A stretch of 64,000 nt of DNA. Source: Thermoplasmata archaeon (GTDB lineage Archaea; Thermoplasmatota; Thermoplasmata; Lutacidiplasmatales; UBA184). The position numbers were made by a program, and so were the translations under genes. The stretch lies in the NCBI GenBank assembly GCA_021844945.1, contig JAKBSJ010000001.1:124001-188000 (forward strand). Reading direction: 5' to 3'. Positions within the stretch are counted from its first letter, which is position 1. Every line of letters begins with the position of its first letter. Under the pieces are notes generated by a model. The model made no database searches. It was not told the origin of the DNA and worked only from the letters and a program-made list of their open reading frames with translations. Of the stretch, positions 1 to 64,000 are shown piece by piece.

Positions 1-115
1 CGGCGGACTCTTGACCGCGGTGCTGGAGTGCGCGAAGGCCCCGGAACAGGAACGGACCGGCCGGCTTACCCTGCAACGACACCCCGACGACGCCGCAGAA
101 CTCTCGTGCCGGCAT
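1..115 (-). CDS. purF: Amidophosphoribosyltransferase, N-terminal fragment (cut by window edge)
   Basis: Only about 38 codons are inside the window, read leftwards from the ATG whose A is at 115. The peptide has Cys7 within CGVVGV, followed by FRGLRALQHRGQES. This is the start of the class II glutamine amidotransferase (Ntn-hydrolase) domain of PurF, in which the Cys becomes the N-terminal nucleophile after removal of a short propeptide. PurF makes phosphoribosylamine from PRPP and glutamine, the first committed step of purine synthesis. The rest lies outside, so integrity cannot be judged. The family assignment rests on the amidotransferase signature; GlmS and GltB share the fold but not this QHRGQES context. 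Confidence 0.8.
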   Translation of the reverse strand, partial: MPAREFCGVVGVSLQGKPAGPFLFRGLRALQHRGQESA

Positions 116-203
116 TCTCGGAACGAAGGACGCCCGCTCGCCCTCGACCGGCCCACTCGGCCGCGGGACTTAAGCGAAGCGCTATCCCCGGCGTTAGCGC
201 GCG

Positions 204-240
204 CAAAAATGGGACCCTCCCACGGATCCGTGGGAGGGTC
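204..240 (-). terminator. Hairpin terminator after rpl12
   Basis: Positions 213-240 form a perfect inverted repeat with 14-base arms (GACCCTCCCACGGA and its complement, no spacer). On the minus strand it is followed by CCATTTTTGC, a run of five T at 204-208. It lies 26 bp after the rpl12 stop codon and would end the stalk operon. The contiguous arms must leave a few central bases unpaired in RNA. It also separates the operon from purF. Confidence 0.75.
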
Positions 241-265
241 GGGATCCCCGGGAAAACGGTTCTCT

Positions 266-583
266 TCAGCCGAAGAGAGCAGAAAGTCCCTCGGCCGCCT
301 CTTCCTCGGAGACGCCCTTCTCTTCCTTCTTTTCCTCTTCCTTCTTCTCGCCCTTGGCGCCCTTCTCGGCCGCGGGGGCCGGGGCTGCCGCAGGTGCGGC
401 CGCGATCATCTCGGACTTCGCGAGAACATCCGCGAGGTTGACGCCGTCCAGCGAAGCGATCAGCGCCTTGACCTGGGCCACGTCGGGGGTGACCCCTGCC
501 GCGCTCAGGACGCTCGTCAGTCCCTTTTCGTCGATCGGCTTGCCCGCTGCGTTGAGTAGCAGCGCACCATACACGTACTCCAT
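266..583 (-). CDS. rpl12: Ribosomal protein P1/L12 (archaeal stalk)
   Basis: A 105-residue acidic stalk protein of the large subunit that recruits translation GTPases. Residues 1-58 are the helical dimerisation and P0-binding domain, residues 60-73 an Ala/Pro hinge, residues 74-95 a Lys/Glu-rich segment, and the end GLSALFG is the conserved factor-binding tail. This is the archaeal/eukaryotic P1 type, unrelated to bacterial L7/L12. An AAGGAG site precedes the ATG (GTAAGGAGTGAACAACGATG). It is the last gene of the leftward rpl1-rplP0-rpl12 operon, 39 bp after rplP0, with a terminator behind it. Length is normal for the family. Confidence 0.95.
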
Positions 584-622
584 CGTTGTTCACTCCTTAC
601 GGTTGTGTTTTCGGGGGGACCC

Positions 623-1483
623 CTACTTGCCTTTGAGACCTTCGACCGCGCGTGCCTCCCGGACCGCGCGGGCGAGAAGATGCGGCAGCGTCTCCTTCGT
701 CGGGTAGCCGGCGGCCACCGCGACGGCGAGCGCCTGTCGATGCGCCTTGCCGATCAGAAGAGGCGCCGTGAGCTTGGTGGGATAGGCGATGGAGAGCGCG
801 AGCCCGATAGCACCCCGATAGGCGCGGAGCACGTCGTTCCGTCGGGCGTCGAGGTCGACGCTCAGGACCTCGGGAGCGTAGAACGTGGTGCCGTCTACGA
901 GCGCGCGAAGATTGAGACCGACCTCGAGGGGAAAAATATCCATCCGAGTCAGGAGACCCGCGACCTCACGGGAGATCGGTTGGCCGGCTTTGACGATGAT
1001 CGTGTCCTTCTTGAGCACGACCTTTCCCTTCTCGATCGCGGCAGGGAAGCCGGCATGCTGGAGCTCGCCGACGATGGGGCCGGGCTTGAAGCTGGTCGTC
1101 CCGGCGGGTACTTCGATGTCCTTCGGTGCGATCTCGCCCCCACGCGCCGGGGTGGGCGAGCGAGTGCGCGCGAGTTCCTGATACAGGCTGAACGGGTTTC
1201 CCTCCGCTGAGAGGACCGCGGTCTGGTCCGTCACTTCCTCGAGAAGCGGGGCGAGCGCGGGGCGTTCCCGGGTCGCACTCTCGATGGCATGGCGGATCGT
1301 GCTGTTCGGTGCCACCGCGATCGGATGGCCCCGATCGCGCAGTTCCCGCCGCATCCTCTGGAGAGCCGAAGCGGGGACTCCACGGACTCCGACCAACGCC
1401 GTGATGGGTCGCTGGACGAGCGTTGACCGAACACTGTCTACGCGTTGGATCTTCTCGGGCCGAACCGACTCGCGACCGGGCAT
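623..1483 (-). CDS. rplP0: Ribosomal protein P0/L10 (archaeal stalk base), short form
   Basis: P0 anchors the L12/P1 dimers to 23S rRNA. The 286-residue product has the rRNA-binding domain (about residues 20-110, including ALVGVRGVPASALQRMRREL), the inserted domain (about 110-185) and the start of the helical spine (QALAVAVAAGYPTKETLPHLL). It stops at VEGLKGK. Archaeal P0 proteins are usually about 310-340 residues and continue through more P1-binding helices into an acidic linker ending like L12. Both the linker and the LFG tail are absent here. The rpl12 gene follows after only 39 bp, so no hidden exon or frameshift is available. It sits 13 bp after rpl1. The identity is clear; the shortened tail is the oddity. 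Confidence 0.92.
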   Translation of the reverse strand: MPGRESVRPEKIQRVDSVRSTLVQRPITALVGVRGVPASALQRMRRELRDRGHPIAVAPNSTIRHAIESATRERPALAPLLEEVTDQTAVLSAEGNPFSLYQELARTRSPTPARGGEIAPKDIEVPAGTTSFKPGPIVGELQHAGFPAAIEKGKVVLKKDTIIVKAGQPISREVAGLLTRMDIFPLEVGLNLRALVDGTTFYAPEVLSVDLDARRNDVLRAYRGAIGLALSIAYPTKLTAPLLIGKAHRQALAVAVAAGYPTKETLPHLLARAVREARAVEGLKGK

Positions 1484-1496
1484 GGGAAAAACCTCG

Positions 1497-2126
1497 TTAC
1501 CAGAGCCGGACCGCCGGCCCCATCGTCGTCTTCACGTAGACGCTCTCGATGTTCGTCCGTCCCCGCTCGAGTTTGCCGACGATACGGTTGAGCACCGCGT
1601 CGACGTTCTGAGCCACCTGCTCCGGAGGCATGGTACGCGTTCCTACTGGGGCGTGGAAGGTACGGTTGCCCTTCGAGCGGACCCGAATGGAGCGCTGGAG
1701 GGCGCGGATGAGGTTGGAGGGATCGCTGCCCGGCGCAATGGGGCGAGGCATCTTCCCTCGAGGACCCAGGACCGTTCCGAGCCTCTTTCCGATGGTCGGC
1801 ATGAGCGGAGCTTCGGCGAGGAAGAAGTCGACGCGTCCCGCGAGCTTCTTCGCGTTTTTCACCGCTTCATCGAGGTCGGTGGATGCGATAACCTCGTCTG
1901 CCACCCCCCGGACCTTCTGCGCCATCTCGGGCGAGGCAATCACCGCGACTCGGACGGGGCGGCCCCGGCCGTTGGGGAGCGGGATCTCGTCTTCGAGCCG
2001 GTTCTTGGGGATCGTTAGGTCGAGGTCCTTGAGGTTGACCGAGACCTCGACCGACTCGGTGAATTTGCGCTCGGGGGACTTCCCGAGGGCCTCGTTCACC
2101 ACCTCGAGCGCACTGCGGTCCGCCAT
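1497..2126 (-). CDS. rpl1: Ribosomal protein L1
   Basis: A 209-residue two-domain L1 protein of the mobile stalk that binds helix 76 of 23S rRNA near the E site. The KNRLEDEIPLPNGRGRPVRV segment and the later LGPRGKMPRPI segment are typical of archaeal L1/L10a. It starts with ATG at 2126 and heads the stalk operon rpl1-rplP0-rpl12. The rpl11 gene that often precedes it in archaea is not present here. In methanogens L1 represses its own mRNA; no obvious L1-site mimic was searched for or claimed here. Confidence 0.95.
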   Translation of the reverse strand: MADRSALEVVNEALGKSPERKFTESVEVSVNLKDLDLTIPKNRLEDEIPLPNGRGRPVRVAVIASPEMAQKVRGVADEVIASTDLDEAVKNAKKLAGRVDFFLAEAPLMPTIGKRLGTVLGPRGKMPRPIAPGSDPSNLIRALQRSIRVRSKGNRTFHAPVGTRTMPPEQVAQNVDAVLNRIVGKLERGRTNIESVYVKTTMGPAVRLW

Positions 2127-2160
2127 GGATTTACCACCGGTGTGGCGCGGCCGAGCAGGG

Positions 2161-2174
2161 CTTTATACATAAAG
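2161..2174 (-). promoter_or_regulatory. TATA-like box of the rpl1 operon
   Basis: On the minus strand the bases read CTTTATGTATAAAG, an AT island and near palindrome in GC-rich DNA, centred about 41 bp before the rpl1 ATG. This predicts a leader of roughly 10-18 nt. Confidence 0.6.
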
Positions 2175-2291
2175 CTTCGGCGGGCCGGACGCCGAGAGCG
2201 TCGCGTGGAAGAGCGTTCGTGCCGAGGTGCCCCGCCCGCCGATCAGAAGGTCGAGAGTCCGCGATCCAATCGCGCGCCTTTCCCCACCGCC

Positions 2292-2298
2292 TATATAT
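2292..2298 (+). promoter_or_regulatory. TATA box of the rpl44e operon
   Basis: TATATAT is centred 28 bp before the rpl44e ATG at 2323. TATA-to-start spacing in archaea is about 25 bp, so the mRNA should be leaderless or nearly so. This spacing also supports the chosen start over upstream in-frame codons. Confidence 0.75.
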
Positions 2299-2322
2299 GG
2301 CCTCGCGTCTCGGCCGGCCGCC

Positions 2323-2607
2323 ATGCACTATCCGAAAGTCGTCTCGAGCTACTGCCCCAAGTGTCGCACGCACACGGAGCACGAGGTCGAGAAGGGAAAG
2401 AAGCGCCCCGCTTCCGAGCTGAAGTGGGGCCAGCGCCGATTCCGTCGCGCGACCCGCGGCTACGGCGGTTTCCCGCGCCCGAAGCCGGAGGGGCGCGCGA
2501 AAGCGGTCCGTCGCGTCAATCTCAAGTACCGATGCAAGAAATGCAAGTACACCGTCCAGCCACCGAGCTGGCGGGCGAGCCAGCTCGAACTCGTGGAGCA
2601 CCGGTAG
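2323..2607 (+). CDS. rpl44e: Ribosomal protein L44e
   Basis: A 94-residue zinc-binding large-subunit protein found in archaea and eukaryotes. The start MHYPKVVSSYCPKCRTHTEH carries the first CxxC (residues 11 and 14), and CKKCKY carries the second. The basic loop GYGGFPRPKP is family-specific and lies near the E site. The open frame continues upstream, but the TATA box at 2292 and normal family length fix the start at 2323. It is the first gene of the rpl44e-rps27e-aif2a-nop10 operon, a grouping widespread in archaea. Confidence 0.95.
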   Translation: MHYPKVVSSYCPKCRTHTEHEVEKGKKRPASELKWGQRRFRRATRGYGGFPRPKPEGRAKAVRRVNLKYRCKKCKYTVQPPSWRASQLELVEHR

Positions 2608-2619
2608 GGGGCCAGAATC

Positions 2620-2802
2620 ATGCCGACGCGTGAGCCCGCACCGTTCTGGGTCGTGAAGTGTCCGGACTGCTCCGCGGAGCAAACGATCTTCAGCCGCCCC
2701 GCGACGTCGGTGAGCTGCCTCGTGTGCGGGGCGACGCTGGCGGTGCCTACCGGCGGCCGGGCAAAGCTGCGCGGCGAGTTCGTCAAGCCGGCGGGAGCGT
2801 AG
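2620..2802 (+). CDS. rps27e: Ribosomal protein S27e
   Basis: A 60-residue small-subunit protein with a single C4 zinc ribbon, CPDC near residue 14 and CLVCG near residue 33, ending in a basic tail. It follows rpl44e by 12 bp and precedes aif2a by 18 bp. Length and cysteine spacing match archaeal S27e. ATG at 2620. Confidence 0.95.
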   Translation: MPTREPAPFWVVKCPDCSAEQTIFSRPATSVSCLVCGATLAVPTGGRAKLRGEFVKPAGA

Positions 2803-2820
2803 GCGGGAGGCTCGCGGCCG

Positions 2821-3597
2821 ATGCCGCTTCGTCCCGCGTTCCCCGAGGAAGGGGACCTCGTCGTCGCTACGGTCAGCGCGATACGCAACTTCGGCGCGGT
2901 GGTCACACTCGATGAGTACGGAAAGCGCGAGGCGTTCATCCACCTCTCCGAGGTCGCTCCCGGGTGGGTCAAGTACATCCGGGACCACATTCGCGAGGGC
3001 CAGAAGGTCGTGGCGAGGGTCCTGCGAGTCGACGCGGCGAAGGGCCAGGTCGATCTCTCGCTGAAGCGGATCAACGATCATCAGCGTCGGGAGAAGGTCC
3101 AGGCGTGGAAGAACGAGCAGCGCGCGATGCGCCTGCTCGACCAGGTCGCGAAGGCGCTGAAGATCTCCTCGAGCGAGGCGACCGACCTTTTCGCGAGCGA
3201 TCTCGTGAGCCGCTACGAGACGCTCTACGGCGCGTTCGAGGTCGCCTCGGCCGACCCGAAGCGGTTCCAGAAGGAGAACGAGAAGTCGAACTGGGCGAGC
3301 GCCTTCCTCAAAGTCGCTCGGGACAACATCCAGCCGCCCCACGTCTCGATTCGGGGCGTCCTCGAGGTCCAGGACTTGGCCCCCGACGGGGTCGAACACG
3401 TGCGCCGCGCGCTCGAGGCCGCGGAGGCTACCGATCCCGCATCGGTGACGGTTCAGTACGTCGGGGCGCCCCGCTATCGTGTCGTCGTTGAAGCCAGCCA
3501 GTACAAACAGGCGGAGGAGACGCTCAAGCGCGCCACCGAGGGCGCCATCCGCGCCATCAAGGAGGCGGGCGGTAGAGGCTCGTTCACGCGAACGTGA
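2821..3597 (+). CDS. eif2a: Translation initiation factor aIF2 subunit alpha
   Basis: A 258-residue alpha subunit of the heterotrimeric factor that delivers initiator Met-tRNA to the small subunit. Residues about 10-85 form an S1/OB domain (EGDLVVATVSAIRNFGAVV, then GWVKYIRDH and GQVDLSLKRI). A helical domain follows, and then a C-terminal alpha/beta domain (VRRALEAAEAT through YRVVVEA) that contacts the gamma subunit. A GGGAGG motif lies before the ATG at 2821. It sits third in the operon, immediately before nop10. Confidence 0.95.
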   Translation: MPLRPAFPEEGDLVVATVSAIRNFGAVVTLDEYGKREAFIHLSEVAPGWVKYIRDHIREGQKVVARVLRVDAAKGQVDLSLKRINDHQRREKVQAWKNEQRAMRLLDQVAKALKISSSEATDLFASDLVSRYETLYGAFEVASADPKRFQKENEKSNWASAFLKVARDNIQPPHVSIRGVLEVQDLAPDGVEHVRRALEAAEATDPASVTVQYVGAPRYRVVVEASQYKQAEETLKRATEGAIRAIKEAGGRGSFTRT

Positions 3598-3608
3598 GTC
3601 CTCCCCCG

Positions 3609-3767
3609 ATGCGACGGTGCCCGTCGTGCGGACGCTACTCGTTCCAGGATCGGTGCCCCGAATGCGCCAGCGCGACCCGAACGCCTCATCCAGTGCGCTT
3701 TAGTCCTCAGGATCGTTACGGGAAGTACCGGAGGCTCCTCCTCGCGGAGAGGCAACCGTCCGAATAG
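3609..3767 (+). CDS. nop10: H/ACA RNP protein Nop10
   Basis: A 52-residue gene. The protein starts MRRCPSCGRYSFQDRCPECA, giving two CxxC pairs (Cys4, Cys7, Cys16, Cys19) that form a zinc ribbon, and continues TPHPVRFSPQDRYGKYRR, the conserved linker that contacts Cbf5. Nop10 is a structural subunit of archaeal H/ACA pseudouridylation particles. The ATG at 3609 is 11 bp after the aif2a stop, the usual archaeal order. Confidence 0.93.
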   Translation: MRRCPSCGRYSFQDRCPECASATRTPHPVRFSPQDRYGKYRRLLLAERQPSE

Positions 3768-3788
3768 GAGAAGACCGTTCTACTGGCC

Positions 3789-4322
3789 ATGTCGACCGCC
3801 GTGCACCGCATCAAGGTTGTCAACGACATCAGCGACCTGGTACCCATTCTGCGGGCCGTGGACTCGCCGCTCAAGCTCTCCCTCGTCCAGCGGCTGGCCG
3901 AGACCTGGCTCACCCAAGAGGACATCGAGAAGGAGTTCGGCAAGGAAGGGCTACACGCGCTCCCGCTCTTCGAGAAGCTCAAGTTGATCGACACGCGCTG
4001 GGTCGCGCGCGAGGGCCACCGCCAGCCCGAAAAAAGCTACCACTTTTACTACTCCACGATCAACATCAATACCACAAGCCCGCTCCCCGAGATCTCCGAC
4101 ATCCTCGCTATCGCAAGCCTTCCCCCGAAGGAGTTCGCCCGCCTCGAGGCCCGCATCTACGAGGCCGTGGGGCCCGAGGGACGGTTCTTCTCCGATGTCG
4201 CCGAGGACCTCAAGATGTCGCCTACCCGCCTTAAGGGGCTCGTGAAGCGGTCCGACCGGCTGGAGTACCGTGGCCATCGCATCGAAAGGATCGAACCGGA
4301 AGCGGGCGACGAACCGCGTTGA
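3789..4322 (+). CDS. ArsR-like winged-helix transcriptional regulator
   Basis: A 177-residue protein with two helix-turn-helix-like segments. Residues about 25-75 (SPLKLSLVQRLAETWLTQEDIEKEF, then the HALPLFEKLKLIDTRW turn and a wing) resemble an ArsR-type winged helix. Residues about 130-165 (GRFFSDVAEDLKMSPTRLKGL) look like a second one. No metal-binding Cys cluster is visible. It begins 21 bp after nop10, and its 3' end overlaps trm56 by 53 bp, so the two are probably co-transcribed. The target is unknown. Confidence 0.65.
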   Translation: MSTAVHRIKVVNDISDLVPILRAVDSPLKLSLVQRLAETWLTQEDIEKEFGKEGLHALPLFEKLKLIDTRWVAREGHRQPEKSYHFYYSTININTTSPLPEISDILAIASLPPKEFARLEARIYEAVGPEGRFFSDVAEDLKMSPTRLKGLVKRSDRLEYRGHRIERIEPEAGDEPR

Positions 4323-4842
4323 GGACGTACGCGTCCTACGCGTGGGGCACCGGCCCGGCCGCGACCCTCGCTTGACGACCCACGTCGCACTGACGGCGCG
4401 AGCGCTGGGCGCCCGTCGTCTGTACCTGCATCCCGCCGATCCCGCTATCGCCGAGCGCCTCGCCGCTGTGCGCGAACGCTGGGGCGGAGAGTTCGAGGTC
4501 GAAGGTATCCAGGACTACCGGACCCTTCTGCGGACCTGGCCCGGGACGATCGTCCACCTCACGATGTACGGTCTGCCGCTCGATCGGGTGATCCGCCGCA
4601 TCCGTCGGGACCGCCCGGTCCTTGTCGTCGTCGGCGGCGCAAAGGTCCCCTCGGCGCTCTACCAAATGGCCTCGTTCAACGTCGCGGTGGGGCACGAACC
4701 TCACAGTGAGGTAGCCGCGCTGGCCCTGACGCTCGACCGGCTCATGGGGGTTCCCGGCCCCGGTCCTCGCTCCGGGGCGCGGCAGTGGATCCGCCCCCGC
4801 GCCCACGGAAAGTCGCTCGCCGAGCGCAAGGACGCTCCATGA
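4270..4842 (+). CDS. trm56: tRNA (cytidine-56-2'-O)-methyltransferase
   Basis: A SPOUT-class enzyme that 2'-O-methylates C56 in the T loop of archaeal tRNAs. The core VLRVGHRPGRDPRLTTHVAL, the central GTIVHLTMYGLP and the knot region LVVVGGAKVPSALYQMASFNVAVG with HEPHSEVAALAL are characteristic of Trm56. The product is 190 residues. About 18 residues precede the usual N terminus, because ATG 4270 is the only normal start before the conserved core; this makes a 53-bp overlap with the preceding regulator gene. Its stop overlaps the next start as ATGA. Confidence 0.9.
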   Translation: MAIASKGSNRKRATNRVEDVRVLRVGHRPGRDPRLTTHVALTARALGARRLYLHPADPAIAERLAAVRERWGGEFEVEGIQDYRTLLRTWPGTIVHLTMYGLPLDRVIRRIRRDRPVLVVVGGAKVPSALYQMASFNVAVGHEPHSEVAALALTLDRLMGVPGPGPRSGARQWIRPRAHGKSLAERKDAP

Positions 4843-5834
4843 CGAGCGAGGATCTCCCACCGATCGAGCAACACACCCTCCCCATATCGACCCGCGCACC
4901 GGGAAAGTGCATCCTCTTCGGAGAGCACGCCGTGGTCCACGGCGCGCCCGAGCTCGCCCTGGCAATCGACCTTGATACCCAGGTCATCGTCCGAGCATCG
5001 GATCGCACCCGACTGAACGCCGACACGGAAGCGCTCCGGCACAACGACTACTTCCGAGCCGCGCTCGAGGCTCGCTGGAGGGCCGGCCCTCCCATCGACG
5101 TCCGCGCCGTCTCGCGCATCCCGAAGGCGGCAGGGCTGGGATCCTCCGCAGCGTTCGTGGCGGCCCTCGCCGCGGCTCTCGGCGCCGCGCACGAAGGTGT
5201 CGCGAGGGCGGATCTGGCCCAGATTTCCTTCGACATCGAACGGACCGCCCAGGGCGTCGGGAGCCCGGGGGACACTTCGACCTCCGTGGCCGGCGGATAC
5301 GTGACGCTTAACGGCGGAGACGGCCCGACCCTGTGGACGGTAACGAGCGGAAGCCAGAGCTGGACGGTTCGACGAGGGTCCGACCCCGGCTGGTCCTGGA
5401 TCGTCGCGTACTCGGGAATCCCTCGGTCGACCCAAGACGCCGTGCGAGCGGTAGGCGAACGCTTGGCTCGGCCCGACGGTCCGGAGCTGTTGGCGCGGTT
5501 CCGCTCCGTCGCCCGGGAAGGGATCCGAGCCATCGCTCGCGAGGACCGGAACGAGACGGCGCGTGCGATGCGCGCCAATCAGGAGCTCCTACGCGAGGTC
5601 GGAGTGAGCCACCCCCGACTCGAGGAGCTGATCACCTCCGTCTCCGAATGTGCGTCGGCGGCCAAGCTCACCGGAGCCGGAGCCGGAGGTTCGATCGTCG
5701 CCTTACCGATTCCCGGCCGCGAGGCCGAGTGCATCCGACGACTCGCACGGGTCGGCGCCCTTGCGTTCGCCGTTCGACCGGCCCGGAGGGGAGCCGGACT
5801 CGTCTCAGAGACAGACCCGGATCGCGCGCGCTAA
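4839..5834 (+). CDS. mvk: Mevalonate kinase
   Basis: A 331-residue GHMP kinase that phosphorylates mevalonate at O-5 for isoprenoid lipid synthesis. Motif 1 is RAPGKCILFGEHAVVHG (about residues 19-35), motif 2 PKAAGLGSSAAF (about 95-106, ATP-binding), motif 3 KLTGAGAGGSIV near residue 290. SGIPRSTQDAV is typical of mevalonate kinase. Start chosen at ATG 4839, which overlaps the trm56 stop; an upstream in-frame ATG at 4785 would overlap trm56 by 58 bp. Some Thermoplasmata use a 3-kinase route instead, but this protein has the classic 5-kinase layout. Its stop shares four bases with the convergent YchF-like gene. Confidence 0.88.
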   Translation: MTSEDLPPIEQHTLPISTRAPGKCILFGEHAVVHGAPELALAIDLDTQVIVRASDRTRLNADTEALRHNDYFRAALEARWRAGPPIDVRAVSRIPKAAGLGSSAAFVAALAAALGAAHEGVARADLAQISFDIERTAQGVGSPGDTSTSVAGGYVTLNGGDGPTLWTVTSGSQSWTVRRGSDPGWSWIVAYSGIPRSTQDAVRAVGERLARPDGPELLARFRSVAREGIRAIAREDRNETARAMRANQELLREVGVSHPRLEELITSVSECASAAKLTGAGAGGSIVALPIPGREAECIRRLARVGALAFAVRPARRGAGLVSETDPDRAR

Positions 5835-7027
5835 CGACGCGCGACGATCCGCACGACGGCACTCGGTTCGAGCGGATGCTCCGCGCCGAGCGCGCGGTGC
5901 GTCCGTGCATCGATCGCGCGAATGAAGTTCTCCCCAAGGTCCGTGTGCACCCGGTAGGCCAGCTGCCGCGCGGTGGTCCCGATCGGAACGATGTGTGCGT
6001 CCGGCAGGACGCGTCCCTTGCCATCGGTCCAGTGCGTCTCGTCCTCGACCGGATAGACGACCATTCGATGCAACCGGTCGAACACCATCGTCTCGAGGGC
6101 GGACTGCACCCCGGTGGAACCCCAGCGGTTCAGCGTCAACCGGATCCCATCGAGGGCGCGGCGCTGCGCCGGAGACAGGCGGCCCTCGTCCGGTATGTCG
6201 AACGTCGCGTCGCCCGGTCGATACCGAACCAGCCCGGCGCGAGCGGCTCGGCGGAGGGTGAGTTCTTGATCCGCCGATGTCGGGACGACGGGAAGAGGAG
6301 CGAGGGACTCCGCCAGGGCGCGGGCCGCCTCGGGGGTCGAGCGGTCGGCCTTGTTGGCCACGACCAATCGCGGCTTCGCGGTCCGGAGCAGTTCGCGGGC
6401 CAGGGTTCGCCGTTGGTCCGCGGTCCAGGTCGACGGATGCGAACGGTCGAACCCGGTGGCGCGCAGCGCGGTCGTGATCGCTCCCAGGGAGATCGAGAGA
6501 CCGGTGAGGCGGGACGCGAGGATCTCTTCGGCCGCCTTTCCCTCGAGCTCGGCGACCCGCGCCTGTCGCTCGAAGTCCCGTGCGAGGATCTCGGAGGCCC
6601 AGGAGACCAATTCCTCTTCGAGCCAATGGACCTCTTCCGCAGGATCGTGGGAGCCCGGCGCCCCGATCACTCCCTCGGCGTCGGTCGCACCGGAAAGGTC
6701 GACGACCTGCAGAAATCCGTCGGCGGGTCGGAGGTCATCTAGGAACTTATGACCGAGTCCGCGGCCTTCGTGGGCACCCGGGACTAAGCCGGGGACGTCA
6801 ATGAGGTTCACCGGTACCCAACGCGTACCGTCGACGCACGCCGCGTTTCCCGGTGTGCACGGGACCCCGAGGTCTAGGTGGGGGCACCTCGTTCGTACCG
6901 CCGCGACCCCTCGATTCGGTGCGATCGTAGTGAACGGGAACGGGGCCATCGGCACATCGAGCAGCGTCAGCGCGTTGAAGAACGTCGACTTGCCGACGTT
7001 CGGCTTTCCGACAACTCCGATCTCCAT
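5831..7027 (-). CDS. YchF/Obg-related GTPase with TGS domain
   Basis: A 398-residue P-loop NTPase of the Obg/YchF superfamily. G1 is GVVGKPNVGKST (residues 4-15), G3 NLIDVPGLVPG (about 74-84), G4 VANKADR (about 225), and a C-terminal TGS-like domain runs from about residue 335 (GKGRVLPDAHIVPIGTTARQL). Bacterial YchF prefers ATP because its G4 is changed; here NKAD is intact, so GTP specificity is plausible. A role at the ribosome is family inference. The gene is single on its strand, ends tail-to-tail on mvk (4-base overlap) and lies just downstream of the adenosyltransferase. Confidence 0.85.
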   Translation of the reverse strand: MEIGVVGKPNVGKSTFFNALTLLDVPMAPFPFTTIAPNRGVAAVRTRCPHLDLGVPCTPGNAACVDGTRWVPVNLIDVPGLVPGAHEGRGLGHKFLDDLRPADGFLQVVDLSGATDAEGVIGAPGSHDPAEEVHWLEEELVSWASEILARDFERQARVAELEGKAAEEILASRLTGLSISLGAITTALRATGFDRSHPSTWTADQRRTLARELLRTAKPRLVVANKADRSTPEAARALAESLAPLPVVPTSADQELTLRRAARAGLVRYRPGDATFDIPDEGRLSPAQRRALDGIRLTLNRWGSTGVQSALETMVFDRLHRMVVYPVEDETHWTDGKGRVLPDAHIVPIGTTARQLAYRVHTDLGENFIRAIDARTHRALGAEHPLEPSAVVRIVARR

Positions 7028-7042
7028 GCGCGCGAACTCGGC

Positions 7043-7660
7043 CTACTGCGTGTAATCGACCGGCGTCTCCCGTACTCCCTGACGTTCGTTCGACCAGAGG
7101 GCCAAAGCGAACAGGAGGTCGCTGAGGCGGTTGATCCACTGGAGGAGCGGCGCCGGCTGCGCCTCGACCCGATGAAGTCGCCACAACTCCCGTTCCGCCC
7201 GGCGCGCGATCGTTCGAGCGACGTGGAACCGAGCGGCGTCGGGGGATCCCCCGGGCAGCACGAACTCCCGTAGCGACTGCACCGGTCCCGAATACTCATC
7301 GATATCGTGCTCGATGCGCTCGACATGGGCCGCGGTGATCCGGCCGCCCGGCGGGTCCCTCCCTGGCGGCGTGGCGAGCTCGTTCTCGGCGAGGAAGAGC
7401 TCGTGCCCGAGCCGGGTGAGGAGCGGGCGGAGTTGACCGAGCGTCGGGGGGAGCTCGGCCTCTACGAGCCCGAGGAACGACGCCAGTTCGTCGAACGTTC
7501 CATACGCTTCGATGCGGGCCGAGTCCTTCGCTACGCGTGAGGCGCCGACGAGAGCGGTGGTGCCATCGTCGCCCGTGCGGGTGTAGAGCCGCGTAGTGCT
7601 CTCGCCTCCGGCCGCCCCGGGAGCAGATCCAGCGGCGAGCTCAATCCGTGGACGGGACAG
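7043..7660 (-). CDS. PduO-type ATP:cob(I)alamin adenosyltransferase, start codon unclear
   Basis: The frame encodes LYTRTGDDGTTALVG at 7588 and downward (the ATP-binding N terminus of PduO/MMAB enzymes), then ARIEAYGTFDELASFLG and, near the end, FVLPGGSPDAARFHVARTI followed by WINRLSDLLFALA. These are all diagnostic of PduO adenosyltransferases, which attach adenosyl to cob(I)alamin. From the first conserved Leu to the stop is 181 residues, full family length. There is no ATG, GTG or TTG between the in-frame TGA just above 7680 and the conserved core; the only near-starts are CTG at 7660 and ATT at 7645. Either a non-canonical start is used or one base is missing in the assembly. The upper limit given is the CTG. 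Confidence 0.8.
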   Translation of the reverse strand: MSRPRIELAAGSAPGAAGGESTTRLYTRTGDDGTTALVGASRVAKDSARIEAYGTFDELASFLGLVEAELPPTLGQLRPLLTRLGHELFLAENELATPPGRDPPGGRITAAHVERIEHDIDEYSGPVQSLREFVLPGGSPDAARFHVARTIARRAERELWRLHRVEAQPAPLLQWINRLSDLLFALALWSNERQGVRETPVDYTQ

Positions 7661-7758
7661 TAGGAGATGTGCAGCACCTCATTATGCTTCGCGTCCTGAC
7701 GGCACAGCCGGCAGATGAATCCACTTCGTTCGCTCCACGCAATGCCCAACGGCTCCAT
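7531..7758 (-). CDS. Small zinc-finger-like protein overlapping the adenosyltransferase
   Basis: A 75-residue open frame. The first 45 residues look genuine: MEPLGIAWSERSGFICRLCR followed by KHNEVLHISYCPVHG, giving CxxC plus CPVH as possible zinc ligands. The last 30 residues are a low-complexity translation of the adenosyltransferase gene in another frame (about 130 bp of overlap with its possible start region). It could be a short gene whose end is misread because of an indel, or an N-terminal zinc module of the adenosyltransferase itself. The CPVHG motif recurs in the small gene at 46628. Function is unknown. Confidence 0.45.
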   Translation of the reverse strand: MEPLGIAWSERSGFICRLCRQDAKHNEVLHISYCPVHGLSSPLDLLPGRPEARALRGSTPARATMAPPLSSAPHA

Positions 7759-7785
7759 GTTTGCAACCTACCCTTTGATCGGAGA

Positions 7786-8184
7786 CTAGCGCCGGAGGAG
7801 TCCCCGCCCCTCGCGATCCGCCCGCTCTCGGGCGCGGCGACGATCGGCCACGTCGCGCGCGTGGGACCGCATCTGTTTCCAAGAGTCCCCGTGGAGCCGG
7901 GCGAACTCGGCCAACCCGAACTGCAGGGCGACCGCGAGGGCTTCCTTTGCGTTCCGGGCATACCCGAGCTCGACCAGTTCCGCGAGTTCTTCGGACAGAG
8001 TCGCAGGAAGCTCGGCGGCACCTACGCCGGTCTTCGCTCCTTCGTTCACGAGCGCGCGGACCGCATCCGATGTGGTCGCGAGGCCGCGCACCCGCCGAAA
8101 CTCTTCGAGCCGTCCGTTCTCCTCGAGCGTGAGGCGCACACCCAAGAATCGGGACGTACTGCCAGTCCGTTCGGCGTCTCGCAC
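7786..8184 (-). CDS. Ribbon-helix-helix-like small protein
   Basis: A 132-residue basic protein. After the start, GVRLTLEENGRLEEFRRVRG then TTSDAVRALVNEG resembles the beta-strand and helices of a CopG/RHH DNA-binding domain. The second half has a helical segment (ELAELVELGYARNAKEALAVAL) repeating a similar pattern and a very basic tail. Start chosen at GTG 8184 because a TATA-like CTAAATAG is centred 26 bp upstream; the frame itself stays open to 8262. A regulator role is inference from the fold. Confidence 0.6.
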   Translation of the reverse strand: MRDAERTGSTSRFLGVRLTLEENGRLEEFRRVRGLATTSDAVRALVNEGAKTGVGAAELPATLSEELAELVELGYARNAKEALAVALQFGLAEFARLHGDSWKQMRSHARDVADRRRARERADREGRGLLRR

Positions 8185-8206
8185 GCGTAAAACGTAGAGA
8201 AAACAT

Positions 8207-8214
8207 CTATTTAG
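8207..8214 (-). promoter_or_regulatory. TATA-like box for the RHH-like gene
   Basis: CTAAATAG on the minus strand, centred 26 bp before GTG 8184, inside a local AT-rich island (8190-8220). Predicts a leaderless transcript. Confidence 0.6.
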
Positions 8215-8328
8215 ACATTCGTTAAGCGCAACCACGCGCCGGAACGTCCGCGGTCCGCGCATTCACCCGCTCCGCGTTTTGCGCCCGTCCGCGCCATCCC
8301 ATCAGAGCGCGGGACGAGCCGGAGCAAC

Positions 8329-8336
8329 GTTTATCC
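8329..8336 (+). promoter_or_regulatory. TATA-like box of aif5a
   Basis: GTTTATCC lies 38 bp before the ATG at 8371, giving a predicted leader of about 10 nt. Only candidate in this GC-rich gap. Confidence 0.5.
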
Positions 8337-8370
8337 TCCGAGGAAGTTCCCCGCGGCGAGGCCGCATTCG

Positions 8371-8757
8371 ATGGCGTGGACGCAGGCGGAGGTTCGCGAG
8401 CTCAAGGAGGGCCGCTACATGATCATCGACGAAGAGCCCTGCCGTATCCTGAGCATTCAGACCTCAAAGCCGGGGAAGCACGGCGAAGCCAAGGCGCGCA
8501 TCGACGCGGTCGGGATCTTCGACGGGTCGAAGCGTAGCGTCGTTTTCCCGGTGAAGCACAAGGTACAGGTCCCGATGATCGGCAAGCGCACCGCCCAGAT
8601 CATTTCGTTCACCGACTCCGAGATCCAGCTGATGGACCTCGAGACATACGAGACGTTCAGTATGCCGATGCAGGACGAGCTGAGGGGGACCCTTACCGCG
8701 GGCGGGGAGGTCCAATACCTCGACGCCATGGGCCGCCGGCTGATCACGCGGGCGTAG
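8371..8757 (+). CDS. eif5a: Translation factor aIF5A
   Basis: A 128-residue factor that helps ribosomes through difficult peptide bonds. The N-terminal SH3-like barrel holds the hypusination loop TSKPGKHGEAKARID, where the Lys of PGKHG is converted to (deoxy)hypusine. The C-terminal OB domain runs from about residue 70. The deoxyhypusine synthase gene is not in this window. Monocistronic with its own TATA-like element. Length is typical. Confidence 0.95.
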   Translation: MAWTQAEVRELKEGRYMIIDEEPCRILSIQTSKPGKHGEAKARIDAVGIFDGSKRSVVFPVKHKVQVPMIGKRTAQIISFTDSEIQLMDLETYETFSMPMQDELRGTLTAGGEVQYLDAMGRRLITRA

Positions 8758-8777
8758 CGTATCGCCCGGGGCGCGGT

Positions 8778-9233
8778 TCAACTTACGGCCGTACCGACCC
8801 CCGCCGGGTTCGGGAGGAATCCCGGGGGCCCGCGGGGAGGTCCGAGAGGTAGGCGGTCGTACTCGACCGTGTGCTTGATCCCGCGTCGGCGCAGCATCTG
8901 CGAGGCCCGCTCCGTCATCTGGACGACCTCCTGGCATCGGATCGCCTTCGTGAAGTAAAACTCCGCCCGAGTGGGATCCGCGATTGGGAAGACGAGGCGC
9001 ATGCCGAACGCGTCCGGTCGGTTATAGCCGGCGGGCTTACGGTTGGCCCTCAGGTCGCGGAGGTTCTCCTCGAGCAGTACCTCTGGGAGGATCGATTCGC
9101 CTTCCTTGACGAAGGGCCGGTTCGCGTCCACGACCCGTTTGTAGATATCCGGATAGACTCGGACGAGGTCCTTGTAATGTCGTCGAGAGTCGAGCAGGAT
9201 GTGGCCGCTTCGGGCCTTGACCGGCGGTGTCAT
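8778..9233 (-). CDS. Protein of unknown function
   Basis: A 151-residue gene convergent with aif5a. The coding signal looks real: a mixed charged/hydrophobic sequence (HILLDSRRHYKDLVRVYPDI, GYNRPDAFGMRLVFPIAD, AEFYFTKAIRCQEVVQMTE) to about residue 130, then a low-complexity Gly/Pro tail. No domain is recognised, and no signal peptide or membrane helix is visible. Minus-strand TCTAAGC near 9258-9267 is a plausible TATA element about 30 bp before the ATG at 9233. Confidence 0.6.
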   Translation of the reverse strand: MTPPVKARSGHILLDSRRHYKDLVRVYPDIYKRVVDANRPFVKEGESILPEVLLEENLRDLRANRKPAGYNRPDAFGMRLVFPIADPTRAEFYFTKAIRCQEVVQMTERASQMLRRRGIKHTVEYDRLPLGPPRGPPGFLPNPAGVGTAVS

Positions 9234-9362
9234 CGCACACCGTCGAGCGGGGGGACAGCTTAGACGGTTTCGCCCCTGCGGGTAAGCCGGTAGTCGCCGC
9301 CCGGGACGGAAACCCAGGCAACGAAACCCTCAAACGGCAGGGCCCTTACCGCCCCCTCGAGC

Positions 9363-9463
9363 GCTCCCGTAGTCTAGTGGTCAAGGATAGAGGCCTCTCG
9401 AGCCTCTGACGCGGGTTCAAATCCGTGATGCGACGCTTCACGGGGAAACTCCCGCCGGGAGCA
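9363..9463 (+). tRNA. tRNA-Glu(CTC) with a 28-nt intron in the T arm
   Basis: Acceptor GCTCCCG (9363-9369) pairs perfectly with CGGGAGC (9456-9462), then discriminator A at 9463. The D arm GTCTAGTGGTCAAGGAT is of the glutamate type. The anticodon stem GAGGC/GCCTC encloses the loop CTCTCGA, giving anticodon CTC. The 5' T stem and loop are GCGGG-TTCAAAT (9411-9422); the matching 3' stem CCCGC occurs only at 9451-9455. The intervening 28 bases (9423-9450, or shifted by one or two because of repeated C) contain a hairpin, CCGTGA...TCACGG, with a 9-base loop. Removing them restores a perfect five-pair T stem. This is a non-canonical intron position; the common archaeal site is 37/38. The splicing endonuclease gene endA lies 11 kb away. 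Confidence 0.88.
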
Positions 9464-9602
9464 CTCCCTTCCTGCGCTTCGATCCGTCGGGGAACGAGCG
9501 TCGGCTTGGAGAGCACGGGAGCCCGCTCGCATGCCCGACCTTCCTTCTCGTGTCCAACGACCCGATGCCCGGGCTTCGAGGAGGTGCAGGTCTATCGGGG
9601 GG

Positions 9603-9610
9603 TATTTAAA
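9603..9610 (+). promoter_or_regulatory. TATA box upstream of the CBS-domain gene
   Basis: TATTTAAA, the strongest AT element in the gap after the tRNA. The first credible ATG is 88 bp downstream at 9698, so a leader of about 60 nt is implied. Confidence 0.55.
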
Positions 9611-9697
9611 GCACATTGCCGTACCGGTGCGGGACGTCCCCGCCTTTCGTCAACGGGGGGCACCACCAAGGCGCACGTTGAAGCGATTCCTTCGTTC

Positions 9698-10507
9698 ATG
9701 ATACGCAACGACCGCCCAATCCGTGAGATTTGGCCGCAAGATTCGTCGGAGTTGCTGCCGGAGATACGGGACGATATGTCTCCCGTAGTTGGGGGGATCC
9801 TTCTCCGAGACCGAACCGTCGATGCGTTGTCCATCAAGGACGGTACGGCGCGCGGTCTTACCGGTGGGTACGACGTGCTCGCGAAGGTCGTAGAGACCTC
9901 GGATCTCCACCGGTTCCTCCTCGGCCGGATCGCAAACATTCAGCGCATCGCCCGCGCGATCCCCGAGGATGCCCTCGTAGGGGCCCTGCTCGACCGATAC
10001 GAGTCGACCGCGTTCGGGCATGCCCTCGTGGCGTTTCGTCCGAACCCCAGGGTCGTATCCCTTATCGACATGCTGCAGCTGTATCGGCACGGCAAGCTCG
10101 ACTCGGGCCTTCGATTGCAGGACGTGGCGACGCGGCCCCTTTCCGCCGTTCCGCGGTCGATGCCTCTCGAGCAAGCCGCGAGGATCATGGTGGAGAAACG
10201 GGTCCGCCGACTCCAGGTCGACGGCGAGCCCCGGTCCGTCATTACCGATCGGTCCTTGATCCGAGTACTCTTCAGCCCGGAGATGCTGGAATGGGCGGGC
10301 GAGCATCCGGGACAGCTGCCTCCCCTGACGATCGGAATGCTCGAACCCCGACCGGTCCTCGAGCTCGATGCGGACATGCGCATACCAGCAGCCGCGGCGC
10401 AGTTCGACCCCGATGCCGCCGAGGCGATCTTCTGCTCGGCGGGGATCGTAACACCTTGGGATCTCGTGATGAAGCCGTTCGCGAGGGGCGATCTCACTTT
10501 GATCTGA
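9698..10507 (+). CDS. CBS-domain protein
   Basis: A 269-residue protein containing CBS-like repeats: LQDVATRPLSAVPRSMPLEQA with ARIMVEKRVRRLQV and SVITDRSLIRVLF in the middle, followed by a weaker unit near the end (LDADMRIPAAAAQF, then AGIVTPWDLV). CBS pairs usually bind adenine nucleotides or S-adenosylmethionine and regulate a partner. The N-terminal 120 residues match nothing recognised. Start placed at ATG 9698; the frame is open back to 9425, but that part would overlap the tRNA. No operon partner. Confidence 0.7.
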   Translation: MIRNDRPIREIWPQDSSELLPEIRDDMSPVVGGILLRDRTVDALSIKDGTARGLTGGYDVLAKVVETSDLHRFLLGRIANIQRIARAIPEDALVGALLDRYESTAFGHALVAFRPNPRVVSLIDMLQLYRHGKLDSGLRLQDVATRPLSAVPRSMPLEQAARIMVEKRVRRLQVDGEPRSVITDRSLIRVLFSPEMLEWAGEHPGQLPPLTIGMLEPRPVLELDADMRIPAAAAQFDPDAAEAIFCSAGIVTPWDLVMKPFARGDLTLI

Positions 10508-10641
10508 CCTCGTCGAACCGCGCGTGTAGAGCTCGGCCGCTCGGGGGAGACCTCCGTAACAACATTCTCGAGGGCGCGAAGATCGCCCGAGGAGGTTCTA
10601 TCTGCTGCGGCCGGTAGCTCCCGGCATCGACCGCGGATGCC

Positions 10642-11466
10642 ATGGGGATCGAGTACTTGGTGGTCGTCTCCGAGGCCGACCCGGTCGCGGTCCGCGTGGC
10701 CGAACGGTGGGGAACCCCGCCCTCGCTGGGGGATCACGTGGATGGGGTACCCATCCGTACTCTGTCCCCGCGGGCGGGCCTACTGCGTCGAACCGTAGTG
10801 CACGTTCGTGATGATCGCTTGGACGCGCGTCTACCCGAAAGCATGAGGTTGCGAAGGATCCCCCTGGTCTTTCCATCGATCCACCGCAGCGAGCGGGGCA
10901 TCGAATCGCTCACCGTGCATCCGCTCGGCAATCCCGACGCTTCTGCCGATGTTGGAGGTCGGCCGGGTGTGCTCGTCCCGACCGATCCCCGCCGGATGGT
11001 GGACGCGCTGCGCCGTCTCCAGGACGTTAGCTTGTCTCTGGGCGTTCCCGCGAGCTACGAGGCGACCCACCACGGTCCCGAGCTCGGGCACCCGGCCTTC
11101 TTCGTCGAGATCGGCTACGGCGAGCGTCCGGAGCCCCCCGAGCCTTCGGTCCGCGCTCTGGCAAAGATCCTTCCCGAGTTGGCCGAGGACCCGAGCGATC
11201 ACGTGGCACTCGGGGTAGGGGGCGGGCATTATGCGCCCCACTTCTCGGACCTCGTGCGGCGCCGGCATTGGGCGTTCGGCCACATCCTGAGCCGGCACGC
11301 GTTGGAGAGGCTCGCCCCCGGGATCCCGGCGAGCGCCTATGCGCTGACGCCCGGTGCGGAAGGAATCCTCTTCGCACGCGCCCAGGACCGCGAGCTGCCC
11401 GGCTGGAAAGGCGCGGGTCCACAGCTTCGCGAAGGCTTGGCTCCGGTGCGCGGACCGACCCGCTAG
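10642..11466 (+). CDS. dtdA: D-aminoacyl-tRNA deacylase, archaeal type
   Basis: A 274-residue zinc-dependent enzyme that removes D-amino acids mischarged onto tRNA; this is the archaeal/plant DtdA (GEK1) family, unrelated to bacterial Dtd. Recognisable blocks: IEYLVVVSEADPVA at the start, YEATHHGPELGHPAFFVEIG in the middle (conserved THHGP), and ALGVGGGHYAPHF with the second histidine cluster, then FGHILSRHAL. Its TAG stop shares four bases with the stop of the convergent M16 gene. Confidence 0.92.
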   Translation: MGIEYLVVVSEADPVAVRVAERWGTPPSLGDHVDGVPIRTLSPRAGLLRRTVVHVRDDRLDARLPESMRLRRIPLVFPSIHRSERGIESLTVHPLGNPDASADVGGRPGVLVPTDPRRMVDALRRLQDVSLSLGVPASYEATHHGPELGHPAFFVEIGYGERPEPPEPSVRALAKILPELAEDPSDHVALGVGGGHYAPHFSDLVRRRHWAFGHILSRHALERLAPGIPASAYALTPGAEGILFARAQDRELPGWKGAGPQLREGLAPVRGPTR

Positions 11467-12725
11467 ATCGCTCCAACCACGATCGTCCGCGACCGTTCGA
11501 GATCCAGTCCTCGCTGCGCCGCCGCACGGACTTCGTCCGGACGCACGCGCCTCAACACGGACGGCCAGGTCTTCCAGAAGTCCGGTGGGAGGCGGTGGTA
11601 GGCCAGGTCGACCGCGAGATCGTGCGCCTCGAGCGTGGTCTCGAGAGAGAGAGGGATCTCTCCGATCGCGCTCTCCCGGATGAGATCGAGCTCCGGGCAC
11701 GACGGAGCGTGCTCCGCAAGACGCGCGACCTCGGCGCGGAGCGCGTCCCGCGTCCGCTCCCAGTTCTTCGGTGCGCTCCCCGCGTCGACCGTCCAGTAGC
11801 CTCCTCCGACCATGCTCTCGAGATCCCCGGACGCATGGTAGGCGAGGCCGTGCTTCTCACGAACGTTCTGGAACAGCCGATTCAGGACCGGTCGGCCTCC
11901 AAGGATCTCGTGGGCGAGCTCGAGCGCCGGATACTCGGGGTCGGAACGAGGAAGGGAGGGCCCACCGATCTTCACTTGGACATCGGTGAGACCGGAGATT
12001 CGAACCCGGACCTCGGGGCCGTGGGCACGGGGGGGAGGGACGGGAACGGGATTGAGGCGCGCGCGGCGATCGAGGTCCCGGAAGGCGCGTGCGATGGCCC
12101 GTCGGGCCCGATCCGAAGGCACATTGGACGTCATGACGACCCAGGCTTCGCTTGCGACATAGTGACGGCGATGGAACCGTAGTATCCGCTCACGGTCCAG
12201 ACGTTCGAGCGAGCGCGGGGAGCCCGCCCCGGTCTCGCGATACGGGTGCCCTCGGGGGAAGATCGCATGGAAGAGCTCGAGTTCGGCGCGCTGATCGGGC
12301 TGCGTGCGCTCCCTCAACTGGCGCTCGGCCATTTCTCTACGTACTTTGACGATATCCTCCGGATCGAAGCGAGGCTCTAGGACCACGCGAGCCAGCGTCT
12401 CGAGCAGCCCTTCCCAGGCATCCGCCGGCCCCCAGACCGTGACCTCCGAGCTTTCCGGCCCGAAGTGGGTGGTGATTGCCGCTCCCAGCCGGTCGAGACG
12501 GCGTGCGAGCTCTACCCGCCGCCATGGTCCGGCGGCAGCGCGGGCGCTCTCGAGGGTGAACCGTGCTGCTCCTTCCAGGCCCGGGGGATCCCGACCGGAG
12601 CCCGCGGACGCGAGGAAAGTGATCGCGACGCTGGCGGAGAGCGCCGGCGCAGGCTGGAGTGCGACCCGCAACCCGTCGATGGTCTCCGGGACCTCCACGG
12701 CCAGGGGATCGCGTGGCGTGCTCAC
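11463..12725 (-). CDS. M16 peptidase-like subunit without catalytic motif
   Basis: A 420-residue protein with the M16 half-barrel fold signature (FLASAGSGRDPPGLEGAARF near the start; the RLFQNVREKHGLAYHASGDL segment typical of the C-terminal half). It lacks HxxEH at the place where the partner has it. Start at GTG 12725, which overlaps the stop of the upstream catalytic gene (GTGA). Paired active and inactive M16 proteins form heterodimers in many bacteria, and this is the likely arrangement. The stop overlaps dtdA tail-to-tail. Confidence 0.83.
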   Translation of the reverse strand: MSTPRDPLAVEVPETIDGLRVALQPAPALSASVAITFLASAGSGRDPPGLEGAARFTLESARAAAGPWRRVELARRLDRLGAAITTHFGPESSEVTVWGPADAWEGLLETLARVVLEPRFDPEDIVKVRREMAERQLRERTQPDQRAELELFHAIFPRGHPYRETGAGSPRSLERLDRERILRFHRRHYVASEAWVVMTSNVPSDRARRAIARAFRDLDRRARLNPVPVPPPRAHGPEVRVRISGLTDVQVKIGGPSLPRSDPEYPALELAHEILGGRPVLNRLFQNVREKHGLAYHASGDLESMVGGGYWTVDAGSAPKNWERTRDALRAEVARLAEHAPSCPELDLIRESAIGEIPLSLETTLEAHDLAVDLAYHRLPPDFWKTWPSVLRRVRPDEVRAAAQRGLDLERSRTIVVGAI

Positions 12726-14044
12726 AGGTCCCCCGAGGAGGTAGGCTCGTAGGTGACGACGACCCGGGATGCAGAATCGAAGAGGGCTCGCGCCGCCTCC
12801 CGCACCTCGTTCGCGCGGACCTTGAGGATACGGTCGTAAAGCTCCCGCTCGAATGTCGGCGACCGCATCGAGGCAAACCATCCCACCCGAAACGCGGTTC
12901 GGCTGGCTCCTTCGTAGGCAAGGGCCGCTCCGCGCGCGATTCGGAGTCGCGCTTCCCGCATCTCCTCCCGGGTGGGGACGGTGCGCTTCAGCTCCTCCAT
13001 CGCCGTATCGACCGCTCCTTCCACGCGATCCAACCGGACTCCGGGCGCGGTCAGGACCGTGGTGGTGAACAGGGAAGGATGCATCCGTGGGTGGAACTCG
13101 GAGATCGCCCGCACCGCGAGCCCGGCATCGACCAGGCTCCGGTACAGCCGGGAGCTCGGGTGCTCCTTCGCCCGCCCCCCGCCGTCGCCGGTCCCGAAGA
13201 GCCAGGCATCCCCACCCAAGATCGCATCGAGCAGGAGGGCCGAAGGGGTTCGTGCATCGAACACGGACGGCGCTCGGTATCCTATCTCGAGGAGCGGAGT
13301 GGTGCCGGGACCCGTCAACGCGGCCCGCCTCTCTCCACGGGCCGTCGGCTCCTCGATCCGTACGCGCGGGTCCTCCCCGGTGGACGGAAGCGGGCCGAAA
13401 CGGCGGACGATTTCGCGCCGCGTCGTGCGAGGCTCGAAGCCTCCCGCGACGATGAGCACGGCATTGCGCGGACCGTAGAAACGCCGATAGTACTCTCGTA
13501 ACTGGGACCCGGTCATCGATTCGATGTCCCACCGGTAACCCAGTGGGTCCCAGCGGTACGGATGGTGTCGGAACGCGAGCGCCTGCAACTCCTCCTCGAC
13601 CCGGAACTCCGGCCAGTTCTCGTTCCCCTCGCGTTCGGAAAGAACGACCGAACGTTCGCGGTCGGTCTCGTGGTCGGTGATGGCCGCTCGAGTGAGCCGG
13701 TCGGATTCGATGTCCAGAGGGACCGCGAGAAACTCGCGCGGGACCGTGGAATAGTAGGCGGTCACATCGTAGCTGGTAAAGGCGTTCAGAGTCCCGCCCA
13801 CGGAGACGATCGCCCGGTCCATCTCCCCTTTCCGATATCGTGGCGACCCCGTGAAGAGCATGTGCTCGACCCAGTGCGAGGCGCCGGTGATTCCGGGGCG
13901 TTCGTTCTTCGAACCCACTCGGTACCAGACCCAGACGCTCGAAGTAGGGCTCGAAGGGATGGGCGCCAGCCAGACCTCGAGCCCGTTCGGTAGATGGAAG
14001 CCTTCGAGGGTTGGGCGACGGAACCTAGGCGGCTGGGACCTCAT
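12722..14044 (-). CDS. M16 zinc metallopeptidase, catalytic subunit
   Basis: A 440-residue pitrilysin/processing-peptidase-like protein. The inverted zinc motif HWVEH is followed by MLFTGSPRYRKGE, with a downstream acidic region (ERSVVLSEREGNE) supplying the third ligand. The N-terminal LPNGLEVWLAPIP and RVGSKNERPGITGASHWVEH blocks are typical. Start at ATG 14044; an upstream ATG at 14086 would fall on the TATA-like box. No signal peptide is visible, so a cytoplasmic peptide-degrading role is likely. Translationally coupled to the inactive subunit. Confidence 0.87.
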   Translation of the reverse strand: MRSQPPRFRRPTLEGFHLPNGLEVWLAPIPSSPTSSVWVWYRVGSKNERPGITGASHWVEHMLFTGSPRYRKGEMDRAIVSVGGTLNAFTSYDVTAYYSTVPREFLAVPLDIESDRLTRAAITDHETDRERSVVLSEREGNENWPEFRVEEELQALAFRHHPYRWDPLGYRWDIESMTGSQLREYYRRFYGPRNAVLIVAGGFEPRTTRREIVRRFGPLPSTGEDPRVRIEEPTARGERRAALTGPGTTPLLEIGYRAPSVFDARTPSALLLDAILGGDAWLFGTGDGGGRAKEHPSSRLYRSLVDAGLAVRAISEFHPRMHPSLFTTTVLTAPGVRLDRVEGAVDTAMEELKRTVPTREEMREARLRIARGAALAYEGASRTAFRVGWFASMRSPTFERELYDRILKVRANEVREAARALFDSASRVVVTYEPTSSGDL

Positions 14045-14082
14045 GGGATGACCTCCGAAGAACGACCCGGCCTGGGCCAGAA

Positions 14083-14090
14083 CCATTAAA
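14083..14090. promoter_or_regulatory. Shared divergent TATA-like element
   Basis: CCATTAAAGG straddles this site and is TA-like on both strands. It lies about 29 bp before the GTG of the prenyltransferase on the plus strand and about 42 bp before the M16 ATG on the minus strand. It is the only AT-rich spot in the 71-bp divergent gap. Confidence 0.5.
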
Positions 14091-14115
14091 GGCGCGCGGT
14101 CGCCCCTCCGAAGCC

Positions 14116-14964
14116 GTGCCGCCGATCCTGCGCCTCGTTCGGATCGGGAACGTCGGGGTCTCGTTCGCCGGGACGATCGTCGGCGGGCTCGCGGCGGCGG
14201 GGTCCGGCGTTCCGTACTCCTTTTCGCTTTGGTGGCCGATCGCCCTCGCGGCGCTCTCCACCGCGTGCGTGACCGCCGCGGGCAACGTGCTCAACGACGT
14301 CCTGGACGTGGCGACCGATCGGACCAATCACCCGGATCGACCCCTCGTACGCGGCGAGTTCACGATCGACGGGGCGCGTCGCCTCGCGGTCGCCCTATTC
14401 GTGGTCGGAGGGTTGCTCATCGTTCCGGTCGCGACGACGCATCCGCTCCTCGCGGCGATCTTCCTGGTCGCCGTGGGATCGCTCGTCGGCTACGAGCTGC
14501 GCTGGAAAGCGCAAGGGTTGGTGGGGAACGCACTCGTTGCGCTGCTGACGGGGCTTGTATTTCTGTACGGGGGAGCCGCGGCCGGAGCCCCGGTGATCGT
14601 CCTACCGTTCGTCGGGATGGCCTTCCTCGCGACGCTCGCCCGCGAGATCACCAAGGACATCGAGGATATGGCCGGGGACGTCGGACGCCGAACGTTACCG
14701 ATGGCTCGGGGTGTGCCGTTCGCGACCGCATCGGCCCGGGCATCGATCGGAGCCGCGATCGCCCTGAGCTTCGCGCCGTTGTTCTGGTACGTCGCCGTCG
14801 GCTCCGCCGTCGGGATTATGTACCTCGCCCTCGTCCTCGCCGCCGATGCGATCTTCGTCGTGTCCGTGGCCTACCTGCCATCGCGCCTCCACTGGGAGCA
14901 GACCGTGAGCAAAGGGGCCATGGCGGTCGCCCTCCTGGCTTTCTTGGCGGTGGCGTTCCGGTGA
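14116..14964 (+). CDS. ubiA: Digeranylgeranylglyceryl phosphate synthase (UbiA family)
   Basis: A 282-residue integral membrane prenyltransferase with about eight hydrophobic helices. The first Asp-rich motif is NVLNDVLDVATDRTNHPDRP, and the second REITKDIEDMAGDVGRRT. Both match the archaeal enzyme that adds the second geranylgeranyl chain to GGGP, rather than quinone UbiA. The start is GTG 14116, 29 bp after a TATA-like element. The GTGA overlap with GGGP synthase couples the enzyme that makes its substrate. Confidence 0.88.
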   Translation: MPPILRLVRIGNVGVSFAGTIVGGLAAAGSGVPYSFSLWWPIALAALSTACVTAAGNVLNDVLDVATDRTNHPDRPLVRGEFTIDGARRLAVALFVVGGLLIVPVATTHPLLAAIFLVAVGSLVGYELRWKAQGLVGNALVALLTGLVFLYGGAAAGAPVIVLPFVGMAFLATLAREITKDIEDMAGDVGRRTLPMARGVPFATASARASIGAAIALSFAPLFWYVAVGSAVGIMYLALVLAADAIFVVSVAYLPSRLHWEQTVSKGAMAVALLAFLAVAFR

Positions 14965-15728
14965 CCCGCGAGACCCGAATCGGGCCCGTGGAACAGGGCC
15001 TTCTCGATCAGTTGGAGCGCGGGCCCATCCATCTCACTCTCATCGATCCGGAGAAGTCGAGCCCCGAGGAGAGCGCCGCACTTGCTCGCGGAGCGGTCGC
15101 GCTCGGTTCGTCGGGCATCATGCTCGGCGGATCGACCGGTATTTCCCCCGAGCGGATGGACGCGACGGCGAGAGCGGTCCGCGGGGCCGTCCGGGCCCCG
15201 ACGATCATCTTCCCCGAGGGACCGGGATCGCTCTCGCCCGAGGCCCGCACGATCTTCTTCATGAGTCTCCTCAACTCGCGAAACCTCGACCTCGTCATCC
15301 GAACCCACGCGCGAACCGCCCTCGCGATCCGGAAATTGGGACTCGAGACCGTACCGATGGGATACATCGTCATCGCCCCGGGGATGCGCGTCGGGGAGGT
15401 GGGCCAGGTCGACGCGATCGATCGGGCCGACGTTGCCGGGGCCCAGGGCTACGCTCTCGCGGCCGAGATGCTCGGGATGCGGTGGGTCTACCTCGAGGCC
15501 GGGTCCGGTGCGCCGGCTCCCGTGCCGGCCGAGATGGTCCGCGCCGTGCGCTCGGTCCTTTCGGTCCCCCTGATCGTCGGCGGGGGCATCCGCTCCGGCC
15601 CGGAGGCCCGGCGGCTCTTGGACGCGGGAGCCGAGGTCCTCGTCACCGGGACGATCGCCGAAGCCGAAGGGATCGGCCCGCGGTTCCGCGCGATCCTCGC
15701 GGAGGTGAAGCGTACTCCTGGCCGCTAG
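14961..15728 (+). CDS. Geranylgeranylglyceryl phosphate synthase
   Basis: A 255-residue TIM-barrel enzyme that joins sn-glycerol-1-phosphate to geranylgeranyl diphosphate, the first ether bond of archaeal lipids. Key blocks: HLTLIDPEKS near residue 21, SSGIMLGGSTGI, IIFPEGPGSLSP, WVYLEAGSGAP, PLIVGGGIRSG and VLVTGTIAE (phosphate-binding loops). Start at GTG 14961 within the UbiA stop. The open frame continues upstream into UbiA but lacks any conserved sequence there. Confidence 0.93.
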   Translation: MTRETRIGPVEQGLLDQLERGPIHLTLIDPEKSSPEESAALARGAVALGSSGIMLGGSTGISPERMDATARAVRGAVRAPTIIFPEGPGSLSPEARTIFFMSLLNSRNLDLVIRTHARTALAIRKLGLETVPMGYIVIAPGMRVGEVGQVDAIDRADVAGAQGYALAAEMLGMRWVYLEAGSGAPAPVPAEMVRAVRSVLSVPLIVGGGIRSGPEARRLLDAGAEVLVTGTIAEAEGIGPRFRAILAEVKRTPGR

Positions 15729-15807
15729 CGATTTACTGCGCCCTTCCGGCGGAAACCATCGCCCGCCGAAGTCGAGCAACCTGCTCCTGCGCGCTCCGTC
15801 GCCCGCC

Positions 15808-17541
15808 GTGTCCGCCCTGCTCGCGGTGGTGCTTTCGATCGCCGCGGCGCTCGTCCTCTGGGGACCGAACTGGAGCGAGATGACCTCGACCTTCGTCCTC
15901 GTGTTCCTCATTCCCGCGCTCGTGGCCGGCGCCCTCACTCCCTCGCTCGCCCGAGTATGCAAGGGCCGCTTCGAGCTGCAGCGGAGCTTCTTCCTCGTCG
16001 TGATGGTGCTCCTCATCGAGTTGCCGATCGCGGCCGCGGGCCGCTTGGGCCTCCTCCTCGTGCCCTCCTACGGTCCGGGCGTCTGGGCGATCCTTCTGTT
16101 TCTGCAGGCCCCGGCCCTGTGGTTCCGCCACCTAACGCTCTACGGAGTGTCGAGCGCCCATCACCCGCGCTCGATCGCACCCGCCGCGATCCAACCGGTC
16201 CTCGCAATCCTCTTGCTGTTCTTCCTAGTACCCGTGTCGCTCGGGCTCGCGATCGCGGCGGTCGTCTTCCTCGTCCTAGGCTTCCTGTGCGCGCTGCTGC
16301 TCCTACGGGTCGTGGACCGCCCCCTTCAGCACGGTTTTCAGAGCTCGGGCCTATCGATGATGCGGCCGCTCCTGGACCATGTGAACCGCCGCGATCCCGA
16401 GGCGACGGGGATGATCGAGGCGTTCTTCCTGAAATCGGCCCAGCCGGCCGACCTCAACGTGACAGCCGTCCGCTTCGGCACTCCCCGCGGCGCTGCGGCG
16501 ACCATCGCGCTGCCGACGGTCCACCCCGGGCCCTTTGGAGCGATCGGGGCGAGCGACCTCCCACGGAAGATGGTGGAGGCCTTGGGCTCGTCGGCGGGGG
16601 CCGTGTTCGTTCCGCATACGCCGTGCGACCACGACCTCGATCTACCATCGCAGGCCGAAACCGAGAAGATGACCTCCGCGACACGTGCGCTCTTCGAGTC
16701 GATCGCGGCCACTCCCGGGCCTCGCCGCGGAAGTCCGCTGGTCGAGCCGTACGAAGGAAGCCTCGCGCGGGCCCAGATCGTGGGAGACTGTGCGCTGGTG
16801 CTCGTGACACAGGCACCGGCGCCGACCGACGACATCTCGTACGCGGTCGCCGACCGTCTCGTTCGCGAGGTCGAGACCGCGTGTGGCGTGCGGGTGGCCC
16901 TCATCGACGCACATAACTCCTACGTCGAGGGACAGGGCGATGTGGCCTATGCGACGCCGCTCGCGGAACGCCTCGTACGCGACGCGAAGGCAGCCGTCAG
17001 CCAGGCCATCGCGGCTTCGAAAGAGTCCGAAATCGAGGTCGGGACCGCGGTGATGCGCGGATACGACATCGCGCGGGATGGGATTGCGGGCGAAGGCATG
17101 CGGGCCCTCGTGGTCCGAACCGCGGGAACCACCTCGGCGTATGTGCTGGTCGATGGCAACAACCTGGTACAGGGGATGCGCGATCCGATCATCGCCCGGC
17201 TACGAACGATCGTCGACTCGGCTGAGATCATGACGACGGACAACCACGTCGTGCATGAAGCCGACGGATCCACGAACCCGGTGGGTGGTCGGTATCCGAA
17301 AGAGGCGTTGATCGCGGATGCGGAGGCGACCGTGCGGAGCGCCCTCGCCAACCTCCATGCCGTCGAGGTCGCGAGCGGCCGCGCGCCGGTGACCGGCGTC
17401 CTCGTCCTTGGCCCCGGGTTCACGTCGCGTCTGCTGACCGCCATCAGCGACACGGTCTCGATGCTAGGGAACTCTCTTGTGATGACCTTGCTTCTCCTGC
17501 TCGCGAGCTCGCTGGTCGTCCTGTTCGCGCTCGCTCACTGA
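15808..17541 (+). CDS. DUF2070 family membrane protein
   Basis: A 577-residue protein. Residues 1-175 contain about five to six hydrophobic helices, residues 185-540 form a large soluble domain with HPGPFGAIGASDLP, VFVPHTPCDHDLDLPS and VALIDAHNSY motifs, and the last 25 residues form one more hydrophobic helix. This layout and the HPGPFG, DxH and DAHNS motifs match the archaeal DUF2070 family, whose function is unknown. The conserved His/Asp residues suggest metal-dependent chemistry at the membrane face. It begins 79 bp after GGGP synthase. GTG 15808 is the chosen start. Confidence 0.85.
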   Translation: MSALLAVVLSIAAALVLWGPNWSEMTSTFVLVFLIPALVAGALTPSLARVCKGRFELQRSFFLVVMVLLIELPIAAAGRLGLLLVPSYGPGVWAILLFLQAPALWFRHLTLYGVSSAHHPRSIAPAAIQPVLAILLLFFLVPVSLGLAIAAVVFLVLGFLCALLLLRVVDRPLQHGFQSSGLSMMRPLLDHVNRRDPEATGMIEAFFLKSAQPADLNVTAVRFGTPRGAAATIALPTVHPGPFGAIGASDLPRKMVEALGSSAGAVFVPHTPCDHDLDLPSQAETEKMTSATRALFESIAATPGPRRGSPLVEPYEGSLARAQIVGDCALVLVTQAPAPTDDISYAVADRLVREVETACGVRVALIDAHNSYVEGQGDVAYATPLAERLVRDAKAAVSQAIAASKESEIEVGTAVMRGYDIARDGIAGEGMRALVVRTAGTTSAYVLVDGNNLVQGMRDPIIARLRTIVDSAEIMTTDNHVVHEADGSTNPVGGRYPKEALIADAEATVRSALANLHAVEVASGRAPVTGVLVLGPGFTSRLLTAISDTVSMLGNSLVMTLLLLLASSLVVLFALAH

Positions 17542-17557
17542 GGAGGCTGCCGGAGAA

Positions 17558-19195
17558 ATGATGAGGCGGGAAGAGGAATCGACCGCGCTCGCGCGCGCGG
17601 CGAAGGCGATGGGAGGCCCCGAAGCGCTCGATCTGCTGAGCTCGCTCGTTTCGATCGCGCCGACGAACCTGGAGGACCCGGCGCACGGCCGTTGGGAGAA
17701 GCCCCACTACGTTGCGGCGATGGATCGCATCCTGCGGACAGCCCGCGAGCGAGGTTTCGCGACCCGCATCTACGACCCTACGGCCGACCCGTCATTCCAG
17801 GGCCAGATCTCGGGGGGAGGCCCGCGCCCGAACGGGATCATCGACCTGGACGTCGGGGCCCACCGTTGGGCGCTGATCATGGCGCACTTCGACGTCGTGC
17901 CGGTCCCCGAGGAGCAGCGCTCGTATTGGAAGAGCCCGCCTTTTTCCCTGACGGCGCGGGAAGACGGCCGCCTGTATGGGCGTGGGTCGAACGACGACCT
18001 GGGGAGCGGCGTGGTCGGAGGCCTTACCGCGCTCACGTCGCTTTCTCGGGAGAAGTCGCTCCCGGTGAACGTCCGCCTCCTCGTTTGCTGCGACGAAGAG
18101 ACCGGGGGCGAGGGCGGGATCGATGCCATACGAGAGCACGACGCTTCCCTTCCCCCGGACGACCCCGAGCGGATCCTCCGCGCCGATGTCGTGCTGATCC
18201 CGGACGGTAGCCCCCACACCACCGCCGGCTCGTCGGGGGTGGCGTTCCTCGACGCGACCGCCGATCGGCCGGTCCCCCTCGCGCAAACGCTGGCCTACGG
18301 CGAGCGTCTCGTCCAACTCGACGGGCTCGCCCGGACGTGGCGTTCCGCTCTGAAGAGCGAGGACTGGCCCGCCTTCGGCGCTCCCGAGCCGGTGGTCACC
18401 GGCCGAGCCACCGTGACCAAGTTCGACCTCACGCCCATGGGACCGGCGGGCGATCGGCCCAGGGTGGCGCTCGTTCATACCGAGACCGAGGCCGCGAACC
18501 AGATCGCCCGCTCGGTGACGATCGCCTTCGACGGCCCGCCGGCTGCGGTGGCCGATCTACCCTCGCGGCTTGCCTCCCTCGTTTCCGCTCCGTTCCGCGT
18601 CGAGCCGGTCACCGCCACGGGCGCTCGCATTCCGCCCGGGGCATCCTCGATATCGCTCGTAGGGCTCAGCGGGCATGGAGGCTACCCGCACCGGGCCCAC
18701 AACCCCGTTCCCGCGGCGATCGACCTCTTGAAGTCGGCGGCCCGCCGAGATTGGATCGAACCCAACGCCCCGGGCGACCCGGCCTTCGTCGTGGACCTTC
18801 GCCTTCCACCGGAAATGGAGCTCGCGCCCGGGACCGAGGCGGTGTTTGCTTCGCTCGCTCCGTGGATCCGGGATACGCTCCCCGTCGCGCGCGTCGTGGC
18901 CCCCCCGGGTCGGTGCCGGCCCGGTTACGCGCTTCCCGTCGACCATCCGATGGTGCTGCGGCTTGCCGCGATCATGCGCGACGTCTTCCATGAGCCGGGG
19001 ATTTTCGGCGAATACGGCGGGACTGACGCGAGTTCGGTGCGGGGCCTTACCACCCCGGCCGGCGAGCCTTTGCCCGCCCTCGTCTTTGGGAGCATGGATC
19101 GGGCCGCGCACATCCACGAGGCCGAGGAGAGCCTCGACCCGGTGCGCTTCGCGGGCGTGGTCGAGGTGATGCGCCGCTTCGTCCTGGGTCTCTAA
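17558..19195 (+). CDS. M20 family metallopeptidase/deacylase
   Basis: A 545-residue enzyme of the ArgE/DapE/ACY1/CPG2 class. Metal-binding residues are visible: His110 and Asp112 in MAHFDVVP, Asp146/147 in GRGSNDDLG, Glu180/181 in CCDEETGGE, and a late His in HIHEAEE. The dimerisation lid includes LSGHGGYPHRAHNP. It is about 100 residues longer than typical M20 peptidases, with the extra length around residues 200-330. A GGAGG motif precedes ATG 17558, and it is 16 bp after the DUF2070 gene. Substrate unknown. Confidence 0.83.
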   Translation: MMRREEESTALARAAKAMGGPEALDLLSSLVSIAPTNLEDPAHGRWEKPHYVAAMDRILRTARERGFATRIYDPTADPSFQGQISGGGPRPNGIIDLDVGAHRWALIMAHFDVVPVPEEQRSYWKSPPFSLTAREDGRLYGRGSNDDLGSGVVGGLTALTSLSREKSLPVNVRLLVCCDEETGGEGGIDAIREHDASLPPDDPERILRADVVLIPDGSPHTTAGSSGVAFLDATADRPVPLAQTLAYGERLVQLDGLARTWRSALKSEDWPAFGAPEPVVTGRATVTKFDLTPMGPAGDRPRVALVHTETEAANQIARSVTIAFDGPPAAVADLPSRLASLVSAPFRVEPVTATGARIPPGASSISLVGLSGHGGYPHRAHNPVPAAIDLLKSAARRDWIEPNAPGDPAFVVDLRLPPEMELAPGTEAVFASLAPWIRDTLPVARVVAPPGRCRPGYALPVDHPMVLRLAAIMRDVFHEPGIFGEYGGTDASSVRGLTTPAGEPLPALVFGSMDRAAHIHEAEESLDPVRFAGVVEVMRRFVLGL

Positions 19196-19207
19196 GGAGC
19201 TCGTTTC

Positions 19208-19786
19208 GTGCTTCCGCAGCCGATCGCCAGTCTCGCGGCGGTCATCTGGGTGTTGTTGCCCGCGTTTAGCGCGAATGCTCTCGCGACCCTTCCCCGGGGC
19301 ACCGGGCCCGCGATGGATCTCGGGCGGAGCTGGCCCTGGGACCGCCGTCGGGTCCTCGGCCCGTCGAAGACCTGGTCCGGGTTCTTCGTCGGCTCGGCCC
19401 TCGGCATCGTCATCGGGCTGGTCGAGGCCTGGGTGATTCTCCTCGCACCGCCGAACCTCGCGGTGGTTCCCCGGCTCGCGCCGAGCGTCGTCGCCGCGAT
19501 CCCGGTGGTCTCCGTGATCGCCTTCGGGGCGATGATCGGCGACGCGGTCGGCTCGTTCATCAAGCGTCGGATCGACCGACCCAGCGGCTCGCGAGTGTGG
19601 CTGCTCGACCAGTTCCCATTCGTCCTGGTCCCGATCGCGCTCGGGTTCGCGTTCTACCCCGCGCTGTTCGTCGCGACGTTCGCGAACTGGGAAGCCATCA
19701 TATGGGTCGTACTGCTGACGTTGCTGCTCCACGTGGGATTCAACTGGGTGGGGTACAAGGCCGGTCTGAAGAGGGTGCCATGGTGA
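19208..19786 (+). CDS. carS: CDP-archaeol synthase
   Basis: A 192-residue membrane protein with about five hydrophobic segments. It contains LLPAFSANALATLPRG, the LGPSKTWSGFFVG loop, GAMIGDAVGSFIKRR and LDQFPFVLVP, the motif set of CarS, which activates unsaturated archaetidic acid with CTP before head-group attachment. It fits directly with the GGGP and DGGGP synthases upstream. GTG start at 19208 with GGAG nearby. Its end overlaps pyrE by 7 bp. Confidence 0.92.
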   Translation: MLPQPIASLAAVIWVLLPAFSANALATLPRGTGPAMDLGRSWPWDRRRVLGPSKTWSGFFVGSALGIVIGLVEAWVILLAPPNLAVVPRLAPSVVAAIPVVSVIAFGAMIGDAVGSFIKRRIDRPSGSRVWLLDQFPFVLVPIALGFAFYPALFVATFANWEAIIWVVLLTLLLHVGFNWVGYKAGLKRVPW

Positions 19787-20328
19787 CCTCCTCCGAACCG
19801 CCCACCACCGCGGAGATCGTTCGGCTCCTGATCGACGCCGGAGCCGTTCGTTTCGGCGATTTCACGCTCGCGAGCGGCCAGAGATCGGATGTCTATGTCG
19901 ATGTGAAGAAGGCGTGGACCGATCCGGTCCGGCTCGAACGCATCGCCCGGGGCTTGGCCCCTCACGTGGGGGACGTCGATCGCCTGGCCGGGATGGAACT
20001 GGGCGCGGTTCCGCTGGTCGTGGCGACCGCGCTCCTGGTCCGCCGGCCGCTGATCGTGATCCGGAAGGCCGCGAAGGAGCATGGGACGCGTCTACGCTAC
20101 GAAGGAGAGGTCCCGCCGGGATCCCGGGTACTTCTGATCGAGGACGTCTCCACGACCGGAGGAAGCGCGATTGCGTCGATCGAGGTACTCCGAGCGGCGG
20201 GTGCGCGGGTCGACCGCGCTCTCGTCGTCGTCGACCGGGAGCAGGGAGCGCGGGAGAAGCTCGCGTCCGTGGGGGTTCGCTTGACCGCTCTCGCCACGCT
20301 GACGCAGGTGCGCGGAGCCCGCGCGTGA
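19780..20328 (+). CDS. pyrE: Orotate phosphoribosyltransferase
   Basis: A 182-residue type I phosphoribosyltransferase that converts orotate and PRPP to OMP. VRFGDFTLASGQRSDVYVDVK is the N-terminal orotate site, LVVATALLVRRPLIVIRK contains the catalytic-loop Lys/Arg region, and VLLIEDVSTTGGSAIAS is the PRPP-binding motif. ATG 19780 or the adjacent GTG 19783 may start it. It lies between carS and endA, with overlapping ends on both sides. Confidence 0.93.
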   Translation: MVTSSEPPTTAEIVRLLIDAGAVRFGDFTLASGQRSDVYVDVKKAWTDPVRLERIARGLAPHVGDVDRLAGMELGAVPLVVATALLVRRPLIVIRKAAKEHGTRLRYEGEVPPGSRVLLIEDVSTTGGSAIASIEVLRAAGARVDRALVVVDREQGAREKLASVGVRLTALATLTQVRGARA

Positions 20329-21389
20329 GCGCAACGGCAGGTCCGGACGGGTCGGCGCGCGTCCGGGACCCGGCCGAAGCCAGCTCGATCCACGCCAAGG
20401 GCTACTTCGGAACTCTCGAGACCGGCGGCGCGCTCTCGCTTGACCGCTACGACACGGTCTATCTCGCCGAAATGGGCCGGGTCGAGGTAGTGGGAGCTCG
20501 AGATCGCCCAGTCCTTTGGACCGAGCTGTTCCGGCGCGCAGCGCGAAAGGATCCTGGGTTCGGCGTTCGCTACCTCGTCTACCGGGACCTTCGCCAGCGC
20601 GGGTACGTGGTCCGGTCGAGTCCTCCGCCCGTGGCATTCGCCGTCCTGCCTCGGGGCGGTATCCTGAACAAGACCCCGTCGAAGTTCTGGGTCGAGGCGA
20701 TCAGCGAACGCGCTCCGTTCGACCTGGGGCGTTTGTTCGAGCTCGCCGATCGCGCGCGGAGCGCGAAGAAGTCGCTGTTGATCGGGGTGGTCGACGAGGA
20801 GTCCGATCTCACGTACTACCGGGTCCGCCGGCCGGCTCCCAACGGCTCGCTGCTCCCTCGCGGTCTCCCCTCCCCCGCCATCGGCACGCTTGGGCACGAC
20901 CGGGTCGTCGTGCACGATCCGGCGGCGGTCGAGGAGCTCGGCCGGATCGGGGCGTACGGTAGCCGCGTCGGAGCCCGCCTCGAACTCAGCCTGATCGAGT
21001 CCGCGTACCTCGTGCGCACCCACCAGCTCTCCCTCGTCCAGGGCTCCACCGGGAGAGCCGTCTCGCTCGCTTTCCTCGAACGTCGGGCTCGGGAGCTCGA
21101 TCCGATGTTCCGTGAACGCCTGTCGGCGTACGAGGACCTGCGCCGTCGGGGATTGGTCGTCAAGACGGGGTTCAAGTACGGGGCCCATTTCCGAGCCTAC
21201 CTCCACAATCCGGACAACGCGCACGCGCGCTATCTCGTGCGGGCCGCTCCCGATCGTTTCGTCTCGGCGTGGCCCGAGGTCTCGGGAGGCGTGCGCGTCG
21301 CTCAGGGAGTTCGAAAGGAGTTCTTGCTTGCCGGCGTTCGCCCCGACCGGTCCGTGCGATACCTCGAGCTCGAACGGATCCGGCCCTAG
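20325..21389 (+). CDS. endA: tRNA splicing endonuclease, homodimeric two-repeat type
   Basis: A 354-residue enzyme that cleaves bulge-helix-bulge introns in tRNA and rRNA precursors. The C-terminal unit carries the catalytic triad Tyr292 (FRAYLH), His300 (NAHARYLV) and Lys331 (VRKEFLLAG). The N-terminal half is a degenerate repeat (VRYLVYRDLRQRGYVVRSS, then FWVEAISE) without the triad. This is the alpha2 euryarchaeal form. GTG 20325 overlaps pyrE as GTGA; upstream open frame is pyrE in another frame. Relevant to the T-arm intron of the tRNA-Glu gene at 9363. Ends tail-to-tail with the next gene. Confidence 0.93.
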   Translation: MSATAGPDGSARVRDPAEASSIHAKGYFGTLETGGALSLDRYDTVYLAEMGRVEVVGARDRPVLWTELFRRAARKDPGFGVRYLVYRDLRQRGYVVRSSPPPVAFAVLPRGGILNKTPSKFWVEAISERAPFDLGRLFELADRARSAKKSLLIGVVDEESDLTYYRVRRPAPNGSLLPRGLPSPAIGTLGHDRVVVHDPAAVEELGRIGAYGSRVGARLELSLIESAYLVRTHQLSLVQGSTGRAVSLAFLERRARELDPMFRERLSAYEDLRRRGLVVKTGFKYGAHFRAYLHNPDNAHARYLVRAAPDRFVSAWPEVSGGVRVAQGVRKEFLLAGVRPDRSVRYLELERIRP

Positions 21390-22186
21390 CCACCACGCCG
21401 GCCCGACCGACGGGCCGACGACCGCGCGGGCGCCTCCGACGGTCCGAGTCCCGCCGTCAGCAGGTGCTTCAGCAGGATCTCGTGCTTACGCTCGTCCGAC
21501 TCCATGCTCTCCCACAGAAGGCCCATCACCCCGCCCAACTGTCGGGCGAGGCCGGGCAGCGTGCCGGACTCAGCGACCTTCTCCTTGCGGATCAGGCGTT
21601 CGATGTCCGAGCGCGTCACGCCGGTCGCGGTCGTGGCGATCAGGCCCCGGTCAAGATAGCTCACGAGGGAAGCCACGATCTCGGCGTGGCGCAAGCTGTC
21701 GGATGCGATCTGGCGGAAGATCGCCCGGGTCAGTTCGTCGCGGGATTTCTGCGCGAGACGCATGCAATCCGCGACCGCGGTATGCTCGAGAGCGACCCGC
21801 CGGCTGAGGAATGCGATGACCTGCCGATCGACGGGCTCCGGAGCGTGCGTGGGCGGAGGCGGCATGGGAGAACGTCCGGACGCTCCGGCGATCTCACGCG
21901 CTCCCTCGAGAACGAGCCCGGGCGAAAATTCCCGGGGGTGGTCGGTGGCGAGCAGCTCCTGGGCGATCCCTCGGGCGATCCGGCGGGCGTCGTCCCGAGT
22001 GCTGATGGCGGCGAGCTTCGAGCGCAAGCGCTTCCCGGAGAGATACTGGGAAACGGCCGACGGTACGAGACCCAAGAGGTCGGCCGCCTCGCGCTCCGAA
22101 ATGCCGAAGGAGTGGACCAGCTCGTGCGCGACCAGCGCCTGGGTGAGCTGAACGTACGTTGCCGGAGCGAACCCGGGGCCGGACAT
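21386..22186 (-). CDS. HTH-ferritin-like fusion regulator
   Basis: A 266-residue protein. Residues about 10-60 are an XRE/COG2522-like helix-turn-helix (FGISEREAADLLGLVPSAVSQYL with GKRLRSKL). Residues about 115-250 form a four-helix, ferritin-like unit with carboxylate/His patterns ALEHTAVADC, DSLRHAEIVASLV and ESDERKHEILLKHLL, suggesting an iron or di-iron site. A DNA-binding domain fused to such a module would make a metal or oxygen sensor (inference). Start at ATG 22186, with a minus-strand TATA-like GAAATAC about 23 bp upstream. Its neighbour upstream encodes a second helical putative di-iron protein. Confidence 0.72.
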   Translation of the reverse strand: MSGPGFAPATYVQLTQALVAHELVHSFGISEREAADLLGLVPSAVSQYLSGKRLRSKLAAISTRDDARRIARGIAQELLATDHPREFSPGLVLEGAREIAGASGRSPMPPPPTHAPEPVDRQVIAFLSRRVALEHTAVADCMRLAQKSRDELTRAIFRQIASDSLRHAEIVASLVSYLDRGLIATTATGVTRSDIERLIRKEKVAESGTLPGLARQLGGVMGLLWESMESDERKHEILLKHLLTAGLGPSEAPARSSARRSGRRGG

Positions 22187-22292
22187 GGACGCGATACGGC
22201 CGGGCCGTATTTCACCGCTCACGCCGTGAGTACCGGGGGCGAGAGCAGCGAGAGGGGTTCCGGGACGACCGGTCTGCGAGGTGAGGGCAGCG

Positions 22293-23018
22293 CTAGGCGG
22301 GGTGCCCGTTCGTTGCGGCCAGCACTCCATCGACGATCAGAGCATGGATGGAGAATCCCCGGAGCATCTGGTCCCACATTTTCTCGCGGACCTCGGGGGT
22401 GTTTGCGAACCCGGCAACGATCTCCCCGATCCAACGGCTGTGTTCGACATCGGCCGTTACGTGCAAGCGGTAGTACTCCAGATTCTCTTCCGGAACGTGG
22501 TAGTGCGTGCGGAATGCGGGTAGCAGACGTTCGCAGAGCTCTACGTTCGGAGGCTCGGACGATCCGGCGGCAGAAACGTAGAACGGGTTCTCTCGGTTCG
22601 TGTAGAGGAAGTCGTCGATCGCGACCAGGGTGCTCGGGAGAAGGCGTGCTCCCTGCACATCGGCTCGCTTCATGCCGAGCCCTTCGCAGAACCGGAGCCA
22701 CAGCTCGGGATGTCCCACTTCCTTGCCCTTCGGGTCTCCGGCCTCCTCGACCAGCTGGTCCAAGATCATCCGACGGTAGCGATCGTTGCTCGGAGCCCAA
22801 GAGCAGTTCGAGAACCGTTCCGCCATCGCGATGGGAACGCACGCGAGCCAAGGGTAGAACTGCGTGACCCACGCCTCGACGACCGGCCGTGGGACCTCCC
22901 CGCGTTCGAGCCTCTGGAAGAAGGGATGGGTCTTGAACGGGTGGTTCGCAAGCTTGTAACGGGTCAGCTCGTTCCGGAACTTCTCGCCTTCGAAACGGAT
23001 CCACGGTGCTTCCGACAT
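22293..23018 (-). CDS. PqqC/TenA-like helical protein (putative iron-containing oxygenase family)
   Basis: A 241-residue helical protein of the heme-oxygenase-like superfamily. Clues are LANHPFKTHPFFQRLERGEV near residue 24, AERFSNCSWAPSNDRYRRMILDQLVEEAGD (approximate helices 3-4) and a later HVTADVEHSRWIGEIV with the Glu/His residues typical of di-iron members such as CADD-like and PqqC-like proteins. The reaction is unknown. A TATA-like CCAAATA lies 23-29 bp before ATG 23018, so it is probably leaderless. It is divergent from the CoA-transferase operon and upstream of the HTH-ferritin gene. Confidence 0.7.
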   Translation of the reverse strand: MSEAPWIRFEGEKFRNELTRYKLANHPFKTHPFFQRLERGEVPRPVVEAWVTQFYPWLACVPIAMAERFSNCSWAPSNDRYRRMILDQLVEEAGDPKGKEVGHPELWLRFCEGLGMKRADVQGARLLPSTLVAIDDFLYTNRENPFYVSAAGSSEPPNVELCERLLPAFRTHYHVPEENLEYYRLHVTADVEHSRWIGEIVAGFANTPEVREKMWDQMLRGFSIHALIVDGVLAATNGHPA

Positions 23019-23040
23019 CGCGCGGCAGAGCGGCCGGTCC

Positions 23041-23082
23041 TATTTGGGCCAAAAGGTTTCGCGGTGAACCCTGATTTTTATG
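23041..23082. promoter_or_regulatory. Divergent promoter pair, PqqC/TenA-like gene and CoA-transferase
   Basis: Minus-strand CCAAATA (23041-23047) serves the leftward gene starting at 23018. Plus-strand TTTTTATG (23075-23082) is 27 bp before the rightward ATG at 23106. Two compact TATA boxes 30 bp apart could allow joint regulation. Confidence 0.6.
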
Positions 23083-23105
23083 GAGAATGCCGCAGGTCGG
23101 GAGCG

Positions 23106-24413
23106 ATGACCTCTTTCTCGCGTGCACCCGCCGTGGTCCCGGATTTCGGTCCCCTCGCCGGAGTGCGCGTGATCGATTCCTCACGGTTCGTGGCCGGGCC
23201 TTGGGCCGCGGGGTACCTGGCAGAGTTCGGAGCCGAGGTCATCCACGTCGAGGTCCCGCCCTTCGAACGTCCGTATGCCGATCCGACCCGGACCCTTACT
23301 CCCCTGCTTCCCGAGGGTCGGCCCCCCTCCGAGCAAGTTTCAGAGTCCTGGATCCAGTACTCGCGCAACAAGCTATCGGTCGGACTGGACCTCCGCCGTC
23401 CCGAGGGACGGTCGGTCTTCCTCGACCTGGCCCGGCAGGCCGACATCTGGATCGAATCGTCCCGACCCGGGACCTATGACCGCCTGGGTCTTTCCGACGC
23501 CGAGGTCCGCCAAGCGAACCCTCGGTTGACGATCGTTCACGTTTCCGGGTACGGACAGGACGGAGTCCCCGAGCGGGTCAACGCCCCTTCCTACGATCTC
23601 ACCGGCCAGGCGTTCAGTGGTTTCCTCTCGTTGCAAGGCGACCCGGATCCGTCCCCCCCCACCCGATCGGGGACCGCGCTCAACGACACCGTTACCGGAC
23701 TCGCTGCCGCCGGGGCTGCGGCGATGGGCTACGTCTCCTCGTTACGGAGGGGCGTCGGGCAGACGATCGACGTCGCGCAGTATGAGATCCTTTTCACCCT
23801 GCTCGAAAACTTTGCCCTGGATTACTTCGCGCGCGGCGTGGTCCGTGGGCGGCACGGCTCCGCGCATTCCCGCCTACATCCCTACGATGTACACCGCGCG
23901 AAGGACGGGTGGGTGGTGGTCGCGGCCCCGAACGCGGACGCCTACGCGCGCTTGAAACGCATGATCGGCTTCGACGACGCCCGGTTCGACGACGTCTCCT
24001 ACCGGCTCGCGCATCGGGGACCCGTAGATCGAGCTATCGCGGATTTTTGCGCGTCGCGGAGCCGGGACGAGCTCGAGCGGGCCGCGCGCGAGAACGACGT
24101 CGCGTTGGTCCGCGTCTACGACATCGCCGATATCGCCCACGATGCCCACTACCAACAGCGCGAAATGATCATCGATTGGGAGGATCCCGTAGCGGGCAAG
24201 GTCCGAGGTCCGGGGATCGCGCCGAAGTTCACCGGAACACCGGGGCGGATCTGGCGGGGCGCTCCCTGGCTCGGGCAGGACAACCGCACCATCCTTTCGC
24301 GGGTCTTGGGATACTCGGACGCTCAGATCGATGCGCTGGCCGCGAGCGGGGCGCTGGGAGAGGATCGCCCGTCGGGTCTCGCCGGTTCGGAACGGAGGAC
24401 CCCTCCCCCGTGA
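23106..24413 (+). CDS. Class III CoA-transferase (CaiB/BaiF family)
   Basis: A 435-residue enzyme that moves CoA between carboxylic acids through an aspartyl-CoA intermediate. GVRVIDSSRFVAGPWAAGYL and FGAEVIHVE (residues about 16-50) are the family start, YSRNKLSVGLDL and LTIVHVSGYGQDG follow, and SYDLTGQAFSGF carries the candidate catalytic Asp. ATG 23106 is set by the TATA box at 23075 and by family length; the open frame continues upstream. Co-transcribed with the acyl-CoA dehydrogenase (GTGA overlap). The substrate pair is unknown. Confidence 0.88.
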   Translation: MTSFSRAPAVVPDFGPLAGVRVIDSSRFVAGPWAAGYLAEFGAEVIHVEVPPFERPYADPTRTLTPLLPEGRPPSEQVSESWIQYSRNKLSVGLDLRRPEGRSVFLDLARQADIWIESSRPGTYDRLGLSDAEVRQANPRLTIVHVSGYGQDGVPERVNAPSYDLTGQAFSGFLSLQGDPDPSPPTRSGTALNDTVTGLAAAGAAAMGYVSSLRRGVGQTIDVAQYEILFTLLENFALDYFARGVVRGRHGSAHSRLHPYDVHRAKDGWVVVAAPNADAYARLKRMIGFDDARFDDVSYRLAHRGPVDRAIADFCASRSRDELERAARENDVALVRVYDIADIAHDAHYQQREMIIDWEDPVAGKVRGPGIAPKFTGTPGRIWRGAPWLGQDNRTILSRVLGYSDAQIDALAASGALGEDRPSGLAGSERRTPPP

Positions 24414-25561
24414 GCGCGAATCTTCCCGAGCTGCCCGAAGATCCTCTCGCCGAGGAGCTTGACTCGTTCGTGCGAGCCCGTCGCCTAGCCGAGCGCTATC
24501 GCGAACTCGACCGATCCCCGGAGTTTCCCGCGCCCGAGTTCCGGGCGATGGGTCAGCATGGTTGGCTCGGCTTGGATCGCTCCCGGGAGGACGGCGGGCG
24601 GGGCTTACCCTTGGCCCGCGCGGGCCGCCTCCTGTACCGACTGGCCTACCGCGCAGGAACGACGTTCGCAAAGCTCAGCCTCCAACCCGGCTTTGCGAGC
24701 GTGCTGGGAGAGCATGGCTCGAAGGAGCTGGTGGAGACGTACTATCGGCGCTTGGTCCGCGGAGAGGTCCTCGTCGGGAATCATCTCACCGAGCCGGAGG
24801 CGGGATCCGATCTCCGAGCCCTCGCAACGACCGCCGAGCCGACGGCGACCGGGTATCTCCTCACCGGGACGAAGAGCGAGGCCGCGTTCGCTCTCGATGC
24901 AGCGTGGGCGATCGTGTATGCCCGGGTCCCCTCCGGGGGAGCGAAGGGAGAGCTGACCGCGTTCTTGGTCTCCCAAGAGCTCCGGGGAGTTCAGAGAGAA
25001 CTCGTACCCGATCTCGGAGAGCACTGGATGCGTCGGGGACGAGTGCGATACGACCGGGTCGCCGTGGACTCTTCCTTCCGCATCGGGGAGGAGGGGGCCG
25101 CCCTCGGCTACGTCCTGCCGGAACTCGACCGGGAACGCGCGCTGCTCGCGACGATCTACCTCGGGGTGGCCCGGGCCTCGTGGGAGGAGGTCGTCGCGCG
25201 GGTGGATCAACGCCGGGTCTTCGGTCGACCGTTGGCCGAACACGAGGCGGTCGGGTTCGCGCTGGTGGAGGACTGGGCCGAGCTCGAGGCGACGCGTCTC
25301 TACGCCGAGCGCACCCTCGAGCGGATGGATCGGCGGGAGCGAGTCGATCAGGACGCGGCGCTCGCCAAGACGATGGCCACCCGCGTCGCCTTGAGGACCA
25401 TCGATCACGCGATCCAGTTCAGCGGAGGAGCCGGCTATTCCCAGGAGCTCATCCACGAGCAACGATGGCGGGACGTGCGCAGCGGACCGATCGCGCATGG
25501 CTCGACCGAGCTCTTGCTAAGGACCGCGGCCCGGCGAATCTGGCGATCGCCGTCGGCATAG
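24410..25561 (+). CDS. Acyl-CoA dehydrogenase-like flavoprotein
   Basis: A 383-residue protein of the acyl-CoA dehydrogenase fold. Recognisable are GNHLTEPEAGSDLRAL (FAD/substrate loop, about residue 124), VYARVP, RALLATIYLGVARA and AIQFSGGAGYSQE. In standard enzymes the last helix region reads IYEGT and its Glu abstracts the alpha proton; here the aligned segment is IAHGSTELL, so that Glu is missing. The base may sit elsewhere, as in isovaleryl-CoA dehydrogenase, or the reaction differs. It starts with GTG 24410 inside the CoA-transferase stop, implying sequential steps on one acyl-CoA. Confidence 0.83.
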   Translation: MSANLPELPEDPLAEELDSFVRARRLAERYRELDRSPEFPAPEFRAMGQHGWLGLDRSREDGGRGLPLARAGRLLYRLAYRAGTTFAKLSLQPGFASVLGEHGSKELVETYYRRLVRGEVLVGNHLTEPEAGSDLRALATTAEPTATGYLLTGTKSEAAFALDAAWAIVYARVPSGGAKGELTAFLVSQELRGVQRELVPDLGEHWMRRGRVRYDRVAVDSSFRIGEEGAALGYVLPELDRERALLATIYLGVARASWEEVVARVDQRRVFGRPLAEHEAVGFALVEDWAELEATRLYAERTLERMDRRERVDQDAALAKTMATRVALRTIDHAIQFSGGAGYSQELIHEQRWRDVRSGPIAHGSTELLLRTAARRIWRSPSA

Positions 25562-25878
25562 CCGCCCGCGACGGCAAAAAGCGCCCCTACCCGGCCCCGA
25601 GACCCGGCCGCGGCGCATCGGCATCGAGCCGCGGCGGTCCCGAGATGGCGCCCGGTAGGAGGATGACCGTGGTTCGAGCATTCTTCCGTCCACCCCCGCA
25701 TGCGCTCCAGCCGCGACCCGGATCCTGGGAGCGATCATCAAGGGAAGGTAGACGCTACCGATGGATCGCTCACCGGCAGAGCGGCGTGTTCGCGTCACGA
25801 ACCGACTCGGTCGGACGCCGTTGGGCAGAGCGCCGGTGGGCACCGCCAAATAGGCAGCCGTGTTCGGCGCGCCGGAGA
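25562..25878. other. Gene-free interval before the VOC gene
   Basis: About 320 bp, GC-rich. Open frames here are featureless and basic, typical of GC-rich non-coding DNA. The only element noted is CCAAATAGG at about 25845-25853, a possible TATA box for the VOC gene. Confidence 0.5.
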
Positions 25879-25890
25879 GTGGTGGGCCGG

Positions 25891-26313
25891 ATGAAATCTC
25901 CTCCCCGCGAGTTCGGCCTCGTCGGGTTCGACCACGTCGATCTACGCGTCCGGGACCTTGCGAAGGCGCGTCGGTTCTTCGTGGAGCAACTTGGCATGGA
26001 AGTCCTCGGCGACGCGGAAGACCATGCGTACCTCCTCTTCGGCGACCAGGTACTCGGGCTGCATTTGGCCAAGGACGGGGAGCCGGTCGGGGGCGTTGAC
26101 CACATCGCGCTACGCGTGAGCGAGTGGACCGGTCTCAAGAGTCGGGTCCAACGGGCTCGCGTCGTGATCACCGGGGAGAAGGAACGCCAGGACTCCCGGT
26201 CGCTCTACCTTCGGGGACCGGTGGGAATCAAGATCGAGCTCGTCTGGCGGCCCGACCCATCGGCCCACGCGCTGGACCAGGCGCCCTGCTTGCCCGGGCG
26301 AACGGCCGATTAG
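25891..26313 (+). CDS. VOC/glyoxalase-like protein
   Basis: A 140-residue single vicinal-oxygen-chelate module pair. It starts LVGFDHVDLRVRDLAKARRF with FVEQLGMEVLG, then VDHIALRVSE begins the second beta-alpha unit and GIKIELVW ends it. His/Glu positions in DHVDL, DHIAL and IELVW are candidate metal ligands. ATG 25891 is used here; GTG 25879 or 25882 is possible and would suit a leaderless mRNA from the TATA-like element near 25849. Resembles glyoxalase or fosfomycin-resistance relatives; substrate unknown. Stop overlaps the cupin gene tail-to-tail. Confidence 0.78.
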   Translation: MKSPPREFGLVGFDHVDLRVRDLAKARRFFVEQLGMEVLGDAEDHAYLLFGDQVLGLHLAKDGEPVGGVDHIALRVSEWTGLKSRVQRARVVITGEKERQDSRSLYLRGPVGIKIELVWRPDPSAHALDQAPCLPGRTAD

Positions 26314-26636
26314 GCAATCTTCACTCGCTGCCCGACGATATGGTGCACGCTCGATGTCCCCGGTGTGAAACGGATGCTGTGGGGCGCTTGGGCGGGGATA
26401 AGATGGGTCTCGCCCGGTCCGTGCCGCTCGGCCCGGCCGTTCACGGTAATCTCGATCTCGCCTTCGACGACGATCCCCCACTCGACATCGTGGGTGTGGG
26501 TCGGGATGAGGATCTCCGGGCGGTGCGCCGGAAGCTCCATGAACAGCACTTGCGACTTTCCGTCGTCGTGAACGTAGACGTCCACTCCGAGAAGGCTCGC
26601 CTTCGGCAGCGCGTGTATGGACTCGGGGAAGGGCAT
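26310..26636 (-). CDS. Small cupin protein
   Basis: A 108-residue single-domain cupin. Motif 1 appears as PTHTHDVEWGIVVEGEIEITVNG (His, His, Glu ligands), and motif 2 as GPGETHLIPAQAPHSIRF. Such proteins bind a divalent metal and may be isomerases, dioxygenases or binding proteins; no substrate can be assigned. ATG 26636 is 14 bp after the ilvE stop, so it is in the ilvE transcript. Confidence 0.78.
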   Translation of the reverse strand: MPFPESIHALPKASLLGVDVYVHDDGKSQVLFMELPAHRPEILIPTHTHDVEWGIVVEGEIEITVNGRAERHGPGETHLIPAQAPHSIRFTPGTSSVHHIVGQRVKIA

Positions 26637-26650
26637 GGGAGGGCGCGGGC

Positions 26651-27604
26651 CTACTTGCCGCGAGCGACGGGCGCGCTCAGCATGGGGACCCGGGTGAGCC
26701 AACTCGCGTAGCGTGGCTCTTCACCGTGGACGGCCCGGTAGTACACCTTCGAGATCTCCCGCGTGATGGGCCCGATCTTCCCGCCGCCGATCGGGTAATG
26801 GCTCACCTCCCGAATGGGCGCGATCTCGGCGAACGTTCCCGAGAAGAACGCCTCGTCGGCGCTCAGCAGCTCATTCACGGAGATCGTCTTCTCCACCACC
26901 GACCGACCGTGGTCTCGAGCGATCTGAATGACCGCATCGCGCGTCACACCCAAGAGGATGTCGGAATCGAGGCCCGGGGTGTACAGGACACCATCTCGAA
27001 CGACGAAGACATTCTCGCCGGTTCCTTCGGCGACGTTGCCGCGCACGTCCAAGAGGATCGCCTCGTCGTAGCCGTCCTGCTGAGCGTCGATCCCGGCGAG
27101 GTAGCCATTGAGGTAGTTCCCCGTCGCTTTCGCGAACGATGGGACCGCGAGCGAATGCGGCTTGTGGAACGGGGAGATCTTGGCGCGCACCCCCTCGTCG
27201 GACGCCTCTCCCAGGTACTTCGAGGCCGGGATGACCCCGATGGACAGCGAAACCTTTCCGGTGAGATTCTTCACTCCGAGCCCGGGCTCGCCTCGGTAGA
27301 GGATCGGACGGATGTACGACGGGAGGATCCCGTTGGCCGCCTGAGTGTCGATGATCGCCTGCTCGATCTCCTGGCGGCTATAGTTCACCGGCATGTGGTA
27401 GAACCGAGCCGACTCGATCAAGCGCTCCACGTGCGGACGCAGGCGGAAGATCGCCGCCGAACCGTCCACCGTCGGATAGGCGCGAATCCCCTCGAAGACT
27501 CCGACCCCGTAGTGCAAGGTGTGCGCGAGGACGTGCACTTTCGCCTGGGCGAAATCGACGAGCTTTCCGTCCATCCAGACCTTCTGGCCCTTGGGTCCGA
27601 TCAT
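26651..27604 (-). CDS. ilvE: Branched-chain amino acid aminotransferase
   Basis: A 317-residue class IV PLP enzyme that interconverts Leu, Ile and Val with their keto acids. VWMDGKLVDFAQAKVHVLAH and LHYGVGVFEGIRAY are the N-terminal signature, IRPILYRGEPGLGV is in the middle, the PLP Lys lies in SFAKATGNYLNG, and DEAILLDVRGNVAEGTGENVFVV completes the active site. ATG 27604. A minus-strand AT-rich CATATATTC near 27665-27673 may be its TATA box with a short leader. Cupin follows in the same unit. Confidence 0.92.
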   Translation of the reverse strand: MIGPKGQKVWMDGKLVDFAQAKVHVLAHTLHYGVGVFEGIRAYPTVDGSAAIFRLRPHVERLIESARFYHMPVNYSRQEIEQAIIDTQAANGILPSYIRPILYRGEPGLGVKNLTGKVSLSIGVIPASKYLGEASDEGVRAKISPFHKPHSLAVPSFAKATGNYLNGYLAGIDAQQDGYDEAILLDVRGNVAEGTGENVFVVRDGVLYTPGLDSDILLGVTRDAVIQIARDHGRSVVEKTISVNELLSADEAFFSGTFAEIAPIREVSHYPIGGGKIGPITREISKVYYRAVHGEEPRYASWLTRVPMLSAPVARGK

Positions 27605-27778
27605 CTCCTATGGTCCTCGTCCCTCCCTACACTGGGGAATGAACGGAGGAGGATGTGCGCTATGGAATATATGCGTCACTCCTAGCCCGGCGTGGAATTC
27701 CCACGGCACTCCTTACGGGCCGACTCGTCACGGAATCCACGATCGATCCCCCAGATCGGGGACTCGGGAAGTGGTTGA

Positions 27779-29086
27779 ATGTCCAGTTCGCATCCACCCT
27801 CGGAACCCCTCCCGGAAGCGTCGGGAACGCCTCGGGCAGACCGTCGAATCCCGCGCGACGTCTGGGCGATCTCGTTCGCGAGCCTCTTCGCCGATTGGGG
27901 CTACGAGATGGTCCTTCCCATCTTGCCCTTCTTCCTGATCTACACCCTTTCCGCCAATCCGTTCATCGTGGGGTTGGTCGACGGACTCGCTCAGTTCGGT
28001 CAAAGTGCCATGAGCGAGGTTTCGGGGGCTCTGTGGGCCCAAAGCCCGCAACGGCGCCGCACCGCCGCCGTCGGCTACGCGATCACCGGCATCGGACATG
28101 CTCTGATGGCGATCGCAACCGTGTGGCCCGAGGTCTTGATCCTGCGGGTCTCCGCGTGGCTGGGCCGAGGCACGCGCCAACCGATCAAACATGCGATCGT
28201 GTCCAACGCCTCATTGGCGGAGCATAGGGGGAAGTCGTTCGGGATTGAGCAAGCTCTCGACTCCCTGGGCGCGGTCGTCGGCACGGTGGTCGCCATCGCG
28301 GTCCTTCTCTGGTCCGGGCTCGCGTTCTCGGATTCGTTCCGACTAATCTTCGCCATCTCGATCATCCCCAGCGCAGCCGCCGTGGCCGCGGTCCTCCTGT
28401 TCGTTCGCGACCGAGCCCGTCGGCCGAGCCCGAGCGCCAGCCTACCGGGAGCTCGGGGCCCTCCGATGCCGCGCCGGGTCCAGTGGTTCTTCGCCGCCGA
28501 GCTGGTGTTCGGGCTAGGTTACTTCAGCATCCTGCTGGCACTCCTTCGGGTGGGGGAGTCCCTTCTCCCCTCTTCCGGAGGATCGATCGAACTCGCGGTC
28601 GCGGCATCCCTCGTCATCTACCTGCTCTACAACATCGTCTATACTCTGGTTCCGTTTCCCGCGGGCCACTGGGCCGACCGGATTCCGGGCGCCGGCCTCG
28701 TTGCTCTCTCCTTTGCCCTCTTCGTGGTCGTAGATCTTCTTCTGATCGTCGGTGGGGAGGTGGGAAGCGGGATGCTCGCATTCGTGATCGGGGTCCTCGC
28801 CTTCACGGTGGCCGGCATTCAGATCGGAGTACAAGGGGTGGCAGAGCTTGCTTGGCTATCGCGACAGGTGCACGAAGGGCTGGCCGGGCGCGTGTTCGGT
28901 CGCCTGGGCCTGATCCAGGGGATGGCCATCCTCTGCGGTTCGCTGATCGCCGGCGCACTATGGACCTATGTCAGCCCCGCGCTCGCGTTCGAGGTATCGG
29001 CGGTGTTCTGCTCCGCCGGCGCGATTCTAGTGGCGCTCGCTCCGCGCATGGGCTCGTCCGAACCGAACCGCGCGGTCGCTGCGTGA
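27779..29086 (+). CDS. Major facilitator superfamily transporter
   Basis: A 435-residue carrier with about 12 hydrophobic helices. After a short polar N terminus (30 residues) the first helix holds FASLFADWGYEMVLPILPFFL, and the loop between helices 2 and 3 resembles motif A in reduced form. RVSAWLGRGTRQPIKHAIVSNAS recalls the MFS group often annotated as drug or metabolite exporters. GTPRADRRIPRD precedes the first helix. ATG 27779; stand-alone gene. Substrate unknown. Confidence 0.82.
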   Translation: MSSSHPPSEPLPEASGTPRADRRIPRDVWAISFASLFADWGYEMVLPILPFFLIYTLSANPFIVGLVDGLAQFGQSAMSEVSGALWAQSPQRRRTAAVGYAITGIGHALMAIATVWPEVLILRVSAWLGRGTRQPIKHAIVSNASLAEHRGKSFGIEQALDSLGAVVGTVVAIAVLLWSGLAFSDSFRLIFAISIIPSAAAVAAVLLFVRDRARRPSPSASLPGARGPPMPRRVQWFFAAELVFGLGYFSILLALLRVGESLLPSSGGSIELAVAASLVIYLLYNIVYTLVPFPAGHWADRIPGAGLVALSFALFVVVDLLLIVGGEVGSGMLAFVIGVLAFTVAGIQIGVQGVAELAWLSRQVHEGLAGRVFGRLGLIQGMAILCGSLIAGALWTYVSPALAFEVSAVFCSAGAILVALAPRMGSSEPNRAVAA

Positions 29087-29840
29087 GTCGCTAGTCCACA
29101 TATTCATATGTATATGTATCTCGGCGGAGCCGATCCGATGGGATCTTTGGCTCCACGCCCCCTCCGAGAAGGACGGTCGCGGCCCGAGTGTGCGTCGGGA
29201 ACGGGCCGAGGGCTCGGATCGGCGGGTGGCAGGGGCGTCAGGCGCTCACGACGGGGCTGAGGCGATACGCCATTTCGCCAACGCGATAGTAACGCATCTT
29301 ACGTATCTACGTCTCCTAAGTTAGTTGATACGCTGGGTTAGAGCGGTGAGTTTGTCGAGAGCGATCGCAGCAGCAGACCCCGGATCAACGAATTTGGGAA
29401 ATTTCCCGCGGCACTTTCAAACGACGCTGGGTGGAGGCCCTGTTCCTGGACGCGCCGGGTGGGGGTCGTTAGGAACCAGGGTCCTTGCGATCTCTGTCGC
29501 GTCGTATAACGGCAGGCCGGGCAGCCCTTCGGGGGTTGTATAACTGGAGTTATACGCCTCTCCGTCAGAGGGGTGGGCGCGAGCCTGCTAGTTGGACCCC
29601 CGGCCATTGTGCTAATTACGTGTTGCAGATGTTGTATATACGTTACAATGCGTTCGGCATAACGGTTAATTGGAAAAACACCATTTCCGCCCAAGAGGGG
29701 GCCCAGTGCTCAAGTTGGGCCGAAAAGCCTCCCTACGGCCCTGAAAATCGATCCCCGTCAGACCACTTACTCGTTTGTTTTCATTGATTGATGTTACAGA
29801 TAAGGTAGAACCGTGTATTACGTTCCTTAGTAAATAGATT
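29087..29840. other. Long gene-free region with lower GC and several inverted repeats
   Basis: About 750 bp between an MFS gene and vapC. It is clearly less GC-rich than its surroundings, and no frame gives a convincing protein. Contents: an AT patch TTCATATGTATATGTAT (29104-29120), a 12-base palindrome GGGAAATTTCCC (29396-29407), a compact set of nested hairpins (29461-29601), a hairpin GTTACAATGC/GCATAAC (about 29643-29662), a nested hairpin GAGG/CCTC enclosing GGCCCA/TGGGCC (29695-29731), and an AT-rich tail before vapC. Together with the toxin-antitoxin pair this looks like an accessory insertion, but no integrase, transposase or terminal repeat was seen. Confidence 0.6.
29461..29601 (+). 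ncRNA. Candidate structured RNA of unknown class
   Basis: Seven complementary pairs nest without conflict. Outer stem GGGGGTC (29461-29467) with GACCCCC (29595-29601). Inside it, hairpins AGGA/TCCT (29471-29485) and GCGA/TCGC (29487-29500), then stem GCAGGC (29512-29517) with GCCTGC (29583-29588). This encloses a C(TTCG)G tetraloop hairpin (29525-29534), GTATAAC/GTTATAC (29538-29555, a perfect 18-base palindrome) and CCTCT/AGAGG (29557-29571). The TTCG loop closed by C-G favours the plus strand. No match to SRP RNA, tRNA or RNase P was recognised. A promoter is not evident. Confidence 0.5.
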
Positions 29841-30236
29841 TCATGACTTTCGTACTTTGAGCTTTCCCCACGATCTCGCGGAAGGGGCCCCAGGTCCGGT
29901 AAGGACCTCGTCGCAACCCGCGGTCTCGAGGGCTGCGAGGACGACGATGGATGCCAGAAGTCCCCCCTCGTTCGTGGAAGGGCCCGAGTGCGTGGCTAAG
30001 GCCGTGGTGGCCCGATGGTCCACCGGAAGGACGCTGATTCTCCGGCGGAGCCGTTCGAGGGCCTGGAGACGGTGGGTCCGGACCTTGGAAGGCTGGCGCA
30101 GAGCGATCGCGGTCAGCTCGGCCAGACATAGCTCCGAGGTCGCGATCTCTTCCCCCGACCAGCTTCGCAAGACCTTACGAACGGTAGGATCCCCGTGCAA
30201 GAGCCCGAGGAGGGCGGAGGTATCTAGACCCTTCAC
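29841..30236 (-). CDS. vapC: VapC-type PIN-domain toxin
   Basis: A 131-residue PIN-domain protein. VKGLDTSALLGLLHGD gives the first catalytic Asp (residue 5), SELCLAELTAIAL the conserved Glu, and LLASIVVLAALETAGCDEVLT the later acidic positions. PIN toxins cut tRNA or rRNA using Mg2+. The usual late motif xDxxF is weak here, ending in LTGPGAPSARSWG, so activity may be reduced. Start is GTG 30236, overlapping the vapB stop as GTGA, the usual order antitoxin then toxin. Confidence 0.78.
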   Translation of the reverse strand: MKGLDTSALLGLLHGDPTVRKVLRSWSGEEIATSELCLAELTAIALRQPSKVRTHRLQALERLRRRISVLPVDHRATTALATHSGPSTNEGGLLASIVVLAALETAGCDEVLTGPGAPSARSWGKLKVRKS

Positions 30237-30439
30237 GGTCGGCGGCCCACTCGAAGGGAGGTCAGTGCTCGTCGGTCCGCGGAAAGTCCCTTTTCGCCCC
30301 ACGCGCCGGTCATGTCCGAGAGGGTTCCTCGCTCGTGGAGGAGTCGATCGAGCAGTCGGGTGAAGCTCTCATCGGGGCGCTTCTCTTTCTTCAGGGCGTC
30401 GTAGATCGCGCGTTGTACGGCGATGTTCTGGGAAGGCAT
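30233..30439 (-). CDS. vapB: VapB-type antitoxin
   Basis: A 68-residue protein starting MPSQNIAVQRAIYDALKKEK followed by RPDESFTRLLDRLLHERGTLSD. The N-terminal strand, basic helix and DESFTRLL helix resemble the archaeal VapB/DUF217 antitoxins that pair with PIN toxins; the C-terminal part would wrap the toxin. The ATG at 30439 lies about 26 bp after a TATA box that adjoins a 16-base palindrome, indicating autoregulation. Confidence 0.78.
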   Translation of the reverse strand: MPSQNIAVQRAIYDALKKEKRPDESFTRLLDRLLHERGTLSDMTGAWGEKGLSADRRALTSLRVGRRP

Positions 30440-30447
30440 GCATATAC

Positions 30448-30470
30448 ATCCACATATGTGGATATATTCG
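30448..30470 (-). promoter_or_regulatory. vapBC promoter with palindromic operator
   Basis: Positions 30448-30463 are a perfect palindrome, ATCCACATATGTGGAT. On the minus strand the TATA element AATATAT (30462-30468) overlaps its upstream edge, and the vapB ATG is 9 bp past its other edge. A dimeric VapB or VapBC complex bound here would cover the transcription start. Confidence 0.72.
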
Positions 30471-30499
30471 TTCCGTTCGACTCGTAGGATCGGGGGACT

Positions 30500-30588
30500 C
30501 CCGACGCCCAGCGCCTCCGTTCCTCCCGTACCTCAGGGAGCTTCGCCTCCGCGAAGCTCAGGATTCTCTCGCGCGGAGCGTAGTCGGG
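30500..30588. other. Nested inverted repeats between vapB and the ABC operon
   Basis: Three stems nest: CCCGAC (30500-30505) with GTCGGG (30583-30588), CTCCG (30515-30519) with CGGAG (30574-30578), and a perfect 9-bp hairpin GAGCTTCGC-CTCC-GCGAAGCTC (30538-30559). Could be a non-coding RNA, a transcription barrier between the two units or a protein site. Strand unknown. The remaining intergenic DNA to 30700 shows nothing else. Confidence 0.4.
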
Positions 30589-30702
30589 CGCGGTACGCGC
30601 TCGTCTTCCTCCTAAGCGGGTAGGGTCCGGGCCCTCCTCTCGCGGAGATCGCGCGGCTTTAGGCTACCGAAGAGCTGCGGAACGTGCTTCACGGGCTCAG
30701 CC

Positions 30703-30709
30703 TTTTATG
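30703..30709 (+). promoter_or_regulatory. TATA box of the ABC-2 exporter operon
   Basis: TTTTATG centred 27 bp before the ATG at 30733; predicts a leaderless mRNA. Confidence 0.65.
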
Positions 30710-30732
30710 CTCTATAGAAATCGATACGCGTC

Positions 30733-31527
30733 ATGACCCACTCGCCGGTGTCGGATACGGAGCAGTTCGAGGTCGCGCTCACGACCCAGGTGCGTAGCTA
30801 CCTCAGTACCTACCGGTTCTGGGCGATGTTGGGCCTCGTCCTCGCGATCGGGGGCGGAATCTCGCTCTACCTCGCCGCGCGCGGTGCGGGCTTCGTCGCG
30901 CACCACTTTGCCACCGCTACCGACTACATTGGTGCGATCCTCGGCTTTGTCGCTTTCTTGGCGATCGTAGTCGGTGCGTTCTTTGGGGGCGACGCGATCT
31001 CGACGGATTTCGGCACGAAGACCGGCTACTACGTCCTCGCGCAGCCGGTGAAGCGATCCGTGCTCTTGTCGGGGCGCTACGTGGCGGCTTTCCTGGTCAG
31101 CTCCGGTATCGTCGCCGTCTACTACCTGATCGCGATGGTCGGCGGCGTAGGATTCTTCTCGTTCGGGGCCGTCCCGTGGGCGAGCCTCGGGCTTTCGTTT
31201 CTCCTCGCCCTCCTCCTGACCGCCGGCGTGCTATCGTTCGCGTTCTGCCTCAGCTCGCTCTCACGAAGTCCCGCAATCGGCCTCGTCATCACCATCATCG
31301 TCCTCTTGGTAGGACTATCGATCATCGATGGCGTCGTGACGGCCTTCGCGGGCACGAGCTCGCTCTGGTTCTCGATCCTCTATGCCGCGGACGCCATCTC
31401 CGGGATGGTCACGCAGGGCATCTCCGGAACCACGCCGCCGGTCTGGCAGGCCGCTGCAATCTCCGCGGTGTACACGGTCGGATTCGCCGCCGTCGCGTAC
31501 GTCCTTTACCAGAGGGAGGAGACGTAG
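30733..31527 (+). CDS. ABC-2 type permease
   Basis: A 264-residue membrane protein with six hydrophobic helices (starts about residues 32, 68, 116, 150, 185 and 240). After the second helix comes GAFFGGDAISTDFGTKTGYYVLAQPVKRS, the cytosolic coupling segment typical of ABC-2/NosY-like permeases, where a gate helix precedes a resolved return. Paired with the ATPase that follows after 9 bp. Likely exports a lipid, drug or polysaccharide, or acts in membrane stress; substrate unknown. Confidence 0.85.
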   Translation: MTHSPVSDTEQFEVALTTQVRSYLSTYRFWAMLGLVLAIGGGISLYLAARGAGFVAHHFATATDYIGAILGFVAFLAIVVGAFFGGDAISTDFGTKTGYYVLAQPVKRSVLLSGRYVAAFLVSSGIVAVYYLIAMVGGVGFFSFGAVPWASLGLSFLLALLLTAGVLSFAFCLSSLSRSPAIGLVITIIVLLVGLSIIDGVVTAFAGTSSLWFSILYAADAISGMVTQGISGTTPPVWQAAAISAVYTVGFAAVAYVLYQREET

Positions 31528-31536
31528 GGAGGTTCC

Positions 31537-32481
31537 ATGCCGAGCATCGAAGCGCAGGGGTTGACGAAGCGCTACGGCGGCTTCACGGCTCTGGACGACG
31601 CCTCGTTCAAGTTCGAGGGATCGGGCGCCATCGGCTACCTCGGCCCGAACGGCGCGGGGAAGACGACGACCCTCAAGCTCCTGACGGGACTCGCCCGGCC
31701 GACCGCGGGCCGCGGACTCCTGAACGGGGTGGACATCGGTCGGGACCCCAAGAGAGCCTTGTGGGACGTCGGTACCGTGATCGAGTCACCGGAACCGTAT
31801 CCGTGGCAAACGGGACAGCGTACGCTCGAGATGGTCGCCGCGTTCCGAGGGGTGCCGATGCGCGAGGCGCGCGCCAAGATCGAGGAGCTCGCAAGCGAGC
31901 TCGACCTTCCACCGCTGGACAAGAAGACCGGGGCGCTCTCCAAGGGCCAGCGCCAGCGGGTCGTGATCGCATCGTCCCTTCTCAGCGACCCGGGCGTGAT
32001 CATCCTCGACGAACCGACGAGCGGATTGGACCCCGCCGAACGGATCGCGGTCCGCAACATCCTCGTGAAGCTCAAGCGCGAACATCTGATCCTGATGAGT
32101 TCGCATCTGCTGAGCGAGGTCACCGAGGTCTGCGACCGGGCGATCTTCATCAACCACGGCAAGATCCTTCTCAACGAGACCGTCGAGAACATCGCGAAAC
32201 GGGCCGTCGACACTCAGGTCGACGTCGAGTTCGCGGTGCCGATCCACCCCGACCAGCTCGGATCGATCGCGGAGCTCGTGCGGTCGGTCGTCGCCCTTTC
32301 TCCGACCAAGCTGCGGATCGACTACAGCGGCCACTCCGACGCGCGCCCGGAGATCCTGAAGCGCTGCGTCGCGGTCGGGCCGGTCCTATCCTACGCGAGC
32401 GCGACCTTGGTCCTGGAGGACGCCTACCTCCAACTGATCGGAGGCGGGGTCGCCGGGGCCAACCACCTCGCCGAAGACTGA
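31537..32481 (+). CDS. ABC-2 type ATP-binding protein
   Basis: A 314-residue ATPase. Walker A is GPNGAGKTT (about residues 37-45), the signature LSKGQRQRV (SKGQ in place of SGGQ), Walker B VIILDEPTSGLDP, and the H-loop MSSHLLSEV. The last 90 residues form the accessory domain common in exporters of this class (VDVEFAVPIHPDQL onward). A GGGAGG ribosome site is 5 bp before ATG 31537. Partner of the upstream permease; probably two copies of each form the exporter. Confidence 0.92.
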   Translation: MPSIEAQGLTKRYGGFTALDDASFKFEGSGAIGYLGPNGAGKTTTLKLLTGLARPTAGRGLLNGVDIGRDPKRALWDVGTVIESPEPYPWQTGQRTLEMVAAFRGVPMREARAKIEELASELDLPPLDKKTGALSKGQRQRVVIASSLLSDPGVIILDEPTSGLDPAERIAVRNILVKLKREHLILMSSHLLSEVTEVCDRAIFINHGKILLNETVENIAKRAVDTQVDVEFAVPIHPDQLGSIAELVRSVVALSPTKLRIDYSGHSDARPEILKRCVAVGPVLSYASATLVLEDAYLQLIGGGVAGANHLAED

Positions 32482-32519
32482 GCCGGGTCGGGCCTAGCCC
32501 CCCGACCGCGGTCGGTCGT

Positions 32520-34388
32520 TCACTCCTCGGAAACGGAGCCCCGCTCGGTGACCTCTTCGTACTTGTGGATGACGTCGACGAACGTCGAGTGCGACCACGT
32601 GAGAGGGGTCGCGCTGGCCGGCGCGTTCGACGTCCGGTCGATCTGCTCGGAGAGGAGGCCCGTTGGCGTCGCGTGCTGCGCGACCCATTCGATCAGCTGG
32701 CGGCAACGATCGTTCTCGCCCAGGCTCAGGCGCGCTTCGGCCAGCCAGAGGGTGCAGATGATCCAAGGGTTCTCTTCCCCGTAGTACTGGTCTCCCTCGT
32801 ACCGGGCCAGACCCCCGAGCCCCGGCACAGACAGGCGCTGCTCGATGGCATCGACCACGAGCCGGGCCCGAGGGTCGCTCCACGGAAGTAGCCCGAGCTT
32901 GAGAGCGAGAAGGACGGAGGCATCCAGGCGATCGTCCCGCGGTTCCAGGGTCCGGACAAACCGCCGGAGGCTGGGGTTCCAAAGGTCGGAGATCGCCACC
33001 TCGCGTATCTCTTCGCTCGCCTTCCGCCACTCGGTCGGGCTCTTCCCGATCTCCTCGGCGATGCGCGCCGCTCGCTCCAACGCATGCTGCACGGCGGCCG
33101 TCGAGTAGGTATGGATGCCCTTCACCTCCTCCCAGAGGTCGAAGCTCGGGGCGGGAAGTCCCGTCGTCGGATCCCGGAAGTCGCGGAGGAAATTGGCGGC
33201 GCCCTTGACCATCGGCCAGAGGTCGACCAGGAGATCCGGGTCTCCCCCCCGCTTGAAATGGTGCCAGGCCGCCGCGACGACCGTGGCCGTCTGGTCGATC
33301 TGGAGGAACGGAGGAGGATGCCAGGTACTCCCGATGGCGCCGTCGGGGCAGTGCCGGTGGAAGAAGGATCCGTCCGAGTTCTGGCACTCGCTCGCGAACT
33401 TGAGGAACCGGTCGGCGTACTCGTACAGGCCGGCCTCGTCCATCGCCTTGGCCACGTAGCCTCCATCGCGCCACCAACAGAAGTTGTAGGCATCTCCGCC
33501 GATGACCAGCGAGCGGGTGTCCGGCGAGGCGATGACCGAACCGTTGCGAGCGGTGCTGTGCCGCAAGACGAGCACGCTGGTCTCGTACACCTCGGCGACG
33601 CGCGGGCTGAGGCCTTGCGGGCTCTTGGGTAGGCGTCGCCGCGTCCAGGTGGACCAGAACTGTTCGCTCTCCCTCTGGAAGCGGATGGGGCCCCCCTGAA
33701 CAACATAGGACCGAAGGTCGTGGACCGCTTGGAGACCCTGGCCCATCGCGAGGAACAGGCGAAGCGTGACGTCCGAGGAGGCATCTTGCGAGATGTCCCA
33801 CTCCGCGACGCTATCGGCCGCTCCGTGGGCGATCTGACGCCCTTCGAGCCGGCCGTCCTCGGCGTCGACGTAGGTTCCGCGCAGGCCCTTGAGCGTATGT
33901 TCGCCGCACACCGCCTTGGTGAACGTCGGATCGCCGAAAATCTCGAAGAAGTACCCGCGCTTGTAGTGCGTGAGAGCGGACATATCCGCCTCGACGTAGG
34001 CCGTGTCTTGGTACATCGACTCCGCGATATCCAACGAGTGGTAACTGAATAGGCGCAGCGCGCGAGGAGGATCCGCCTTGATCCGGATCTCCCGAGTCAC
34101 GAGGTCGTGATTCGGGTGGACCGCGTCCTGGATCCGGATGGACAGGTCGGGAGAGGTCCATTGAGACATGGGAGTCCGCGCCGCGTCCTTCGGCCCCCCC
34201 AGAGTGAGGGACATCCCGGCGTCGCGGCGCAGCCACTGGAACCGTCGGGCGCCGACATCGTAGATGCCGATCCGGGCCTCCCGCAGGTGTTGGAACTGAC
34301 CCGGATACGGATAGAACAGCGATCCCCACTCCCCGTCCTCATTGACGCAGAGGAGGACGCGTCCGTTGCCCACCAACTGGGTGATCAC
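32520..34388 (-). CDS. GH15 glucoamylase-like glycoside hydrolase
   Basis: A 622-residue intracellular enzyme. The N-terminal beta-sandwich (about residues 1-240; NEDGEWGSLFYPYPGQFQ) is followed by an alpha/alpha barrel. Landmark blocks are GGDAYNFCWWRDGGYVAKAM, FDLWEEVKGIHTYSTAAV (likely general acid Glu) and TGLLSEQIDR (likely base Glu), then PLTWSHSTFVDV. It should release glucose from the non-reducing ends of alpha-glucans or from trehalose. No signal peptide, so storage glucan is the probable substrate. It is at the 3' end of the leftward glucan gene set. Confidence 0.88.
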   Translation of the reverse strand: MITQLVGNGRVLLCVNEDGEWGSLFYPYPGQFQHLREARIGIYDVGARRFQWLRRDAGMSLTLGGPKDAARTPMSQWTSPDLSIRIQDAVHPNHDLVTREIRIKADPPRALRLFSYHSLDIAESMYQDTAYVEADMSALTHYKRGYFFEIFGDPTFTKAVCGEHTLKGLRGTYVDAEDGRLEGRQIAHGAADSVAEWDISQDASSDVTLRLFLAMGQGLQAVHDLRSYVVQGGPIRFQRESEQFWSTWTRRRLPKSPQGLSPRVAEVYETSVLVLRHSTARNGSVIASPDTRSLVIGGDAYNFCWWRDGGYVAKAMDEAGLYEYADRFLKFASECQNSDGSFFHRHCPDGAIGSTWHPPPFLQIDQTATVVAAAWHHFKRGGDPDLLVDLWPMVKGAANFLRDFRDPTTGLPAPSFDLWEEVKGIHTYSTAAVQHALERAARIAEEIGKSPTEWRKASEEIREVAISDLWNPSLRRFVRTLEPRDDRLDASVLLALKLGLLPWSDPRARLVVDAIEQRLSVPGLGGLARYEGDQYYGEENPWIICTLWLAEARLSLGENDRCRQLIEWVAQHATPTGLLSEQIDRTSNAPASATPLTWSHSTFVDVIHKYEEVTERGSVSEE

Positions 34389-34448
34389 GTCCCCTCCAAG
34401 GCCCGCGTCCGATAAGTCCGAGGGTCGAACTCGGACCGTTCCAGCAAC

Positions 34449-35135
34449 CTACGGCTTCGCCGACGGGGGCGGGGCCATGCCACCGCCGATGGACGGAGGA
34501 AAGCCCGGTACGTCGACCCGAAGCCGCGGCAGCGGCCGCTTCACGCCGGTCGAGGCGATGGTGAACAGGTAGACCGAGGCCGCGACCAGAGCGATCGCGA
34601 TGAGGAACAGCACCAGGTAGAGCGCCAGCGCCGGGATCAGGATCACGGCGAAGGCGAGCGCGATATCGATCACGCCGAGGGCGATACCCAGACCACGTAG
34701 GCTGCCCTCAATCTGCTGGGACGCACCGACGCCAGCGATCAGGAAGAGTCCTTGGAAGAGAAGGCCCAGCCCGACGAACACCCAGATGACCACGAATGCG
34801 AAGCGGATGTCGACGAGAGCGACGAAGGCGAACACCAGTATGAGGACGCCCAAGACCAGTCGAAGTGTCCGCAGCCCCGAAGAGGCCTCGTGGGGGCTCA
34901 TCGCCGCCACAATATCCGAAGTGCCGAGAGCCAATAGGGCGACGACCGCAAACAGATACAGTACGAACGAGGCGAAGTAGCCCGTCCGGAACGCCGAAAA
35001 AAGCAGCAGTGCCGCGAACGCGATCGCTACGACGCCCAACGCACCGTATCCGGTCCGCATTCCGCTCGAAAGGTGCTGGGTGGGGCCCGTCGATGCGGGC
35101 GAGGAATTTCCCGGGGCAGAGACCGTGGCGCTCAT
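34449..35135 (-). CDS. DUF308-like membrane protein
   Basis: A 228-residue protein with a polar N terminus (25 residues), six closely spaced hydrophobic helices arranged as pairs (for example GVLILVFAFVALVDIRFAFVVIWVFVG split over two helices) and a Pro/Gly-rich cytosolic tail. The repeated two-helix units with short turns resemble the HdeD/DUF308 family. Function unknown. It lies between the GH57 and GH15 genes but has its own upstream AT element at 35208. Confidence 0.65.
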   Translation of the reverse strand: MSATVSAPGNSSPASTGPTQHLSSGMRTGYGALGVVAIAFAALLLFSAFRTGYFASFVLYLFAVVALLALGTSDIVAAMSPHEASSGLRTLRLVLGVLILVFAFVALVDIRFAFVVIWVFVGLGLLFQGLFLIAGVGASQQIEGSLRGLGIALGVIDIALAFAVILIPALALYLVLFLIAIALVAASVYLFTIASTGVKRPLPRLRVDVPGFPPSIGGGMAPPPSAKP

Positions 35136-35207
35136 GGCTTGCGAGGGGCCGCCCCCTCTTTCGCCGACGTGCTGGGGTTCATATGAGAAAGGCTGGGCAA
35201 CTTCAGC

Positions 35208-35215
35208 TATTTAAA
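35208..35215 (-). promoter_or_regulatory. TATA-like box upstream of the DUF308-like gene
   Basis: TTTAAATA on the minus strand, about 76 bp before ATG 35135. If used, the mRNA has a leader of about 50 nt. The 200-bp gap after the GH57 gene holds no gene. Confidence 0.5.
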
Positions 35216-35338
35216 AGGTCGGGAACCCAGCCCGGTTGACGAGCCGCGGGGCTCGGAGAACTCCTCCTTCGATGATCGCGGACCCAACTGCATGAAGGGA
35301 AGATGCGCTGGGAGCGCCGAGCTTTCGATCGTTGGAGG

Positions 35339-36523
35339 CTAGGTCGGCGGGGAAAGACCGCGGACCGCGCGCCGGCGCAGGTCGTTCAGCGCGTTCATGT
35401 AGTTCGCGTAGGCATCGTACGGGCTCGTGTAGCTCGAGAAGTAGCGATGAACGTCGGCGTCGGACTCCTGCCCTTCGACGTACATGTAGTAGAAGTGGTC
35501 GCTCGTGAGCAGACGACGCCAGTCCGTCCAAACGGCGTCATCCTTGCCCAGGCGAACGAGGGAGCCGGCCTTTCGCGCGGCTTCGAACGCCGAGCGTTGC
35601 ATGTCGTTGCCCAGCCAGGCGCCCAGGTCGCGTCGCTCGTCGGCCCAGCTCATCGGTTCCTCGACGCTCACGCCCCCGGCGACCGGGCCCTGTACCGCCT
35701 CCTCGACGGTCGCCCAGTGGAAGTGGGGCGCCTTGGCGATCTGGGGCGGGAGGGCCGAAAGGAAGTCGAGGATTCCGGTGGAAGCGGGCTGGTGCTCACC
35801 GAACGTTTCGAAGTCCATGAACAGACCGACCACGTCCCCCGGCGTCTGCGAGAGCCAGTGGGCGTACTTCTCCGCGGTCAGCGGATACTCGTTCCAACCC
35901 CGGTTCGAGAAGCGGAAGGCAATGTCATCGCTCAAGCGATAGTTACGTAGGAGCACCCGGACGCCCCGCGTCCTCGATTCGTAGAGATAGTTGGGAGATC
36001 GGTTGCCCAGCGCGCCCTCCCATCCCTCTGCCAGAACCCCCTGGAAGCCGAGCTGACCGGCGAAATGGGCGATCGCATCTGAGTAGACCAGCTCGGTCAT
36101 CCGCATCACCTTCGGTAGAACGCCGAACACCTCCCGAAGCTTGCGCAGATGCAGACGCACTTCCTCCTCGAGCTCGGGCGGCGGCAGGAGGAAGGCGAGC
36201 GAGTGGTAGTAGGTCTCCGCGACGAGCGCGACCCGCTCCGACTTCACGGCACTGCGAACCCGATCAAGAACGTCCGGCGCTGCCATCTCCGCCTGCTCGA
36301 GGAACGTGCCCGTGAGCGAGAGGCTGAAGCGAAAGTCCGGGTACCGATCGAGGAGCTCGAGGAGCCGGTCGAGGGTGGGCCGATAGCACCGTTCCGCGAT
36401 CCCGCGGAAGATCTCGAGGTTGCGCGGGATATCGAAGTAGGGCTTTCCGGATCCCAGATCCAGGTAGCGGAACCGAGCGAGGCGCCACGGTTGGTGCATG
36501 TGCAGGTAGAGCGCGAGCTTCAC
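35339..36523 (-). CDS. GH57 alpha-glucan hydrolase/transferase
   Basis: A 394-residue GH57 enzyme. The start VKLALYLHMHQPWRL is motif I (HQP), FSLSLTGTFLEQ is in motif II, GFQGVLAEGWE sits where the catalytic nucleophile Glu of motif III is expected, and MDFETFGEHQP matches motif IV with the acid Asp/Glu. The length is that of alpha-amylase-type members rather than the 500-residue branching enzymes. GTG 36523 overlaps the GT4 gene (GTGA), giving a coupled synthase/hydrolase pair often found in archaeal glycogen loci. Confidence 0.87.
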   Translation of the reverse strand: MKLALYLHMHQPWRLARFRYLDLGSGKPYFDIPRNLEIFRGIAERCYRPTLDRLLELLDRYPDFRFSLSLTGTFLEQAEMAAPDVLDRVRSAVKSERVALVAETYYHSLAFLLPPPELEEEVRLHLRKLREVFGVLPKVMRMTELVYSDAIAHFAGQLGFQGVLAEGWEGALGNRSPNYLYESRTRGVRVLLRNYRLSDDIAFRFSNRGWNEYPLTAEKYAHWLSQTPGDVVGLFMDFETFGEHQPASTGILDFLSALPPQIAKAPHFHWATVEEAVQGPVAGGVSVEEPMSWADERRDLGAWLGNDMQRSAFEAARKAGSLVRLGKDDAVWTDWRRLLTSDHFYYMYVEGQESDADVHRYFSSYTSPYDAYANYMNALNDLRRRAVRGLSPPT

Positions 36524-37896
36524 CGACCCCCCCGGTACTCCCGGATCGCCTCGCGGTACACCTCGACGGTCTGGCGCGCCCGGTCCGGCCAACCTTCCTG
36601 TGTCGCTTCGCGTTGCGCATGCTCGCTCATCTCTTCGCGCAAGGGCGCGTATTCGAGCAGCTCGGCCATCCGGCTCGCGAACTCATCGACGTCCCAGAAG
36701 TCGACCTGGAAGGTACTTCGGATCACCTCGGCAACGCCGCTCGTCTTCGATACGATGGTCGGGACCCCCGCAGCCATGGCCTCGAGGGCCACGATCCCGA
36801 ACGGTTCTACCACCGACGGGAGTACGAAGACCGCCGCATCCCGGAGGATCGCGCTCCGTTCCTCATCGCTGATCTTGCCGAAGAAGAGGACCCGGTCCCC
36901 GATCCCGAGCTGGACGGAGAGGCGCACGAGAGGCGCGTATTCGGGTCCCTCTCCGGCGATCGCAAATCGAACATCGGGGAACTGAGGAGCGATCCGGGCC
37001 GCCGCACGGAGGAACGTATCCGGCCCTTTCATGGCCGTCAGTCGACCTAAGAAGAGGACCACGCCTCCCTCCCGTCGCATGATCGGACCTTCGTCGGGCG
37101 GTCTCACCGCATTGTAGACGACGCGGATCTTGCGGCGATCCGCTCGGTAGACTTGGGCGATCTGATCGGCAAGGTGCCGGCTCACCGCGATGATCCGCGT
37201 GGCCGCGTCAAATCCCAACTGCTCACGATCGTAGATCGCCGTGTAAGGATGTCCGAGCGAGCGATCGAGCTCGGTCGAGTGGATCGTCATCACGAGCGGT
37301 ACGTCGAGCCGCCGGGCCAGGTCCCGGGCACCTTCGGTGCCGAACCAGTCGTGGACATGGACGACGTTGACGCCGACGAGCCGTAGCTGTCCGACCCACT
37401 GATTGTAGCGTTCGATCACGGTGAGGAAGCCGGTCCGCACGCCCTCCTCGATCCGGTAGGTACTCGGATACCCCGGTGGGATGGGGGTGTCGTCATCGGG
37501 GCTTCGAAACGTGACGCCGGGCGCACCATCGTAGGGGAGAGCGAAAGGCGTGAGGAAGACGACGGTGTGTCCGAGGCGAGCGATCTCGCGGGAGATCTCT
37601 TGGCTGTGGACCCCGAGCCCCCCGGTGTGAAACGGTGGGAACTCCCAGCCCACCATCACCACCGTGAGATGCCCGTCGTTGGACGGCGGTGGAACGGTAG
37701 GGGGCGACCGACGCGGCCGAACGGTGCGGGGGGCCGGTCGCGGGCGAGACGCAGCCGCTCTCTCGATCGGACGGCTCGAGCCTCGCGCCCGCGGGTGTTT
37801 GGAGAGTTCTGTCCAAGTCCGGGACTTCGTGCCTGCCGCGGAACGGCGGCGCGGCCGAGCGGCCGGGCGACGACGCGTGCGGCTTCGGCTCGTCAT
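36520..37896 (-). CDS. GT4 glycosyltransferase, glycogen-synthase-like
   Basis: A 458-residue GT-B enzyme. Residues 1-73 are an Arg/Pro/Ser-rich tail; the catalytic region begins at LTVVMVGWEFPPFHTGGLGV, whose GGLGV is the nucleotide-sugar/acceptor loop of glycogen synthases. VNVVHVHDWFG and VVLFLGRLTAMKGPD mark the domain linker, and VEPFGIVALEAMAAG is the EX7E motif of retaining GT4 enzymes. Probably elongates an alpha-glucan from ADP- or UDP-glucose. The basic tail could be partly upstream non-coding; later starts are possible. Confidence 0.85.
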   Translation of the reverse strand: MTSRSRTRRRPAARPRRRSAAGTKSRTWTELSKHPRARGSSRPIERAAASRPRPAPRTVRPRRSPPTVPPPSNDGHLTVVMVGWEFPPFHTGGLGVHSQEISREIARLGHTVVFLTPFALPYDGAPGVTFRSPDDDTPIPPGYPSTYRIEEGVRTGFLTVIERYNQWVGQLRLVGVNVVHVHDWFGTEGARDLARRLDVPLVMTIHSTELDRSLGHPYTAIYDREQLGFDAATRIIAVSRHLADQIAQVYRADRRKIRVVYNAVRPPDEGPIMRREGGVVLFLGRLTAMKGPDTFLRAAARIAPQFPDVRFAIAGEGPEYAPLVRLSVQLGIGDRVLFFGKISDEERSAILRDAAVFVLPSVVEPFGIVALEAMAAGVPTIVSKTSGVAEVIRSTFQVDFWDVDEFASRMAELLEYAPLREEMSEHAQREATQEGWPDRARQTVEVYREAIREYRGGR

Positions 37897-37964
37897 TCCG
37901 TGCTTCCTGCAGAAGGGGACTGCGACGACAGTAGGCTCCGCGCCACTTGAAGGCGGCGACCGTA

Positions 37965-38669
37965 CTACCGCTCGAAGCCGGCCAAGAGCTCGACGATCGC
38001 CTGCCGCGGCCGTCGTGCGAGCGCGACAGCGCTCGCGACGAGGACGCCCTGGCTCCCGAGCTCTAGCGCTCGACGCACATCGCGACGATCATGAACGCCC
38101 GCGCCGCACAGAACGAGCGTGCGGCGCGAAACGCGCCGGACCCGCTCGACCGCGCCGCTCACGATCTCCGGGCGGGCACTGGAAACCGCCCGATCGCCGC
38201 CAATGAGCTCGGGGGGTTCGATCGCGAGATATTGCGGGCGGGACCGAGCGAGCTGTCCGGCCGTCCGCAGGTCGCCGGCGCACACGACCGCCGCCAGCCC
38301 GGCCTTGGAAAGACGGGAGACGATCGCCGGGACTTTCTCGGCGGGCTCGGGGCACTCGGAGTGATTGACCAAACTCCCGCGAACGCCCGACGCCCGGAGC
38401 GACTCGACCACGGTTCGCCCGGTCCGCGCGCCCGGCGGAGACGCGTCGACCTGTTGCGCCAGTACCGGGATCCGGAGGGAGGTCGCGAGCAGAGCGAGGT
38501 CGGGGGCCGAGGGGGCGATCGCAACGTCCACCTCGGCGCTCGTTCCTAACTCCTCCAAAGCGCGTCCGATGCGCAACGCGCCCGGCCCCAGAGCAGTGGG
38601 GTATGCTTTCAGGTTGACGATCAGGATCGGCGCCCCGAGCGGGGCGGCCCTACCGAGCGGCCGCCGCAC
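37965..38669 (-). CDS. tpiA: Triosephosphate isomerase, archaeal short form
   Basis: A 234-residue TIM barrel. ILIVNLKAYPTALG carries the catalytic Lys near residue 21, SLVNHSECP the catalytic His, and YLAIEPPELIGG the catalytic Glu with the flexible loop. VLCGAGVHDRRDV and GVLVASAVALA are the phosphate-binding ends. The length matches archaeal TIMs, which are about 20 residues shorter than bacterial ones. GTG 38669 is chosen, overlapping the small upstream gene by 20 bp; the frame is open further up but without conserved sequence. Confidence 0.9.
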   Translation of the reverse strand: MRRPLGRAAPLGAPILIVNLKAYPTALGPGALRIGRALEELGTSAEVDVAIAPSAPDLALLATSLRIPVLAQQVDASPPGARTGRTVVESLRASGVRGSLVNHSECPEPAEKVPAIVSRLSKAGLAAVVCAGDLRTAGQLARSRPQYLAIEPPELIGGDRAVSSARPEIVSGAVERVRRVSRRTLVLCGAGVHDRRDVRRALELGSQGVLVASAVALARRPRQAIVELLAGFER

Positions 38670-38859
38670 GGGTTCGCTTCGGTCTCGAGCAGATGGCGTA
38701 CTCGTCGCCGTCGAAGAACACATCGCGGTCCGGGTTCTTGCGCTGAAGCTCCGATATCTTCGAAAGCACGTCCTCAAGGGTGGTCGATTCGTCGTTCGGG
38801 TCGATCCGCAAGTGGACGAGCTTCTCCGGACGCTCGGGCAAGTGCCGAGGATTTGCCAT
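38650..38859 (-). CDS. Small conserved-looking protein of unknown function
   Basis: A 69-residue protein starting MANPRHLPERPEKLVHLRID, then STTLEDVLSKISELQRKNPD and DVFFDGDEYAICSRPK, with a basic Ala/Arg tail. The composition and well-formed helix suggest a real soluble protein. Start at ATG 38859; a minus-strand CTTTTATC near 38896 is a plausible TATA element. It overlaps and probably drives translation of the triosephosphate isomerase. No domain is recognised. Confidence 0.65.
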   Translation of the reverse strand: MANPRHLPERPEKLVHLRIDPNDESTTLEDVLSKISELQRKNPDRDVFFDGDEYAICSRPKRTRAAAAR

Positions 38860-38999
38860 GACACTCCGAGGCACAGCCCCTAACGGGGGTTGCAGATAAA
38901 AGGACTTAGCGGGGCCGCTAGGCACCCAAAGCCTCCCCCGGACCCCGGGACCGGCCCGGTACTTCCGAAATCTACGGCTCCTTGCGCACTCGCATCACT

Positions 39000-39007
39000 C
39001 AAATAGC
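39000..39007 (+). promoter_or_regulatory. TATA-like box of acs
   Basis: CAAATAGC about 34 bp before ATG 39038. In the 178-bp divergent gap; predicts a leader of under 10 nt. Confidence 0.55.
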
Positions 39008-39037
39008 GTGTGACGGTGACGCATCCGGGTTCCCTCA

Positions 39038-41146
39038 ATGGCAGCGACCAAGGAAACGAAGCGAGAGCAGACGGAGCTCAGCGAAGCCGAGATTGCGGTT
39101 CACTGGAAGGAAGAAGGATACTACGAGCCCTCACCGCGTTTCATCGGCCAAGCGAACCTGACCGACCCAGACCTTTTCGAGAAGTTCTCCCTCGATCACT
39201 TTCCCGAGTGCTACCGGGCTTTCGGAGACTTGTTGAGCTGGGACAAGTACTGGACCACGACCCTCGATACGAGCAAGGCGCCGTTCTATCGCTGGTTCGT
39301 GGGCGGCATGCTCAACGCGTCGTACAACTGCATCGACCGCCATCTGGCCCAGCACAAGAACAAAGCGGCGATCATTTTCCAGGGCGAACCGGAGTCGGAG
39401 CCGCCCGTCGCGATCACGTATCAAGAGCTCTACGCGCGCGTCAACGAAGTCGCGGCGCTCCTGCGGGACTTCGCCGGCCTCAAGGCCGGTGACCGAGTCA
39501 CCATCCATTTGCCCATGACTCCGGAACTCCCGATCACGATGCTGGCGTGCGCGCGCCTCGGCGTGATCCATTCCGTCGTTTTCGGAGGCTTTAGTGGAGA
39601 GGCGAGCGGGCAACGGATCGCCGACAGCGCGAGCCGCGTGCTGATCGGCATGGATGGCTACTGGCGCAGCGGGAAGATGGTCGATCACAAACCCGCGGCC
39701 GACATCGCCTACGAGACGGCCAAGAGGGAAGGGAAGCCCCCGGAGAAGGTGCTCATCTGGAAGCGGTACAAGGACCGCTACTCCTCCCAGGCGAAACTTG
39801 TCGAGGGACGCGACTACCTGATCGATGACCTGTTGCCGAAGTACCGCGGCGAGAGGGTCGCTCCCGTATCGCTGCCCGCGGACCATCCCTTGTTCCTGAT
39901 GTACACGAGCGGGACGACCGGCAAGCCCAAGGGGATTCAGCACAACCTCGGTGGCTACCTCGCCTACGTCACGGCGATGTCGAAGTACTACCAGGACATC
40001 CACCCGACCGATGTCTACTGGTGCATGGCCGACATCGGGTGGATCACCGGCCACTCCTTCATCGTCTATGGGCCCCTCGCCCTGGCCGCGACGAGCGTCA
40101 TCTACGAGGGGGTTCCCACGTTCCCGGATCCGGGCCGGACGTGGCGGATCGCCGAGCATCTTGATGTCAACATCTTTCACACGTCGCCGACCGCCATTCG
40201 ACAGCTTCGCAAGCTGGGCCCCGACGAGCCGAAGAAGTACCACTATCGTTTCAAGCACATGACGACGGTCGGCGAGCCGATCGAGCCCGAAGCGTGGCGG
40301 TGGTACTACCACACCGTTGGTAAGGACGAAGCGGTGATTGTCGATACTTGGTGGCAGACCGAGACGGGCGGCTTCCTCTGCTCCACGACCCCGGCCCTCC
40401 ACCGCATGAAGCCGGGCAGCGCCGGGCCGGGGGTCCTTGGGATCCACCCGGTCATCCTCGACGAGAACGGAAACGAGGTCCCTCCGGGCTCCAATCGCGC
40501 GGGGTACATCTGTATCCGTAACCCATGGCCGGGCCTGATGGCCACGATCTGGGGCGACCCGGACCGCTATCTGAAGACCTACTTCCAGAAGTACAACAAG
40601 AACCCCAAGTCCACCGACTGGCGGGACTGGCCGTACCTTGCGGGCGACGGCGCGCTCCTGGCCCCCGATGGGTACTTCCGCATCCTCGGCCGCATCGACG
40701 ACGTGATCAACGTGGCCGGGCACCGGCTCGGAACGAAGGAGCTCGAATCGGCGTGCCTGACCGTTCCCGAGATCGCGGAGGCGGCGGTCGTGCCGGTCGC
40801 CGACGATCTCAAGGGCCGGGTGCCCGAAATCTACGTCGCGCTCAAGCCGGGCATCACCGCCTCTGACGAGATCAAGCAGAAGGTCGTCCAGGCGATCGAG
40901 ACTCAGATCGGGAAGATCGCACGGCCGAAGACCGTCTGGATCGTCCCGGACATGCCGAAGACCCGTTCCGGTAAGATCATGCGGCGCGTGTTGGCGTCCA
41001 TCTCGAACTCAATGCCCACGGGCGATACCACCACCCTGGCCAACCCCGAGGTCGTCGAACAGATCCGCGTCAGCGTCCAGGGCGCTAGACCGGCCGTGAC
41101 GAAGGAGGGCCCGGCGGACATCCGGGCCTTCGGCCAGACCGAGTAA
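39038..41146 (+). CDS. acs: Acetyl-CoA synthetase (AMP-forming)
   Basis: A 702-residue ANL enzyme that converts acetate, ATP and CoA to acetyl-CoA, AMP and PPi. The P-loop-like YTSGTTGKPKG is near residue 290, DTWWQTETGG near 430, GRIDDVINVAGHRLGTKELE near 560, and the adenylation Lys is in KTRSGKIMRR near residue 648. The C-terminal tail extends about 30 residues past the usual end. It faces the acetate transporter gene across a shared terminator. Its product PPi could feed the membrane pyrophosphatase at 54.7 kb. Confidence 0.94.
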   Translation: MAATKETKREQTELSEAEIAVHWKEEGYYEPSPRFIGQANLTDPDLFEKFSLDHFPECYRAFGDLLSWDKYWTTTLDTSKAPFYRWFVGGMLNASYNCIDRHLAQHKNKAAIIFQGEPESEPPVAITYQELYARVNEVAALLRDFAGLKAGDRVTIHLPMTPELPITMLACARLGVIHSVVFGGFSGEASGQRIADSASRVLIGMDGYWRSGKMVDHKPAADIAYETAKREGKPPEKVLIWKRYKDRYSSQAKLVEGRDYLIDDLLPKYRGERVAPVSLPADHPLFLMYTSGTTGKPKGIQHNLGGYLAYVTAMSKYYQDIHPTDVYWCMADIGWITGHSFIVYGPLALAATSVIYEGVPTFPDPGRTWRIAEHLDVNIFHTSPTAIRQLRKLGPDEPKKYHYRFKHMTTVGEPIEPEAWRWYYHTVGKDEAVIVDTWWQTETGGFLCSTTPALHRMKPGSAGPGVLGIHPVILDENGNEVPPGSNRAGYICIRNPWPGLMATIWGDPDRYLKTYFQKYNKNPKSTDWRDWPYLAGDGALLAPDGYFRILGRIDDVINVAGHRLGTKELESACLTVPEIAEAAVVPVADDLKGRVPEIYVALKPGITASDEIKQKVVQAIETQIGKIARPKTVWIVPDMPKTRSGKIMRRVLASISNSMPTGDTTTLANPEVVEQIRVSVQGARPAVTKEGPADIRAFGQTE

Positions 41147-41312
41147 GACGAGCGAGCAGGGCGGACGTCCGGGTGTCTCACCCCGACCTGTTCGTGATCG
41201 GGTAGCCATCCCGGGGGATCGCGTAGCGTTCGCCAGGGCGCTTCCTGCCCGTCCGTCTTGTGCGAGGCGCAATCCCGTTAACTCACCGGGCTCCGTCCGT
41301 CGGAGAGAAAGA

Positions 41313-41336
41313 CCCCGGCCCCTCGCGGGGCCGGGG
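41313..41336. terminator. Bidirectional hairpin between acs and satP
   Basis: A perfect 10-bp stem, CCCCGGCCCC/GGGGCCGGGG, with a TCGC loop. On the minus strand it is followed by a T-rich TCTTTCTCT stretch, suiting termination of satP. For acs it lies 166 bp past the stop. A smaller hairpin, CTCCG/CGGAG, lies at about 41291-41305. Confidence 0.6.
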
Positions 41337-41357
41337 AGGAAAGGGTTCGGCCCGGTC

Positions 41358-42008
41358 TCAGATAGGGATTATCTTTCGACCGTAGTTGGTATTCGTCAGG
41401 ATCCCGAACGCCACGTAGACCGCGATCAGGCCCGTGATGAAGATCTCGAGCCCGACCAAGTTCCCGAGCCATCCGGGCAGCCCCGACGTTGCGTAGGCCC
41501 CGCCCGGCGCCATCGTCCCGAACTTGACCGCAAGCAAGATGAACGCCACGGTCAGCCAGAGGAATACCGCCGTGATACCCGCGCCGTGCTTGGGGGCATT
41601 GACCAAGAACGCGAAGGTGAACAGGGCCCAGACGATCGAGAACCACATCAGGTCGACGAGCACTGTAGAGTCTATGGGAGCATACCCGTTGACGAAGGTG
41701 TAATACGCAAGCCAGAAGGCCCCGTAACCCACGAACGCAGTTCCCGCAAAAATCTCTCCCTTTCGCAAGGCGATGATTCCTGCGATGAGCTGGGCTAGGC
41801 CCCCGAACGCAAGGGCCATCGCGAGGACGTTGTCCCCGGAGGAAAACCAATAGCCCGTGTATGCGGTGTTGGCGATCCCCGCCAACATGGTCGTCGTGCC
41901 GAAACCCATCAGTCCAAGGACCGCTGGATTCGCCCAATCCGAGGTCGTCGTCACTGGGGGCTTGTAGTAGTCCTGCGGTACCCCCGCAGGATTGCTGCTC
42001 GCAGCCAT
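41358..42008 (-). CDS. satP: Acetate transporter, GPR1/FUN34/SatP (YaaH) family
   Basis: A 216-residue six-helix membrane protein. The family signature appears as NPAVLGLMGFG (residues about 27-37; NPAxLGL type), and later helices include LAFGGLAQLIAGIIAL and FAGTAFVGYGAFWLAYY. SatP proteins carry acetate or succinate with protons. A TATA box lies about 27 bp before ATG 42008. The convergent acs gene makes acetate uptake and activation the likely joint role. Confidence 0.92.
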   Translation of the reverse strand: MAASSNPAGVPQDYYKPPVTTTSDWANPAVLGLMGFGTTTMLAGIANTAYTGYWFSSGDNVLAMALAFGGLAQLIAGIIALRKGEIFAGTAFVGYGAFWLAYYTFVNGYAPIDSTVLVDLMWFSIVWALFTFAFLVNAPKHGAGITAVFLWLTVAFILLAVKFGTMAPGGAYATSGLPGWLGNLVGLEIFITGLIAVYVAFGILTNTNYGRKIIPI

Positions 42009-42030
42009 GTTGCGCGAGAGTATGGTATTG

Positions 42031-42040
42031 GGATAAAAAC
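42031..42040 (-). promoter_or_regulatory. TATA box of satP
   Basis: GTTTTTATCC on the minus strand, centred about 27 bp before ATG 42008; predicts a leaderless mRNA. Confidence 0.65.
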
Positions 42041-42122
42041 CCTCTGGTGGCGCGGATGGGCGTCTATTCCGTTCTCCGGGGGCCCGACCGGCGCATCCCC
42101 CGCGGGCGAGCTCCGAAGCATT

Positions 42123-42425
42123 ATGTCTCGCGGTACCTCGGTGGGACAGATGCAGGACCGGGCGGACCTGGAACGGATCGTCCCCAATCAGACTCGCGTC
42201 GTACTCACCCGCGACCTATCGGTGATGAACCCCAACTTGGTGCCGGGTGCTCAGGGGCTCGTGATCGGCAAGCTCGCGAACTATACCCTGAAGGTCGCCT
42301 TCCCCCGCGTGACCGTCGGGGTCAACTGGCAGGACTGCGATCTCGTCCCGGGGAAGACGGGGATGCCGACCGATGCGGAGCAGCCGAAGGCGATCCCCAA
42401 GCCGCGCGGGATGGGCGAAGAGTGA
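42123..42425 (+). CDS. Small protein of unknown function, perhaps a beta-barrel
   Basis: Up to 100 residues. The core RIVPNQTRVVLTRDLSVMNP, PGAQGLVIGKL and YTLKVAFPRVTVGVNWQDCD has alternating strands and a central glycine, as in small SH3/KOW-like barrels (inference only). ATG 42123 is inside a TATA-like CATTATG; if that element is used, the better start is ATG 42150 (MQDRADLERI, 91 residues), close to the expected transcription start. Coupled to purT by a GTGA overlap. Confidence 0.6.
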   Translation: MSRGTSVGQMQDRADLERIVPNQTRVVLTRDLSVMNPNLVPGAQGLVIGKLANYTLKVAFPRVTVGVNWQDCDLVPGKTGMPTDAEQPKAIPKPRGMGEE

Positions 42426-43702
42426 GCGAGCGGGCGGCGCTCCCCCGGGTCGCCGGCGTCCCGTTCCGGGACCGGATCGGTACTCCGGGCACGCGGGACG
42501 CCGCACGGGTGCTTCTCCTCGGAAGCGGTGAACTGGGCCGAGAGGTCGCGATCGAGGCCGTCCGCCTGGGCGCGGAAGTCATCGCCGCAGACCGCTACGC
42601 CGGCGCTCCGGCCATGGCCGTCGCGCACCGATCCCACGTCCTCCCGATGACGGATCCCGCGGCGCTCCGCGCGCTCGTGGAGCGCGAGGCACCGGACGTC
42701 ATCGTTCCCGAGATCGAGCAGATCGCTACCTCCGAGCTGGTGGCGCTCGAGGCGGAGGGGTGGACGGTGATCCCGCGTGCGGAATCCGCGCGCGCGACCA
42801 TGGATCGGGAGCGGATCCGCCGGATCGCCGCCGAGCGGGCCCACGTACGAACCAGTGCGTTCCGCTTCGTGGAGTCGGAGGGGGAGGCGAGGAGCGCTGC
42901 CCGCGACGTCGGATTTCCTTGCGTCTTCAAGGCGATGATGTCGAGTTCCGGTCATGGGATGACCGTCCTGCGCTCGGAGGCAGAAATCGCCGCGGCCTAC
43001 CGGGAGGCCAGCGAGCACGGCCGGGTTCCGAGCCCGCGGATCATGATCGAGGAGTTCATCCGTTTCGACCGGGAGGTCACGATGCTCACGCTGCGCCACT
43101 ATGACCCCTCCGGCGCGATCGCCACGACCGTGATGGACCCCATCGCCCACGTACGGCCCGGCACCCTCTATCACGAGAGCTGGCAGCCCGAGCGGTTCGC
43201 CGCGCCGGTCGAGGAGTCGCTGCGGCGGACCGCCACTGCGGTGACCGACGAGCTCGGCGGCGTTGGGATCTTCGGGGTCGAGTGCTTCGTCGCGGGCGAA
43301 CGGGTCTATTTCTCGGAAGTCTCCCCGCGACCTCACGATACCGGCCTCGTCACCCTCGGCAGCCAGTGGAACAGCGAGTTCGCGCTCCATGCGCGCGCGA
43401 TCCTCGGCTTACCCTACGTCGGCCCGGAACCGACCACGCCCGCCGCTGCCCGGGTGATCCTCGGTACCGAGTCCGGGTGGGCCCCCTCCTTCGGCGGACT
43501 GTCCCGCGCAATATCCCCTCCCGGGGTGCGACTCTTCCTCTTCGGTAAGCCTCAGAGCTACCGCGACCGCCGGCTCGGCGTGGCCGTCGCTCGCGCTCCG
43601 ACGACCGAACTCGCGCGTCGGCTGGCCGACGACGCGGCGCGGATCGTGGAGGCCGAACTGCGGGTCGAGAATCCTTCGCCCTCGGAAAGCCATCCGGCTT
43701 GA
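42422..43702 (+). CDS. purT: Formate-dependent GAR transformylase
   Basis: A 426-residue ATP-grasp enzyme that formylates glycinamide ribonucleotide using formate and ATP. VLLLGSGELGREVAIEAVRLG is the N-terminal nucleotide-like fold, EIEQIATSEL follows, and the ATP-grasp core includes PCVFKAMMSSSGHGMTV, FIRFDREVTMLTLRHY and FSEVSPRPHDTGLVTL. GTG 42422 overlaps the small gene upstream. The last 145 bp are antisense to the methyltransferase frame. It works in the same pathway as purF at the left edge. Confidence 0.93.
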   Translation: MSERAALPRVAGVPFRDRIGTPGTRDAARVLLLGSGELGREVAIEAVRLGAEVIAADRYAGAPAMAVAHRSHVLPMTDPAALRALVEREAPDVIVPEIEQIATSELVALEAEGWTVIPRAESARATMDRERIRRIAAERAHVRTSAFRFVESEGEARSAARDVGFPCVFKAMMSSSGHGMTVLRSEAEIAAAYREASEHGRVPSPRIMIEEFIRFDREVTMLTLRHYDPSGAIATTVMDPIAHVRPGTLYHESWQPERFAAPVEESLRRTATAVTDELGGVGIFGVECFVAGERVYFSEVSPRPHDTGLVTLGSQWNSEFALHARAILGLPYVGPEPTTPAAARVILGTESGWAPSFGGLSRAISPPGVRLFLFGKPQSYRDRRLGVAVARAPTTELARRLADDAARIVEAELRVENPSPSESHPA

Positions 43703-44700
43703 GCAGGAGTGTCCGGGGCCGCCGGCGACGCCCGACGCTCGAGCGCTACGAGAACGGCGGCCGCCTCACGCCAACGTGCCGGCGATCGGCCGATCCGTTC
43801 TTCCAGGTCAAGCAGACGTGCCCACGAAGCGGAATCCTCGCGCATCGCTTCGAGTCGCGTCGGGTCGAATCCGAGCGCCGGGGCCACGGCGACGATCTCC
43901 CGCGGCTCCCACGCCGAACCGAAAAGCCCGAGGATCTCGTCCACCGATATACGGCGGAACTCGCGAGAGGACCTCGAGGGATCACGGGCCGGACGGAATC
44001 CCTCGGTTTCGATGCGAGTCGTAAGCCATGTCCATGGGGCGCGAACGAGCCGACGCACCGTTCGGGGAGGGAGACGGCCGAGGTAGATCGAACGCTCCCC
44101 GGCGCCGGGCACGATCTCGATCAGCACCCGCCCTCCCGCCGCTACCGTCCGCTCGATCTCGGCGACGACCTCCGGTAGGGATGCCCCCGCGACCCCGAGC
44201 AGATTTCCGAGCACCACGACCTCGGCAAAGAAGCCGGGGCGGAACGGGAGCCGACGAGCGTCGGCGCGGGCGAATGCGAACCGCGTCGGCGGGGAACGAC
44301 GGAGCGCCTTGGCCGCTGTTCGGAGCATCTCCCTCGAAAGGTCCGCGAGGACCGTGGTTCTACGCGGCGATCCGATCCAGGGCGAAAACCGGCCCGGGCC
44401 GGACCCCAAGTCGAGGCTCCAGCGCCCTTCCGTCACTCGGTGGCGCTCCAAGAACCTCGTTCGAAGGTCGCGGAAGAGGTCCCGCAGCGCGTTCCCCTCA
44501 TAGCGGTCCCACTCCCGCTGGACCCGGTACCGGTCGAGACCGCGGTACCGGGCCCGCGCGCCGCCCCCATCTACTTCGGAGCCGGTGGGAGGATCCCTCT
44601 TCGTGGGCGTATGGGGTCCCGAGCGTTGTCTGGGCCGGTTCGGGCGGTCGGCGAAAGCTCTTATATCCCCACCCCGAGACGAAGGGGCGAGGCTCCTCAT
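43558..44700 (-). CDS. SAM-dependent methyltransferase, both ends uncertain
   Basis: A class I methyltransferase core lies at about residues 60-270: REWDRYEGNALRDLF, SLDLGSGPGRFSPWI (SAM loop), TVLADLSREMLRTA, ARADARRLPF and FAEVVVLGNLLG. No ATG, GTG or TTG occurs between ATG 44700 and this core, so the first 50 low-complexity residues are either real or a non-standard start is used. At the other end the frame runs 145 bp antisense into purT before a stop; the last 45 residues are Ser/Ala/Arg-rich. Substrate unknown. ATG 44700 overlaps the divergent zinc-ribbon ATG at 44699 by two bases. Confidence 0.7.
   Translation of the reverse strand: MRSLAPSSRGGDIRAFADRPNRPRQRSGPHTPTKRDPPTGSEVDGGGARARYRGLDRYRVQREWDRYEGNALRDLFRDLRTRFLERHRVTEGRWSLDLGSGPGRFSPWIGSPRRTTVLADLSREMLRTAAKALRRSPPTRFAFARADARRLPFRPGFFAEVVVLGNLLGVAGASLPEVVAEIERTVAAGGRVLIEIVPGAGERSIYLGRLPPRTVRRLVRAPWTWLTTRIETEGFRPARDPSRSSREFRRISVDEILGLFGSAWEPREIVAVAPALGFDPTRLEAMREDSASWARLLDLEERIGRSPARWREAAAVLVALERRASPAAPDTPAQAGWLSEGEGFSTRSSASTIRAASSASRRASSVVGARATATPSRRSR
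44661..44668 (+). promoter_or_regulatory. TATA box of the zinc-ribbon gene
   Basis: TTATATCC, about 34 bp before ATG 44699. It is also TA-like on the minus strand, but lies inside the methyltransferase frame there. Confidence 0.6.
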
Positions 44701-44842
44701 GCCGTATTACGAATGCCCCAAGTGCGGAGGAGGATACGTCATTGACGTCCCGCCCAGCGCCCACCCGGTATGCGACCGGGAGGGGGCTCGCTTGAAGCGC
44801 ACGAGCGACGCTTCCTACGAGCGTAACGCCCGCGAAGAGTGA
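44699..44842 (+). CDS. Small zinc-ribbon protein
   Basis: A 47-residue gene. It starts MPYYECPKCGGGYVIDVPPS, then AHPVCDREGARLKR, giving CPKC plus a late Cys as metal ligands. A TATA box precedes it and its TGA overlaps the next start (GTGA). Such mini zinc ribbons are common near archaeal translation and membrane genes; no function is assigned. Confidence 0.68.
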   Translation: MPYYECPKCGGGYVIDVPPSAHPVCDREGARLKRTSDASYERNAREE

Positions 44843-45519
44843 GCTCCGCGAAGCTTCTCGACATGGAACGCATCGGCCCCCTGGTCCATCGCGCGGCCCA
44901 TCGCGGCGCACTGCTCCTCATCGCGAGCGCGGTAGTCTATCTGGCCGGCATCGGGATTTCGGCGTCCGTGCTCTCTGGCTATTCGCCGAACGTGACGACG
45001 TTGGCGGAGTTGGGAACCCATTCCCTATCGAGCCTCTCCTACGCCTTCGTCGCGGCGGGAACCCTCTCGGCCCTCCTAGGGCTCGTCGGAGCCCTGTGGA
45101 TCTGGACCGCGTTCCCGGCCCGGTCGACGCGAACCATCGGACTCGTCGCGCTCGAGGTAGGGTTCGTCGGCCAGATGGCGTCCTCGCTCTCCGGCCTGGT
45201 GGGGGGGGCCAACAACCCGATCGCCCAAGATGCGTTCCTCGTCGTCTTCTATGGAGCCATCTCGCTGTCGATGCTCGTCCTCGCTCTGGCCATGCTCCGG
45301 GACCCCCGGTGGGGCGGGTTCCGCCTGTACACGATGATATCCGGGTTCGTGAGCCTAGGCGGGACCATCCTCGCTGCTCGGAATGGCGCTGGACCCCTAT
45401 CGACCGGGGGGGCCGAGTGGATCGCGATAGCCCCGTGGCTGGCCTGGCTCATCGGGGTAGGAGTGCATCTTCTCCGCTTTCGGGTGTACTCCCCCACGAT
45501 CTCCCCCGGGGCAGCTTGA
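44839..45519 (+). CDS. DUF998-like membrane protein
   Basis: A 226-residue protein with six hydrophobic helices (about residues 22-45, 62-88, 97-118, 130-152, 165-185 and 193-215). SGYSPNVTTLAELGTHS after the first helix and the overall six-helix spacing resemble DUF998 proteins. GTG 44839 overlaps the zinc-ribbon stop, so the two are translated together. Function unknown. Confidence 0.72.
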   Translation: MSSAKLLDMERIGPLVHRAAHRGALLLIASAVVYLAGIGISASVLSGYSPNVTTLAELGTHSLSSLSYAFVAAGTLSALLGLVGALWIWTAFPARSTRTIGLVALEVGFVGQMASSLSGLVGGANNPIAQDAFLVVFYGAISLSMLVLALAMLRDPRWGGFRLYTMISGFVSLGGTILAARNGAGPLSTGGAEWIAIAPWLAWLIGVGVHLLRFRVYSPTISPGAA

Positions 45520-45574
45520 ACGCGAGGAGCATCGCAGAGAGGGCCGAACCGCGGGCTCGGATGGCCGACGCAGG

Positions 45575-45580
45575 CTTAAG
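45575..45580 (+). promoter_or_regulatory. TATA-like CTTAAG element of the GHMP kinase
   Basis: GGCTTAAGCGG about 31 bp before ATG 45609. The same GCTTAAGCGG string precedes the gene at 51233 with 28-bp spacing, so it may be a recurring weak promoter type in this genome. Confidence 0.5.
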
Positions 45581-45608
45581 CGGACGAAACTATGGAACGA
45601 GTCGCGCC

Positions 45609-46691
45609 ATGTACACGCTTCGAAGCCGCGCGCCGATGCGGATCAGCTTCGCCGGTGGCGGGACGGACGTGTCGCCCTTCCCCGAACAGGTCGGCGGCGC
45701 CGTCCTGAACTGCACGATCGACAAGTACGCCTACGCGACCCTACGCGTGAACCCCGACGGGAAAGGGATCATGGGCGTCACCAGCGTCGACTACGACGTC
45801 TCCGCCCGCTACGCCGACCCGTCCGAGCTGGCGTACGACGGGAAGCTCGACATCGTCAAGGCCGCCCTCAAAATCCTCCGACCGTCCCGCGGCAGCCGGC
45901 CCGAGGGGGTCGACTCGGTCGATTTCTACCTCCACTCGGACGCACCCCCGGGGACAGGCCTCGGAGGCTCGTCGGCGATGTGCGTCGCCCTCGTCGGCGC
46001 CTTCGCGCACTACCTCAAGGAGCCGTGGACCCCCTACGACATCGCGGAACTCGCCTACCGCATCGAGCGCGAAGAGCTCGGGATGAAAGGCGGGCGCCAG
46101 GACCAGTACTCGGCGACGTTCGGCGGGTTCAACTTCATCGAGTTCTCCGCGGGCCGGACGGTCGTCGCTCCCCTCAAGATCCCCCGGGACGTCCTGAACG
46201 AGCTCGCCTACCGCCTCCTTCTGTGCTACACCGGATCCCGCCGCTACTCCGGTGGGATCATCGAGCGCCAGCAGGCCGGGGTCGCCGAGGGTCGGACCGA
46301 AACGATGGAGGCGCTCGAGGGAACGAAACGGCTCGCGATCGACATGAAGAACGAGCTCCTCCGAGGGAACATCGATGAGATGGGCCGGCTCTTGGACGAG
46401 GGCTGGCAGCTGAAAAAGCAGTTCACCGAGGGGATCACGAACCCGCACATCGACGCCCTCTACGCGAAGGCCCGCGGAGCCGGCGCTCTCGGCGGCAAGC
46501 TGGTGGGTGCGGGAGGTGGGGGCTACCTGCTGCTCTTTTGCGATTTCGAACGACGCAGCGATGTGATCAAGGCCGTGCAGCAAACGGGCGGAGATGCGGC
46601 CGACTTCGCGTTCGAGCTCGAGGGCCTTCAAACGTGGTCGGTCCGCCCTCCCGCGGGCTCGCTTCCCCGTCCCTTAGCCAGCCGACCGTGA
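45609..46691 (+). CDS. GHMP sugar kinase (heptose/fucose kinase-like)
   Basis: A 360-residue GHMP kinase. SRAPMRISFAGGGTDVSPFP is the N-terminal motif typical of D-glycero-D-manno-heptose-7-phosphate and fucose kinases; DAPPGTGLGGSSAMCVALVG is the ATP motif, KGGRQDQYSATFGGFNFIEF the substrate region, and GGKLVGAGGGGYLLLFC the third motif. Likely phosphorylates a sugar for nucleotide-sugar and surface glycan synthesis. ATG 45609; the frame is open upstream but lies antisense or in another frame to the DUF998-like gene. Confidence 0.86.
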   Translation: MYTLRSRAPMRISFAGGGTDVSPFPEQVGGAVLNCTIDKYAYATLRVNPDGKGIMGVTSVDYDVSARYADPSELAYDGKLDIVKAALKILRPSRGSRPEGVDSVDFYLHSDAPPGTGLGGSSAMCVALVGAFAHYLKEPWTPYDIAELAYRIEREELGMKGGRQDQYSATFGGFNFIEFSAGRTVVAPLKIPRDVLNELAYRLLLCYTGSRRYSGGIIERQQAGVAEGRTETMEALEGTKRLAIDMKNELLRGNIDEMGRLLDEGWQLKKQFTEGITNPHIDALYAKARGAGALGGKLVGAGGGGYLLLFCDFERRSDVIKAVQQTGGDAADFAFELEGLQTWSVRPPAGSLPRPLASRP

Positions 46692-46786
46692 ACCGGGCAC
46701 GGTCGGTGCAGGCGGCAGTAGCGGCACTTTTCGGGTTTGACCGGCGGAATCACCTTCCGTAAGCGCCCATACTTCCTCCGGGGCAT
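46628..46786 (-). CDS. Small zinc-finger-like protein downstream of rad50
   Basis: A 52-residue frame beginning 25 bp after the rad50 stop. It reads MPRRKYGRLRKVIPPVKPEK, then CRYCRLHRPCPVHGRL, giving CxxC and CPVH ligands in a very basic context. The same CPVHG ending occurs in the small protein at 7531. The end overlaps the GHMP kinase antisense by 64 bp. Translation is likely from the mre11-rad50 transcript. Function unknown; nucleic-acid binding would fit the charge. Confidence 0.5.
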   Translation of the reverse strand: MPRRKYGRLRKVIPPVKPEKCRYCRLHRPCPVHGRLAKGRGSEPAGGRTDHV

Positions 46787-46810
46787 CCCGGGGCCGAGGT
46801 CGTGGGAGCC

Positions 46811-49414
46811 TTAATCCTTCGACCGCGAACGACGGGAGCGTGTGCGCACCGGCGTGACGGCCGCGGGCTCCTCGATGGCCTCGGTGCGAACCCCCCCGAT
46901 GGATGAGATCCCGTCCTCCTTCCGGGTCTCGAACACGCGGTCCGCCACCGAGCTCAGTTCGAACTCGTGCGACACGAGCACCACCTGAGCGAGGTTCAGG
47001 TCCTCGAGCAGATCGCCCATGCGAACGACCTGTTCCGGGGAGAAGCCGTCCGTAGGCTCGTCCAGGATGAGCGTGTCGAGCCGTAGGCTGCCGAGGGTCC
47101 GGACGACCTTTCCCAGGGCCAGCCGGAAGGCGAGGGCGAGGCTGGTCCGTTCCCCCCCGCTCAGCGCATCGGCCGGGGTCCAGGCTCCGTCGATGAGGAC
47201 GACGGGAAGGAAGGTGGCGTCGATGCGCGCCTCGAGCAGAGGATCGTCGATCAATGTCCGGAAGAACCGTGCTAGGTCGCGCTGAAAGGCGCTCTGGGCC
47301 CCGGCCAGGATCCGCTGTTCCATCGTGATCAGCGTCTCGCGGAAAGCTCCGGAGAGCCAGGCCGCCTTCCGTTCGAGATCCGAGACCTCGCGAAGCAGTT
47401 GGCCTCGCTCTTCCGCCCCTCGCTCTGCCTCGGCGAGGCGCTCGCGCACGTGGTCGAGGTCGCGCTGGACGCCGACCATCTCCATCGTGGTCCGTTCATG
47501 GTCGGCTCGCGCTTCCTGCTCGACGCGACGGAGCCGGTCCAGCTCGTCCCGATGTCGCGGAAGGGTGGCCGCACGTTCGCGGAGTCCGGCGATACGTCCA
47601 CTGCGGCCGGCCCTCCGCTCCTGAAGGCTCCGAACCTCCTCGCGGGCGCGCACCCGATCGTTCTCTCGCTCCCGCCGCGCCGCGACCGCGGATTCGAAGG
47701 ACTCTCGTTCCCTTCGCACGTTCGCAAGCTGCGCATCGAGCTCGGTCCGGCGTCGCTCGATCCCCGACCAACGATCGTGCCAGTCGGCGTCTGCGCTCGC
47801 GCTCGCTTCGTACAGAGTGACCTCGGTTCGCTGGCGCTCGCATGCCGCCACCGCCTCGCGAAGGGCGCTCTCCGCGGTACCGGCCCGCTCTTCGGCCTGC
47901 CGAAGATGATCCCGAGCCAGCTCTCGGCGCTTCTCCGCCTCTAGGAAACGTTCGGCGAGCCGCTCGTACCGTTCGCGCGACCGCCGCTCCTGCTCGAGGG
48001 CCGCGAGGTCGCGCTGGGCCCGATCCAGCGCTCTCGCCGCGCGCGCCAGGCGTTCGATCGCCTCGGCCCGATGCGGTTCGAACGTGCGAGGAGAGACCGC
48101 CTGGTGACACCGCGGACAGATCCCGGCGTGGAGCAAGGACTCGAGCTCGGAGAGCTCGGTTTGGGCCCGGAGGTGTTCCTCGACCGCCGTCTTCTCCGCC
48201 CTTCGGGCCGCTTCAAGTGCCTCGTCGAGCGCGACGAGGGTCCGGGGAGTGGGCTCCGGGGGAGCCTTGGCAGGGCCTTCCTCCCGCGAGCGCTCGGCCG
48301 AGGCTCGGGCGTCGAGCACCTCGCGGTCGGCGCGGACGGACGCGAGTCGGGCTAGTTCCACGCGTTGCTCCAGGGCCGCCCACTCCCCCCGGGCCACCGC
48401 GAGCTCCCGCGCGCGCGTCTCGACCTGGGTTCGTTCGGCTTCGAGCTCGGTGCGCTTACGGTCGAGCTCCGCGCGCTCCGACTCCAGCCGGCGAACGCGC
48501 TCCAGGAGGATCCGCCCTTGGTCCGGCTCGAGCCCGGGTTGTCCGATCTCCGACTCCAGAGCGACGAGGCGGCGCTCGAGGTCCCGGATCTGACCGTCAT
48601 CGCGCCGATCCTCCCGCTCGAGACCCTCGAGCTCGCGAACGTCGCCCTGGATCGCGACGAGAGCTTGGTCCGCGGCGTCCCGGGCGGCCCCGGCCTCCGC
48701 GAGCCGCAAGCTCTCGCGGACCTCGCGTTCGCGGACCTCGATCCGCCGGACCTCTAGCCGATCCAGCTCGATCTTTCGGTCCGCGAGCTCCGTCTCCCAG
48801 TGGAGCAGCTGTTCGGCCTCCCCCTTGCGGATTCTCAGGATCTGCCGGATCTCGGCCGCGACCTCTTTCGCATTCTCGGCAGCGGTGTGGTAGCGCTCGA
48901 GGCCGAGCGCCTTGCGCACAGTCTCGAGGCGCTCCAAGGGATCCTGAGCGAGAACCTCGCGCATCCGCTCTTGCGGTACGTACACGGCCCATCGCCATAG
49001 GTCGGAGTGCGCCCGGGGGTTCGGGTTGTCCGGGAACCGGAACAAGTCGATCACCCGTTGGCGCAGCTCGGTCGCGGAGTAGGCCGCCCGGCTCCCGTCC
49101 TCGGAATAGCTCAGCCGTTCGACCTCGAAGGTCTCCTTGCCCCGTCGGGTGAGGCGCCGGAATTGTCGGCCGATCTCGTAGGAATGCCCGTCGTCCTCGA
49201 GGGTCACCGAGACCTCGGCGTGGGTAGCTCCGTGGCGCACGAGGTAGGTGGCGTCGACCTCGGCGAACCCGAAGAGCGCCATCTCGATGGCATAGAGCAG
49301 AGAGGTCTTCCCGGTGCCGACGTCGCCGGCGATGAGCGTCGTGCCGGCGCCGAGCTCGAGTTCCGCGGACTCGTAGCTGCGGATGTTCCGAAGTCGGAGC
49401 CGGCGTAGCTGCAT
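46811..49414 (-). CDS. rad50: Rad50-like DNA repair ATPase
   Basis: An 867-residue SMC-like ATPase that partners Mre11 in double-strand-break processing. The N-terminal ATPase half has LRLRNIRSYESAEL and Walker A GDVGTGKTS (residues 30-38). Long coiled coils (about 170-430 and 450-700) flank the zinc hook CPRC (Cys433, Cys436) that dimerises the arms. The C-terminal half has ALSGGERTSLALAFRLAL and Walker B LDTLILDEPTDG. ATG 49414 is chosen, 10 bp after the mre11 stop; upstream residues are not conserved. Slightly short coiled coils for the family. Confidence 0.92.
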   Translation of the reverse strand: MQLRRLRLRNIRSYESAELELGAGTTLIAGDVGTGKTSLLYAIEMALFGFAEVDATYLVRHGATHAEVSVTLEDDGHSYEIGRQFRRLTRRGKETFEVERLSYSEDGSRAAYSATELRQRVIDLFRFPDNPNPRAHSDLWRWAVYVPQERMREVLAQDPLERLETVRKALGLERYHTAAENAKEVAAEIRQILRIRKGEAEQLLHWETELADRKIELDRLEVRRIEVREREVRESLRLAEAGAARDAADQALVAIQGDVRELEGLEREDRRDDGQIRDLERRLVALESEIGQPGLEPDQGRILLERVRRLESERAELDRKRTELEAERTQVETRARELAVARGEWAALEQRVELARLASVRADREVLDARASAERSREEGPAKAPPEPTPRTLVALDEALEAARRAEKTAVEEHLRAQTELSELESLLHAGICPRCHQAVSPRTFEPHRAEAIERLARAARALDRAQRDLAALEQERRSRERYERLAERFLEAEKRRELARDHLRQAEERAGTAESALREAVAACERQRTEVTLYEASASADADWHDRWSGIERRRTELDAQLANVRRERESFESAVAARRERENDRVRAREEVRSLQERRAGRSGRIAGLRERAATLPRHRDELDRLRRVEQEARADHERTTMEMVGVQRDLDHVRERLAEAERGAEERGQLLREVSDLERKAAWLSGAFRETLITMEQRILAGAQSAFQRDLARFFRTLIDDPLLEARIDATFLPVVLIDGAWTPADALSGGERTSLALAFRLALGKVVRTLGSLRLDTLILDEPTDGFSPEQVVRMGDLLEDLNLAQVVLVSHEFELSSVADRVFETRKEDGISSIGGVRTEAIEEPAAVTPVRTRSRRSRSKD

Positions 49415-49424
49415 CGCGACGAAC

Positions 49425-50711
49425 CTATCGCGCGTCCGACCGGCGGATGTCGAGGATCCGTAGGGCCGCTGTTCGGCGCGCTTCGAGATAATCGGCCGTC
49501 GCTTCGCCCTCGCTCCGCGGCGTTCCCAGCTCCCGGAGCAATTCTCGCAGTCGTAGTTGGCCCCCGTCCCCGAGAAGCCAGGCAGTCTCCTCGGTCGCGC
49601 CCTCACCGAGGCGCTCGAACTCCTGGCGTTCGATCTCGCTCTCGCTCAGGGCAGGAATGTTCGTGGGATCCGATTGACGTACGTTCCCAATCAGGATCTC
49701 CACCGGGACCCCTGCTTGGCGGGCGGCGGTGGTGACCTCAGAAAGTCCGAGTTCGGAGTACGACCGGTCTCCCAGATCCCCGTCCAAACGTATCACCACC
49801 GGGTGATCCGGCGAGGGGGAAGGAGCGGCCCGGGCTCGTGCGAGGATCTGAGCTTGCAGATCCTCCTTTGAGCGGGACGTGATGGTGACCGCATCTTCCG
49901 CGCTGACGGAGGGCCGGCAGGGGTCGAAGAAGGTCAACCGCGGCCTCCGATGGTCGACCTCCACCACCGCTAGGCCGTGGCGACCCTGGAAGGTCCGCTG
50001 CGCGTCCAGGTCCGGAGTACTGGTCCCGTAGATCGCGCCGGGATTGACCAGAAGTCCCCCTTCCGGCCCTTCGCCGATGTAGGGCACGTGGATGTGGCCC
50101 CCGGCGTAATACTGGCATCCCCCGGGAAGATCCGCGCGTAGGATCCCATGGATCTTGCCCCGCATCGAGTCGGGCAAGTAGTCCTCGACCGCCGCGTGGA
50201 ACTGGAATATGTGAAACCCCGCCGTCGCCCGGAACGCTTCGGAGTCGACGGCGCGAAAGTACTCTCGATCGAGACCGTGGGAGCGGCCGGATATCCCTGC
50301 GATGACCGCCCCCGTGGGCTCATCCACGAGAAAGGGGAGGGTCCATCGGGTGCCCTCCGAGCGGACGCTCTCCGGCGCGACGCGCACGAAGACCTCCGCC
50401 TCGGCGAGGACGTCCAGCCAGCTGGTTTTGTGGGCGACGTAATCGTGAGAGCCGTAGATCGCGTAGATGCGGGTGCCGCCGTCGACCAGGCGACGGAGCG
50501 CCGCGGTCACCGGGGCCGCCTCGGCCGGATCCGGCACGGGCGTGTGGAATAGGTCCCCGGAGATCAGCAGGAACTCGGCCCGCTGCTCCTCGACGTGCGC
50601 GATCGCGCGGAGAACGGATTCCCGAAGCTCGGCCCGGACCGCGGGCTGGCGGGGCCAGGCGCCGACGTGGGCGTCGGCCATGTGGGCGAAGACGAAGCGG
50701 TCCCTGCTCAC
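49425..50711 (-). CDS. mre11: Mre11-like nuclease
   Basis: A 428-residue metallophosphoesterase. Motif I is FAHMADAHVG (Asp and His kept), motif II ISGDLFH, motif III YGSHDY where the usual GNHD has Ser instead of Asn, then FQFHAAVED and AGGHIHVPY for the other metal ligands. The capping and Rad50-binding parts follow (about residues 260-428). It should trim DNA ends with Rad50 ATP control. The Asn-to-Ser change could affect the second metal. First gene of the mre11-rad50-small zinc protein unit; no herA or nurA is adjacent. Confidence 0.9.
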   Translation of the reverse strand: MSRDRFVFAHMADAHVGAWPRQPAVRAELRESVLRAIAHVEEQRAEFLLISGDLFHTPVPDPAEAAPVTAALRRLVDGGTRIYAIYGSHDYVAHKTSWLDVLAEAEVFVRVAPESVRSEGTRWTLPFLVDEPTGAVIAGISGRSHGLDREYFRAVDSEAFRATAGFHIFQFHAAVEDYLPDSMRGKIHGILRADLPGGCQYYAGGHIHVPYIGEGPEGGLLVNPGAIYGTSTPDLDAQRTFQGRHGLAVVEVDHRRPRLTFFDPCRPSVSAEDAVTITSRSKEDLQAQILARARAAPSPSPDHPVVIRLDGDLGDRSYSELGLSEVTTAARQAGVPVEILIGNVRQSDPTNIPALSESEIERQEFERLGEGATEETAWLLGDGGQLRLRELLRELGTPRSEGEATADYLEARRTAALRILDIRRSDAR

Positions 50712-50724
50712 GGCGCTCCCCGGT

Positions 50725-51141
50725 TCACGACTTTAAAGCGTCGGAGAGGCCTTTGGATGGGGTCGGTGGGGTCTTCGGCCCCGACTTGGAGCGCTCTCGA
50801 AGCGCGGCGCTCACTCCGGCCCCCGCTCCAATCAGGAGAATCCCTGCCGCGAGCATGTCGTCCGGGGTCATGCCTCCCATAAGTCCCGCCCCGGGAACGG
50901 CCGGGGGTGGCTTCGCCTCGATCATGGCGGGGGCAGGGGGAGGGGCGACGGGTCGAGCCGTGGCGGCCCGGAGCACCCGGATCGATTCGTCCATGAGCGC
51001 GAAGAGTTCGATCGCCTCCTCCATCGTAATCTGCCGGTTTCGCAGGCGCGCGACCAAGTAGATGTAGCGAGTGTTCGGGTTTTGGACCGGTGGCGTCGAC
51101 GGCGGTGGGGGCGTGGGGGGGGTCGCAGGAGGAGGCATCAT
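50725..51141 (-). CDS. Proline-rich protein with one membrane segment
   Basis: A 138-residue protein. Residues 1-25 are Pro/Thr-rich, residues 28-60 a predicted helical segment (TRYIYLVARLRNRQITMEEA), residues 65-95 a Pro/Ala linker, then DMLAAGILLIGAGAGVSAAL, a short hydrophobic segment that could cross the membrane, and a Lys/Pro-rich tail. Starts at the ATG pair 51138/51141. It is 13 bp upstream of mre11 and may share its transcript. No domain is recognised. Confidence 0.55.
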   Translation of the reverse strand: MMPPPATPPTPPPPSTPPVQNPNTRYIYLVARLRNRQITMEEAIELFALMDESIRVLRAATARPVAPPPAPAMIEAKPPPAVPGAGLMGGMTPDDMLAAGILLIGAGAGVSAALRERSKSGPKTPPTPSKGLSDALKS

Positions 51142-51201
51142 GACCGCCCGTACGCAAGGAAGCGGTCCACATGAAATGTCGCTCCGGCCGAGGGCGGGGA
51201 G

Positions 51202-51207
51202 CTTAAG
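51202..51207 (+). promoter_or_regulatory. TATA-like CTTAAG element
   Basis: GCTTAAGCGG, centred 28 bp before ATG 51233, matching the element before the GHMP kinase. Supports a leaderless start at 51233. Confidence 0.5.
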
Positions 51208-51232
51208 CGGGGCCCATGCTTCGAATGCGCCA

Positions 51233-51595
51233 ATGGCGAACGGCACCCCTGAACCCAAGGAGGACAACCACGACCGTCACCTCCACGTGCGACTGACGGA
51301 CTCGCGTACGGCAATCTACGATCTGATCACCGAGTATCTGCAAGCCGCCGGAAAAGCGCCGGATTGGTACTGGCGGCTCGCGGGACGTGTCGAGGGGAAC
51401 GACGCCGACAACCTGGAGGAGCTGCTGTCCAGCGCCTTCGAGGCCGGTGTGTTCATCGCGCACGACCACGCCGATGATGTCCAGCTCTCTTGGGTCACCG
51501 AAGAGGAGTGCGATCGCGAGAAGCGCCGGGAAGAGCGCGGGACCGAGCATGGCGAGTCGGCCAAAGAACGGTCGAGCCTCAGCCACTACGCGTAA
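51233..51595 (+). CDS. Small acidic protein of unknown function
   Basis: A 120-residue protein. It contains HLHVRLTDSRTAIYDLITEY, APDWYWRLAGRVEGN, NLEELLSSAFEAGVFIAHDH and LSWVTEEECDREKRREER, with a mixed helical pattern and strong acidity at the end. Coding potential looks good, with no low-complexity runs before residue 95. The frame is open further upstream, but ATG 51233 fits the TATA-like element. No family is recognised. Confidence 0.6.
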   Translation: MANGTPEPKEDNHDRHLHVRLTDSRTAIYDLITEYLQAAGKAPDWYWRLAGRVEGNDADNLEELLSSAFEAGVFIAHDHADDVQLSWVTEEECDREKRREERGTEHGESAKERSSLSHYA

Positions 51596-51857
51596 GGATT
51601 CCGTAGCGAGTGTAGGATCGCGGCCATCGTAACCGGGGTGGCAGCACAAGATCGCCCGCAGTGTGGATGCCTTGCGCCCGGGCCTGCGCTTCGATGCCTC
51701 CATCCGGGCCAGGCTCGCGCTTCTCTTCCTACGACCGCGAACGGCCTCCTTCGCGGATATTGGGAGCGAGGAGCGCTCGCCCCCTCCACTTGGTTACCGC
51801 CGGCGGAGTCGCGCGTTATGAGGAACCGGGAAGTCCGGCCTCGTAGGTGGGCCGACC

Positions 51858-52823
51858 GTGAAAGCTGCCGTCGTTCGGGAGTTCGGGCGACCTCCGGAGT
51901 ACGGGATATTCGAGGATCCTGAGGCAGGGCCGGGGGAAACCCTTGTAACGGTGAGCGCGGCCGCCGTGAGCACGATTGTTCGTTCGCGAGCTTCCGGCGC
52001 CCACTACAGCTCGGACACCCCGCCGCCATTCGTTCCCGGGATTGACGGGGTCGGAATGACCGCGGCAGGCCGGCGCGTGTACTTCCTATCCCCCCGCTCC
52101 CCGTTCGGATCGCTGGCGGAGCGGTCCGTAGTGGCGTCCGACGATTGGGTACGATTGCCGGACGATCTGGACGACACGACGGCTGCCGCCGCCGCGAACG
52201 CCGGGTTGTCCTGCTGGGTGCCGCTTACCCAGCACGCTCGGATCCGCTCCGGGGAGTCGGTGCTCATCAACGGTGCGACCGGCGTCTCCGGCCGAATGGC
52301 CGTGCAGGTCGCGAAGTACCTCGGCGCCCGAAAGGTGATCGCCACCGGCCGCACGGAGTCGAAGTTCGCCGCCCTCCGCGACCTGGGCGCCGACGTCGTT
52401 GTTTCGCTCGGTCAGCCGGCGGATGCCCTCCGTGATGCCGTGCGAAGGGAAGCGCGAGACGGTCGTGTCGGCGTCGTCTTGGACTACCTCTGGGGGCCCT
52501 CCGCGGAGGCGATCCTCGCGGGCCTCGGTGGGCCGGATGCGCCTCGCGGACCCGAACGCGTGCGCTATGTTCAGGTCGGAAACCTCGCGGGCCCGACGAT
52601 CACTCTCGCCGCGGCACCCCTCCGAAGCTCGGGCGTGGAGATCCTCGGAAGCGGAATCGGCTCCTCGAGTCGGGCGGAGATCATGACCGGGATCCGCGAC
52701 TTCTTGAACGCGTTTACCCGGGCGGGATTCCGAATCTCGATAGACCTCCGTCCGCTTTCCGAGGTCGAACGCGCTTGGGCGGAGCGCGACGGAGACCGGC
52801 GTTTGGTCTTCGCCGTGGGATAG
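51858..52823 (+). CDS. MDR-type quinone oxidoreductase-like protein
   Basis: A 321-residue medium-chain reductase. MKAAVVREFGRPPEYGIFED starts the GroES-like domain, ESVLINGATGVSGRMAVQVAKYLGARKVIATGR is the NAD(P)-binding Rossmann region with GATGVSG, and GVVLDYLWGPSAEAI follows. No zinc-binding Cys are seen in the catalytic position, so it belongs with quinone/enone reductases. GTG 51858 is the start. Stand-alone; the 262 bp before it hold only a weak AT spot (GTTATG). Confidence 0.82.
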   Translation: MKAAVVREFGRPPEYGIFEDPEAGPGETLVTVSAAAVSTIVRSRASGAHYSSDTPPPFVPGIDGVGMTAAGRRVYFLSPRSPFGSLAERSVVASDDWVRLPDDLDDTTAAAAANAGLSCWVPLTQHARIRSGESVLINGATGVSGRMAVQVAKYLGARKVIATGRTESKFAALRDLGADVVVSLGQPADALRDAVRREARDGRVGVVLDYLWGPSAEAILAGLGGPDAPRGPERVRYVQVGNLAGPTITLAAAPLRSSGVEILGSGIGSSSRAEIMTGIRDFLNAFTRAGFRISIDLRPLSEVERAWAERDGDRRLVFAVG

Positions 52824-53072
52824 GGTGACCCGCCGCACCGGTCGGCTGTAGATTCTAGCGAGGGACCCGGCTGCCCCCGTTTTGGTTCGAGCGTGACCTG
52901 CGACCCGTCTTTGCCACCGACGTACGGTCCGCGCGAAAACGCGTCCTCCGCACCGAGGGTGCGCAAATTACCTGTGAACGGGGTCCGAGCGGGCGTGGGG
53001 GTGGCCCTCAGGCGTTGATGGCTCGCCGGACCGGAGGGCCTTCATGAGCGGGGCGCTCTTGCAGGGTCGTCG

Positions 53073-54596
53073 ATGACGTTGCCGTCCGGGCCAACCCTCA
53101 CGACGCCGCTGCCCGAGAGCCGAAGGTACGAGCGCCTCGTCCTCGGCGTCGTGTTCGCGGCGATCATGATGACGGCCATCGATACGACAGCGGTCATCCT
53201 GGCCCTACCGACGATGATCCACGACCTGAGCACGACCCTCGTGACCGGGATATGGATCATCATGGCCTACCTTCTGGTCCTTGCGACCATCGGCACGCAG
53301 GTCGGCCGGCTCGGCGATATGTTCGGGCGCGTCCGCGTCTTCAACGCGGGTTTTTTCGTGTTCACGATCGCGTCGCTGTTCTGCGCGCTCGCGACCAGCG
53401 GGCCCGAGATCATCGCCTTCCGCGTGGTCCAGGGCATCGGGGGCGCGATGCTCTTCGCGAACAGCGGGGCTATTATCGCCGACACCTTCCCACCTCGGCG
53501 GCGGGGCGCGGCCTACGGCCTCACGAGCATCGGCTACTCCACCGGCGCGATCCTGGGGATCCTTCTCGGCGGCATCCTGACCACGTTCTCCACTTGGCGG
53601 GGCATCTTCCTCCTGAACGTGCCGGTCGGAATCGTGGCCGGCGTGATCGGCTACTATGTGCTGGCTGAGCGCTCTCCCCGCATCTCGCGTCGGCTCGACA
53701 TCGAGGGGATGGCCCTGCTCACGGTCGGTCTCACTCTGCTCCTCACCGGGCTCACCTACACCGCCGGCTTCGGGTACTCGGAGACGTACGGCCTCACGCT
53801 GGTCGTCGGATCGGTGGTGCTCGTCGCCTTCGTCGCATGGGAGGCATGGCTCGCGAGAGAGCCCCTCCTGGACCTGGGGCTGTTACGGCGGTGGAGCCTG
53901 ACCGCCTCCGTGTTTGCGGCCTTCTTTCAATCTACCGCGAACCTCGCGGTGCTGTTCGTGGTGATCATGTACCTGCAGGGCGTTCGGGCGCTGAGCCCGT
54001 TCGACGCCTCGATCCTGCTCGTCCCAGGGTATCTCCTCGGAGCGGTGATCGCGCCGTTCGCGGGTCGGGCCTCGGACCATTGGGGTGCGCGCGTCGTTGC
54101 TTCCCTCGGCCTGGCCTCTTCCGTCGCCGGGATTCTGGTCTACTCGACACTAGGTATCGACACGACCGTCGTGCTGGTCGTGCTCGGTTCGATCGTGAGC
54201 GGCGCCGGGAACAGTGCGTTCTATCCCGCGAACAACAGCGAGGTCATGACCGCGGCTCCGGGAAGTTCGTACGGCGTAGCGTCCGGCCTGCTGCGCATGT
54301 TCACGAACGTGGGGACCGTCTGCAGCTTCGCGATCGCTCTGCTCGTCGTCTCCTTGTCGATCCCGCGCTCCGCGGCCTTCTCGATCTTCCTCGGCGTCCT
54401 GAACCTCGACCCCTCGCTGTACGGACCCTTCACCGCAGGGATGCGGGCCGTCCTGTACGTGGCAATCGCCTTTGACGCCGTGGCCTTGATCCTCTCGGTA
54501 TTGCGGGGACGCCGCATCGTGGCTCCTCCCACGCCCGACCGCCCCGGGGTCTCCCGCTCGAGCGCCACCGGACCGCCTCCGCCGGGGGTCAAGTAG
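53073..54596 (+). CDS. DHA2-type (14-helix) MFS drug exporter
   Basis: A 507-residue carrier with 14 predicted hydrophobic helices. The first has AAIMMTAIDTTAVILALPTM with the DxT motif, QVGRLGDMFGRVRVF is motif A, and GYSTGAILGILLGGIL resembles motif C of exporters. Resembles EmrB/QacA proteins that extrude lipophilic compounds with protons. Ends in a Pro/Ser-rich tail. ATG 53073. Substrate unknown. Confidence 0.87.
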   Translation: MTLPSGPTLTTPLPESRRYERLVLGVVFAAIMMTAIDTTAVILALPTMIHDLSTTLVTGIWIIMAYLLVLATIGTQVGRLGDMFGRVRVFNAGFFVFTIASLFCALATSGPEIIAFRVVQGIGGAMLFANSGAIIADTFPPRRRGAAYGLTSIGYSTGAILGILLGGILTTFSTWRGIFLLNVPVGIVAGVIGYYVLAERSPRISRRLDIEGMALLTVGLTLLLTGLTYTAGFGYSETYGLTLVVGSVVLVAFVAWEAWLAREPLLDLGLLRRWSLTASVFAAFFQSTANLAVLFVVIMYLQGVRALSPFDASILLVPGYLLGAVIAPFAGRASDHWGARVVASLGLASSVAGILVYSTLGIDTTVVLVVLGSIVSGAGNSAFYPANNSEVMTAAPGSSYGVASGLLRMFTNVGTVCSFAIALLVVSLSIPRSAAFSIFLGVLNLDPSLYGPFTAGMRAVLYVAIAFDAVALILSVLRGRRIVAPPTPDRPGVSRSSATGPPPPGVK

Positions 54597-54689
54597 GGCT
54601 CTCGGCGCCGAGACCGTTCGTGGCCGGATCGGGCTCCCGATAGGATTCCGCAAGCGTTCGGGTCCCGGGGTCGAGGAAGCGAAGGCCGT

Positions 54690-56828
54690 CTAGATGCCGA
54701 AGGGAACGATCCCGATCACCGCGTGCGCGACGATGAGCGTGACGAACAGGATCGAGATCGTATTTACGACCTTGATGAGCGGGTTGATCGCCGGGCCCGC
54801 GGTGTCCTTGGTGGCGTCGCCCACGGTATCGCCCACGACCGCGGCCTTGTGGGCGTCCGAGTGCTTGCCGCCGTAGTGCCCCGCCTCGATGTACTTCTTC
54901 CCGTTGTCCCACGCCGCCCCGCCCGTGGTCATCATGATCGCCAGCGGGAAACCGGCCAGGATGACCCCGAGCAGGACCCCCGCAAGAGCGATGGGGCCCA
55001 GAAGGAAGCCCATGATGAGCGGTACCGCGACCGCGATGATCGCCGGAAGGGCGAGCTGCCGGAGCGCGGTGACCGTGACTAGGTCGACGCACTTGCCGTA
55101 CTCCGGCTTCGCCTTCCCTTCGAGGATCCCGGCAATCTCCTTGAACTGACGCCGGACCTCGAAGACGATCGCCTGCGCGGCCACTCCGACCGCATTCATC
55201 AGGAACGACGTGAAGAAGAACGGGAGGATCGCACCGACGACCAGTCCGGCGAGGAGCAGCGGGTTGGTGAGGCTGAGATAGCTAACGAACGTCGTCCACG
55301 CGATCCCCGCGGCGTTGGCGGTCGCAAACGTGTACGCCGCGAACAGAGCGAGCGCCGCGAGCACGGCCGAGCCGACCGCATAGCCCTTCGTCACGGCCTT
55401 GGTGGTGTTGCCGACGGCGTCGAGCGGGTCCGTCACGTTGCGCGCCGCCTCGGGCAGCTCTGCCATCTCGGCGATCCCGCCCGCGTTGTCCGTGATCGGG
55501 CCGAAGGCGTCGATCGAGATGATCATTCCGGTCACCGCGAGCATGCTCGCCGCCGCGATCGCGATACCGTAGAGGCCGAGCTCGATGTTGGGCGCGGTCG
55601 TCCAGCTGGTCCAACCGACCGCGGTGAAGGAGATCAGCGACGCCGCGACGATAACGATCCCGCTGACCCAAGTCGCTTGAAGGCCGACGGAAAGGCCCGT
55701 GATGACCGTCGGGCCGGCGCCCGACTGGGACGCGTCGGCGATCCGCTTGACCGGGCTGTAGTTACCGGTGTAGTAATCCGTCGCGACGACGATCAATATC
55801 ATGACGACCAGACCAAGGACTGCTGCGATGAAGATCCCCCAGTTCGAGTTCATCAGGAAGTAGTCCAGGACCGCGAATCCGGCGATTCCGACGACGGTCG
55901 TCGCAACGAGACCCTGATAGAGACCTCCCATGATCGAACCGCCGGGGCGCATGCGCACGAAGACGATCCCGATCAGGGTGGCGACGATCGCCCACCCGCA
56001 GATGACCAGGGGGAAGAGGACGGCGTTCGGGAAGAGGGCGGCGAAGTCGATTCCCGACGTCGTGACGGCGTAGTTCGCGATCAGGTAGGCGAGGAGCATT
56101 GCGCTCACCGCCGTTACGACGTACGTCTCGAAGAGGTCCGCCGCCATTCCGGCGCAGTCCCCGACGTTGTCCCCGACGTTGTCCGCGATGACCGCGGGGT
56201 TGCGCGGGTCGTCTTCGGGGATCCCGGCCTCGACCTTGCCGACGATGTCGGCGCCCACGTCCGCCCCCTTCGTGTAGATCCCACCGCCGACGCGCGCGAA
56301 CAGGCTCATCAGCGAGGCGCCAAAGAGCAGTCCGACCATGTCGAGGACATTCCCGTTGAACGCCCAGTAGAAGACGATCAACTCGAGGAGCGCGAGGCCC
56401 GCCACGCTGAGTCCCGTGACCGAGCCGCCGCGGAAGGCGAAGGCCATCGTGGAAGGAAGGTCGCCGCTGCGGGCCTTGGCGGCGGTCCGCACGTTCGCGC
56501 GAACGCTCACGTACATGCCGACCGCCCCTGCGAGCGCGCTCCCGGCGGCCCCGAACAGGAACCCCACGGCGAGGCGCGGGCCGATCCCCGTGATCCCGAA
56601 GGCGAAGGCGATGACCACGGCCAGAATGATGGCCGCCACGAATACGATCGTATACTCCCGACGCAGGAACGCGTTCGCCCCCTCACGGATCGCCCGCGAG
56701 ATCTCCTTCATTCGCTCGTCGCCCTCGTCGGCGCGAAGGATGAGTACCGTCTGAACGGCCGCGTAGGCGAGTCCGAGGAGCGCAGCGAGTACGATCAACA
56801 GTTCCAATTGCCCCGTGCTGATGCTCAT
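54690..56828 (-). CDS. hppA: Membrane H+-translocating pyrophosphatase
   Basis: A 712-residue protein with about 16 helices. The PPi site includes DVGADIVGKVEAGIPEDDPR and NVGDNVGDCAGMAADLFETY; ITDNAGGIAEMAEL and GDTVGDATKDTAGPAINPLI complete it. After NVTDPLDAVGNTT comes Lys (GNTTKAVTKGY), where K+-dependent enzymes have Ala; this Lys marks the K+-independent H+-pumping group. PPi from acs and tRNA charging could drive the pump. A minus-strand AT-rich element, CAAAAATTAATG (56869-56880), lies about 45 bp before ATG 56828. Confidence 0.93.
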   Translation of the reverse strand: MSISTGQLELLIVLAALLGLAYAAVQTVLILRADEGDERMKEISRAIREGANAFLRREYTIVFVAAIILAVVIAFAFGITGIGPRLAVGFLFGAAGSALAGAVGMYVSVRANVRTAAKARSGDLPSTMAFAFRGGSVTGLSVAGLALLELIVFYWAFNGNVLDMVGLLFGASLMSLFARVGGGIYTKGADVGADIVGKVEAGIPEDDPRNPAVIADNVGDNVGDCAGMAADLFETYVVTAVSAMLLAYLIANYAVTTSGIDFAALFPNAVLFPLVICGWAIVATLIGIVFVRMRPGGSIMGGLYQGLVATTVVGIAGFAVLDYFLMNSNWGIFIAAVLGLVVMILIVVATDYYTGNYSPVKRIADASQSGAGPTVITGLSVGLQATWVSGIVIVAASLISFTAVGWTSWTTAPNIELGLYGIAIAAASMLAVTGMIISIDAFGPITDNAGGIAEMAELPEAARNVTDPLDAVGNTTKAVTKGYAVGSAVLAALALFAAYTFATANAAGIAWTTFVSYLSLTNPLLLAGLVVGAILPFFFTSFLMNAVGVAAQAIVFEVRRQFKEIAGILEGKAKPEYGKCVDLVTVTALRQLALPAIIAVAVPLIMGFLLGPIALAGVLLGVILAGFPLAIMMTTGGAAWDNGKKYIEAGHYGGKHSDAHKAAVVGDTVGDATKDTAGPAINPLIKVVNTISILFVTLIVAHAVIGIVPFGI

Positions 56829-56867
56829 GGTTTCCCCGTCAGTTCGGCCGAGGCGTAGCGGGTGCGC

Positions 56868-56880
56868 ACATTAATTTTTG
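56868..56880 (-). promoter_or_regulatory. AT-rich promoter element of hppA
   Basis: CAAAAATTAATGT on the minus strand, about 45 bp before ATG 56828, implying a leader of about 15-20 nt. It is the only AT-rich stretch between thrS and hppA. Confidence 0.5.
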
Positions 56881-56922
56881 GTTCGCGTCGGCCGGGGCCG
56901 GTGCGTGGCTTTCCCGCCCACC

Positions 56923-58845
56923 CTATGGCTCGAAGGCTCGCGTGCGCACGCTCTCGGCGACGCGCGCGGCGAATTCGGCTCGGGATGCCGATCTCGCGCC
57001 CTTCTCCCCGCGGGTCCGGACCGAAACCGAGCCGTCGGCGATCTCCTTTTCGCCGATCACCACCATGTACGGGATCCGCTCGACCTCGGCGGAGCGAATC
57101 CGTTTCGGCAGCGTCTCGCTCGTATCCGAGACCTCAGCCCGGATGCCCTCTCGGAGCAGTTCGTCGGCGTATCCCTTCGCGGCCGACATCTGGGCCTCGG
57201 TGACCGGGAGGACTCGAACCTGCACCGGCGCGAGCCACGGAGGGAGGCGACCCGCGCAGTGCTCGAGAAAGACGCCGAAAAAGCGCTCCCAGGTGCCGAG
57301 AATCGTGCGGTGGATCACGATCGGGGTGTGCATTTGGCCGTCGGCGCCCTGATATTCGAGGTGGAAGCGCCGCGGTATCTGGAAATCGAGCTGGATGGTT
57401 CCGGTCTGCCAGGCACGCCCGAGACTGTCTCGGACGTGGATGTCGATCTTCGGACCGTAGAACGCACCTTCCCCGGCCGAGATCCGGAACGGGACCCCGG
57501 TGGCGCGGAGCAGCGACTCTAGAGTCGCCTCCGCTCGGTTCCAATCCTCTTCGTTGCCGAGGGATCCCGCCGGGCGCGTCGATAGTTCGTACGTGTAATC
57601 GAGCCGGAAGACGGCGTAGGCGTCCCGGATCCAGTCCAAGAGTTTCCGCATCTCGGCGGCCACGTCCTCCTCGGTGACGAAGAGGTGAGCGTCGTCCTGC
57701 ACGAGCTCGCGGACCCGGGTGAGGCCATGGAGGGTCCCGCTCGCCTCGTAGCGGTGCAGGGGCGCGAACTCCGCTAGGCGCAGCGGGAGCTCACGATAGC
57801 TGCGCGCGCGCGAGCGGAAGATCAACATCGCTCCGGGACAGTTCATGGGTTTCCAGCCGAACGTTCGCTCGTCGATCGTGGAGAGGAACATGTTCTCCCG
57901 GTAGTGCTCCCAATGACCGCTCTCCTCGTAGACCGACTGCGGGAAGAGCAGCGGGGTCCGGACCTCGACATACCCGTCCTTCCCGAGCCGCTCGCGCGCG
58001 AACCGCTCGAGCTCTCGGATGACGATCGTCCCGTTCGGGAGCCAGACCGGGAAACCCGGGATCTCGTCCAGGAAGGTGAAGAGGCCCAAGCGCGGACCCA
58101 GGACTCGGTGGTCCCGCGCTTCGGCCTCCTTTCGCATCTTGAGGTACTCGTCCAACAGATGGCGCGTGGGGAACGCGACGCCCCGGATTCGTTGGAGCGT
58201 AGGCGTTCCGGGCGTCGTTTCGGAGACGACCGCCGACTGGCCAAGGAGGTACGTCCCTTCGAGCCAGCTCGTGTCGGGCACGTGAGGGCCACGACACAGG
58301 TCAACGAACCGGTCTCCCGTGTAGTAGACCGAGACGGTCTCCCCCGGCTTGGCCGCCGCGAGATAGCGGAGCTTGTGGGGATTGGAGGCGAACAACGCCT
58401 CCGCCTCGGACCGACTGAGGTCCTTGCGGTGAAAGGGCTCCCTCGCCTGAACGGACATACGGATGTTCGCGCGAATCCGATCGAGGTCCTCCGGGGTCAG
58501 GGGCCGGACTTCGAAGTCGTAGTAGAATCCCTCATCGGTCGGTGGTCCGTGGGTCGGGCGCGCCGCCGGGACTACCTCGAGCAAGGCCTTGGCGACGAGA
58601 TGGGCCGCGGAGTGCTGGACGATGTCTCGTCCCGCTCGGTCCTCGAAGGTTAGCGGGGCGAGCCGCGCGGATCGGTCGATCGGACGTTCCAGGTCGATGG
58701 GCTGACCATCGATGGTGGCGGCTAGGAAGGCTTGGGCCTCCTGCGGCTTCCATCTCCGAAGGACGTCGCCGGCCCGGATGCCCGGCGGCACGCGCAGGTG
58801 CGTGCCGTCCGGGAGCGTCAGCTCGACCTCCGCTGCAGCGGCCAT
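56923..58845 (-). CDS. thrS: Threonyl-tRNA synthetase with bacterial-type domains
   Basis: A 640-residue class II synthetase. Residues 1-60 form a TGS domain (VELTLPDGTHLRVPPG), and residues 65-225 the N2 editing domain with HSAAHLVAKALLE and VDLCRGPHVP (metal His/Cys). The catalytic core then has WKPMNCPGAM (zinc Cys), RYEASGTLHGLTRVREL and a late TILGTWERFFGV; the anticodon domain is about 530-640 (VRVLPVTEAQ). Most archaea have a different, DTD-like editing domain, so this layout suggests transfer from bacteria or an ancient replacement. ATG 58845. Confidence 0.93.
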   Translation of the reverse strand: MAAAAEVELTLPDGTHLRVPPGIRAGDVLRRWKPQEAQAFLAATIDGQPIDLERPIDRSARLAPLTFEDRAGRDIVQHSAAHLVAKALLEVVPAARPTHGPPTDEGFYYDFEVRPLTPEDLDRIRANIRMSVQAREPFHRKDLSRSEAEALFASNPHKLRYLAAAKPGETVSVYYTGDRFVDLCRGPHVPDTSWLEGTYLLGQSAVVSETTPGTPTLQRIRGVAFPTRHLLDEYLKMRKEAEARDHRVLGPRLGLFTFLDEIPGFPVWLPNGTIVIRELERFARERLGKDGYVEVRTPLLFPQSVYEESGHWEHYRENMFLSTIDERTFGWKPMNCPGAMLIFRSRARSYRELPLRLAEFAPLHRYEASGTLHGLTRVRELVQDDAHLFVTEEDVAAEMRKLLDWIRDAYAVFRLDYTYELSTRPAGSLGNEEDWNRAEATLESLLRATGVPFRISAGEGAFYGPKIDIHVRDSLGRAWQTGTIQLDFQIPRRFHLEYQGADGQMHTPIVIHRTILGTWERFFGVFLEHCAGRLPPWLAPVQVRVLPVTEAQMSAAKGYADELLREGIRAEVSDTSETLPKRIRSAEVERIPYMVVIGEKEIADGSVSVRTRGEKGARSASRAEFAARVAESVRTRAFEP

Positions 58846-59150
58846 GGTGCGGAGGCGTCCGACTGGACCCCGGCTCAAAAGCCTTGGCCCGATCACGGCC
58901 GCACAGGATCGCTCGACCCTTCTTTTCGAGCCCCCCGGAGCGGCGAGAACGCCGAGGAGCCGGTTCTTGGGCGCGACCGCGGGAATTACACCACGAGACG
59001 GGAGAACGGGGGAGGTCGGTACCGAGCTTGATGGATGGACCGGGAGAAACCCGGCCCGGCATCTCACGAAGGGGCGCTCGGTAAAGAGGTCCCGCGGGGG
59101 CGACGAGCCACCGGAGGAAGCGCCGGCTCGAGGAAAGGCCGCGGGGTAGG
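58846..59150. other. Gene-free interval between thrS and the APC permease
   Basis: About 305 bp. The open frames here are Arg/Pro/Gly-rich and featureless. A weak AT spot, CTTTTGAG on the minus strand near 58872-58879, is the only promoter candidate for thrS, about 30 bp before its ATG. Confidence 0.5.
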
Positions 59151-60644
59151 CTAGCTGTGCTGGGAAAGCGACTCTTCCCCCTCGGCGAGAGGAGAGTAGA
59201 GGAGCTGGGAACTCGCAAGGCGGCGCGCTCGCCAGAGGAAGTATACCGACGGGACGAGCAGAACTCCGGCGATCACGGCCAGATACGGGTTCGTCACCAG
59301 CCCGACTGCGACGATCACGAGCATGCCGGCTGCGGTAATCGGTCCGAGGACCACGAGCAGAAGGTGTCGGTGCGGACTCGGAGGTTCGAGCCCCATGGGT
59401 CGATGGGCGCGTCGGAAGTGCACGGTGGCCGTGATCCCGTTCAGCGCGAACTCGAGCAATAGAAACACGCCGGCGGCGGTCAGCACCAAACTGAAGAAGG
59501 CGAACACCGAGGACGAGGTCAGTTCGAGCAGCTGGACGGCAATCTCAGCGCCGGTGATCGCGGCGATGGCGACCCAGGGACTGTGGAGCGTGCGGTGCAC
59601 GCGGGAGAAGCCCCGAGGGAGAAGGCCGCTGCGTCCCATCGAGTACCAGGCGCGGCTCAGGATGAATGCGGTGAGCCAGAGCGAGCTTGCGGTCGAGGCG
59701 ATCACCGCGACGTCGATCGCCCATCCGGCCGACGGCATCACACCTCCAACCCATGTGGCGAGCGGATCGGCGCTCGACGCCAACGCGGGGAGGGGCGTCT
59801 CCATCGTGATGAGCGGCATCATAACCATGTAGAGAGCGAATACGACTACGAGCCCGTACACGCCGGAGGTCCCCGGCCAACGGCGAGGATGTTGCGACTC
59901 CTCGGAAGCGTAGCTGTCGATCTCCCAGCCGTCGAGGATCGTGGCGACGGCGACCAAGGCAAGGGAGAACGAGAGAGGGTCGATGGTGGTCGAGAAGAAC
60001 CACGACGGTCGGATCGGGTTGATCACGTGCCCCGGGAGCACCGAAAGGCCGATGACTAGGAATATCGCGAGGATCGCGATCTCGATCCCGAAAAACGCTT
60101 CGGTGAAGCGCGCCGTCGGCTTCGCCCCCAAGAGAAGGGGGACCGCCGCGACCAGAGCCCACCCGATCCCCATGGCCGCCTCCCACTCGAGGTTTCCGAC
60201 GACCGACGGGGGCACCCATCCGAGAGAACTGGCGAGCTGGAGAGTGTACTCTCCCGCGGGCAGCAGGATCGGCGGGAGGGAGAGGAAGTAGGCGAGCGTC
60301 ACTACCCAGGCTTGGAAGCCGCCGTACCGACGTCCGATCACCGAGGTTCCCCAGAAGAACGAGGCCCCGGCGTGGGGGAAGTGGATGTTGAGTTGCCGGA
60401 AGATCAGCGCGGAGAAGAGGAAGAGCGGGAACGCGACGATCACCGACATGATCGCTTGAGGGCCGGCGAAGGAGACCATCACTCCGTACGCGGCCGCGAT
60501 GCTGAAGGCCGGCGCTACCGACGAAGTCGAGAGCGGGACTAGGTCGGCCATGTGGAACACGGCCGGTCGCAGACGACCGGGGGGCCGCCCAGCTTTGGGA
60601 GGCTCCCCTGCCCGGGCACTGTCGGAGGATCGAGATGCCGTCAC
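59151..60644 (-). CDS. APC superfamily amino acid permease
   Basis: A 497-residue transporter with 12 hydrophobic helices. The first helix region DLVPLSTSSVAPAFSIAAAYG has the broken-helix Gly/Ser pattern, FPHAGASFFWGTSVIGRRYG is the conserved loop between helices 2 and 3, and WEIDSYASEESQHPRRWP lies in the helix 6 to 7 region with an unusual acidic stretch. Likely imports amino acids or amines. ATG 60644; CAAATAG about 47 bp upstream on the minus strand may be its TATA box. Confidence 0.85.
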   Translation of the reverse strand: MTASRSSDSARAGEPPKAGRPPGRLRPAVFHMADLVPLSTSSVAPAFSIAAAYGVMVSFAGPQAIMSVIVAFPLFLFSALIFRQLNIHFPHAGASFFWGTSVIGRRYGGFQAWVVTLAYFLSLPPILLPAGEYTLQLASSLGWVPPSVVGNLEWEAAMGIGWALVAAVPLLLGAKPTARFTEAFFGIEIAILAIFLVIGLSVLPGHVINPIRPSWFFSTTIDPLSFSLALVAVATILDGWEIDSYASEESQHPRRWPGTSGVYGLVVVFALYMVMMPLITMETPLPALASSADPLATWVGGVMPSAGWAIDVAVIASTASSLWLTAFILSRAWYSMGRSGLLPRGFSRVHRTLHSPWVAIAAITGAEIAVQLLELTSSSVFAFFSLVLTAAGVFLLLEFALNGITATVHFRRAHRPMGLEPPSPHRHLLLVVLGPITAAGMLVIVAVGLVTNPYLAVIAGVLLVPSVYFLWRARRLASSQLLYSPLAEGEESLSQHS

Positions 60645-60701
60645 GCTCCGCGCCCTCTCTTTCCCTTCGCGAGACGGCGGACCGCGCGCGGCTATTTGAG
60701 T

Positions 60702-60902
60702 ATGCGATTTTTCCGAATCGTGCTACCGGACAAACCTCGAGTGCGCGTCGAGGGGAAGATGCCGTTCGACCCGCCCAAGAGCTACGATTTCGACCGGTAT
60801 CGAACGGCGCTCCTAGGGCCGGGCACGTACGGACGAGTTTCTTCCATGGAACGGAAGGTCGGAATCCAGCGGGCTTGCCTGGAGGGCCATCGGGCACGAT
60901 AG
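60702..60902 (+). CDS. Possible small protein
   Basis: A 66-residue frame starting MRFFRIVLPDKPRVRVEGKM followed by PFDPPKSYDFDRYRTALLG. It is lysine- and tyrosine-containing rather than Arg/Pro-only, so it looks better than a GC-rich shadow. However, the nearest AT element is only about 10 bp before the ATG and no family is recognised. It is divergent from the APC permease. Weakly supported. Confidence 0.35.
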   Translation: MRFFRIVLPDKPRVRVEGKMPFDPPKSYDFDRYRTALLGPGTYGRVSSMERKVGIQRACLEGHRAR

Positions 60903-61077
60903 AGCGCGGGACGGTGCGCCGTCACGTACTACGCGCTTGCGCGACGCCACACGAAGTACGGTACACGGACGGGAAGCATTGGGACCGCCGCGAGGTCGGC
61001 GCGCGGCGCGCCCTTCGCGCTGTTCCCGGCTCCCTAAAAGGCCCGGGCGGCGGTGTCCGTCGGGTAAATCTCTGTCG

Positions 61078-61138
61078 TGCGCTCAGCTCGCCCATCACTC
61101 ATCACCGATCAGCTGGTTCTTGTCTTCATCATCGCGCA
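61078..61138 (-). ncRNA. C/D box sRNA (2'-O-methylation guide)
   Basis: Read on the minus strand from 61138: terminal stem TGCGC, C box GATGATGA (61133-61126), 13-nt guide AGACAAGAACCAG, D' box CTGA (61112-61109), 3-nt spacer TCG, C' box GTGATGA (61105-61099), 12-nt guide GTGATGGGCGAG, D box CTGA (61086-61083), and closing stem GCGCA. All four boxes and a perfect 5-bp terminal stem are present with normal archaeal spacings. By the D-plus-5 rule the targets would contain CTGGTTCTTGTC and CTCGCCCATCAC; the target RNA was not identified. It lies 7 bp after the hisA-like stop and may be processed from that transcript. Confidence 0.85.
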
Positions 61139-61145
61139 ACGACCC

Positions 61146-61916
61146 TTAATGGGGAGACTCCTCGGCAGAAGCGACCTGATCCCACCGGAGAAGTTCGTCG
61201 CCCAGAGGATAGATGGCTCCGACCGCTCCGGCGGTCGCGGCTTCGGACGCATCTCGCGCGGTGACGTTCCCCGCGACCCAAGTCGGGCCGACGCTCGCTA
61301 CCGACCGAACCAGAGGCCAGGACGGCGGCGTGGTGCGGAACCCAAGGACGAGCGGGATCTCCGCCAGTTGGCGGACGTCGCGGGCAAGACCGGCAGGGTC
61401 CTTCGCGTGCCAGCCGGGGTCGATCCGGCTCATCGTGTAGTCCTCGATCTCGATCTCGAAGAGGAGATCGCTCGACAGCTCCCACGCGTGCGCCAGCTCG
61501 GTCGGGCCCTGAAGCCGTGCGCTCGAGAGCACGACCTTCTGGGCTCCGGCAACGAGAATGTCGATTGCGTGATCCGCCGACCGCGTTCCCGCATCAATCC
61601 AGAGCCCGACATCCCGTGAGATCTCCTGGATGTAGTCCAGCTGGGCCTGCCCCCCTTCGAGCGCGCTGAGGTCTATTAGGTACAACCGTGCGTGGTCTCG
61701 CGCGAGCCCGTCGATCACGTCGAAGAGTTCGACGGAACTGCCATCTTCGCGTCGGACGACCTCGGGGCCGCTCTCGCTAGCGCGGCAAACAACCCCGCCC
61801 CGGATCAAAAGGGACGGGATTGCGAGGAGTCCGTTCGGCCAGCGTTCGTCCGCCACCGGTGCCCCGAGCCACGCATTCTCAGGTCCATTTGCCTTTGCTT
61901 GGCGCGCCGCAACCAT
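61146..61916 (-). CDS. HisA/HisF-like TIM-barrel protein
   Basis: A 256-residue protein. VVCRASESGPEVVRREDGSS near the start, LYLIDLSALEGGQAQLDYIQ in the position of the HisA second Asp strand, DVGLWIDAGTRSADHAIDIL and GAQKVVLSSARLQGP follow the HisA/HisF barrel, and AGAVGAIYPLGDEL ends it. The phosphate-binding Gly motifs are weaker than in true HisA. Archaeal HisA-like paralogues of unknown or pterin/amine-related role exist. ATG 61916 is chosen because an upstream ATG would run through rnpB. The C/D sRNA follows. Confidence 0.72.
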   Translation of the reverse strand: MVAARQAKANGPENAWLGAPVADERWPNGLLAIPSLLIRGGVVCRASESGPEVVRREDGSSVELFDVIDGLARDHARLYLIDLSALEGGQAQLDYIQEISRDVGLWIDAGTRSADHAIDILVAGAQKVVLSSARLQGPTELAHAWELSSDLLFEIEIEDYTMSRIDPGWHAKDPAGLARDVRQLAEIPLVLGFRTTPPSWPLVRSVASVGPTWVAGNVTARDASEAATAGAVGAIYPLGDELLRWDQVASAEESPH

Positions 61917-61944
61917 GAAGGGCCCGCTCCGGAGTGCCGTCGTG

Positions 61945-62254
61945 CCAGGAGGTGGAGGGCAGCTGACGGTAGTCCGTGCCGGCAACGGCCGGCTGCTGAG
62001 GAAAGTCCCCTCTCCGGGAACCACGGGGCCGGATGGGAATCCGGCGGGCGAGAGCCTGAGCTCCGGAGCAGAAACGACACAGTCCGGTGGGACGGTGAGG
62101 ATGCGGCATCGGAGGCTCCACCGGAATTTGATGAAACGGCCGACTCCCCGGGAGCAAGCCCTAGAGGACGGCGTGAGGAGGTTCCCCGACCGTCGAGGAG
62201 AGCGCGCAGTCGAATGCTGCCGAGAACAGAAAGGGGCTTACTCCCACCACCTGG
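61945..62254 (+). ncRNA. rnpB: RNase P RNA, archaeal
   Basis: The RNA that matures tRNA 5' ends. Conserved region I appears as GAGGAAAGTCC (61998-62008), and region V as ACAGAAAGGGGCTTA (62226-62240); AGCAAGCCCTAGAGGA (about 62154-62169) resembles region IV. The ends pair as helix P1, CCAGGAGGTGG (61945-61955) with CCACCACCTGG (62244-62254), one mismatch. The length of about 310 nt is typical of archaeal type A RNA. No TATA box is obvious; the promoter must lie in the first codons of the hisA-like gene on the opposite strand. Confidence 0.9.
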
Positions 62255-62255
62255 C

Positions 62256-62281
62256 CCCACTGGCGAGAAATCGCCAGTGGG
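62256..62281. terminator. GAAA-loop hairpin just after rnpB
   Basis: A perfect 11-bp stem, CCCACTGGCGA/TCGCCAGTGGG, with a GAAA tetraloop, followed by TTTG. It begins 2 bp after helix P1. It may be a terminator or a protective 3' structure of the RNase P RNA precursor. Confidence 0.6.
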
Positions 62282-62377
62282 TTTGCGGCTGCCACCGGGC
62301 CCGATCGCCTCGCGGGGCGCCCATGCGCCCTCCAGCTCATATCGGGCCATGAGTCGACCCGGGAGGAGTCACGTATC

Positions 62378-62905
62378 ATGAGCCCAGATCCCGAAGAAAG
62401 GCCGGGCACGCTCCCTATAGAGCTCGACCGTACCCGGATGGCGCGGGCGCTGGTCGGCGCTACGGTCGTATTGTTGGGGGCGGAGTTTCTCCTCGGCCTT
62501 GCCGTTTCGCTGTGGACGACCAAGCTGCCGGCCAACCTGTCCTTTCTCTTCGGATCGAGCGCGTTCTCCTACGGCTACCTTTCCGCCCACGCGATCATCG
62601 GCGCTGTGTTGGTTTTGGTAGAGATCGGCTTGATCGTATCGGTCTACCGTCTCCACCGCCCGTTTCTCGCGGTGAGCGCAGGGTCGATCTTCCTCCTCAC
62701 GATCGTAGCGGCTGCATTCGGCTCGGCGTTCCTCGCATCCGGGGACAATGCGATCTATGCCTTCTTGATGGCCCTCTTCTTCTTGGGCGCGTGGACCAGT
62801 GCTATCCTACTACAGGCGCGCCTACGGTTCGCGACGCGATGGACTCGATATCGTGCAAGGCAGCCGGATCCTCCCGCGTCGGGACCGATGGGCCCGGTTT
62901 CGTAA
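62378..62905 (+). CDS. Four-helix membrane protein of unknown function
   Basis: A 175-residue protein with hydrophobic helices at about residues 25-45, 68-90, 98-120 and 126-146, and polar tails. A GGGAGGAG ribosome site lies 10-17 bp before ATG 62378, unlike the leaderless genes nearby, so it may be read from the rnpB side or from its own longer leader. Resembles small cytochrome-like or DoxX-type membrane folds only in general shape; no conserved His pair is evident. Confidence 0.6.
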   Translation: MSPDPEERPGTLPIELDRTRMARALVGATVVLLGAEFLLGLAVSLWTTKLPANLSFLFGSSAFSYGYLSAHAIIGAVLVLVEIGLIVSVYRLHRPFLAVSAGSIFLLTIVAAAFGSAFLASGDNAIYAFLMALFFLGAWTSAILLQARLRFATRWTRYRARQPDPPASGPMGPVS

Positions 62906-62974
62906 GGCCGGCGGGCGGACCCGCATCACGCCGGCACCGGGGGGCTTGACGGCAGCCCCTCGGCCCACCCTCCC

Positions 62975-63964
62975 TCAGCCGGGTGGGGGATCCCTGACCG
63001 CAGGGTCGATCCGTTCTCGGGGACGATGCCCGCCTTGGGTCGCCGGCAGCGTCCGTGCGGTCCCGATCAGGTAGATGCTCGCGATGACCAGCAACATCCC
63101 GGCGATCTCGGATGCGGTGAAGCGTTCCTGAAAGACGATCGAGGAGGCGATGACCGTAATCATGGGGACCACGAACGTGTAGGCCGAGAGTGTGGCTGCC
63201 CGGATCCGAGAGAGGAGCCGGTACCAGACGATGTAGGCGAACCCCGTGCCCACCACCCCGATCCAGACGAGGACGAGGCCGAGAACGGGAGAGGGCACGG
63301 GGAGCTGAGAGTGGTTGACCACGATTGCGGCAGCAACGAGCGCGGCGGCGCCGCCGGCCATCTGGTAGACGTTGGCTTCGCTCATCTCGGTCGGACTCGG
63401 AAAGCGGCGTTGTACGATCACCGTGCCCACCGCCCAGAAGATTGCGGCCGCGAGGAGCTCGGCGAGCGAGATCGGCGCGATCGCCCCGGCTCCCAGCGAC
63501 CAGGGTTGCGAGATGAGCACCACGCCGGCGAAGCCGATACCGATCGCGAGCCAATGGCGCCCCGAGAGCGGGTGCCCCAGGACCCACGGGGAGAGCAGGG
63601 CAACCCAGAGCGGGAACGTGTAGATGAGGATCGCCGTCTCACCGGCAGGGACCGAAGCCGCCGCGTAGAACCACAGGCCGAGGAAGGCCGCGGTCGTCGG
63701 TAGCCCAACGATCAGCGCATCGCGTCGTCCGGCGGCGTCGAGCACGCGCGGGTGGTGGGTCGCGCGCAGGAAGGCGAATACCACGATCGCACCGACGGCC
63801 GCTCGAAGCCCCGCCAGCCATAGCGGGGTCACGTAATCGAGCCCGATAACGACGAAGATGTAATTGATACCCCAGGCGATGGTCATCGTGAGAAAGAGCA
63901 CGACCGACATCGCAGTCCCCGAGCCGTCGATAGAACGTTCCATGGGGTCGGGCGGGTGCCTCAC
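62975..63964 (-). CDS. EamA/DMT family transporter
   Basis: A 329-residue carrier with 10 hydrophobic helices in two EamA repeats: FLTMTIAWGINYIFVVIGLD then GLRAAVGAIVVFAFLR, and in the second half ELLAAAIFWAVGTVIVQRR then GVVGTGFAYIVWYRLLSR. Drug/metabolite exporters of this class move amino acids or nucleosides outward. GTG 63964 suits the minus-strand TTAAGGA at the window end (about 30 bp upstream); ATG 63943 is the alternative. Confidence 0.85.
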   Translation of the reverse strand: MRHPPDPMERSIDGSGTAMSVVLFLTMTIAWGINYIFVVIGLDYVTPLWLAGLRAAVGAIVVFAFLRATHHPRVLDAAGRRDALIVGLPTTAAFLGLWFYAAASVPAGETAILIYTFPLWVALLSPWVLGHPLSGRHWLAIGIGFAGVVLISQPWSLGAGAIAPISLAELLAAAIFWAVGTVIVQRRFPSPTEMSEANVYQMAGGAAALVAAAIVVNHSQLPVPSPVLGLVLVWIGVVGTGFAYIVWYRLLSRIRAATLSAYTFVVPMITVIASSIVFQERFTASEIAGMLLVIASIYLIGTARTLPATQGGHRPRERIDPAVRDPPPG

Positions 63965-64000
63965 GGGGATCTGCGGGCCCCCTCAGGCGACAATCCTTAA

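Follow-up and report, generated by a model that had tools for sequence, protein, structure and literature searches.

A widely distributed archaeal box C/D guide sRNA with C1402 of 16S rRNA as the most likely target of its D guide

The minus-strand element described here, which follows a hisA-like gene in the 64,000-nucleotide stretch of archaeal DNA that was analyzed (the window), is very probably an archaeal box C/D guide sRNA that would originate from the 3′ end of the hisA-like mRNA, act within an L7Ae–Nop5–fibrillarin particle and direct its D guide to C1402 of 16S rRNA. The RNA is of a known kind, and its distribution is unusually wide. It represents a candidate guide for methylation of C1402, a decoding-site nucleotide, in an uncultured soil archaeal lineage. 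The parts of the sRNA and its neighbors are as follows.

61078–61138, minus strand: whole C/D box sRNA, 61 nt, from the four-box pattern and conservation
61134–61138, minus strand: terminal stem, 5′ strand UGCGC, from the covarying stem
61126–61132, minus strand: box C, AUGAUGA, a perfect match to RUGAUGA
61113–61125, minus strand: D′ guide AGACAAGAACCAG, 13 nt; candidate targets in 23S rRNA are GCUGGUUC (helix-35 region) and the U2510 region
61109–61112, minus strand: box D′, CUGA, read from the sequence
61099–61105, minus strand: box C′, GUGAUGA, 3 nt after box D′, read from the sequence
61087–61098, minus strand: D guide GUGAUGGGCGAG, 12 nt; predicted to target 16S C1402 (E. coli numbering) or, alternatively, 23S C2558
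61083–61086, minus strand: box D, CUGA, read from the sequence
61078–61082, minus strand: terminal stem, 3′ strand GCGCA, from the covarying stem
61146–61910, minus strand: hisA-like gene, upstream of the sRNA on the same strand; stop codon 61146–61148, start codon uncertain
61947–62252, plus strand: archaeal RNase P RNA, a divergent neighbor beyond the hisA-like gene

Read along the minus strand from 61138 to 61078, the RNA has the order UGCGC-G-AUGAUGA-AGACAAGAACCAG-CUGA-UCG-GUGAUGA-GUGAUGGGCGAG-CUGA-GCGCA, in which all four boxes are perfect, the D′–C′ spacer is UCG (3 nt) and the terminal stem comprises 5 bp. The original prediction had listed four boxes, guides of 12–13 nt, a 3-nt spacer and a 5-bp stem, and every one of these elements is present in the sequence; it named no strand, and the target strings that it gave fit RNA of the minus strand. 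Its placement of the sRNA beside the hisA-like gene also holds, as the sRNA begins 7 nt past the hisA-like stop codon on the same strand. The strict pattern TGATGA-N8-16-CTGA-NNN-RTGATGA-N8-16-CTGA matches once in the window and in none of 100 shuffles, and the strict four-box pattern has a single match in the organism's own 1.26-Mb genome, with zero for the reversed control. Covariation of the terminal stem is 0.868 versus 0.208 in shuffles, with 92.5% of cells paired and each of the 5 pairs varying on both sides. The folding energy of the sRNA is unremarkable (z = −0.5), a measure that is uninformative for this class of RNA.

Archaeal box C/D sRNAs carry RUGAUGA and CUGA boxes, a k-turn stem, guides of ~10–12 nt and a short D′–C′ spacer (k-loop). 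The box order, terminal stem, guide lengths of 13 and 12 nt and 3-nt spacer of the window's RNA place it in this class, as does the complementarity of its D guide to a target, 16S C1402, opposite the fifth nucleotide before box D. The Rfam families snoPyro_CD (RF00095), sR1 and sR2 resemble it in their four boxes, guide lengths, stem and size, whereas their guide sequences differ from those seen here. The sRNA misses every Rfam gathering score (41.6 bits against a cut-off of 45 for snoPyro_CD, 38.5 against 42 for sR2 and 36.7 against 45 for sR1), and no existing Rfam family covers it.

The product of the hisA-like gene matches Pfam His_biosynth (E = 1.8e-9). The mechanical open reading frame of this gene, 61146–62024 on the minus strand, overlaps the divergent RNase P RNA, and the true start probably lies downstream of this overlap, near 61910. 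Overlap of a C/D sRNA with the 3′ end of a gene is an arrangement described for archaeal C/D sRNAs (PMC7994747), and the hisA-like transcript is the probable host of the sRNA. Could the sequence, instead of being a guide RNA, serve the hisA-like mRNA as a conserved 3′-end or regulatory element? In favor of such an element, the sequence adjoins the hisA-like gene within the genus, most genus loci checked retain the order RNase P RNA, hisA-like gene, sRNA, and in many genus genomes the hisA-like reading frame ends, with its stop codon, inside the sRNA. We nevertheless consider this explanation highly improbable, since outside the genus the sRNA is located elsewhere (no hisA-like tblastn match was found in the class-level loci examined) and yet retains the same boxes, the D guide, a covarying stem and covariation between D guide and 16S rRNA.

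A BLAST search with a 91-nt query detected the sRNA in 51 of the genus's 61 genomes, where the hisA-like gene and the RNase P RNA are its usual neighbors, and matched 21 further genomes of the class. Genus genomes that gave no BLAST match are mostly incomplete, an exception being G026, which is 95% complete. Identity of the sRNA is 81–97% in nearly all genus matches, and that of the adjacent hisA-like protein is mostly 37–51%. Two broader surveys are biased toward RNAs that retain the D guide, since both the covariance model (built from 24 sequences) and the exact pattern contain it: the model matched 286 of 390 Thermoplasmatota genomes (179 of the 203 of good quality) and 125 of 155 genera, and when 84,980 prokaryote genomes were scanned for the exact pattern, the 80 loci listed were all archaeal, with Thermoplasmata, Methanobacteriales, Methanococcales, Altiarchaeota and DPANN lineages among them. 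The D guide is constant across the phylum Thermoplasmatota and recurs in other archaea, while its partner, the D′ guide, turns over. In a survey that covered seven archaea, no single methylation position was guided in all of them (PMC7994747), and a guide present almost throughout a phylum therefore sheds light on how the widely shared C1402 modification has evolved. The genus takes in soil genomes deposited as Thermoplasmata, and genomes AcS1-3 and SubAcS15-31 are Ca. Lutacidiplasmatales (PMC9287336); through its genus, the window's own genome would fall in this order as well.

Which nucleotide would the D guide select? A search of the organism's own assembly for rRNA recovered neither 16S nor 23S, and the rRNAs of relatives were therefore used, with the target taken as the rRNA base opposite the fifth nucleotide before box D or D′. 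In relatives' 16S rRNA the D guide pairs with the conserved sequence CCGCCCGUCA through 9 bp, 8 Watson–Crick and one G-U, and the target base is C1402 by E. coli numbering, which lies at about position 1341 of the relatives' own 16S rRNA. The changes seen in related genera support this assignment. In G234, G301 and G397 of one genus and in G205 of another family, 16S C1404 is replaced by U and guide position −7 is A rather than G. In the tally of all guides compared at this position, 4 of 4 A's face U, 27 of 29 G's face C, two form G/U and there is no A/C. Guide position −8 (U or C) is always opposite a 16S G, and A at −9 is always opposite a 16S U. The covariation gives a Fisher p = 4e-4, a value to which few lineages contribute and which overstates their independence. 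In the same four genomes the 23S H92 site around C2558 is unchanged; because the guide changes across the phylum fit 16S rRNA while the 23S site stays the same, 16S C1402 is preferred over 23S C2558. On this sequence evidence, C1402 is the best-supported target of the D guide, and the sRNA most likely directs methylation at the decoding site of the ribosome.

The usually conserved decoding-site C1404 is U in G234, G301, G397, G205 and G136 (loci L347, L336, L337, L342 and L340), and in G136, which belongs to the window's own family, G is kept at guide −7, uncompensated. A 2′-O-methyl group at the C1402 site occurs as Cm1402 in E. coli, Cm1369 in P. abyssi, Cm1639 in yeast and Cm1703 in human (PMC11542601), and the yeast modification is guided by snR70 (PMC5199042). 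The predicted target is thus the same as that of yeast snR70 and plant AtU43 (18S Cm1639 and Cm1645) and of P. abyssi Cm1369 (PMC11542601, PMC5199042); unlike snR70 and AtU43, the window's sRNA is an archaeal dual-guide RNA of 61 nt.

The original prediction had also proposed that both guides can be used to predict methylation targets, which is supported for the D guide by compensatory changes in other genera; for the D′ guide, the 23S candidates of 7–8 bp each are no better than those of shuffled guides. The exact target strings that it offered, CTGGTTCTTGTC and CTCGCCCATCAC, have no full match in relatives' rRNA. A scan for tRNA targets in 3-kb loci around 30 tRNA genes placed its best matches outside the tRNA stretch (about 1501–1600) and found no tRNA target.

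In the Lutacidiplasmatales-like genus of the window, the D guide's main or second target might instead be C2558 of 23S rRNA, which lies in the A-loop hairpin stem (UUCGCCCAUUA), either in place of or besides 16S C1402. C2558 is the best-scoring site for the D guides of the genus (mean −21.1 kcal/mol, n = 7 distinct guides), with a duplex of −22.1 kcal/mol versus −18.4 kcal/mol for 16S in a simple nearest-neighbor score and 11 contiguous positions paired, G-U included. Moreover, the A/G variation at −2 and the G/A variation at −10 seen in the genus both preserve pairing with U's of 23S, and A at −10, present in some genus members, breaks the pair with 16S C1407; helices 90–93 of 23S rRNA are also a known methylation hotspot (PMC7994747, PMC4644070). 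However, in many other Thermoplasmatota guide position −8 is C or position −7 is A, bases that fit 16S but mismatch at the 23S site, the D′ guide of Altiarchaeota-type relatives (GAACAACC) is complementary to overlapping A-loop sequence around U2552, and the rRNA-methylation literature cited here yielded no mention of Cm2558. We therefore regard a role for C2558 as possible but doubtful. A combined history, in which one D guide had 16S C1402 as its ancestral target and gained the 23S A-loop hairpin (C2558) as a second target in the window's lineage, appears unlikely; if true, a single RNA would modify the ribosome both at its decoding site and on its peptidyl-transferase side. Our first scan ranked 23S C2558 at the top and missed the 16S site because mismatches at guide positions −1 and −2 were penalized; relaxed scans and the class-wide guide changes moved 16S C1402 forward.

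Within the family, almost all D′ guides share the sequence AGAACC(A/G)G, a conservation that does not extend further. Different D′ guides occur in other lineages, for example AAACCCAGC against 23S GCUGGGUUU (about G2581), besides that of the Altiarchaeota-type relatives. For 26 distinct D′ guides of the genus, the top two sites in 23S rRNA are GCUGGUUC, with its U in the helix-35 region (about E. coli U810), and U2510 in domain V (GGUUCU, 2508–2513), with means of −16.0 and −14.7 kcal/mol, respectively. Helix 35 and domain V are known methylation hotspots (PMC7994747), and human Cm4456 corresponds approximately to E. coli 2510 when counted from Um4498 = Um2552 (PMC11542601). Against these sites, shuffled guides reach equal scores in 16% of cases, the helix-35 site is mismatched by the invariant A at −8 and the domain V site by A at −2, and U2510 also occurs where the D′ guide is unrelated (genomes G061, G101 and G120). 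Methylation of 23S rRNA at either U by the D′ guide is a tentative proposal, on balance not favored.

With 16S C1402 as the preferred target of the D guide, we infer the following course of expression, RNP assembly and methylation. The hisA-like mRNA would probably carry the sRNA at its 3′ end and, by analogy with known C/D biology, the sRNA would be trimmed to about 60 nt through protection in an L7Ae–Nop5–fibrillarin particle. Boxes C and D together with the terminal stem would fold into a k-turn, and boxes C′ and D′ into a k-loop. The D guide would then anneal to CCGCCCGUCA of 16S rRNA, and fibrillarin would 2′-O-methylate C1402, which faces the guide at the fifth position ahead of box D. 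The D′ guide may pair with 23S rRNA, more weakly than the D guide pairs with its target.

The organism's own genome encodes fibrillarin and Nop5, as expected of a genome with archaeal box C/D sRNAs, in two copies each.

C4:150485–151111, C3:121104–121718, C2:34563–34922 and C3:121865–122197 of the genome: two fibrillarin and two Nop5-domain genes

The fibrillarin paralogues are 39% identical over 195 aa, and the Nop5-domain proteins are 41% identical over 106 aa. One fibrillarin gene adjoins one Nop5 gene, and this C3 pair lies about 1.8 kb to the left of the window start. The duplicate fibrillarin and Nop5 genes would provide this archaeon with a second machinery for C/D-guided methylation.
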